Assembly: GCA_009886045.1 (NCBI GenBank)
Contig: VFJO01000211.1
Span: 1 to 33,980, forward strand
Length of the DNA: 33,980 nucleotides
Origin: Verrucomicrobiota bacterium
GTDB taxonomy: Bacteria > Verrucomicrobiota > Verrucomicrobiia > Chthoniobacterales > Terrimicrobiaceae
Direction of reading: 5' to 3'
In this document: positions 1-33,980 of the stretch, piece by piece
Position numbering within the stretch: the stretch's first letter is position 1
Layout of the letters: each line of letters opens with the position of its first letter
Translations under genes and position numbers: made by a program
The notes under the pieces: generated by a model
Database searches by the model: none
What the model was told of the DNA's origin: nothing
What the model saw: the letters and a program-made list of their open reading frames with translations, nothing else

Positions 1-27
1 ATTGTCCCAGATTCTTTTTTCATCCGG

Positions 28-106
28 GTGTCATTCTTTATGACGCAACGACTTCCTCGGTGCGTTTTATCTCATCCTCCCCAGTGTCATTTAATGTGGC
101 GCAATG
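28..106. repeat. Two imperfect 23-bp direct repeats
   Basis: Copies lie at 28-50 and 84-106, 56 bp apart. Both begin GTGTCATT and continue to a GCGCAA/ACGCAA-like end, and the first contains the small palindrome TCAT-n5-ATGA. The stretch 1-128 holds no coding region I can support. The repeats lie past the 3' end of the minus-strand operon, so they may be upstream elements of a gene to the left of the window, but that gene is not visible. Confidence 0.4.
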
Positions 107-128
107 CGCTATCCAACTCAGGCAGTTT

Positions 129-168
129 AAAAAACTGTGTCTACGTTTCGGAGTGGTTACAGTTTTTT
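129..168 (-). terminator. Candidate terminator hairpin after the prenyl synthase
   Basis: A perfect 10-bp inverted repeat is formed by AAAAAACTGT (129-138) and ACAGTTTTTT (159-168), with 20 nt between the arms. Read on the minus strand it ends in a run of T and overlaps the stop codon of the prenyl synthase at 157-159. The stem is A/T rich and the loop is long, so it is a plausible but not strong intrinsic terminator for the long minus-strand operon. Confidence 0.45.
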
Positions 169-1158
169 GAGGAGACCTCGTAGGTGCTCAGGAATGGAAT
201 GGAGGCCTCGAGCGTAACGGTTGTCTTGTACACCTTGGAGTTGCTCAAGGGCTTCCGAAATAAAGCGATTTGCGATCGTTTTGGCATTCTCGATTGTTCC
301 TGCTTCCTGAAGAATCGCGGCGAGTGCCGTATGCGCTCCTGGGTCGTCGTTGAGCAACATATCGCGCAAGGCGCTCACGTCTTTTCCTGACTGGAGCATC
401 AGAAGGACCGGGAGAGTAAATTTTCCTTTTTGGAGATCGGTGCCCAGGGTTTTCCCCGTTTCCTCCTCACTGCCGGCGAGATCCAGAATATCATCATAAA
501 TCTGGTAGGCCACGCCCAGCTTGGTGCCAAAGGTTTTGAAAGATCCAATCACCGATGGACTGGCTTCACTGATGAAGGCGCCGAGTTCACAGGCTGCCGT
601 GAAGAGGGCGGCTGTCTTCATTTCAATGATGCGGTAGTAGTCCGCTGTGGTGAGTTTGAGGTCAAACCGCCGTTGAGTCTGGATAATTTCGCCGGAGCAC
701 ACCTCTGCGGCGGCATCTGCAATCCGGCGGCAGATGTCGCTATTGCTGAAGTTTGTGGAAAGTTTGAGCGCGTGGGCAAAGAGTACGTCCCCGAGGAGTA
801 CGCTAATGGCATTGCCCTATTTGGCGTTGGCCGAGGGTTGTTCGCGACGGAGTTCCGCTCCGTCGATGATGTCATCGTGAACGAGTGTGGCTATGTGGAT
901 GAGTTCTAAAATCACGGCAAGATCAACATGACCGGGCGTGATTTTTCCCGTGGCTCCGGCAGAGAGGAGGGCCAGGGCTGGGCGCAGGCGTTTTCCTCCC
1001 GCTCCACAGATGTAGGAAACGTAGCCTTCAACTGCCGGGTCGAAAGATTTGGCTTGGGCGCGGATGCGTTCCTCGACCGTGTAGAGGTGAGGGTTGATCA
1101 GTTCGAATGCCTCGGTGAAGGAGAGCGATTCGGAGTTGCTCGTTATGGATGTGGGCAT
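157..1158 (-). pseudogene. All-trans polyprenyl diphosphate synthase, interrupted by one in-frame TAG
   Basis: The frame encodes a class I trans-prenyltransferase that would elongate allylic diphosphates with IPP to make the side chain of quinones or other prenyl lipids. Visible are GGKRLRP near residue 55, the first Asp-rich motif DDIID near residue 94, and the second, DDILD, in YQIYDDILDL. With the stop read through, the product is 333 residues, normal for the family. Codon 114 is TAG (817-819, minus strand) between SANAK and GNAISVLLGD; E. coli IspB has Phe in the matching ANAAFGNA, so TAC or TAT (Tyr) is the likely ancestral codon. A product ending at TAG (113 aa) lacks the second Asp motif, and a restart at GTG 702 lacks the first. 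The gene starts 12 nt after the SDR and ends the operon. It is a recent nonsense mutation, a base-call error, or read through; the family call itself is firm. Confidence 0.85.
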
Positions 1159-1170
1159 CGGAGAAGTTTT

Positions 1171-1983
1171 CTAAAAAGATGCGGCTTTTGCAGCAAGGAT
1201 TCGGCGAATGATACAGAAGGGAATGACAAGCGCCACGGCAACCGCTGCCGCCAAGAGTGCTCCCGGAATAACACGCGCTCGCTCGTTTGCAACGGCTCGA
1301 AGACCATCGCGTACGGCCTCCGAAGCAGAAACCACAAAAGCCGGAAAAGTCTCGAAGTGTGAGGCGCGGGCTTCTTCGCCAGGTCTTGTGGCGATGTCGA
1401 AAAACTCGGTTGGAACTGGCCCCGGGCATAGGGCGCTGACCGTTATCCCTTTGGGGCGTAGCTCGATGCTTAAAGCTTCGGAGAGGCTTGTGACATAGGC
1501 TTTTGTCGCAGAGTACACGGCCATATTGGGAAGCGGAAAAAACCCAGCCACGCTGCTCACGTTCAAAATAGCTGCGCGACCGCTGAGAATCATTCGTCCT
1601 ACTAATAGATGTGTCAGGTGAGTGAGTGCGGTGATATTCAAATCCAGCATTGCCTGCACGCGGTTCCACTCGCTGGAATCGAAGTGCCCGTGGTCGCCCA
1701 AGCCAGCGTTGTTGATGAGAAAATTCACATCCATTTTTTCCTTCTCAAGCCAATCGGCCAAGGCATATCGCTGTCCGGAATCTGCCAGATCAGCTTGAAA
1801 AATGCGGATCTCGAGTTCCGGATGCAGCGAGCGCAACGTGGCGGAGAGTTCTTCAAGGCGGTCATTTCTGCGAGCCACAAGAACTAAGCCTGAGGCGAGC
1901 GGAGCGAGTTGGCGTGCAAACTCGGCCCCTAGCCCAGAGGAAGCTCCTGTAATAAGTGCCGTGCAGCCTTCAAAAAATTTCAT
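1171..1983 (-). CDS. Short-chain dehydrogenase/reductase with C-terminal hydrophobic segment
   Basis: This is a 270-residue NAD(P)-dependent SDR. The N-terminal Rossmann motif TGASSGLG (residues about 12-19) binds the nucleotide, NNAG follows near residue 90, and YSATK near residue 158 holds the catalytic Tyr and Lys, with a Ser about 15 residues before it (NVSSVAG). LCPGPV is the usual post-active-site loop. The last 25 residues contain a hydrophobic run (ALLAAAVAVALVIPF) followed by RR, so the enzyme may be membrane-anchored, as in lipid- or acyl-modifying members of the family. The substrate cannot be told from sequence. A 109-nt gap separates it from the transglutaminase upstream, longer than other gaps in this run, so it and the prenyl synthase could form a separate transcript. 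It ends in TAG, which shows that TAG is an ordinary stop codon here. Confidence 0.85.
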   Translation of the reverse strand: MKFFEGCTALITGASSGLGAEFARQLAPLASGLVLVARRNDRLEELSATLRSLHPELEIRIFQADLADSGQRYALADWLEKEKMDVNFLINNAGLGDHGHFDSSEWNRVQAMLDLNITALTHLTHLLVGRMILSGRAAILNVSSVAGFFPLPNMAVYSATKAYVTSLSEALSIELRPKGITVSALCPGPVPTEFFDIATRPGEEARASHFETFPAFVVSASEAVRDGLRAVANERARVIPGALLAAAVAVALVIPFCIIRRILAAKAASF

Positions 1984-2092
1984 TTTGTTGTCAACCGATG
2001 GTGGGGCTTTTGGAAAACCATATATTCTTTAGTTACGCCTCTGAAGCGTCGAGGGTTTCTCTCTAATGCACTTTCGAGCTTGGGCTGAATCC

Positions 2093-2941
2093 TCACGCCG
2101 TTTGCTCTACAGAGACGCTTGTGACAAGTTCGCTGGCGACTGGAGTTTCGCTGTAGTAGGAACCACTGATTGGAGCGACGTCCTCGTGTCGGCGTCCGAC
2201 CGCGGTAGCCACGAAGTGGTGGTCGGTGAGAACACCATTTGTGGGATCCATGCCGATCCAGCCCGCACCAGGCAGGCAGGCTTCGACCCAGAGGTGCATT
2301 GCGCTGGAGGCCCGTTTTTCTTCCTCTGGCTTGTCGCCTTCCCAGACAAATCCGCTCACCAGACGCGCTGCAACGCCATTCTGGCGGAGGGTCTCAGTCA
2401 GGAGTGCAGCGAAATCGCGACAGGAACCAGCTCCTATTGATAGAACCTCTTGAGGAGTGTGTGGCAAACCAGTCGGCCGCACCTCGTACTCGATATTTTC
2501 GTGAATCCAGTGGTTGAAATTAAGGATTGTTTCGACCGTTGGGCGAGGCCCGTAAGGTGCCAGCGGGGAGGGCAGCTTGCATCCGCTCACCGGCATGAGA
2601 TACGGAGTGAGTATGCTGCGCTCGTCATCGCGATATTGCGGCGGGACTTGGAGGCCGTCTGGTTCGAGCAGGAAGTGGAACGGGTTTCTCTCCTCCACCT
2701 CGAGATCAAGCTCCAGTCGGAATGGGAGCACATTCGACATCTCCGGATAGAAACAATAGGCAATATGGTTATCGAATAGGTCCTGCCGGAATTGTACATC
2801 GGCAGCGGAATGTGTTTCAAACCGTATTCCCTCGACCTTCACCGAGAGGTCAATTCGAGGAAAAATGCGTGCGTGGTGTGGTGAAAATGACACCGGACCC
2901 TCATAGGTGTAGACCGATTCCTTTTTGATTTTTAGTTTCAT
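2093..2941 (-). CDS. Transglutaminase-like protein, second copy of the pair
   Basis: The product has 282 residues. The N-terminal half resembles the bacterial transglutaminase N-terminal beta region, and the C-terminal half is the papain-like transglutaminase core. The putative triad is Cys in GSCRDFA, His in MHLWVEA and Asp in MDPTNG, in the usual order and spacing. There is no signal peptide, so a cytosolic enzyme is expected. Bacterial members near alpha-E and ATP-grasp genes are thought to be peptidases or amide transferases rather than protein crosslinkers; that is family-level prediction, not shown here. The start overlaps the stop of the partner transglutaminase by 4 nt (2938-2941), so the two are probably translationally coupled. 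The paralogues share architecture but differ widely in sequence, so this is an old duplication or two separate subfamilies. Confidence 0.85.
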   Translation of the reverse strand: MKLKIKKESVYTYEGPVSFSPHHARIFPRIDLSVKVEGIRFETHSAADVQFRQDLFDNHIAYCFYPEMSNVLPFRLELDLEVEERNPFHFLLEPDGLQVPPQYRDDERSILTPYLMPVSGCKLPSPLAPYGPRPTVETILNFNHWIHENIEYEVRPTGLPHTPQEVLSIGAGSCRDFAALLTETLRQNGVAARLVSGFVWEGDKPEEEKRASSAMHLWVEACLPGAGWIGMDPTNGVLTDHHFVATAVGRRHEDVAPISGSYYSETPVASELVTSVSVEQTA

Positions 2942-3816
2942 ATTTTTTCAGGAACTCGCTTCATCTTCACATGCACTTTCAACTTTTGCGAGGCTGAACC
3001 TTTAAAAGTCCCTTTCACTGGGGTTGCGTCGATGAAGTCGCGACCCACAGCGACCGTAACGTGTTGTTCGCCACACCACTGATTGTTTGTGGGGTCAAGC
3101 GCGACCCACACCATGCCAGGAACAAGGACCTCGACCCAAGCATGGGTGGCTAGCGATCCAATCAAGCTCTTGCGAGTCGGGTCGAAAGGAATGGTTTCGG
3201 ATTCGATGTACCCGCAGACATAGCGGCAGGGAATGTGTGCCGCACGTAGGACACTCAACATCACATGGGCGAAATCTTGGCAGACCCCCTCGCGCGTTTT
3301 CCAGATTTCGGAAAGCGGTGTCTCATTCTCCGTTGAGCCGGACTGGTATTTAAATTCGCGCCAAATCGTCGTGTTGAGTTCGTCGAGACCATCCTGCAAT
3401 GGCCGGTTTTCACGGAGAATCTCCTTTGCCCATGCCGTGGAATCCGGCGTCAGGGGAATGGCTCCGGTGGGCTGCAGGTAATCAAATACACTCGTTCCGG
3501 TGGATTTTAAAATCTGACGCGCTTCGGCAATCGTGAGGGCAAGACCAAACTCCGGCCGGTTGCGGGGGAGTGTGCGTACGGTCAGTCGGTTCGTCACCTT
3601 GAGTTGTCGGTGGCGAAGCGTCATGGAATAAAACGTGGTTCGATTTCCAAAATAGTCGACGTAGTCGGATGCTCGTGCCGTGGGATGGAATTCGATCCGG
3701 TGACTGAGGACTTTTTGTTCTGCTCTTGCAGGTGGCGTGAGGCGGACTTCGAGGTAAGCCTCCATCGCCTCGTCTACGTACTGATACGTGGTGGTGTGCA
3801 CGACGTTAAAAAGCAT
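2938..3816 (-). CDS. Transglutaminase-like protein, first copy of the pair
   Basis: The product has 292 residues. It begins with MLFNVVHTTTYQY, the typical opening of the bacterial transglutaminase N-terminal domain (early beta strand plus Tyr), followed by the core domain. The Cys is in EGVCQDFAH, the His in THAWVEV and the Asp in ALDPTNN; a lysine-rich basic tail (VHVKMKRV) ends the protein. It starts 2 nt after the stop of the ATP-grasp/alpha-E gene and overlaps the next transglutaminase by 4 nt. The combination ATP-grasp, alpha-E and transglutaminase recurs in many bacteria, and Iyer, Aravind and colleagues proposed it as a peptide-forming and peptide-trimming module. The real substrate is unknown. 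Confidence 0.87.
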   Translation of the reverse strand: MLFNVVHTTTYQYVDEAMEAYLEVRLTPPARAEQKVLSHRIEFHPTARASDYVDYFGNRTTFYSMTLRHRQLKVTNRLTVRTLPRNRPEFGLALTIAEARQILKSTGTSVFDYLQPTGAIPLTPDSTAWAKEILRENRPLQDGLDELNTTIWREFKYQSGSTENETPLSEIWKTREGVCQDFAHVMLSVLRAAHIPCRYVCGYIESETIPFDPTRKSLIGSLATHAWVEVLVPGMVWVALDPTNNQWCGEQHVTVAVGRDFIDATPVKGTFKGSASQKLKVHVKMKRVPEKI

Positions 3817-3818
3817 GG

Positions 3819-6341
3819 TCAGTTTTTAAAAAGAGGCTTTGTTTCGCTGTGCATGAGCACTTGGCGGTTAAGAAAACTATCGCAGATCACGGTGTGGAGG
3901 CCGAGCAGGCTTTGGAGCAGCCTTTCCGAGTGGCTCTGGAGCGGAGATTTGGAGGAGCTGGTTTTTTTCTCGTCGAGCAATTCCTCCCAGTTCGTGGATT
4001 GGATTTCTTTGATCAGGTTTTCCAAAGTCGCCCAAGCCCTGTCAGTGGCGGGGGAGAGCACCTTTTCTCCTTTGCGAATGCGTGCGGCGCAGCCTTCGAG
4101 ACACTGCACCACGGAGCGCGGCGCAACGGGATTTTTCCAGAGGAGTTCAAGAAGAGGCAACGGCTCGATACGCATCTGGTAAATGCGGCGGTAGATATCC
4201 CGGCTATTCAGAAGGCGAAGGAATGCCGAGAGGCGGATTTCCACCGCGTGCGGGCGAAGACTCGCGCGAGATGACTGCAGGAGCGGGCCCGCGATGGAGG
4301 TCGCCGCATTTGCTGTAATAGCAGCTCGCTCCAAAAGTTGTCCAATTTCACAAAAGTTCCAACCGTCGTCTGCCAGCATCGTGCATTTGGCTGTACCAAA
4401 AAACCGAGGAATCATCTCCCTCGCAAATAAGCAAAACTCGCGGCTTGCGTTGGCAAGTGTCTCTGCGGGGGCATCGGGCTTGAAAAGCACTGCATCAAAG
4501 CGCTCGCGAAGCCCGCTCATTACGGCCCATGAGTCGAGGCTCAGGGTTTCTAAGACGGACTCGGCATTGTTGAATGCGCGATGAATGGTGCTTATGACCG
4601 AGCCTGGTTCCCCCGGATCAAAGGTGAGGCGGTAGCGGCCCTCTGGACTTGAAATGGTACGGCGCGAGGAAGAGGGAGAGCCTTCAAGCATCGGGAGGAT
4701 TCGGTTCCAAACGGGACGGTAATTCATCCTTTCCGTAGGATTGAGCTCTTCCAGCTCGAGGGATTCGATCACACTGACCATTCCTGCTAAATCGTAGGCG
4801 CGTTCCAAGTAACGACCGAGCCAGTAATAGGACTCTGCGACGCGACTGGTGACGCCGTGAAGGGGAATTTTCGAATCTATCTGCCGGGAGGGATCCCACT
4901 CGTCGGATGTTATATCCGCGTCGACTTGAACCCAAGTGTCCTTGCTCCCCCCGCCGAGTTCCGAGGAGGTGAAGGGAGACTCCTTGGTGGAGACGCGCGT
5001 GAGGGCACCCGGGAACACTTCCAGGTCGCCACTATTTTTTCGGAGGGCAAAGAGGATGTGGTCTTGTCGGCTTTTACGGCGCTGGCCGTCTTGAAAAGAA
5101 ATGGTCTCTGCATCACAGGCCTGAGGTTGGGCGACGTAACGCGCGGGATCGCTGAGAATCTCCTCTTGCACAGCACGGATTTCTTCGCCTGAGGGAAGTT
5201 TGCCGTCACCGCCGAGGTAGATGCGCTCACCATAGAGCCCTCGAATGGTAAATCGCTCGAGCTCGGATAAGACAAGCTCGCGTTGGTCGTGATCGCCAAG
5301 CCAGTAGGTTGGGACTGTCGGGAGGAGCGGCTGTTCTCCGAGGTAATAGCGGATGATTTGAGAGGAGAATGGCAGAAGGGCGCGGTCGTCGGAAAGTTGG
5401 GCTCCAATCGCATTGATGACCGCAACGCTTTTCTTTCGAATGCAGTGGACGAGTCCTGGAACACCGAGCATCGAGTCGCGATGGAAAACCATGGGATCCA
5501 GCCAGCGGTCGCTGACTCGGGAGTAAATGACATCCACCTTGCTCAGGCCAGAGACCGTTTTCAAATACACTTCATCATTGAGTACCAGTAAATCCCCCCC
5601 TTGCACCAACGGGATGCCCATCCGGCGGCCAAGAAAACTGTGTTCGGAATAGGCTGGGCTGAGTGGGCCGGGGGTCAGAAGTACAACCATGGGATCCGAC
5701 TCCCCCGAGTGAGTGCGCAGCATCTCCACAATGCTGGTCGGAACATCTGAAATCGAATGGATGCCTGTATCATGGAAGGATTGCGGAATCACCCTCGTCA
5801 GCGCCCGGCGATTCTGGATCATGTAAGACATGCCGGAAGCGTGGCTGAAATAGTGGTGCTTTACGGCAAGTGTTCCATTCGGCAGTCGGCAAATGGCAAG
5901 CCCACTCAGATGCAGAAATGCATCGCCTGGCTGCGGCAGACCAGCGGCGGAGCGCTGGAAAAACTCGCTGCCGAGGACCAAGGGAATCGGCAACACACCG
6001 TCTAATAGGATTTGCTTTGGGCCATAGATGTCCTTCAGAAAATACTCAAAGGCACGGAGGCGCTGCCGGACTCCGGCTTCCAATGGAGCCCACTCTGCGG
6101 GAGTAAAAATCTGCGGCAGGAGGTCGCAGAACCACGAGCGGGATCCCCAGGGACGGTCGCGGTGGATGTCGAACGTCACGCCCATCTCTCGCATGGTGGC
6201 TTCGAGACGCTCGTCGAGGCTGCGCAATTGGGCGCGCGGCATTTTTTGAAGCCGCTCGAAGAGTGCCGTGTAAACTTGGCGCGGTCGGCCGTCGGGGTCC
6301 GACATTTCGTCATAGGTGCCGAAATGCCAGGGCGAATTCAT
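3819..6341 (-). CDS. Circularly permuted ATP-grasp protein fused to an alpha-E domain
   Basis: The product has 840 residues in two parts. Residues about 60-400 match the circularly permuted ATP-grasp family (DUF404/DUF407 type): LTPGPLSPAYSEH, QGGDLL, VDVIYSRVSDRWLDP, the NAIGAQLSDDRAL nucleotide-site region and RYYLGEQPLLPTVPTYW. Residues about 495-815 are an alpha-helical alpha-E domain (DUF403 type), opening with SRVAESYYWLGRYLERA. In many genomes these are two adjacent genes; here they are one polypeptide with a charged linker. ATP-grasp enzymes join a carboxylate to an amine through an acyl-phosphate, so an ATP-dependent peptide or amide ligase is inferred. The start overlaps the stop of ribF by 4 nt, and the two transglutaminases follow immediately. 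No signal peptide is seen. Family assignment is strong; substrate and product are unknown. Confidence 0.88.
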   Translation of the reverse strand: MNSPWHFGTYDEMSDPDGRPRQVYTALFERLQKMPRAQLRSLDERLEATMREMGVTFDIHRDRPWGSRSWFCDLLPQIFTPAEWAPLEAGVRQRLRAFEYFLKDIYGPKQILLDGVLPIPLVLGSEFFQRSAAGLPQPGDAFLHLSGLAICRLPNGTLAVKHHYFSHASGMSYMIQNRRALTRVIPQSFHDTGIHSISDVPTSIVEMLRTHSGESDPMVVLLTPGPLSPAYSEHSFLGRRMGIPLVQGGDLLVLNDEVYLKTVSGLSKVDVIYSRVSDRWLDPMVFHRDSMLGVPGLVHCIRKKSVAVINAIGAQLSDDRALLPFSSQIIRYYLGEQPLLPTVPTYWLGDHDQRELVLSELERFTIRGLYGERIYLGGDGKLPSGEEIRAVQEEILSDPARYVAQPQACDAETISFQDGQRRKSRQDHILFALRKNSGDLEVFPGALTRVSTKESPFTSSELGGGSKDTWVQVDADITSDEWDPSRQIDSKIPLHGVTSRVAESYYWLGRYLERAYDLAGMVSVIESLELEELNPTERMNYRPVWNRILPMLEGSPSSSRRTISSPEGRYRLTFDPGEPGSVISTIHRAFNNAESVLETLSLDSWAVMSGLRERFDAVLFKPDAPAETLANASREFCLFAREMIPRFFGTAKCTMLADDGWNFCEIGQLLERAAITANAATSIAGPLLQSSRASLRPHAVEIRLSAFLRLLNSRDIYRRIYQMRIEPLPLLELLWKNPVAPRSVVQCLEGCAARIRKGEKVLSPATDRAWATLENLIKEIQSTNWEELLDEKKTSSSKSPLQSHSERLLQSLLGLHTVICDSFLNRQVLMHSETKPLFKN

Positions 6342-7279
6342 GCGGCAATACGGGCTTTTTTAAACCATGCCTCTGCTGAGGAGACGTCGTTGCGAATCTG
6401 TGAAGTGAGGGCGTCTCTCGTTTCGAATTTTATCTCTGCTCTCAGAAAATGAAGAAAGGAAACCTCGATGACAGCGTCGTAAAGATCCCCCGAGAAGTCG
6501 AAAAGGTGGACTTCGAGAACCCGATCCCCATTTGTCGCCACTGTCGGGCGCAGGCCTATGTTTGCAACACCTTGAAACGTCTTTTCGTTTACCAAGGCTC
6601 GGATGGCATAAACACCATCCGCTGGGTATTGCTGGAAGTCGGTGGATATGTTCGCAGTTGGGAATCCCAATTTTCTACCCAAGCCGGCACCGCGCACGAC
6701 CAGCCCGCGAATGGCAAAATCTCTGCCCAGGAGGCGGGCCGCTTTGGCAAGGTCGCAGGCGGCGAGGGCTTGTCGGATGAGCGTGCTGCTGACCACTTCA
6801 CCGTCTCTTTGGACTTGCGCCGTGGCGCTCGTAAAAAAGCCATTTTGCATTCCAAGCGTCCTTAGGATCCGTGCATCTCCTCTGCGACCATGGCCAAACA
6901 TCCAGCCTTCTCCAACACAGACGCCGGCAAGCTGCGGTGTGCTGCGGCAGAGTGATAAAATAAAATCCTCGGCCTCGATTGCGGCAAAAGCGGCATCGAA
7001 TCCAATGATCAGTGCATGCTCGATGCCGAGGCGTTTAATGAGTTGGAGTTTGAAATCAAGCGGTGTCAGGAGGCGAGGGGCTCGATCGCGTCGCAGAACA
7101 GTAGCAGGGTGGGGGTCGAATGTGAGCGCGACCGGAACGCCTTCGATGCGGGCTGCCGAGTCAATGGCGGCTTGCAATACAGCTTGATGGCCTAGATGCA
7201 CGCCATCAAAGACGCCTGCTGCCAGAACAACCGGAGCATCGATTTCCTCAAGGGCGTCGATGGAGCGGAGAATTTTCAT
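6338..7279 (-). CDS. ribF: Bifunctional riboflavin kinase/FAD synthetase
   Basis: RibF phosphorylates riboflavin to FMN and adenylylates FMN to FAD in the cytosol. The 313-residue length is standard. The N-terminal FAD synthetase half shows the nucleotidyltransferase motif GVFDGVHLGHQ near residue 23; the C-terminal flavokinase half shows GRKLGFPTANI near residue 200. The start codon shares one base with the end of truB and the end overlaps the ATP-grasp gene by 4 nt. The truB-ribF order is common in bacteria. What is unusual is that the peptide-ligase genes follow directly in the same transcript. Confidence 0.95.
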   Translation of the reverse strand: MKILRSIDALEEIDAPVVLAAGVFDGVHLGHQAVLQAAIDSAARIEGVPVALTFDPHPATVLRRDRAPRLLTPLDFKLQLIKRLGIEHALIIGFDAAFAAIEAEDFILSLCRSTPQLAGVCVGEGWMFGHGRRGDARILRTLGMQNGFFTSATAQVQRDGEVVSSTLIRQALAACDLAKAARLLGRDFAIRGLVVRGAGLGRKLGFPTANISTDFQQYPADGVYAIRALVNEKTFQGVANIGLRPTVATNGDRVLEVHLFDFSGDLYDAVIEVSFLHFLRAEIKFETRDALTSQIRNDVSSAEAWFKKARIAA

Positions 7280-8001
7280 CAGGCCCCACGAAGTCGCGAA
7301 ACGACAGGCAGACTCAGGACGCGCTGCGCAATGGCATCCGTCGGTCCGGCCTTGAGTTCGTCAATGGTTACAGCTCCCTCGACGCTGAATCGGCCCGATT
7401 TGGTGCGGCGTAGGGACTTGAGATGGGCTCCACAGCCTAGCTCGCCTCCGACATCGTGGGCATAAGTTCGGACATAAAATCCCTTGCTACAGACGACGCG
7501 GAAATCAATCTCGGGAAGTCTTACTGCCTGAATCTCGTGTGCGTAAACGTGGACGAAGCGGGGCTCTCGCTCCACAGTTTTACCCTGTCGGGCAAGCTTG
7601 TAGAGTGGCACGCCGTCCTTCTTGATGGCGCTAACCATCGGCGGAGTCTGATAAAAGTCGCCATGGAATTTGGCAAAGGCCGCATCCAATTTTTCTCGAG
7701 CCAGATCGGGAACAGGCAGTGTTTCTATCACTTGGCCGTCCGAGTCTTGGCTGTCGGTGACTTCACCTAGGCGGAGTGTGCCGACATATTCTTTATCCTC
7801 GCTCATGAGGAGATCTTGGATTTTTGTTCCTCGGCCGATGGTGATGATGAGTAGCCCGGTCGCGAGCGGGTCGAGCGTGCCGCAGTGGCCCACTTTCTTG
7901 GTATTCAGGGCCCGGCGGGTTATCGCCACGACATCGTGGGATGTCATCCCGGTGGATTTATCGACAAGAAGTACGCCGTCAATTTCAGTTCCGGATTTCA
8001 T
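7279..8001 (-). CDS. truB: tRNA pseudouridine(55) synthase
   Basis: TruB isomerises uridine 55 in the T-loop of tRNAs to pseudouridine. The motif GHCGTLDPLATGLL near residue 37 contains the catalytic Asp, and the N-terminal DGVLLVDKSTGMTSHDVV is diagnostic. At 240 residues it is short against the roughly 310 residues of E. coli TruB, because the C-terminal PUA-type extension is largely missing; short forms are common outside proteobacteria. The start overlaps the end of the DHH gene by 17 nt, so translation of the two is likely coupled. Confidence 0.95.
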   Translation of the reverse strand: MKSGTEIDGVLLVDKSTGMTSHDVVAITRRALNTKKVGHCGTLDPLATGLLIITIGRGTKIQDLLMSEDKEYVGTLRLGEVTDSQDSDGQVIETLPVPDLAREKLDAAFAKFHGDFYQTPPMVSAIKKDGVPLYKLARQGKTVEREPRFVHVYAHEIQAVRLPEIDFRVVCSKGFYVRTYAHDVGGELGCGAHLKSLRRTKSGRFSVEGAVTIDELKAGPTDAIAQRVLSLPVVSRLRGA

Positions 8002-8959
8002 CAGAGAGAGCCTTTAAAAAATCGCATTTGACTTGGCTGAGGCTACCATCAACGCGAGCACCTGCGGCCATGGGATGTCCTCCGCCATGGAATTCTTTAC
8101 AAACTTTGCAGACATCGATTCGAGGGAACTTCGAGCGTGCGCTCACCCGCACTTTGCCTTCGGGAAGTTCCTCAAAAAACACAGCCGCTTCCACGCCTTC
8201 GACGGAGCGGAGGTGGTCAATGATACCTTCATTGTCTTCGGGCAGGACATTGAGCTTTTCAACCAATTCGAGTGAGAGAGAGAACGTGGCAATGCGGCCG
8301 TCGTAATGAAACTCCGCAGAATTGAGCGCGTGCCGGAGAAGTTCAAAGCGACGGCGCGGCTGGCTGTCGTACATGGCGCGGGAGAGGGAGGAAACATCCA
8401 CGCCGCAGCCGATGAGATGGCCCGCGGCTGAAAATGTTCGCTCATTCGTCCCCGCGTATTGAAACGAGCCGGTATCCGTCGAAATCGCCGCAAACAGGTT
8501 CGTGGCTATTTCAGGCGAGATGCGGGCACCAACATGTTGAAAGAATTCAAAAAGAATCTGTCCGGTGGCAGGAGCTGATGGGTCGATGTAATTCACATCG
8601 CCGAAGTTCTCGTTGCTGATGTGGTGGTCAATGTTGAGAATCGGCGTGCCCGGAGCGATCGCTTCGTGGACGGAGCCGAGCCGGTTTTTCACCGAGGTGT
8701 CGAGGGCGACAAAGACATCGAACTTCTGAGGAGCGGAGGGCGGCATGACAACGATTTCATGGCACGGAAGGTAGTGAAATTTTGAAGTTGATCCCTCTTC
8801 ATTGTAGGCAGTGACCTCCTTGCCGCACTCGCGAAGCCAGAGAGCAAAGGCAATCGTCGAGCCGAGCGCATCAGCGTCAGGCCGGATATGGCTGGCGACT
8901 CCCACTGTGTGGGCGTTGCGCAGCACTCCAGCAATCGTATCAAAGTTCGGTTTCATCAT
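7985..8959 (-). CDS. DHH/DHHA1 phosphoesterase, NrnA-like oligoribonuclease/pAp phosphatase
   Basis: The protein belongs to the RecJ-like DHH family of bacterial NrnA enzymes, which degrade very short RNA and dephosphorylate 3'-phosphoadenosine 5'-phosphate. Visible motifs are SHIRPDADALGS (metal site), VALDTS, the DHH in NIDHHIS, and the DHHA1 GGGHPMAAGARV near the C terminus. I chose the start MMKPNFDTIAGV at 8959, giving 324 residues; a longer frame back to 9115 would add 52 residues with no family similarity that lie entirely inside rbfA. The chosen start still overlaps rbfA by 20 nt. A gene of this family between rbfA and truB is a frequent arrangement. NrnA is the most likely subfamily; related DHH enzymes acting on cyclic dinucleotides are less likely because no extra domains are present. 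Confidence 0.88.
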   Translation of the reverse strand: MMKPNFDTIAGVLRNAHTVGVASHIRPDADALGSTIAFALWLRECGKEVTAYNEEGSTSKFHYLPCHEIVVMPPSAPQKFDVFVALDTSVKNRLGSVHEAIAPGTPILNIDHHISNENFGDVNYIDPSAPATGQILFEFFQHVGARISPEIATNLFAAISTDTGSFQYAGTNERTFSAAGHLIGCGVDVSSLSRAMYDSQPRRRFELLRHALNSAEFHYDGRIATFSLSLELVEKLNVLPEDNEGIIDHLRSVEGVEAAVFFEELPEGKVRVSARSKFPRIDVCKVCKEFHGGGHPMAAGARVDGSLSQVKCDFLKALSDEIRN

Positions 8960-9320
8960 TTGACTTTTCTTCAGTGAGGCCAAGTTCGTCCATGAGGGTG
9001 ATGATTCGCGATCCCCGCTCGATGGCCTCGTCGAGACGAAAGTGCAGATGCGGAGTGTGTTTGATGTGCACTCGGCGGGAAAGCTCTGTTTGAAACATGA
9101 CCCTGTGCTGCTCAAGGGACTCCATGGCCTTCCGACGGCCGGCGGGCAAACCTAGCGCGGATATAAAGACATGGGCCTGCTTCAGATCGGGCGTGATATC
9201 AACCCCACTTACGGTCACCAGCGTATTTTCAAACTCAAGCTCTCGGCGGATAATCATCCCCAGCTCGCGTTTCAGTACTTCACACACCCTCGCAAGTCGA
9301 TTATTCATAGCATGAAACAT
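8940..9320 (-). CDS. rbfA: 30S ribosome-binding factor A
   Basis: RbfA is a small KH-like protein that assists late 16S rRNA and 30S maturation. The 126 residues include the typical N-terminal RLARVCEVLKRELGMII and the central VSGVDITPDLKQAHVFIS, followed by an acidic tail. Start may be at 9320 (MFHAMNNR) or at the internal Met at 9308; the second gives the more typical N terminus. It lies 136 nt after infB with no gene between, and overlaps the DHH gene by 20 nt. Confidence 0.92.
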   Translation of the reverse strand: MFHAMNNRLARVCEVLKRELGMIIRRELEFENTLVTVSGVDITPDLKQAHVFISALGLPAGRRKAMESLEQHRVMFQTELSRRVHIKHTPHLHFRLDEAIERGSRIITLMDELGLTEEKSNDETEL

Positions 9321-9456
9321 CCATCAGAGGTCTCAACCCCGTAACGGAATTTGGACAGGTTCACAAAATTCACAGGTAAAAGTTAGGAAAGCCGCAACGG
9401 GATGGCTTGCTTCGTTGCCTCTGTGCGATCTGTTTTCAAGAAAATGACAGAAGACT

Positions 9457-11601
9457 CTAAAGCTGCTGCGCGATTTTTTCGAGCGTGTAGCATTCGATGA
9501 TATCCTCGGGCAGGTATTCTGTAAAATCACCCAATTTGATGCCGCACTCGAGTCCCGAACGCACTTCTTTAACTTCGTCTGCGAAGCGGCGCAGCGTCGC
9601 GATGCCCCCGTCGTAGATTGGTTGGCGTCGGCGAAGCACGCGGGCGCGGGCTGTGCGGGCGATACGTCCGTCGGTAACCATACAGCCGGCGACTTTGCCT
9701 TTGGTGAGATCAAAAACCTGTTTTACCTCGGCGTGGCCTATGATGGCCTCGCGGTGTTCCGGATCGAGCATTCCGCTCATGGATTCGCGAATCTGATCCA
9801 GCAATTCGTAGATGATGCTGTAGAGCTTGATCTGAACACCTTCGCGCTTGGCTGCTTGCGCAGCGCTGTTTTCCGTCTTGGTACCAAAGCCGATGACGAC
9901 CGCATTTGAGGCGCTGGCCAGCATCACATCGGACTCGGTGATCGGTCCCACAGCACTGTGTATGATGTCGAGAGTGATTTTTTTCTGTGGAATCTCACGG
10001 AGTGAGGCAACCACGGCTTCGAGCGAGCCTTGGACGTCGCACTTGACGATTGCTCTCAACGAGGGCTTCGATTCGGAGGCGATGCTGGCGAAAAGGTTTT
10101 CCAGCGTGGTCCGCTGCGGTGTGGAGAGTTTCGTATCACGATGAGAGGCCAAACGCTCCTCACTCAGCAGGCGGGCGGATTTTTCGCAGTCCATCACCAC
10201 GAGTTCGTCGCCTGCATTCGGGAGGCCGCTCAAACCAAGAATCCTTACCGGCATCGAGGGTCCTGCTTCTTTTATAGGTTTGCCGAGGTCGTTGATGAGC
10301 TGCTTCACCTTGCCCCACTGGTTGCCACAGATAAAGACATCACCTGCTTTTAAGGTGCCCATGCGGACGATCACGGTAGCCGTTGGTCCGCGTCCCTGCT
10401 CGACCTGAGCTTCAATAACCGTGCATCGCGCATCGAGTGTCGAACTTGCTGTCAACTCCAGCATCTCGGATTCTAAAATCATGGAATCGAGGAGATTGCT
10501 TATGCCTGTGCCCTTTGTGGCGCTTACGGGGATGCAGATCGTCTCACCTCCCCAATCCTCTGGGGTGAGGCCTTTTTCTTGCAACTGGGTTCGCACGCGG
10601 TCGGGATTGGCCGAAGGCATGTCGATTTTATTGATGGCGACAATGATTTTTACCTTGGCGGCTTTCGCGTGGGAAATGGCCTCCAACGTCTGTGGCATGA
10701 GGCCATCGTCTGCGGCGACAACAAGCACAACGATATCGGTCACGTTCGCTCCGCGGGCTCGCATGGATGTGAAAGCAGCGTGGCCGGGGGTGTCGAGAAA
10801 TGTGATTCTTTGGCCGTTGCGCTCTACGCTGTACGCACCGATGTGCTGAGTGATACCACCAGCTTCGCCGGCTGCAACGCGGGCTTTCCGAATCGCATCG
10901 AGTAGCGAGGTTTTGCCGTGGTCCACATGCCCCATGAAGGTGATAATCGGAGCGCGAAGTGTCAGTTGCTCTGTCTTGGCCGGCTCGGGGGCCTTGGGAA
11001 CTTCGACTTTTACTTCAACCTTGTGATGCCCTTTTGATGTGTCTTTACGCTCACGCTCAAAAACAAAGCCGTGCATCTCGCAAACCTTTGCGACCACATC
11101 CGCTTCGACCGTCTGGTTGAGATTTGCGAAAATCTGAAGCGACATGAGGTCTTTGATAAGCTGGAATGGCTTGAGACCTAGTTCATCAGCAAGAACTTTG
11201 ACGACAATCGGGGGTTTGATGTTAAGGACTTTTTTTCCGGAGTCTGCGGAGGCAGGAGGCTCCGAGTCGCTATTTGCGGAAACGTCCTCTTGGGAAAGTT
11301 CAGGAACCAGCTCCGGAACTGGCTGCGGAGGTGGAGGCGTGTGAGAAGACGGCTTGGCCGTCAAGGGCTTGATAAAAGGCTTGAGTCCTGGACGCTCAGA
11401 GGTGGCCTTTTTTATTTTTTTAACCGGCTCGAGCAGATCGACGGTTGGTCCCTGAACTTTTGGTTCAGGGGGTGGTGTGGCAGATGAAGCGGGGGGTTCA
11501 GCGGCGGAAGGTGAGGTGCGCGCGGTGCGCGAGGAACTTATTGGACGGCGTTTCGTGGCCGTCTTGTCCTCGGTGATTTTTTTCGTTGTTTTCTCTGCCA
11601 T
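9457..11601 (-). CDS. infB: Translation initiation factor IF-2
   Basis: IF-2 is the GTPase that places initiator tRNA on the 30S subunit. The 714-residue product has a lysine-, serine- and proline-rich N-terminal region of about 130 residues, an IF2 N-terminal module ([20 protein letters not shown]), and a full G domain with GHVDHGKTS (P-loop), [14 protein letters not shown] and NKID. Domains II, III and the C-terminal initiator-tRNA-binding region follow, ending in ECGIKLGDF and the terminal [11 protein letters not shown]. It starts 36 nt after nusA, the classic bacterial order. It ends in TAG. Confidence 0.97.
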
Positions 11602-11637
11602 GATGAATTGCGGTCTGGGGGAACGTTTTCATACCCC

Positions 11638-12897
11638 TCAGGCGGCGGGAGTTTTTTGGGTAGCCTGGGCCGCTGCGAGTATTCGCTGACCGGTTTCGAT
11701 ATCTGAACCGAGCGCATCAGCGATGTCTTCCGCTCCAGCTAATTGAATGACCTCGATTGAGTTCATACCACCTGCTGTGAGTTTGAGGGCCTCCTCTTCG
11801 GTGATTCCAAGAATCTCTTCAAGAGAGTGTGCGGCCTCATCGGTCTTGTGCTTGAGAGCTTTTTCTTCGCGTTTGTCTTCCTGAATATCAACTTCCCAGC
11901 CGCACATTTTTGCGGTGAGGCGGGCGTTTTGGCCTTTGCGCCCGATTGCCACGGAGAGGTCCTCCTTTGGAACTAAAACTTGGATAGATTTTTTTGCCTC
12001 ATCAGCCGTGATGGATTTGATATTCGCTGGCTTGAGTGCCGCGCTCACAAATTTCAACGGATCGGCGTCCCAGCGGATGATATCCACTTTTTCGTTATTG
12101 AGTTCACGGACGATGTTTTTGACGCGTGCACCGCGCATCCCAACGCAGGCGCCTACTGGGTCCACTTTTGGATCAGCGCTGTGAACGGCGACCTTCGTGC
12201 GGAAGCCAGCCTCGCGAGCGAGAACCTTCAGCTCCACCGTGCGGTCGGCAATCTCGCTGACTTCCAACTCAAAAAGTCGGCGAACAAAATTTGGGTGGCT
12301 GCGGGATAAGATGATTTCTGGTCCGCGATTGCCACTTTCCACGGCGACAACATAGGCGCGCAACCGATCTCCCACATTGTATTCCTCTGTGAGCACTCGC
12401 TCGCGGGATGGCATCACGCCCTCGAACTTCCCGAGATCGATAATGACGTCGGAGCGTTCGAAACGGCGGACAGTGCCAGTGACGATCTCGCCAGCGCGAT
12501 CCTTGAACTCATCATAAATCATTTCGCGCTCGATCTGGCGTAGGCGCTGGTTGATGGCTTGTCGTGCTGCTTGGGCTGCAATCCGGCCGAAATCGCGTGG
12601 AGTGACCTCGATTTCGATTTCCTCCCCGGGCTGGGCGTCCTCCTTGATGGAGCGGGCCTTCGAGAGCAGAATCTCATCGTGCGGGCTGGTTATTTTTTCA
12701 GCAACGATAAGCGTCGCAATCGCGCGAATCGCACCGCTTTGAGGGTTGATCTCGATGCGCAGTTCGCGTGTTCCCGAGGTGAAGCTTTTCTTCGAAGCCG
12801 CCAAGATGGATGTGGAAATAGCATCCACGAGGACATCTCGTTTGATGCCCTTCTCACGCTCCAGCAGGTCCAGCATTGTAATGAGTTCGGAATTCAT
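11638..12897 (-). CDS. nusA: Transcription termination/antitermination factor NusA
   Basis: NusA binds RNA polymerase and nascent RNA to control pausing, termination and antitermination. The 419 residues contain the N-terminal polymerase-binding domain, an S1 domain (GEIVTGTVRRFERSDVIIDLG, residues about 134-200), KH1 (VGACVGMRGARVKNIV) and KH2 (VAIGRKGQNARLTAK), and a short helix-hairpin-helix tail (LAGAEDIADALG). It lacks the second E. coli-type acidic C-terminal repeat. It heads the minus-strand run. A GGGAG sequence lies about 10 nt before the ATG. rimP, which precedes nusA in many bacteria, is not here; the next gene upstream is divergent. Confidence 0.96.
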   Translation of the reverse strand: MNSELITMLDLLEREKGIKRDVLVDAISTSILAASKKSFTSGTRELRIEINPQSGAIRAIATLIVAEKITSPHDEILLSKARSIKEDAQPGEEIEIEVTPRDFGRIAAQAARQAINQRLRQIEREMIYDEFKDRAGEIVTGTVRRFERSDVIIDLGKFEGVMPSRERVLTEEYNVGDRLRAYVVAVESGNRGPEIILSRSHPNFVRRLFELEVSEIADRTVELKVLAREAGFRTKVAVHSADPKVDPVGACVGMRGARVKNIVRELNNEKVDIIRWDADPLKFVSAALKPANIKSITADEAKKSIQVLVPKEDLSVAIGRKGQNARLTAKMCGWEVDIQEDKREEKALKHKTDEAAHSLEEILGITEEEALKLTAGGMNSIEVIQLAGAEDIADALGSDIETGQRILAAAQATQKTPAA

Positions 12898-12965
12898 AAA
12901 ATCGTTTCTCCCGAAACAGAAAGTGATGAGCTTTAGCCAGAGCGCTCTCCTCTTCGGAATCGAGC

Positions 12966-12994
12966 ACTATGGCGGTTGATCCAAGTGGGGTCAA
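12966..12994 (-). promoter_or_regulatory. Sigma70-like promoter of the nusA-infB operon
   Basis: On the minus strand, TTGACC (12994-12989, five of six consensus bases) is followed by exactly 17 nt and then CATAGT (12971-12966, four of six). Transcription would start near 12959, leaving a leader of about 60 nt before nusA. It is the best promoter match I found by eye in the 213-bp spacer to the divergent lipoprotein gene. Confidence 0.6.
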
Positions 12995-13110
12995 GCGGCA
13001 AGGGTTTAAATTTAGGCGAAAAACCTAATTATGCTTGGGATTTCCATGATCTAGAGAAACCAAAAGCTTGAGGTTTGCATTTCGGACGCTACTGAGGGTA
13101 GATTTCTGTC

Positions 13111-13611
13111 ATGCGACTGCCGCACCACGGAGTTCTATTTTTTGCAGGCGTCTCATCCTTGTTTGTTTTCACATCCTGCCGGGAGAAATCTCCGCCGCCC
13201 GAGCCTACCTCGTTAAGCTTGCCTTTGAATGCTCCAGACGAACAGGAGCTTTTGCCCATGGCCATCGAGATACATCGTGCCGCCCAAGAGATGGCTCTGG
13301 ATGGATTTCAATATGGGAAAAATGATCTCGGGTGGCCGTTTGACTCTGGCGACACATCGGCGGCCGATTATTTTAGAAAACTCATCAGCAATGGATTTCT
13401 TGAACCTGAGTTTAGTTCGCTGGTGTCTCGATTGCAAATCGCCAACCTCAGCGATGCCGATCCTGGGGAAACCGTCTTCCTTAGGTTCGAACAGCCGTAT
13501 AGCACGCGCTTGTTCGTTCGCAAAGATGGAAAATGGGCGTCCTTTTCCAACGAAGATGCTGCAAAAGAATTCTTCAAAGTGCCACCCCGCAAGCCCGCTT
13601 GGCTCCCATGA
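13111..13611 (+). CDS. Small lipoprotein with pseudopilin-tail-like region, function unknown
   Basis: The product has 166 residues. A signal peptide of about 22 residues ends in the lipobox FTSC, so the mature protein should be lipidated at Cys and tethered to a membrane. After a proline-rich spacer, residues about 50-145 contain KNDLGWPFDSGD, SAADYFRKLISNGFLEP and IANLSDADPGETVFLRF. This pattern (a Trp-Pro segment, then a (T/S)A-x-YF-x-x-L helix, then a DxDPxETVF strand) resembles the C-terminal part of pseudopilin-like proteins of Verrucomicrobiota as I remember them; that likeness is an impression and needs a search. It overlaps the next lipoprotein gene by 4 nt and is transcribed divergently from nusA. 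Confidence 0.7.
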   Translation: MRLPHHGVLFFAGVSSLFVFTSCREKSPPPEPTSLSLPLNAPDEQELLPMAIEIHRAAQEMALDGFQYGKNDLGWPFDSGDTSAADYFRKLISNGFLEPEFSSLVSRLQIANLSDADPGETVFLRFEQPYSTRLFVRKDGKWASFSNEDAAKEFFKVPPRKPAWLP

Positions 13612-14102
13612 TGAAACGACGCGTCTACATGGCATGGATTTCCATTCTGCTTTTTCTCGGATCTTGCGCGCACATGCCTCCAACGAAGCCCCCCGCGCAG
13701 CGCTCTCCCCAAAATAACGCTTCCCCCTTCGGTTGGCTTGCCACACTGCGTAAAATTTTTCCGACAAAAAAGATGCGCCCGCCGACCGCCTTGCCCATCC
13801 AGTGGGCCGGCACGATTCGTATGGTCAATGTCGCCGAGAAATTTGTCCTCATTGAGTCAAACCCAGCAATATCTGCCGTTCCCGGAGAAAAATATCTCTC
13901 TGTTCAAGGCGGACGAGAGACAGGCGCGCTTCTCATGAGTTCCCTTAAAGCGCCGCCATTTCTCATTGCTGAAATCCTCAGCGGCGAACCTTCTACCAAC
14001 GACAAAATCTACACGCCAGGCCCAGCCCAGCCGGATCACCTGGCGCACCCGCAAAGCTCCTCGTCGAACCCTACCCCAGATCCGTCCAAAATCAAAAATT
14101 AA
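13608..14102 (+). CDS. Small lipoprotein, function unknown
   Basis: The product has 164 residues from the ATG at 13608, which overlaps the previous stop as ATGA; a start at 13611 is equally possible, while the longer frame back to 13533 would destroy the signal peptide. The lipobox LGSC follows a short hydrophobic helix. The middle (AGTIRMVNVAEKFVLIES, then VPGEKYLSVQGG) looks like a small beta barrel or SH3-like fold, and the tail is rich in Pro, Ser and Thr. The GTI-V-x-x-x-FVLI pattern resembles nucleic-acid- or metal-binding beta barrels but gives no function. It is probably co-expressed with the upstream lipoprotein and perhaps with the TolC homologue 79 nt downstream. Confidence 0.72.
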   Translation: MMKRRVYMAWISILLFLGSCAHMPPTKPPAQRSPQNNASPFGWLATLRKIFPTKKMRPPTALPIQWAGTIRMVNVAEKFVLIESNPAISAVPGEKYLSVQGGRETGALLMSSLKAPPFLIAEILSGEPSTNDKIYTPGPAQPDHLAHPQSSSSNPTPDPSKIKN

Positions 14103-14181
14103 TGATCCCGACGCTTTGAATTTCTTTTCACCTGTGATTACTCACCTAATGTTTCCCATTCAATCGCCTTGACCTACCATC

Positions 14182-16059
14182 ATGCCTTTTAAAATTTCCA
14201 CCACGCTATTCGCGATCCTTCTTGCTTGCACTCCGCTACTCGCTCAGACCCCCGCGCCCAGCGCCAGTCCACAATTTCAAGATTTGCCACCGCCACCGCC
14301 TCTTCCTCAGTTCACACCACTTCCTCTTCCTTCTTTTAGAAGCCCCCTGCCATCCGGCACTCCGCTTCCTGATGGCTCCATGCCACTTCCCCTCCCGCCG
14401 ATGCCCGCAGCGCCTCCCCTTCCGATGCCGGCTCAGATTTCGAGCGATCTCGCGGCTCCTGTTCCCGCCCAGTCGGCTGAACCCCTTGACCAGAATCCTG
14501 AAACCCAGACCCTCGGGCAAAGCGGTCGTGCTGCGGTAACCAAGGAAATGGCCACAACCGACTTCTACAAGGCGCTCAATGAACTCATCGCGAAGCAAAA
14601 AAATCCGAAGGTTCCCGATCTTAAAATTGAGGATGCCGTCCAGACCGCTCTCAAGCAAAATCCCGATATCCTCGCAGCCGTCCAATCCCTCAACAGCGCC
14701 TCAGGCCAATTCATCAGCGTCCGATCAAGCATCATTCCTCAGGCATCCCTCAATTCGAACTACGGCTTCACAAGCCGTGAGGTCACGAACGCCACTCTCG
14801 GGTCCAACGTGAACGACGAGTCGTGGAGTATTAACATTGAATTTTCGCAGCTCCTCTACGACGGCGGGGCAGCTGTTTCCGGAATACGCGCCGCCCTCTC
14901 GGACGAGCAGGAATCCTACTACCGCCTTCGCAGCACGATTGACCAAGTGATTTCCGATGTGAAGATCAACTTCTACGAGGTTGTTCTCAATCGAGCCCTC
15001 ATCATTGCAAACAAGCAGTCTGTTGATCTCCTGAGCGAACAGCTTAAGGATCAGCAAAACCGTTACGAAGCCGGCACGGTGCCGCGTTTTAATGTTCTTC
15101 AGGCCGAGGTCGCTCTTGCAAATGCAAAGCCCCCACTCATTCAGGCTGAAAACAATTACCGCATTTCCATGTATCAACTCGTCCGTCTTCTCGGCATGGA
15201 CTACCCGCCCGGATTCCCGAGCGAGGTTCCTTTCAATATCGTTGGCAAGCTGGACTACAAGCCGCGCAGCTTCAATGCCGACGAGTCGATTCGTATCGCA
15301 GTGACCCGCAATCCAAGTCTCAAAGCCCAGCGCCAACTCATCCTCAGTGAGGCCGCCCGCGTTAACCAGCAAGTCGCCGGCTACCTTCCTCAAATCCGCG
15401 CCAGCGCAAGTCAAATCAACCAAAGCGATGAGCTCACCACTAACGTCACAAGCATGGTCAACGGCTGGTTTTTTGGCATCAAAGGCTCCTGGGCTTTTTG
15501 GGACGGACTCCTCACCTACGGAAATGTCAAAACCGCAAAAGCGCGTATGGAGCAGTCGAAAATCAATTACGATAACGGTGTGCGAGAGGTCATTCTCCAA
15601 GTCCAACAAGCTATATCAAACCTTCTCCAAGCCAGCGAAACAGTGGACAGTCAAGAAGCCAGCGTCGTCCAAGGCGTCGAAGCCCTCCGCCTCGCGCAAG
15701 AACGGTTGGATGCCGGTGCAGGCACTCAGCTTGATGTGCTGAATCAGCAGACATCCCTTCTCCAGTCGCAAACTTTTCTCCTCCAAGCCTATTATAGCTA
15801 CATCTCAGGCCTCGCCGAGTACGAACGCGCCCTCTCGCTCGATACCCGTTTCCAAGATATCTTTGACGATCCTCTCACCAAGCCGCAGTCCAAACGCTTC
15901 AACAAACTCAATAATCCTGAGCGTCCGCAGGTCAAACTTCCCCGCGCATACCGGCACGAGGATCCTCTCAAGCCGATTCTGGAAAAAGCCCCCTCACCCA
16001 CTCCAAGCCCAACCCCAGCCAAAAAGAAATCTGGCGGCGAAACGAAGAAAACGAACTAA
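14182..16059 (+). CDS. TolC-family outer membrane efflux protein with proline-rich ends
   Basis: The product has 625 residues. A signal peptide (ISTTLFAILLACTPLLAQ) is followed by an unusual stretch of about 90 residues packed with Pro-Leu-Pro motifs (residues about 28-110). Two outer-membrane-factor repeats follow, roughly 150-360 and 370-560, with the family landmarks NPDILAAVQSLN, LLYDGGA, RYEAGTVPRFNVLQAE, FWDGLLTYG and RLDAGAGTQLDVLNQQTSLLQ. A basic, proline-rich tail ends in PSPTPSPTP and a lysine cluster. Such proteins trimerise as channel-tunnels for efflux or type I secretion. No membrane-fusion protein is adjacent; the MsbA-like exporter at 30.9 kb is not a natural partner. The proline segments are predicted periplasmic extensions of unknown role. 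Confidence 0.92.
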   Translation: MPFKISTTLFAILLACTPLLAQTPAPSASPQFQDLPPPPPLPQFTPLPLPSFRSPLPSGTPLPDGSMPLPLPPMPAAPPLPMPAQISSDLAAPVPAQSAEPLDQNPETQTLGQSGRAAVTKEMATTDFYKALNELIAKQKNPKVPDLKIEDAVQTALKQNPDILAAVQSLNSASGQFISVRSSIIPQASLNSNYGFTSREVTNATLGSNVNDESWSINIEFSQLLYDGGAAVSGIRAALSDEQESYYRLRSTIDQVISDVKINFYEVVLNRALIIANKQSVDLLSEQLKDQQNRYEAGTVPRFNVLQAEVALANAKPPLIQAENNYRISMYQLVRLLGMDYPPGFPSEVPFNIVGKLDYKPRSFNADESIRIAVTRNPSLKAQRQLILSEAARVNQQVAGYLPQIRASASQINQSDELTTNVTSMVNGWFFGIKGSWAFWDGLLTYGNVKTAKARMEQSKINYDNGVREVILQVQQAISNLLQASETVDSQEASVVQGVEALRLAQERLDAGAGTQLDVLNQQTSLLQSQTFLLQAYYSYISGLAEYERALSLDTRFQDIFDDPLTKPQSKRFNKLNNPERPQVKLPRAYRHEDPLKPILEKAPSPTPSPTPAKKKSGGETKKTN

Positions 16060-16092
16060 ATGCCCAATGGGGAGCCTCTGCTAAATCGAAAG

Positions 16093-16860
16093 ATGTCACG
16101 CCGCTTCCTGATTGCTGTTTGCACACTGCTCATCTTAGCCACCGAGGCCTCTATGGCTGGCCTAAGCGACTCTCAGGCGCATGAAATCGGTCGCCGTATC
16201 TGGAAGAACGAGTGTGCCGGGACCGTCAGCGGCCTCACCTCATGGAACAAGGGCGAGGACTTTCCCTCCCTCGGAATCGCCCATTTCATCTGGTATCCAG
16301 AAGGTCGCAGCGGGCCGTTTCAAGAAAGCTGGCCCGGTCTTATCCGATTTTTGAAAACCCAAGGAGTGCCAGTCGACGACTGGTTGCTCGGCCCATGCCC
16401 ATGGCGGACGAGGGAAGTCTTCATGGCGGACATCGATAAACCAAGGCTCAGATCGCTGCGCGCACTCCTTGAGAAGACCGTGGCCGGGCAGGCGCGGTAT
16501 GCGGCAATGCGCATGGAGGCATCTCTTCCAAAAATGCTCGCCGCCACATCGCCTTCCCAGCAGGCTAAAATCCAAGCCAACTTCCGCCGAGTGGCTGCTG
16601 AGCCGCTTGGCTTCTATGCCCTCATGGACTACGTAAATTTTAAAGGCGAAGGCGTGAGCCCCGCAGAACGCTACAATGGCCAAGGCTGGGGGCTGCTACA
16701 GGTTCTTGAAATCATGCCCGCTCATGGAAAGGCCCTGCCGGAATTTGTTCGGGCTGCGGACATCGTCCTCACACGCCGTGTGAAGAACTCTCCTCCGGTC
16801 CGCAATGAGGCGAAGTGGCTTCCCGGTTGGCGCAATCGCCTCCAAACCTATCTTCAATGA
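16093..16860 (+). CDS. Secreted protein with lysozyme-like signature, function unknown
   Basis: From the internal Met at 16093 the protein has 255 residues and begins with a clean signal peptide (MSRRFLIAVC to about residue 22); the alternative start at 16060 directly abuts the tolC stop and puts 11 polar residues ahead of the signal. The mature N terminus contains RRIWKNECAG, then WNKGEDFPSLGIAHFIWYP. The order Glu40, Asp56 and SLGIAH64 parallels the Glu, Asp and TIGIGH of T4-type lysozymes, so a peptidoglycan-cleaving or lysozyme-fold protein is inferred. The C-terminal YNGQGWGLLQVLEIMP is also strongly patterned. Homologues of unknown function exist in other Gram-negatives by my recollection. 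Its place between tolC and polX, with a 4-nt overlap into polX, suggests co-transcription. Confidence 0.75.
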   Translation: MSRRFLIAVCTLLILATEASMAGLSDSQAHEIGRRIWKNECAGTVSGLTSWNKGEDFPSLGIAHFIWYPEGRSGPFQESWPGLIRFLKTQGVPVDDWLLGPCPWRTREVFMADIDKPRLRSLRALLEKTVAGQARYAAMRMEASLPKMLAATSPSQQAKIQANFRRVAAEPLGFYALMDYVNFKGEGVSPAERYNGQGWGLLQVLEIMPAHGKALPEFVRAADIVLTRRVKNSPPVRNEAKWLPGWRNRLQTYLQ

Positions 16861-18614
16861 ACAAAGATGAAATAGCCGATGTCCTCGAAAACATCGCTCG
16901 CCTGCTAGAACTCAAAGGAGAAAATCCTTTTAAAGTCCGCGCCTACACGCAAGCTGCACGCGCGTTGGAAATTCTTGCCGAACCGCTTGAAACCTTGGTC
17001 TCCGAGGACCGCCTCACTTCAGTTGACGGCATCGGGAAAGCGACTGGAGAAAAAATCGCGGAACTTTCCTCCCATGGCCGCCTCGCCTATTATGATGACC
17101 TGCGAGAGGAGTTTCCACCCGATATACTCACGCTTTTCGCCATCCAAGGCCTCGGAGCTAAAAAAATCAAAATTCTCTGGGATGCTCTGAAGGTGCACTC
17201 CGTGACTAAACTCGAGCGCGCCTGCAAGGACGGTTCGGTCGCCACACTTCCCGGCTTCGGCGAGAAGACCGCTGCAAATATCCTCAAAGGTATCGAACAC
17301 ATGCGCAGCCACGCCGGAGAATTTCGATTCGGAGATGTTGCCCAGATCGCCGAGGGTCTCGTGAACGACCTGCGTGGACATCCTGATGTGAATCTTGCCC
17401 AGATCGCTGGCAGCTTCCGACGAAAAAAAGAAATCGTCCGCGATCTTGATTTCATCGTTTCCACGAAACAACCGGAGGCCGTCATGGCATTCTTCACCGC
17501 CCATCCGCTTGTCGAAAACGTTCTTGCCCACGGCGCGACGAAATCCAGCGTCATTTTAAAAAATGGCATCCAGTGCGATCTTCGCGCCGTGACCGGAGCC
17601 GAGTTTCCATTTGCCCTGAATTATTTTACTGGCAGTAAGGAGCACAACGTCCGCATGCGTTCTCGCGCTCTATCTCGGGGTTGGTCGCTCAACGAATATC
17701 GTTTTAGCGCTGCCGAGGGGCGCGAGCTTCGCGAACCACTTCCTGATGTTTGCGAAGAGGCCGACATCTACCGCGCGCTGGACCTGGATCCTGTGGAGCC
17801 CGAGCTTCGTGAGGATCGGGGCGAGATCGATGTAGCTGAGAGGCACGCCCTACCGCATCTCATCGAGTGCACAAATCTGCGTGGCACGTTTCACAATCAC
17901 ACCACCGCCAGCGATGGTCGCGCCTCGCTCGAAGACATGGTTGCCGCAGCGAAGGAACTCGGCCTGGAATATCTCGGTATCGCCGACCACTCGCGTGCGT
18001 CGTTTCAAGCGAATGGCCTCGATGACAAGCGCCTCGCCGCTCAGGTCGCTCGTATTCAGGATCTCAATGATGGCGAGGCGGGCTTCCGCATTTTCACTGG
18101 CACCGAGTGTGACATTCTCAAAGACGGGTCTCTGGATTTTCCAGATGAAATCCTCGCCACCCTTGACTATGTCGTGGCAAGTGTCCATTCGTCCTTCACA
18201 TTGACAGAGGCGGAAATGACCAAGCGTCTCATATCTGCCATGGAGAATCCCTACGTCACCATGCTTGGTCATCTCACGGGCCGCCTTCTTCTCAGCCGGG
18301 AACCCTACCAAGTCAATATTCCTGCTGTGCTCGACGCCGCCGCTGCGACCGGCACGATCATCGAACTCAATGCCAATCCCCGGCGCCTCGATCTCGACTG
18401 GCGCTGGTGGCCGCTCGCCAAGGAAAAAGGCGTGAAGTGCGTGATCAACCCCGATGCCCACTCGACTTCTGGATTGCAGGACTTGATCTTCGGTGTGGGT
18501 ATCGCCCGCAAAGGCTGGCTTACAAAAGAGGATGTCATTAACACTCTGCCGCTCGCTCGTATTGAAGCCGTGCTAAAAGCGAAACGTGGCGGTTCAGTAC
18601 GCCAAGGCCATTGA
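16857..18614 (+). CDS. polX: DNA polymerase X family protein with PHP domain
   Basis: The product has 585 residues from the ATG at 16857, which overlaps the previous stop (ATGA) and gives the family N terminus [30 protein letters not shown]; the longer frame from 16815 adds 14 unrelated residues. The domains are an N-terminal HhH 8-kDa-like region ([29 protein letters not shown]), the nucleotidyltransferase palm with GSFRRKKE and the Asp pair in RDLDFIV, and a C-terminal PHP phosphoesterase domain with [26 protein letters not shown] and NPDAHS. Bacterial PolX fills short gaps in base excision repair, and its PHP domain gives 3'-5' exonuclease and AP-site processing. Confidence 0.94.
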   Translation: [585 protein letters not shown]

Positions 18615-18699
18615 AAAAAATGATGCCAAGTGACCATTCTATTTTTCAACTCGCAGAGAAAAAGCTGTCCCTGCTTTCGTCTGGTTCAATGCCTAGAGA

Positions 18700-20196
18700 A
18701 TGACGCGCTCCTGTAAAAATTTCGCCAACTCGTCCATGCCGCACTCGCTCGCCATCTTCATTAGCTTGTTTTTTCTGCTGCTCTCGATTTGCCCACAATC
18801 CCAGGCTCAGAATATCGAACCCGGGCTCGAACGCGCTGTGAAGTGGAAGTGGAATGTTGCCCCGCCCGCCAATGCTTCGTGGGGTCTGCCACTTCGGGAA
18901 GTTCCCGTGATCGAGCAACGATTTGTTGGCCAGCCTGCGAATGCAGCTGCCGCGCCGCAATTGCCTCAAAATATTTACACCGTAAAAAAAGGCGACGTGC
19001 TCATCCGCATCGCCAAAAAACTCCGACTCAGCGTTGCCCAGATCAAGGAGTTCAACGCGCTGGACACCGACTTCCTGAAAATCGGCCAAGAATTGCGTAT
19101 TCCCAGCCCGGAAGAGATTCAGCTTCTGAAAAGCACGCCAAAGACCATCAGCACGCAACCGTCAGCCGCGACAGCCCCGGCAGAGATCGCCAAGTCCGAA
19201 GTCCTGCTGTTGCGTGTTTTCCTGGACAATCAAGGATTCGGAAGCGGGCCGATCAGCGACACGCCAGATCCTGTTTTTGGAAAGGTACTCAACCTGTATC
19301 AGACCGGCCGTGGCGAAACGATTGAGCACCCCGTGGTCGTGCAACGCGCCAAGGAATCCGTTCTTGAGCCGCTCATCTTCTACACCCTCCATGTTGAGGA
19401 TTTCCGCTTCATCGCTCCACCAAAAGCCGCCCGCGCCGTGAGCGAACCTCGCGGCAAGACGAATCCTGCGGCCAAGCCTGCACCAACTCCCGCCCCAACA
19501 TACCAGGAACTCGTCACGGCCGACTTCCTCGCCTACCGCTCGCCATGGGAATTTGTCGCTGAACGATTCCACTGCGACGAAGCGTTTTTGCGGAAACTGA
19601 ACCCTTCGCTCGGCACGCATCCTGCCGCCGGCTCGCGATTTCGAGTTCCCAATGTGCAGCCTTTTGAAATTGAGAAAATTCCTGTCACCGACCTGCAACC
19701 CGCCCCCGACGCAACGCAAGCCACCAGCGCAGCGATCAATGATATGACCACGCTCGAAATTTCTCGAAATGGCCGCCTCATTGCAGTGATGCCAATCGGC
19801 CGCGCGCGACCAGGTCTTCGTGGCCGAGGCAAGTGGCGGGTTATGGATGCGATAGGCCATCCCAGACTCGCGACGTTTCAGGAGGAACGCGTCATCCCAG
19901 TTGAAAAAAACAGCCCGTTTTATACCAATCCAAATCCCACTCCCATTGCCGTGCGCCCAGTGCTTTCCCAAGAACAATACCTGCCGCCTGGTCCAAACAA
20001 CCCCGCCGGTGTCGTTTGGATCAATCTCGCCAAAGGCGACGAAACCATCCCTCAGCCGTTCGGGCTTCATGGCTGCAGCACACCCATGGCGATGCAAACT
20101 CTCGAGGGGCTCGGCGGATTCCGCCTCACAAATTGGGATATTCTCCGCGCTGCACGATTGCTTCCAGCGGGAACTACGCTCGATTGGAGGCCATGA
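18700..20196 (+). CDS. LysM protein with a YkuD-like domain lacking the catalytic SHGC motif
   Basis: The product has 498 residues (a start at the internal Met at 18736 is also possible). A signal peptide ends near QSQAQ (residue 37). A LysM domain (YTVKKGDVLIRIAKKLRLSV, 93-135) binds peptidoglycan glycan. Residues about 165-205 look like a peptidoglycan-binding repeat (FLDNQGFGSGPI...VLNLYQ), and about 265-318 like a second, weaker LysM. The last 150 residues match the L,D-transpeptidase fold: NPAGVVWINL, GLHGCSTP, FRLTNWDI and PAGTTLDW. In active enzymes the pattern is HG, 13 residues, SHGC, then [IV]R(L/M)xNxD. Here the spacing from the first HG is exact, but SHGC is replaced by GLGG (470-473), so the nucleophile Cys and its His are both lost. 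Cys459, next to the first HG, is the only Cys in the region. A pseudoenzyme or an enzyme with a relocated nucleophile is inferred. Confidence 0.85.
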   Translation: MTRSCKNFANSSMPHSLAIFISLFFLLLSICPQSQAQNIEPGLERAVKWKWNVAPPANASWGLPLREVPVIEQRFVGQPANAAAAPQLPQNIYTVKKGDVLIRIAKKLRLSVAQIKEFNALDTDFLKIGQELRIPSPEEIQLLKSTPKTISTQPSAATAPAEIAKSEVLLLRVFLDNQGFGSGPISDTPDPVFGKVLNLYQTGRGETIEHPVVVQRAKESVLEPLIFYTLHVEDFRFIAPPKAARAVSEPRGKTNPAAKPAPTPAPTYQELVTADFLAYRSPWEFVAERFHCDEAFLRKLNPSLGTHPAAGSRFRVPNVQPFEIEKIPVTDLQPAPDATQATSAAINDMTTLEISRNGRLIAVMPIGRARPGLRGRGKWRVMDAIGHPRLATFQEERVIPVEKNSPFYTNPNPTPIAVRPVLSQEQYLPPGPNNPAGVVWINLAKGDETIPQPFGLHGCSTPMAMQTLEGLGGFRLTNWDILRAARLLPAGTTLDWRP

Positions 20197-20268
20197 GAAT
20201 TCATTTCCGTTCGCTAAAAGTTGCTTTTTTTTCCAATGCCCTGTGGCATGTTCACCAATCTATTACGT

Positions 20269-21129
20269 ATGAGACTATTAATTAACTCCACTTTAGCATC
20301 CCTTGCCGCGCTCGTTTTTTTGACATCGACTGCGCCAGCAAAAGCCCAACTTCCTCCTCGGCCAGACACATTGTCAGTCGCGGGTTTTGTTCAACCACAA
20401 CCTCTCATGCAATCTCTGAATTCGACCGAGACAGTGACCTCGCCAGCGAACCAATTAACCGCACCGACTCCCGCTCCTGCTGCACCCAGAAAATTCACCT
20501 ACACATGCTGCAATGTCGAAGGCTCTTATGTGGCCATGACATTCGACGACGGCCCTCACCCCAAGCTCACTCCCAAGCTTCTCGATTTCCTCAAAGAGCG
20601 CGGCATCAAGGCTACGTTTTTTGTGATTGGAAAAAACGTCGCCGAATTTCCCGATATCGCCAAACGCATCGTGGATGAGGGCCACGAGATCGCAAATCAT
20701 AGTTGGACGCACCCACAGCTTACCAAACTGAGCCCGTCCGCCTTCGCCGCTGAAATCGCCCAGACCAATGAGGCCATCGAAAAGGCCACAGGCGTCCGGC
20801 CAGTCACCATGCGCCCACCTTACGGCGCCATCAACGCGAATCTCACGAAACGTCTCAACGAGGAATACGGACTCAGCGTGATCCTCTGGTCGGTCGACCC
20901 CCTTGATTGGAAAATCCGCAAATCCGACCACGTTTCCAGCCACATCATTAAAAATGCAGCTCCCGGTGGCATCATCCTTGCTCATGATATCCACGCCTCG
21001 ACTGTGGATGCCATGCCGGGGAGCTTTGATGCCCTCCTAGCCAAGGGCTACAAGTTTGTAACCGTCTCGGAACTCATCGCGATGGACCGCCCGCCCGCTC
21101 CTAAGGCCGCATCGCAAAAAACGCCCTAA
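20269..21129 (+). CDS. Secreted polysaccharide deacetylase (NodB homology)
   Basis: From the ATG at 20269 the protein has 286 residues with a good signal peptide (MRLLINSTLASLAALVFLTSTAPAKAQ); upstream in-frame starts (20221 TTG, 20236, 20248) only add residues in front of it, and none has a clear ribosome-binding site. After a Pro/Ala linker the NodB domain shows all five motifs: TFDDGPHP (catalytic base Asp and metal Asp), HSWTH (the two metal His), RPPYG, DPLDW and LAHDIH. It should remove acetyl groups from a cell-wall or extracellular glycan (peptidoglycan, poly-GlcNAc or chitin-like) in the periplasm. It follows the LysM/YkuD-like gene by about 70 nt in the same direction, in keeping with an envelope-modification role. 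Confidence 0.92.
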   Translation: MRLLINSTLASLAALVFLTSTAPAKAQLPPRPDTLSVAGFVQPQPLMQSLNSTETVTSPANQLTAPTPAPAAPRKFTYTCCNVEGSYVAMTFDDGPHPKLTPKLLDFLKERGIKATFFVIGKNVAEFPDIAKRIVDEGHEIANHSWTHPQLTKLSPSAFAAEIAQTNEAIEKATGVRPVTMRPPYGAINANLTKRLNEEYGLSVILWSVDPLDWKIRKSDHVSSHIIKNAAPGGIILAHDIHASTVDAMPGSFDALLAKGYKFVTVSELIAMDRPPAPKAASQKTP

Positions 21130-21176
21130 TACCAATATCTATTAGGCTGTGAACTTTAGCGCGCCGTTTTAACTTG

Positions 21177-21235
21177 TAGCGGCGTCTCTATGAGCGCCGG
21201 AGTCGTTAACCATCGGCGCTCGTAGACCGCCGCTA
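21177..21235. repeat. Long imperfect inverted repeat between convergent genes
   Basis: Arms at 21177-21200 and 21214-21235 pair along almost their full length (left TAGCGGCG-tct and GAGCGCCG, right CGGCGCTCGTAG and CCGCCGCTA) with one bulge and two mismatches. The GC-rich hairpin sits between the convergent polysaccharide deacetylase and transglutaminase-TPR genes. It may be a bidirectional terminator or a REP-like dispersed element; copy number cannot be judged from this window. Confidence 0.65.
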
Positions 21236-21242
21236 GTAGAGT

Positions 21243-21263
21243 CCAAAAGCATTCAGCTTTTGG
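21243..21263. terminator. Short perfect hairpin, candidate bidirectional terminator
   Basis: CCAAAAGC (21243-21250) and GCTTTTGG (21256-21263) form a perfect 8-bp stem with the loop ATTCA, just after the longer inverted repeat. It lies between two converging genes. No long T-run follows, so it may belong to the same repeated element as its neighbour rather than act alone. Confidence 0.4.
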
Positions 21264-21323
21264 TATTCACGGAGTGTTTTTCGGACATCTTGTTCCCGCT
21301 TGGCTGGCAAGCTTAGCGTCCGC

Positions 21324-23255
21324 CTATTTGCAGGCATGGGCCATCTCGCGTAGAAGCAGGTCTAGTGGCGAGTTTGCGTGGGGAGAGAACTGTTGGCGCA
21401 TGATGTTCACGGTGCGAAGTGCGCGTGGTTTTTGACCCTTTTCAATGAGCGCGGAGACGAAGGGGATGCCCACATCTTTGACAAAGTTGCCGCCATTGGT
21501 TTTTCCGATAGATCGAAGCTGGGCGTGAAAAACCAGAGCGGCCTGATCGATTCCCTCGGACTCGAGAGCCTCGCGGACGCGGGCAGCAGCAGCTTCGCAG
21601 CTCAGATCGGATCGGGAGCCGAGGTTCTGCGAAAGGATGCGCCGCTCGATGGCGACGGCTTGATCGGTATTTCCTGTATCACGTTGGAGTGCTGCAGCGG
21701 CCTGCTGGTGGAGAACTTTGGAATCGGAATCGCGTGCGAGGGCCTTTGCAGCTTGCTCATGGAGACGAAGGCGTTCCGCAACGCTTGCGCCTGAGCTGCG
21801 CAAAAAATCACCCCATTGCTCCCAGATCTCTGGATTTTGCGGGCAGATTTGCGAGGCATTTTCCAAGGCCGTACGCGCGTTTTTCGTGTCGCCGTTTTTT
21901 AGAAAAATTCTGGCCATGGTGAGGGCGTTCATTGATGAGAGGTAGGCTGGCGTATCCCGGAAGCGGGCAGCCAGTTGGCGGAGCTCGTGGTCGCTCACGG
22001 GTTGCCATGTCTGGGGATCCAGTGCGATACCAGTCACCAGGTTCTGGTTAGGATCGCGGCCGCACTGAAGTTCCCACTTGTCGGGCCTGCTCATGTAGCC
22101 AAACCAAGCGTGCCCGCCGCTGCTGCCTTGTCCATTAAACAAGACAGTTGGGAGCCCAAGGGCTTTCCCTGCGAAGGCGGCAAAATACGCTTGGTCGATG
22201 CAGATGCCCCCGTTTTTCTGAATGGCTGCGAGCGTGTAGGGTCCCTCAGTCCAAAAAAAGCGCCGAGTTTTAATTCGGTCCTCACGGTAGCGGATCGAGG
22301 AAAAGGCGCGGGCAAAGTTTCCGGCGTTGAGAGTGATGGTTTTCTGTGCCCAAGCTGACTCTGAGGGTGCGAGAAAGGCATCAACAAGGAAGGTGAGTTG
22401 CTCGGCGGAGAATTGGCGCAGATCGAGCAGAAGGCGCCGAGATTCATTCGCTTCGACCCAACGCCCAAATTGATTTTCAACGGAGGGTACGTCCTTTGGA
22501 ACCAGGTCGGGGCGAACTTGCTGATGAGGCCAATACTGCGGCAGAGCGGAATCGTTCACCACCGCTATGGCGATGGCCAGATCGGCATATTCACGCCATT
22601 TTGCCGGATAGGCCTCGCGAATGGTGCACAGGTTTTTTATCACGAGCGGGGTAAAATCGCGGGTATCCAACGTGGAAAAAAGTTTCCGGAGAAACTGCGG
22701 GTCGCCCACAGCATCGGCTGCGAGGCCTTTGCCAGCGATATCGGCAATCGAGCCCGCTTCCCACGTGGAACCGGACGGCAAGATCATCTCGAGCATGGCC
22801 CGTCGCACATCGGGAGCCGTCGCCATGCGGGCCGCCTCGTCCGAGCTGATCGGCGTCGCATCTGCTGGAGGAGTGACCCCCGGCAGGCAGAGGACAAGTT
22901 CCGTGGAGCCCTTGCGGCGGAAGAACTCTCGCTGAACGAGGGCGGCATTTTCGGACGACGCGTCCTTCGATAAGAGATCACACCAGCGCCAGAGGTCTAT
23001 CCATTCCACAAAACTCGAATTCTTCCGAGCGAGGCTGGGCTTTTGGAGATTGTAGCTTTGGGTAAGCCCGATCTCCAATTCCCTGCGCGATTCGCGGAAT
23101 CCCTCTTGCCGAATCTTTTGGCGATCAGCCGCCGTGGGCGGTATTTCAGCGTCGTAAGCTAGGACACTGGGAAGCCAGATGCCTAGGAGCATCGATGCGC
23201 TTGAAACGCGCAAAAAATCGAGCAGCGGTCTGATCTTTTTTAAAGAATCAGGCAC
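21324..23255 (-). CDS. Secreted transglutaminase-like protein with TPR-type C terminus
   Basis: I place the start at GTG 23255, giving 643 residues: AGGAG lies 7 nt before it, and it yields a basic N terminus followed by a hydrophobic signal segment (SSASMLLGIWLPSVLA). An ATG at 23192 would begin inside that segment, and the ATG at 23423 lies deep in lutC. The central domain is transglutaminase/papain-like: GGICIDQA with Cys352, GGHAWFGY with His382 and ALDPQTW with Asp413. The C-terminal third has repeated helix pairs with TPR character (ARIFLKNGDTKNARTALENA, then CPQNPEIWEQWGDFL). The function is unknown; a periplasmic peptidase or amidase is possible. It overlaps lutC by 16 nt and so is the last gene of the DeoR-rhaB-lutABC run. 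Confidence 0.75.
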   Translation of the reverse strand: MPDSLKKIRPLLDFLRVSSASMLLGIWLPSVLAYDAEIPPTAADRQKIRQEGFRESRRELEIGLTQSYNLQKPSLARKNSSFVEWIDLWRWCDLLSKDASSENAALVQREFFRRKGSTELVLCLPGVTPPADATPISSDEAARMATAPDVRRAMLEMILPSGSTWEAGSIADIAGKGLAADAVGDPQFLRKLFSTLDTRDFTPLVIKNLCTIREAYPAKWREYADLAIAIAVVNDSALPQYWPHQQVRPDLVPKDVPSVENQFGRWVEANESRRLLLDLRQFSAEQLTFLVDAFLAPSESAWAQKTITLNAGNFARAFSSIRYREDRIKTRRFFWTEGPYTLAAIQKNGGICIDQAYFAAFAGKALGLPTVLFNGQGSSGGHAWFGYMSRPDKWELQCGRDPNQNLVTGIALDPQTWQPVSDHELRQLAARFRDTPAYLSSMNALTMARIFLKNGDTKNARTALENASQICPQNPEIWEQWGDFLRSSGASVAERLRLHEQAAKALARDSDSKVLHQQAAAALQRDTGNTDQAVAIERRILSQNLGSRSDLSCEAAAARVREALESEGIDQAALVFHAQLRSIGKTNGGNFVKDVGIPFVSALIEKGQKPRALRTVNIMRQQFSPHANSPLDLLLREMAHACK

Positions 23256-23848
23256 GCTTGGGCTCCTGGGCCATGGACGCCCTGAATAAGGATGCCTTCG
23301 ACATCGGCAGTTTTCGAGGGGCCAGTCACCCAGATGAGGTTGGGGTCGGCCGGCATGGCTGCGAGGGCGTCTGCAATAGTGCGGTGAATTTCCGCACGGC
23401 TGACGAGCGCGATGTGGTGCCAAGGCGCGAGGGCTGCGAGTCTGTCGGGTGTGGATCCGTCGCTGAGTATGATACTTCCCGACTCGGCAATGGCGCCAGC
23501 TGAAGGGGTGAAGGCGGCATCGATTTCATTCACTCGAGCGCGTGAGTATTCGGAAGTGACTTCGCAGAATTCCGAGCAGAGGGCGACGAGGCGGGTCAGT
23601 GGCGGAGGGATATAAACGACGCGGACAGCTTGGGCACGGAGCCAAGAGGCACAGGCTTCCATATCAGTGAAACATTTTGTGCCAGTGGCCTCGGCACGTT
23701 TTTGGAAGAGGGCGAGGGAGTCCGTCTCGGCAGCCAGCCATTTCGGCTCGGCGACATCTTTCGAAAAAACAGGTCGCGGCGTGCGCTCGGGCAGGGGAGT
23801 GAGGGCGGCCCGGACACTTGAGAAAATTTGTTCGCGTGCGGTGCTCAT
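23240..23848 (-). CDS. lutC: Lactate utilization protein C (LUD domain)
   Basis: LutC is the small subunit of the LutABC complex, which oxidises L-lactate to pyruvate. The 202 residues show the LUD-domain landmarks: AFTPSAGAIAESGSIIL near residue 110, a histidine-containing APWHHIALV, and the diagnostic GPSKTADVEGILIQGVHGP near the C terminus. It overlaps lutB by 4 nt, so LutB and LutC are likely made in fixed ratio. It has no Fe-S cysteines, as usual for LutC. Confidence 0.93.
   Translation of the reverse strand: MSTAREQIFSSVRAALTPLPERTPRPVFSKDVAEPKWLAAETDSLALFQKRAEATGTKCFTDMEACASWLRAQAVRVVYIPPPLTRLVALCSEFCEVTSEYSRARVNEIDAAFTPSAGAIAESGSIILSDGSTPDRLAALAPWHHIALVSRAEIHRTIADALAAMPADPNLIWVTGPSKTADVEGILIQGVHGPGAQACLIL
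23263..23267 (-). promoter_or_regulatory. Ribosome-binding site that decides the GTG start at 23255
   Basis: AGGAG on the minus strand, 7 nt upstream of GTG (23255-23253), is one of the few clear Shine-Dalgarno sequences in the window. It lies inside the end of lutC and supports the GTG over both in-frame ATG candidates. Confidence 0.6.
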
Positions 23849-25233
23849 TTCTTATGGCGGGATTTCATCCAAGAGCGGAACTCCCCGCCTCGCCACGCGG
23901 GAAGGGTGCGGGTTTTCAGCCAAGGCTGCAGGTAAGGGAGAGGGAGTTTTTCGAGCGGGACAAGGTTCATGACCTTGTTGCTCTTCATGGCAAAGCGCCA
24001 GATCAGCGGGCTCGATGCGAGTTTGGCAAAGGCACCCATCGGCGGCGTGCCGGGAGAGGGGGCGTGTTCCTGATGGCCACGGTTGCGAAGTCTGAGGAGC
24101 AGGTCGGGAATCGGAATATCGACAGGGCAGACTTCATTGCACGCTCCGCAGAGGCTTGATGCCTTGGGAAGGTCTGCGAGTTCTTTAAACTTTTTGCCTG
24201 CGAGCAGCGGAGAAAGGACGGCTCCGAGAGGTCCAGGATAAACACTGCGGTATGCGTGTCCGGAGGCCTGGCGGTACACGGGACAAACATTCAGACAGGC
24301 TCCACAGCGGATGCAGCGCAGGATTTCGCGGCAGTCTGAGGCGAGAATCTGCGAGCGCTGGTTGTCCACAAAGATCACATGCATCTCTTGCGGGCCCGAG
24401 GGTCGGTCGGTCCGAGCGGGGCCGTTGATGAACTCGGTGTAAACAGTGAGCTGCTGGCCTGTGGCCGAGCGGCCAAGAAGGTTCAGAAGCACGGCAAGAT
24501 CGGCATCCGAGGGGATGACTTTTTCAATTCCCACAAGAGCGATGTGAATCTTTGGAGCTGCCAGGCAGAAGCGGGAGTTGCCCTCATTGGTGACCAGCAC
24601 GAGTCGCCCGCTTTCGGCAGAGACGAAGTTGGCGCCGGTGATGCCGGCATCGGCCTGCAGGTATTTATCCCGCATGAAAACTCGCGCGCGGCGGGTTATG
24701 GTCTCCGGGTCATCATTGTAGTCGCCAAGCCCCTCGCGTTCGAAGCTCTTGGCGATATCGCGACGGTTTTTGTGAATGATCGGTTTGACGATGTGGCTGG
24801 GGTGGTCGCCATCAATCTGGATGATATATTCTCCGAGGTCGGTCTCGACCGACTCGATACCCATCGTGCCGAGGTGGTCATTGAGATAGATTTCCTCGGA
24901 GATCATGCTCTTCGATTTCACGACTTTCTTTGCTCCGGCCTTTTTCAAGATGTCGGAAACGGCACGGCATGCGTCTTCGGCCGTAACGGCGAAGTGAACG
25001 TGGGCGCCTTGACGTTTCAGGCTCTGCTCGGCTTGCTCGAGGTAAGTATCGAGATACTCAATCGAGTGCTGGCGGATTTGCCCAGCGAGCCGGCGGAGGT
25101 CGTCGGGTGCTGAGTAGTCTGTCCCGAGAACGTTGTAACGCTTTTCGGTGCCTGCGGCGCTGTTGCTGTGGACCGCCTTTTGGATGCCGTGGTCGAGACG
25201 GCGGGCGAAGAGTTCGACTTTTTGCTCAGCCAT
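23845..25233 (-). CDS. lutB: Lactate utilization iron-sulfur protein B
   Basis: The protein has 462 residues from MAEQKVELFARR at 25233; the frame extends back to 25311, but the added 26 residues are unrelated and lie within lutA. The N-terminal LUD domain (SKSMISEEI, IIQIDGDHPSHIVKPIIH, GITGANFVSAESG, LVGIEKVIPS) is followed by a ferredoxin-type region with CIRCGACLNVCP (Cys307, 310, 313, 317) and CGACNEVCPVDIP (Cys362, 365, 369) for [4Fe-4S] clusters, and a C-terminal LutB extension. It passes electrons from lactate oxidation onward. It overlaps lutA by 8 nt and lutC by 4 nt. Confidence 0.95.
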   Translation of the reverse strand: MAEQKVELFARRLDHGIQKAVHSNSAAGTEKRYNVLGTDYSAPDDLRRLAGQIRQHSIEYLDTYLEQAEQSLKRQGAHVHFAVTAEDACRAVSDILKKAGAKKVVKSKSMISEEIYLNDHLGTMGIESVETDLGEYIIQIDGDHPSHIVKPIIHKNRRDIAKSFEREGLGDYNDDPETITRRARVFMRDKYLQADAGITGANFVSAESGRLVLVTNEGNSRFCLAAPKIHIALVGIEKVIPSDADLAVLLNLLGRSATGQQLTVYTEFINGPARTDRPSGPQEMHVIFVDNQRSQILASDCREILRCIRCGACLNVCPVYRQASGHAYRSVYPGPLGAVLSPLLAGKKFKELADLPKASSLCGACNEVCPVDIPIPDLLLRLRNRGHQEHAPSPGTPPMGAFAKLASSPLIWRFAMKSNKVMNLVPLEKLPLPYLQPWLKTRTLPAWRGGEFRSWMKSRHKK

Positions 25234-25981
25234 GACGATGAAGTGCGGTTTGGAGGATTTGTGCGAAGTGGAGGGTTTTGACGGGTTTCTCGCCGCGCTC
25301 GGCAAGACCACTGAGATGCATCAGACAGCTCATGTCGCCCGAGACGATGAAATCCGGATTCATTTCGGTAAGGTGCTCGAGCTTCAGGCAGCCCATGGAC
25401 GAGGAAACGTGAGGGAAGCTTACAGAAAACGTACCCCCAAAGCCGCAGCACTGCTCGGCCTCGCCGAAAGGAACAACTTCAAGGCCTTCGATGGATTCGA
25501 GAAGCTTCAGAGCGGCTTCGGCACTACCGGTACCCCGCGTGTGGCATGCACGGTGAAAGGCAATGCGGGCAGGGAAGCGTCCGGACCATTTTTCGATGCC
25601 TAGGCCGTTGACGAGAAAATCAGCGAGCTCCCAAGTGCGGTTGGCGAGCTTTTGTATGGTCGGCAGGTCTTTTTCTTTCTCGAATTCAAGAGGTGCGCCG
25701 TGGAAAAGCATTGCAGCACACGAACCGGACGGAACTATGACGGGCTTGCTGCCATCAAAAACACGCGCAGTATGCCTCATGACCTCGCGGGAAGCAGACC
25801 AGTCGCCGCAATTGAAGGCCGGTTGGCCGCAGCAGGTCTGGTTCTCGGGGAATTCCACTTCGCAGCCGACATGCTCGAGTACTTCAACGGTGGCCCGCGC
25901 CACGTCATCAAAGAACGCATCACAAAGGCACGTAGCCATCAGCTGCACGGTGCGGTCGGTCGGTCGGTTAGCGCTTTGCAT
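25226..25981 (-). CDS. lutA: Lactate utilization protein A (CCG-domain Fe-S oxidoreductase)
   Basis: The product has 251 residues from the ATG at 25981, which shares one base with the rhaB stop; the frame back to 26032 is inside rhaB and is not needed. Two cysteine-rich CCG repeats, typical of LutA/GlpC/HdrB, are seen: TCLCDAFF with NQTCCGQPAF, and FHRACHTRGTG with AEQCCGFGGTFS. These bind unusual Fe-S clusters. LutA works with LutB and LutC to oxidise L-lactate. Its position directly behind rhamnulokinase links lactate oxidation to deoxysugar breakdown. Confidence 0.94.
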   Translation of the reverse strand: MQSANRPTDRTVQLMATCLCDAFFDDVARATVEVLEHVGCEVEFPENQTCCGQPAFNCGDWSASREVMRHTARVFDGSKPVIVPSGSCAAMLFHGAPLEFEKEKDLPTIQKLANRTWELADFLVNGLGIEKWSGRFPARIAFHRACHTRGTGSAEAALKLLESIEGLEVVPFGEAEQCCGFGGTFSVSFPHVSSSMGCLKLEHLTEMNPDFIVSGDMSCLMHLSGLAERGEKPVKTLHFAQILQTALHRHG

Positions 25982-27465
25982 TATCGGAGTGTGGATAGAA
26001 TTTTTCGGAAATGCTCGGTCTTTGCATACCATGTTACGTCAGCGACAGACTCGTGGATTTGAGGATTGTATGAATTTCGCAAAATTTCGCGCCCTTGGGC
26101 AAGGGTGGAAATCTCGCCCGTAGCAATGAGCTGGGCGATGATATTGCCTGCGGCTGTGGCCTCAACTGGCTCTGCTTCCACGTGGAGCCCGGTGGCATCG
26201 GCAGTCATCTGGTTCAGCAAGGCGTTGCGGCACCCACCACCGACCACCTGCAGTGTGTCTGGTAGGTTAGGGATCATTTTTTTAAGCCGCTCAATCATGA
26301 GTCCATATTTGATGGCGAGACTTTCCAGGATGATCCGGACGATCTCGGCTTTGGAAGCCGGTGCCGGTTGGCCGGTCTTTTTGATCCAATCCAAAATCGC
26401 GCGAGGCATGTCACAGGGTTTGCCAAATTCAGGAGCATCGGGATCGAGTATTGCATTGGCCTTGGCCGTTCGGGCCATTTCCACTATTTCGGCGTATTCC
26501 ATCGCATCACCCTCCTCGGCCCAGACGCGGCGACACTCTTGCAGGAGCCACATGCCGGAAATGTTTGTCAGGAATCGTGTCGTTCCTTCAATGCCCTGCT
26601 CGTTGGAGAATTTCGACTGGAACGCTTCCGCGCTGAGCACTGGAGCTGAGAGCTCGATGCCCAAGAGTGACCAAGTGCCAGAGCTTAAAAAAAGCGGTTT
26701 CGCACGTGATGGCACCCCTGCCACAGCCGAAGCCGTGTCATGGCTTCCACACGTGGTGACCTTGACTCCTCGCAGGCCGGTTGTGGCTGCGAGTGTCTGG
26801 CTGATTTCACCCAGAATTACCCCAGGTTCGGCTAGGTCGCCTAGGATGCGCGATGGAATACCAAGCGATTCCGCGAGTTCGAAATCCCATTCCGCTGTGC
26901 CTGCTCGAAGGAGTCCCGACGTGCTCGCAATGGTCCTCTCGATCGCCCGCACACCAGAAAGTCGATAGTTCAAGTAGTCGGGTATGAAAAGCAGGCTCTC
27001 AGCGGCTTTTAAGGCCTGCGGAGTTTTCCGCGATTCCGCCATGAGTTGATAGATCGTGTTAAAAAAAAGCGGTTGAATCCCAGTGCTGGCCCAAATTTTC
27101 TCCTCACCGGCGAGGCGTGCTGCCTCCGCAATCAGACCGTCTGTCCGCGAATCGCGATACATCCACGGCTCGTTGAGAGCCCTCCCGTCGGAACCGATCA
27201 AGGCATAATCGACGCCCCAGGTATCAACAGCCACCGAGACGATATCACCACCGAAGCGCGTGGCAGCGTATGTGAGGCCTTTGGTTATTTCTTGAAAGAG
27301 TCCTTCGGCATCCCAATGCCAGCCGTCACCGGCCTCCAAGCCGGCGTTTGGAAAACGCGCGGCTTCTTCGATCTCAAGCTTGGCCCCATCGAAATGGCCC
27401 GCCATGACACGCCCGCCGGAGGCACCCAAATCAACGGCTAAATAAGTTTTGCGAGAGGCACTCAT
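25981..27465 (-). CDS. rhaB: Rhamnulokinase
   Basis: RhaB phosphorylates L-rhamnulose at O1 using ATP. The 494-residue FGGY-type kinase has the N-terminal LAVDLGASGGRVMAG nucleotide motif, WHWDAEGLF, VAVDTWGVDYAL (catalytic Asp) and MYRDSRTDG, characteristic of rhamnulokinases, and the C-terminal SSGTWSLLGIE and QVVGGGCRNALLNQ. L-fuculokinase is the main alternative, but the WGVDYALI and YRDSRT motifs favour RhaB. It overlaps the DeoR-family gene by 4 nt and lutA by 1 nt. Isomerase and uptake genes are not in the window. Confidence 0.92.
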   Translation of the reverse strand: MSASRKTYLAVDLGASGGRVMAGHFDGAKLEIEEAARFPNAGLEAGDGWHWDAEGLFQEITKGLTYAATRFGGDIVSVAVDTWGVDYALIGSDGRALNEPWMYRDSRTDGLIAEAARLAGEEKIWASTGIQPLFFNTIYQLMAESRKTPQALKAAESLLFIPDYLNYRLSGVRAIERTIASTSGLLRAGTAEWDFELAESLGIPSRILGDLAEPGVILGEISQTLAATTGLRGVKVTTCGSHDTASAVAGVPSRAKPLFLSSGTWSLLGIELSAPVLSAEAFQSKFSNEQGIEGTTRFLTNISGMWLLQECRRVWAEEGDAMEYAEIVEMARTAKANAILDPDAPEFGKPCDMPRAILDWIKKTGQPAPASKAEIVRIILESLAIKYGLMIERLKKMIPNLPDTLQVVGGGCRNALLNQMTADATGLHVEAEPVEATAAGNIIAQLIATGEISTLAQGREILRNSYNPQIHESVADVTWYAKTEHFRKILSTLR

Positions 27466-28223
27466 TTGTGAACCTCCAATTTCGTTCCCTGGGAAACAAC
27501 AGCGTCAAATATTTTGCCCTGAGGGAGGGCGTCAGTAATCCATAAATCCACATCAGAAGTTTTGGCGAAGAAAAAACTCGAGGACAAGCCGACTTTTGAA
27601 TGGTCGGCGAGAAGCACGACCTCCGAAGCTCGCTGCACGGCCTGTCTTTTGAGGTGGGCTTGATCTTCGGTGGCATCGCTGAGGCCCAAAGAAGCGTCCA
27701 GGCCGCGACACGAGATGAATGCGGAATCGATGCGGTTCAGTTCCAGTCCCTGCATCGCAGCCGAGCCTGTGCAGGAGAGCGAGGTCCGTGCCATGCGTCC
27801 TCCAAGAAGATAGACGGTAATATTTGTTTTTTCCATGAGGGCTAGGGCAGTTTGAAGCGAGTTTGTGACGATGGTAAGAGGCTTGTCGGGGAGGAGGGCT
27901 GCCAACTGCAACACCGTCGTACTCGCATCAAAATAAAGCGTGCTGCCTTCGCGAATGTGGCAGAGGGCCGCACGGGCGATCCGAGCTTTTCCAGAGGCAT
28001 TTTGCGCCATCCGCTCGCGCATCGGAAACTCCCTGCGGTTCACATCCAATCGCAATGCCCCACCGTGTGTCCGCAGGAGTTGCCCATCCGTCTCAAGCCG
28101 CTCGAAGTCACGACGCACGGTTTCTTCCGTGACTCCCAGTTCTGTGGCAACCTCTACCGTGCGCACACTCCCTCGGGCATTGAGGGATTCAATTAACTTT
28201 CGATGACGTTCCAGGGCGAGCAT
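27462..28223 (-). CDS. DeoR-family transcriptional regulator of the rhamnose/lactate genes
   Basis: The product has 253 residues. The N-terminal winged helix-turn-helix (ERHRKLIESLNARGSVRTVEVATELGVTEETVRRDFERLE) is the classic DeoR signature, and the C-terminal DeoRC sensor domain (IREGSTLYFDASTTVLQLAALLP, VTNSL, LLGG, ISCRGLDASLGLSD, ADHSKVG) binds phosphorylated sugars. It is probably a repressor that is relieved by a sugar phosphate such as L-rhamnulose-1-phosphate or DHAP. It is the first gene of the minus-strand operon, divergent from the aldolase fusion, with the shared 68-bp spacer as the obvious target. Confidence 0.93.
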   Translation of the reverse strand: MLALERHRKLIESLNARGSVRTVEVATELGVTEETVRRDFERLETDGQLLRTHGGALRLDVNRREFPMRERMAQNASGKARIARAALCHIREGSTLYFDASTTVLQLAALLPDKPLTIVTNSLQTALALMEKTNITVYLLGGRMARTSLSCTGSAAMQGLELNRIDSAFISCRGLDASLGLSDATEDQAHLKRQAVQRASEVVLLADHSKVGLSSSFFFAKTSDVDLWITDALPQGKIFDAVVSQGTKLEVHK

Positions 28224-28234
28224 TAGGTTTTTTC

Positions 28235-28287
28235 TTTGTTTAAATCATTTTTAAATCGACAAACAATAAAAAACAAACATAAACAAA
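28235..28287. promoter_or_regulatory. Candidate DeoR-type operator in the divergent spacer
   Basis: AAACAAT starts at 28261 and AAACAAAC at 28271 and 28281: three direct copies at exact 10-bp steps, one helical turn. A reverse-complement copy, TTTGTTT, lies at 28235-28241, beside the DeoR start codon. Direct repeats of such AAAC-rich heptamers are known operators for DeoR-family regulators. The spacer is very A/T rich and must hold both divergent promoters, but I could not fix -35/-10 boxes. Confidence 0.55.
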
Positions 28288-28291
28288 CCCG

Positions 28292-30520
28292 ATGCCAACA
28301 AATAATCTGACCCCAACTTCACTCAAGCACGTGACCATACATTGGAATCCAGCCTACCCAGTTGCGCCGAATTCCGTAGATGAACTCATCCACCGCTCGA
28401 ATTGCCTCGGCACCGACCAGCGGATCACCAACACAGGCGGAGGCAATACCTCTTCGAAGGTTTCTGAAAAAGACCCGCTGACTGGCGAGATGGTCGAAGT
28501 GATGTGGGTGAAAGGCTCCGGCGGCGACTTGCGGACCTCGAAGAAGGAAAACTTCTCTTCCCTCTACCAATCCAAACTTCTCGACCTCCAGCGCGTTTAT
28601 GCAGCCCGTGCCGAGAAGGGCCTGAAATCCCCTGCCGAAGACGAAATGGTTGGCATGTTCTCGCATTGCACCTTCAACCTGAATCCACGCCCCTCCTCGA
28701 TCGACACCCCGCTCCACAGCTTCATCCCGCACGCTCACGTGGACCACACGCACCCGAACGCCGCCATTTCCGTGGCCGCCTGCGCGAAGAGCATTGAGGT
28801 GACGAAGGAAATCTACGGCGACGAGGTCGTTCACCTTCCATGGATGCGCCCAGGCTTCGAGCTTGGCCTCGCGATGCAGGAAGCCTGCAAAAATCATCCG
28901 CAAGCCAAAGGCTTCATCATGGGCCAGCACGGCCTCATCAACTGGGGGAAAACCGGCCGCGAGTGCTACGAACTCACACTGGAACTCATCGAAAAAGCCG
29001 CCGAGCATATTGAGAAAAAGCAGGCCGAACGCGGCGGAGAGGCTGCCATTTTCGGCGGAGCCATTCAAACCGCGCTGCCTGAGGAGAAGCGCCGCGAGGT
29101 CTTTGCTGCCCTTCTTCCATGGCTTCGCGGTCAAGTGAGCCAAAAGAAACGCTTCATCGCCACAATTCAGGACGACGAAAAAATCCTGCGCTTTTTGAAC
29201 TCGAAGGACGCCCCACGCCTTGCGGAGCTTGGCACAAGCTGCCCCGACCACTTTCTTCGTACGAAGATCAAACCACTCTTCGTCGGCACCGCGCCGAAGG
29301 CCGACACGCCCGTGGACGAGATCGTGGCTTCACTGAAAACCCAACTCGCCGCCGGACTCGAGAAATACCGCGCCGACTACGCCGCGTATTACAATGCCTG
29401 CAAGCGGGCCGATTCCCCCGCCATGCGCGACCCGAACCCAACCGTCATTCTCATCGCCGGCCTCGGAATGGTGGCATTTGGAAAAGACAAATCGGAATCC
29501 CGCGTCACGGCGGAATTCTACAACTGCGCGGTCGAAGTCATGCGCGGCGCTGAGGCTATCGGCGGTTACATCTCGCTTCCAGCGCAAGAGGCATTCGACA
29601 TCGAATACTGGGCCCTCGAGGAAGCCAAACTTCGCCGCATGCCCGCCGACAAGGAACTTGCAGGCCGTGTCGTCATAGTGATCGGAGCCGGCAGCGGCAT
29701 CGGCCGCGAAACCGCCCTGCGCCTCGTTCGCGAGGGTGCGCACATCGTTTGCGTCGATCTCAACCAAGCAGCGGCACAAGCCACTGCGGATGAAATCCTC
29801 GCCAAAACCGGTCTCGGAATCGGTGTCGCCGGAACCGGCATCTCCTGCTGCGGATCGGCCATCGGCCTGCAAGCGGATATCACCAAGCGCAACAGCATCC
29901 GTGCCATGCTCGATCAGGTCATCCTTGCCTACGGTGGATTCGATTCGATCGCCGTCACAGCCGGTATTTTCGTGCCGAGCGATACCACTGGCCACATCCC
30001 CGATGACAAGTGGGCGCTTACCTTCAATATCAATGTTACTGGCAGCTATCTCGTCGCCGACGAAGCCGCGAAGGATTTCAAAGCCCAGGGCCTGCGCGGT
30101 TCGATGGTCCTCACCACGAGCGCCAATGCCGCCGTCGCCAAAAAAGGCAGTCTCGCCTACGACACCTCGAAAGCTGCCGCGAACCACCTCGTGCGTGAAC
30201 TCGCGATCGAGTTGGCTCCGCTCGTGCGCGTGAACGGCGTCGCTCCCGCAACTGTTGTCCAAGGCAGCGCGATGTTCCCACGCGACCGCGTCATCGGCTC
30301 GCTCGCAAAATACGGCATTGCCTACACGGACGACGAAGCCACCGACTCGCTCACGACCAAGCTCGCGCAGTTCTACGCCGACCGCACACTCACCCGCTCG
30401 CCGATCACCCCGGCCGACCAGGCGGAAGCCTACTTCCTCCTCATCGCCGACAGGCTGTCCAAAACAACCGGCCAGATTGTGACGGTGGATGGCGGTCTGC
30501 ACGAAGCGTTCCTGCGTTAA
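28292..30520 (+). CDS. rhaEW: Fused rhamnulose-1-phosphate aldolase/lactaldehyde dehydrogenase
   Basis: The 742-residue product joins two enzymes. Residues about 1-430 form a class II aldolase domain with zinc-site histidines in HAHVDHTHP and GQHGLINWG, and an NTGGGNTSSK phosphate-binding loop. Residues about 450-742 are a Rossmann SDR with VIGAGSGIGRE, NINVTGSY, the active Ser region, YDTSK and a C-terminal TVDGG. The fusion is known from comparative genomics of rhamnose catabolism: the aldolase cleaves L-rhamnulose-1-phosphate to DHAP and L-lactaldehyde, and the SDR half oxidises L-lactaldehyde to L-lactate. No Shine-Dalgarno precedes the ATG; the leader is A/T rich with the AAACAAA repeats, so repressor binding would sit directly on the initiation region. 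It is divergent from DeoR-rhaB-lutABC. Confidence 0.93.
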   Translation: MPTNNLTPTSLKHVTIHWNPAYPVAPNSVDELIHRSNCLGTDQRITNTGGGNTSSKVSEKDPLTGEMVEVMWVKGSGGDLRTSKKENFSSLYQSKLLDLQRVYAARAEKGLKSPAEDEMVGMFSHCTFNLNPRPSSIDTPLHSFIPHAHVDHTHPNAAISVAACAKSIEVTKEIYGDEVVHLPWMRPGFELGLAMQEACKNHPQAKGFIMGQHGLINWGKTGRECYELTLELIEKAAEHIEKKQAERGGEAAIFGGAIQTALPEEKRREVFAALLPWLRGQVSQKKRFIATIQDDEKILRFLNSKDAPRLAELGTSCPDHFLRTKIKPLFVGTAPKADTPVDEIVASLKTQLAAGLEKYRADYAAYYNACKRADSPAMRDPNPTVILIAGLGMVAFGKDKSESRVTAEFYNCAVEVMRGAEAIGGYISLPAQEAFDIEYWALEEAKLRRMPADKELAGRVVIVIGAGSGIGRETALRLVREGAHIVCVDLNQAAAQATADEILAKTGLGIGVAGTGISCCGSAIGLQADITKRNSIRAMLDQVILAYGGFDSIAVTAGIFVPSDTTGHIPDDKWALTFNINVTGSYLVADEAAKDFKAQGLRGSMVLTTSANAAVAKKGSLAYDTSKAAANHLVRELAIELAPLVRVNGVAPATVVQGSAMFPRDRVIGSLAKYGIAYTDDEATDSLTTKLAQFYADRTLTRSPITPADQAEAYFLLIADRLSKTTGQIVTVDGGLHEAFLR

Positions 30521-30558
30521 TCACGAATTCAGCAGAATTAACCACAACCGAGCGCAGC

Positions 30559-30700
30559 GAGATAGAGCGCTGAAGGCGGCCCCGGAGGGGTGAGTGAAAC
30601 GAATCAAAGGACACAACCAAAAAGGCTGGGGGGCCTTTGAGATAGAGTAACCGAAGGTTGGCCCGAAGGGCGAGCTGAGCGGGGGCGAGCGAGTCAAAGA
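30559..30700. repeat. Imperfect tandem repeat, G-rich, 80-bp period
   Basis: Unit A (30559-30610) and unit B (30639-30700) each begin with GAGATAGAG and continue with a GAAGG block, a GGCCC(c)GGAGGG-like block, a GAG-TGA block and an ending CGA(A/G)TCAAAG. Unit B has about 10 extra bases (GCGGGGGCGA) before the end. It has no coding signal I can support. Confidence 0.55.
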
Positions 30701-30772
30701 GCGCAGAGAATGAGTTGCTTACAATTCCATGAGCATTTCATGTTTTGTGTTACCTCCAACATCCAGTAACTC

Positions 30773-30804
30773 TCCTGTGTATCCTGTTAGCCCTGTCATC
30801 CTGT
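30773..30804. repeat. Four CCTGT units at about 9-bp spacing
   Basis: (T/C)CCTGT occurs at 30773, 30782, 30791 and 30799, a steady 8-9 bp rhythm followed by an A-run. It could be a short minisatellite-like tract or a dispersed element typical of the genome. No function can be read from it. Confidence 0.5.
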
Positions 30805-30850
30805 CTAAAAATCCGTTTTCGGTTTAATCCAAAGGAAAAACACCAAACTC

Positions 30851-30882
30851 AAAAAGGCAGGGCAGCCACGCCCTGCCTTTTT
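30851..30882 (+). terminator. Strong intrinsic terminator hairpin
   Basis: AAAAAGGCAGGGC (30851-30863), loop AGCCAC and GCCCTGCCTTTTT (30870-30882) form a perfect 13-bp stem with a GC core and flanking A and T tracts. The symmetric A/T ends let it work on either strand. It lies 330 bp beyond the aldolase fusion and 60 bp before the ABC exporter, so it insulates the two transcripts. Confidence 0.85.
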
Positions 30883-30896
30883 CGCATCCCGATGAT

Positions 30897-30911
30897 CAGT
30901 GTGGCGCACTG
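30897..30911. promoter_or_regulatory. Small palindrome ahead of the ABC exporter
   Basis: CAGTG-TGGCG-CACTG is a perfect 5-bp dyad with a 5-bp centre, 32 bp before the exporter ATG. It might be an operator or just part of the leader RNA. Evidence is limited to symmetry and position. Confidence 0.25.
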
Positions 30912-30943
30912 CCATGCGGTTGGGTTAATTTGATCCCACGTCC

Positions 30944-32776
30944 ATGTCTAAACCTGCCAAGCTTCCTTTCCCGCAACTCGTGCGGGCTTTCTGGAGTCCG
31001 TATCTGCGTTTGCTCAGTTACATGCATCCCTACCGGAAGCGGTTTTTTCTGGGCATTTTCTTTGGTGTCGTCGCTGGCATTGTGAGCGGGTCGTTGACAC
31101 TGGTTATCCTGAAGGCTGGGGAATCCATCGGCGTGAAAGTGGACAAATCAGCCTTTGTCCCATGGGCAATCTCAAATGACGGACCCGGCATCGAGGGGGT
31201 GATCTGGATAAGCCTACTCATTCCACTCGTCATGGTTCTGCGCGGGCTTTTTTCCTATCTGAATGTCTATTACCTAGCGTGGGTCAGCCTGCGGGTTCTG
31301 CGCGACATCCGCACCCAGCTTTTCTCTCACCTGATGTCGCAGTCGCTCGATTTTTTTAATCGGGAAAAGGCTGGTAAGCTCATGTCGCGGGTCATGAGCG
31401 ACACGCGCGTCACACAGAACGCTCTCACCTCGATTTCGGGGGATATCATCAAGGATCCGATTGCTATTCTCACGCAAGTTGGCGTGCTGGTGGCGATCGA
31501 TTGGAAGTTCAGCCTGACCACGCTGGTGCTTTTTCCACTCTGTATTGTTCCCGTCGTTTTCTTCGGGCGCAAAGTGCGCTTGGCGGGTAAGGCGGAGGAA
31601 AAAGAAGCGGCACAAATGTCGATCATCCTCCAAGAAACCTTTGCAGGCGTGAGGGTCATCAAAAGCTTTGCCCGCGAGGGCTACCAAACCGCGCAATTTG
31701 CAAAGTCCAGCGACACCCAATGCCGCAATAGCCTCCGCGTGCGTAGGAGTTCCGATATCGTTCAGCCTCTCATCGAATCCGTCGCCGCCTTCGGGGTCGT
31801 TCTGGCCATGATCTATGTTTACTATTACGACATCAGTTTCATCAAATTTGCCGCCCTTTGCGGAGGGATTTTCATGCTCTACAACCCCGTGAAAAATCTC
31901 AGCCGCATCCCGATGCTCATGCAAAAGTCGATGGTCTCGGCAGAGAATGTTTTTTCTCTCATGAGCATGACGCCAAGCATCACGGACAAGCCCGGCGCCA
32001 AGGTTCTCACGCATAGCGAAGGCCGCATCGACTTGGAAGATGTGAGCTTCGATTACGGCACGGACAAGGCCGCCGTTCAAAATGTGAACCTCCATATTGA
32101 ACAGGGTAAAAAATACGCACTGGTCGGAGCCAGCGGCGCGGGTAAGAGCACGATCCTCTCGCTCATTATGCGGTTCTACGACCCCCAACACGGCGTGGTG
32201 CGTCTCGACGGCACTGACCTCCGCGACCTTGCCCAGCACTCGCTCCGCGAGCAGGTCGGCATGGTCACGCAGGAGACATTTTTGTTCCACGACACGATTT
32301 TTGAAAACATTCGCTACGGACGACTCGATGCGACCAAAGACGAAGTCATCGCCGCCGCCAAGTCCGCCTTCGCCCACGACTTTATCCTGGCCCAGCCGGA
32401 CGGCTACGAAACCGTGGTCGGCGACAAGGGCTGCATGCTCAGCGGTGGGCAGCAGCAACGCCTCGCCATCGCCCGCGCCCTGCTCAAAAACGCCCCCGTC
32501 CTTCTCCTCGACGAGGCCACATCTGCGCTCGACTCCGAAAGCGAGCGCATGGTCCAGGCCGCGCTGGAGATCCTCTCCGAGGGCCGCACCGTGGTTGCCA
32601 TCGCCCACCGCCTCTCGACCATTCTCAAATCCGATTGCATCGTCGTTATGGACCACGGTCGCATCGCCGCCACCGGCCGCCATGATGAACTGCTAGCGAA
32701 ATCCGACCTTTATCGCAGCCTCTACGAACTCCAATTCCACCACAGCGAGGGCCCGGTCCCCTCGGTGACCGTGTGA
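30944..32776 (+). CDS. MsbA-like ABC exporter, fused transmembrane and ATPase domains
   Basis: The 610-residue product is a type IV ABC exporter half-transporter. The N-terminal part has about six hydrophobic helices and the exporter motif FFNREKAGKLMSRVMSDT; the C-terminal ATPase has Walker A GASGAGKST, the Q-loop MVTQETFLFHDTI, signature LSGGQQQRLAIARALL, Walker B VLLLDEATSALDSES and the switch His in AIAHRLST. It works as a homodimer. Closest in style to lipid A/lipid flippases (MsbA) and multidrug half-transporters. A charged 60-residue insert occurs near residues 60-90 (KVDKSAFVPWAISNDGPGIEG), a periplasmic loop longer than in E. coli MsbA. The GNAT-like gene overlaps its end by 4 nt. 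Confidence 0.93.
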   Translation: MSKPAKLPFPQLVRAFWSPYLRLLSYMHPYRKRFFLGIFFGVVAGIVSGSLTLVILKAGESIGVKVDKSAFVPWAISNDGPGIEGVIWISLLIPLVMVLRGLFSYLNVYYLAWVSLRVLRDIRTQLFSHLMSQSLDFFNREKAGKLMSRVMSDTRVTQNALTSISGDIIKDPIAILTQVGVLVAIDWKFSLTTLVLFPLCIVPVVFFGRKVRLAGKAEEKEAAQMSIILQETFAGVRVIKSFAREGYQTAQFAKSSDTQCRNSLRVRRSSDIVQPLIESVAAFGVVLAMIYVYYYDISFIKFAALCGGIFMLYNPVKNLSRIPMLMQKSMVSAENVFSLMSMTPSITDKPGAKVLTHSEGRIDLEDVSFDYGTDKAAVQNVNLHIEQGKKYALVGASGAGKSTILSLIMRFYDPQHGVVRLDGTDLRDLAQHSLREQVGMVTQETFLFHDTIFENIRYGRLDATKDEVIAAAKSAFAHDFILAQPDGYETVVGDKGCMLSGGQQQRLAIARALLKNAPVLLLDEATSALDSESERMVQAALEILSEGRTVVAIAHRLSTILKSDCIVVMDHGRIAATGRHDELLAKSDLYRSLYELQFHHSEGPVPSVTV

Positions 32777-33633
32777 TGAATCTCCTGCCTTGGATGAGAC
32801 CGGAGCATCTCGCTCCGGGCGACACCAAAAGCCTTCAAGGCAATTGGAGTGGACTGGAGTTGCACACGATCCGCTCGACGGACGATCCTTTTTTCGAAAC
32901 CGCCTTCGGAGCGCTCTGGAAGGAATTCGGCGTAGCGGGTGAGATGGAGCAGGCCAGTGTCATCGCCGAGCGGATGAAATGGCATCCCTCGCAAATGATC
33001 GATGGAGCCGCCCTGCTCTACGCCATGTTGCTTATCACCCATGACGGCGAGTTTGTCGCAGCGAGAGACCACACAGCCATCGTCCTTGCAAACGAGCCCG
33101 GCGCCATCGTCCACCTCTCGCATAATCTGGTCGCCCCCGCATGGAGGCGCAGCGGAATCGCCGGCTGGCTCCGCGCCCTGCCGGTCTCGACCGCGCTTGA
33201 ATCCCTTGCGGCGGCAGGCCGTCCGCTCGATGCTCCGGTCACGCTCGTCGGCGAGATGGAGCATTTCAACTCCAACGACGCAGCGACAGGAATCCGCCTC
33301 ACAGCCTATGAAAAGGCCGGATACAAAATGGTGGACCCCGAGCTTGTGGACTACCGGCAACCTGACTTCCGCGACCCGCAAATCATCGATCAACAAAACG
33401 GCCCGCAACCCATCCCCCTCTGCCTCATGCTGCGCCGCATCGGCAGAGAGCAGGAGGAATTCGTTAGCGGTGCCGAAGTGCACCAGTGCGTCAATGCCCT
33501 CTACAAAATGTACGGCCGCGGCTTTCGGGCACGCGATATGCAAGTGGTTTTTGAAACACTCAAGACATACCCCCCAGCGGATGCGCACATTCCGCTCGTG
33601 TCGCCCACAAGCGTTCCTAAGAATCCCAAATAA
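32773..33633 (+). CDS. GNAT-like acetyltransferase domain protein, function unknown
   Basis: The product has 286 residues and starts with MMNLLPWMRPEHL. A central region has GNAT features: HDGEFVAARDHTAIV, VHLSHNLVAPAWRRSGIAGWLR (the acetyl-CoA loop pattern R-R-x-G-I/G-A) and, at about residue 180, TAYEKAGYKMV, the usual C-terminal Tyr/Gly strand of GNATs. A roughly 90-residue C-terminal extension (PIPLCLMLRRIG to the end) has no domain I recognise. The ATG overlaps the exporter stop as ATGA, so the two are translationally coupled and may act on the same molecule, for example an acylated or modified export substrate; this is inference from context only. Confidence 0.72.
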   Translation: MMNLLPWMRPEHLAPGDTKSLQGNWSGLELHTIRSTDDPFFETAFGALWKEFGVAGEMEQASVIAERMKWHPSQMIDGAALLYAMLLITHDGEFVAARDHTAIVLANEPGAIVHLSHNLVAPAWRRSGIAGWLRALPVSTALESLAAAGRPLDAPVTLVGEMEHFNSNDAATGIRLTAYEKAGYKMVDPELVDYRQPDFRDPQIIDQQNGPQPIPLCLMLRRIGREQEEFVSGAEVHQCVNALYKMYGRGFRARDMQVVFETLKTYPPADAHIPLVSPTSVPKNPK

Positions 33634-33689
33634 GCTTTGGAGAGTCCTTAGACTTGACCTGCCTGTCTCTTGAAGGCGAGGTTAGCTCT

Positions 33690-33980
33690 ATGGGCCTAAC
33701 GCGCATCGCTAATCCAATTTACGACGGGGCGTTCAAATACCTGCTGGACGACAACCGGGTCGCGCGGCTTTTCCTCTCGACGATGATCGGTGAGGAGATT
33801 GTCGAGCTCACATTTCGTCCCACCGAGCACCGCACCGATGTCGAGCAACGCAATGTCACGGTGTTCCGGATTGATTTCTCGGCCCGTATCGCACTTCCCA
33901 GCGGCGGAGAAAAGCTCGTCATCATTGAAATCCAGAAAGCAAAATTTGCGTCCGACATCATGCGCTTTCGCAAATATCTC
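33690..33980 (+). CDS. Rpn/PD-(D/E)XK nuclease family protein, N-terminal part, runs off the window
   Basis: The 97 visible residues begin MGLTRIANPIYDGAFKYLL, the opening of the Rpn/transposase-like PD-(D/E)XK family, with VFRIDFSARI and VIIEIQKAKFASDI giving the nuclease core: Asp in FRID, then Glu-x-Gln-Lys in EIQKAK. Members of this family promote DNA recombination or act as mobile-element or defence-linked nucleases. GAGG lies 8 nt before the ATG at 33690. The C-terminal part is beyond the right edge, so completeness is unknown. The 56-bp gap to the GNAT gene has no other feature. Confidence 0.85.
   Translation, partial: MGLTRIANPIYDGAFKYLLDDNRVARLFLSTMIGEEIVELTFRPTEHRTDVEQRNVTVFRIDFSARIALPSGGEKLVIIEIQKAKFASDIMRFRKYL

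Follow-up and report, generated by a model that had tools for sequence, protein, structure and literature searches.

Why should an ATP-grasp/Alpha-E fusion and two transglutaminase-like proteins be encoded directly behind a set of core translation genes? The initial annotation of this stretch of DNA (the window: 33,980 nucleotides, contig C282 of a 3.5 Mb genome that is 98.6% complete) read the arrangement as a peptide-ligase-like module, expressed with the ribosome-assembly operon and for that reason constitutive and growth-linked. The host belongs to the Chthoniobacterales (Verrucomicrobiota), and its nearest relatives with a name are metagenome assemblies of Spartobacteria/Terrimicrobiaceae. 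The arrangement is true and conserved within the genus, but the inference drawn from it runs ahead of the evidence.

Gene order and expression of the cassette

The genes concerned are the following:

11638..12897 (-), nusA, with which the housekeeping operon begins (TIGR01953, E 2e-117)
9457..11601 (-), infB, encoding IF-2 (TIGR00487, E 2e-219)
8940..9320 (-), rbfA, an ORF of 126 aa between infB and nrnA; position and similarity are conserved in the loci of the genus
7985..9115 (-), nrnA-like DHH/DHHA1 protein (Pfam DHH, DHHA1); the ORF as listed has a TTG start, the true start being probably near 8955
7279..8001 (-), truB (TIGR00431, E 7e-70)
6338..7279 (-), ribF (TIGR00083, E 8e-82); its stop overlaps the start of the fusion (ATGA)
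3819..6341 (-), CP_ATPgrasp–Alpha-E fusion of 840 aa, with CP_ATPgrasp_2 (PF14403) at residues 76-451 (E 1e-109) and PF04168 at residues 498-823 (E 1e-47)
3873..4850 (-), Alpha-E domain of the fusion, ER motifs retained
2938..3816 (-), TG2, transglutaminase-like (Bact_transglu_N and Transglut_core, Pfam)
2093..2941 (-), TG1, transglutaminase-like (Bact_transglu_N and Transglut_core, Pfam)
1171..1983 (-), short-chain dehydrogenase, 109 nt downstream of the cassette

Pfam and NCBIfam confirm the identities of nusA, infB, nrnA, truB and ribF in the row nusA-infB-rbfA-nrnA-truB-ribF, behind which the cassette stands, and in the fusion PF14403 is followed by PF04168 in one chain (Pfam), as defines its family. 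The ORF coordinates and the junctions described earlier are exact (RibF/fusion -4 nt, ATGA; fusion/TG2 +2 nt; TG2/TG1 -4 nt), and TruB/RibF overlap by one nucleotide (-1 nt). Both transglutaminase-like proteins possess the Cys-His-Asp triad of Transglut_core: C179 (3280-3282), H225 (3142-3144) and D241 (3094-3096) in TG2, and C174 (2420-2422), H216 (2294-2296) and D232 (2246-2248) in TG1. These residues are at least 95% conserved (n=44 sequences for TG2, n=43 for TG1), and the two proteins are the only ones in the genome with a transglutaminase core above the cut-off. It is doubtful that the short-chain dehydrogenase belongs to the system. Further downstream, the frame of a polyprenyl synthetase (window 157-1158, minus strand) is interrupted near 817-819 by an in-frame TAG, with a match to PF00348 on either side of it; either a nonsense change or an assembly error is at hand.

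In this genus the cassette is probably transcribed together with nusA-infB. A promoter scan of the minus strand showed no promoter-like site from 6341 to the end of infB. The missing promoter is weak evidence, because the whole scan returns 5 promoters against 5.6 expected from shuffled sequence. Likewise, a Shine-Dalgarno motif is seen at only 2 of the 17 gene starts checked in the window; starts are mostly without one, and the test therefore says nothing on translational coupling.

Spread of the ribF linkage

Across 97 genomes of the order we compared where the fusion and ribF lie, and we read the loci with their flanks. In the window's genus each of the 8 genomes sampled has the fusion immediately behind ribF, with an overlap of exactly -4 nt (ATGA) in 15/15 distinct contigs measured (L077 and L060 being the same genome). 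As RibF itself is only about 51-58% identical in most comparisons within the genus, the conserved overlap is more than chance. Outside the genus the picture changes: ribF and the fusion lie on separate contigs in 6/6 fusion-bearing genomes of the family's other genera (G128, G144, G153, G159, G184, G200), most cleanly in G153 (three contigs). Beyond the family, but within the order, both genes are found together only in G115, with an M24 peptidase gene in between, where it should be kept in mind that draft assemblies may hide a few linked cases (e.g. G121, with both genes near contig ends). The junction is thus a constant of one genus. Co-transcription with the nusA-infB-ribF operon stays plausible; with the cassette elsewhere outside the genus (G115 excepted), the link to translation genes is a lineage-specific relocation that does not define the module.

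The locus in G115 (L085), which belongs to a different family, holds a complete cassette including DUF2126 behind nusA-infB-rbfA-nrnA-truB-ribF and the M24 peptidase gene (Xaa-Pro type, judged by eye). It is a second placement behind ribF, either independent or ancestral.

In the tree of the fusion the window's genus forms one clade within its family, with the exception of one long branch (L093). The tree follows descent, by which the gene appears to have been inherited vertically and moved. In L093 (G135), a member of the genus, the fusion still stands at the ribF junction, on a branch of 1.62 and with 46% identity; TruB, InfB and NusA all exceed 80% while the fusion diverges, a sign of accelerated evolution.

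Two explanations of the linkage have to be weighed here. The fusion itself might be an active, constitutive peptide ligase with a growth-linked function tied to ribosome assembly, for which one may cite the exact -4 overlap throughout the genus, the complete cassette behind ribF and the M24 peptidase gene in a second lineage (G115), and the lack of a promoter-like site just before 6341. We consider this unlikely: the linkage is missing in the rest of the family and in nearly all of the order, the putative ATP-site residues are lost (see below), and homologous operons elsewhere are affected by nitrogen supply. A Burkholderia cenocepacia cluster with the same domains depends on NtrC/sigma54 (PMC5491218), and in Pseudomonas putida PP_2685 and PP_2688 differ between growth on nitrate and ammonium (PMC8050072). 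That the module as such has a growth-linked role is therefore not supported, even though the genes of Anbu operons show moderate constitutive expression in some bacteria (PMC5666114).

Alternatively, the relocation could be selectively neutral and the ATGA overlap merely inherited, the function being a nitrogen-related metabolism of peptides or amides, which has been suggested for Proteobacteria. The fusion tree fits this explanation, since it agrees with descent and, but for a single long branch, unites the genus in one clade; so do the nitrogen regulation of homologues and, from marine metagenomes, an association with domains of urea metabolism (PMC3597751). Against it stand the maintenance of the exact overlap over a large divergence and the scarcity of sigma54/NtrC-like sites, none of which stands out upstream of the unlinked cassettes (2/18) or the stand-alone ATP-grasp/Alpha-E pairs (1/9). 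On balance we regard it as possible, yet rather doubtful.

The ATP-grasp half of the fusion

To what extent the fusion deserves the name of a ligase can be judged from its residues. We compared 44 order-wide fusion sequences with 21 stand-alone CP-ATP-grasps of the phylum (fusion residues are numbered from the true start). The positions that differ are:

5850..5858 (-), H162-H163-Y164, replacing E173-D174-N175 of canonical CP-ATP-grasps (EDN in 21/21)
5241..5243 (-), R367, replacing an invariant Lys (K380 of the canonical paralogue)
5214..5225 (-), residues 373-376, site of the lost GGxG loop (canonical G386-G387-x-G389)
5055..5063 (-), D427-H428-I429, replacing D-L-R (R442 to I429); D and H are present in 44/44 order-wide orthologues

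In addition, A149 takes the place of D160, which is invariant in 21/21 canonical relatives. Of the residues invariant in canonical CP-ATP-grasps, EDN, K, GGxG and the R of DxR are hence all replaced in the fusion, while K467/D468 of GGGSKD are still present. The substitutes are themselves conserved (K161, H162, Y164, R367, D427, H428 and I429 are invariant among 14 fusion orthologues), which suggests that the fusion is under selection. The stand-alone proteins of Verrucomicrobiota, Burkholderiales, Rhizobiales and Bacteroidota keep VLEDN, K...GGYGM and DLRP, and those of Caballeronia, Sinorhizobium and Hymenobacter retain the full canonical set. Part of the set is missing in the fusions of other classes and in those of Azospirillum and Sinorhizobium, the Asn and the Gly loop being gone in nearly all those printed; among the fusions inspected, the loss is most complete in this order.

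Given that residues invariant in 21/21 stand-alone relatives are replaced, the ATP-grasp half in the window is probably a remodelled pseudo-ligase and not a ligase, and the earlier label 'peptide-ligase-like' finds no support for it. The weak point of this assignment is that a role of the lost residues in the ATP site is suggested by their conservation and by a likeness: they presumably correspond to D318, E330, N332 and K533 of E. coli Gss, and their counterparts in ATP-grasp enzymes would be the elements E-x-N, Lys and D-x-R. HHalign gave no significant alignment between canonical CP-ATP-grasps and E. coli Gss, glutathionylspermidine synthetase relatives in the phylum sample were too few for a profile, and the AlphaFold model of the fusion is poor (pLDDT 52). 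It also counts against the assignment that a pseudo-enzyme may have some different activity and that K467/D468 are kept. In the literature searched (Iyer et al. 2009, the main paper on the family, lies outside it) the fused degenerate form is not reported.

The canonical pair and comparison with known systems

If the fusion is no ligase, a canonical enzyme may be sought elsewhere in the genome. A stand-alone CP-ATP-grasp and Alpha-E pair is indeed found on another contig (C166:6663-9085 of genome G000), beside a squalene/phytoene-synthase-type gene. The same pair occurs in 47/50 fusion-bearing genomes of the order (the 3 exceptions are less than 90% complete) against 24/47 genomes of the order that lack the fusion (Fisher p 1.7e-6, kinship ignored). 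Part of this co-occurrence reflects shared descent, the genomes being related. The pair is also present in 19/19 fusion-bearing genomes of the wider phylum sample (table read by eye), and several distant relatives have everything in a single gene run: ATP-grasp–Alpha-E–TG–fusion–TG2–TG1–DUF2126 at L147, and similar runs at L145 and L146. A squalene/phytoene-synthase-type gene also directly follows the stand-alone Alpha-E gene at L112 (9082-9963), and comparable genes are found close to the pair in L142 and L143.

The cassette in the window is shortened as well. In other genera its usual form is fusion–TG2–TG1–DUF2126, where DUF2126, a 'putative amidoligase' in Pfam, often has a 4-nt overlap with TG1. 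No DUF2126 was found in the window's genome, where the short-chain dehydrogenase occupies its place as it does in the genus, and 7/8 genomes of the genus lack it, G190 having one on another contig. It was not found either in most genomes of genus g77, which belongs to another family, so loss probably occurred more than once. The module is thus not complete in the window: its canonical pair lies on another contig and its DUF2126 partner is lost. The loci L037, L057, L064 and L068, which belong to one subclade of the genus, have lost TG2 too, leaving a gap of about 62-69 nt between the fusion and TG1.

Taking architecture and residues together, we think it fairly probable that the window holds one half of a two-locus, Anbu-less amidoligase–transglutaminase system, with a pseudo-ligase and its canonical partner; systems of this kind have been predicted for Anbu operons. 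The stand-alone CP-ATP-grasp on C166 would be the likely ATP-using ligase, together with its Alpha-E partner, and the fusion most likely a non-ligase platform or a regulatory or substrate-binding subunit. In the window's genus, fusion–TG2–TG1 would have moved behind ribF and lost the DUF2126 amidoligase neighbour. The specific chemistry is put forward tentatively: the C166 ligase may activate a carboxylate as acyl phosphate and join the acyl phosphate to an amine, after which TG2 and TG1 would most likely provide a cysteine-enzyme step that trims or transfers the peptide or amide product. That the fused site was rebuilt under purifying selection into a conserved K-H-H-Y, R, D-H signature, making the fusion an obligate partner of the canonical ATP-grasp (a ligase/pseudo-ligase pair) that in one genus was wired into the translation operon, is a reading that we entertain with slightly more doubt than belief.

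Amidoligase–transglutaminase systems are widespread, and no substrate is named for them in PMC5666114 and PMC6376114, in agreement with what had been stated for this module. If one of their two ATP-grasps proves to be a pseudo-enzyme reliant on its canonical counterpart, and if the core persists without Anbu, without DUF2126 or, in some species, without TG2, the choice of what to assay narrows: the ligase candidate would be the stand-alone ATP-grasp with Alpha-E, the fusion a possible activator, and the transglutaminases would act on the product. The idea that the link to translation reveals the function is corrected; this link is local to one genus and one other genome.

Among the nearest known systems is the Anbu operon, which comprises a CP-ATP-grasp, Alpha-E, a transglutaminase and Anbu (Iyer et al. 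2009 and Valas & Bourne 2008, as far as they are rendered in PMC5666114 and PMC6376114); the functions proposed for it are peptide synthesis or tagging (PMC5666114; PMC6376114). For a CP-ATP-grasp of Yersinia bercovieri, release of phosphate from ATP is described but no substrate, and pull-downs with the proteins of the operon gave no specific complexes (PMC6376114). On the basis of these proposals one could think of protein tagging or degradation in which Anbu or a 20S proteasome is the partner. We hold this to be very improbable and reject such a partner, the proteasome-family profile PF00227 (Anbu, HslV, 20S) having no match in the window's genome or in the 14 other genomes of the family searched. 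Neighbouring pairs of proteasome-family genes, as expected of alpha and beta subunits of the 20S type, do occur in many Chthoniobacterales (L113-L124 and others), but not in the window's family. An anti-phage defence system was rejected too, as PADLOC gave no match for the six system proteins.

Like the Anbu operon, the window's genome has these three protein families, genetically close in the fusion–TG2–TG1 cassette, and a stand-alone ATP-grasp and Alpha-E pair. Unlike it, the genome yielded neither Anbu nor any other protein of the proteasome fold, the system is spread over two loci (canonical ATP-grasp and Alpha-E on C166, transglutaminases in the window; one gene run in relatives), a second, fused and degenerate ATP-grasp–Alpha-E is present, and the cassette is attached to the nusA-infB-ribF operon. 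The B. cenocepacia cluster I35_5080-5083 shares DUF404/DUF407, DUF403, a transglutaminase and a large transglutaminase-like protein in one cluster (likened by the domain names of the paper), whereas it is NtrC/sigma54 controlled (PMC5491218) and the window's cassette stands behind a housekeeping operon without a DUF2126-type protein. PDB 3n6x, a putative glutathionylspermidine synthase, is a CP-ATP-grasp homologous to fusion residues 10-472 (E 3e-86); it has no Alpha-E half and, in the printed alignment, keeps the canonical-type VLEDN and KEVQGSGGYGM that the window's protein does not. From the DUF2126-containing amidoligase operon the window differs in having no such gene after its transglutaminases or anywhere in the genome. 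On the best reading, this is the known amidoligase–transglutaminase system in a variant that lacks Anbu and is split over two loci.
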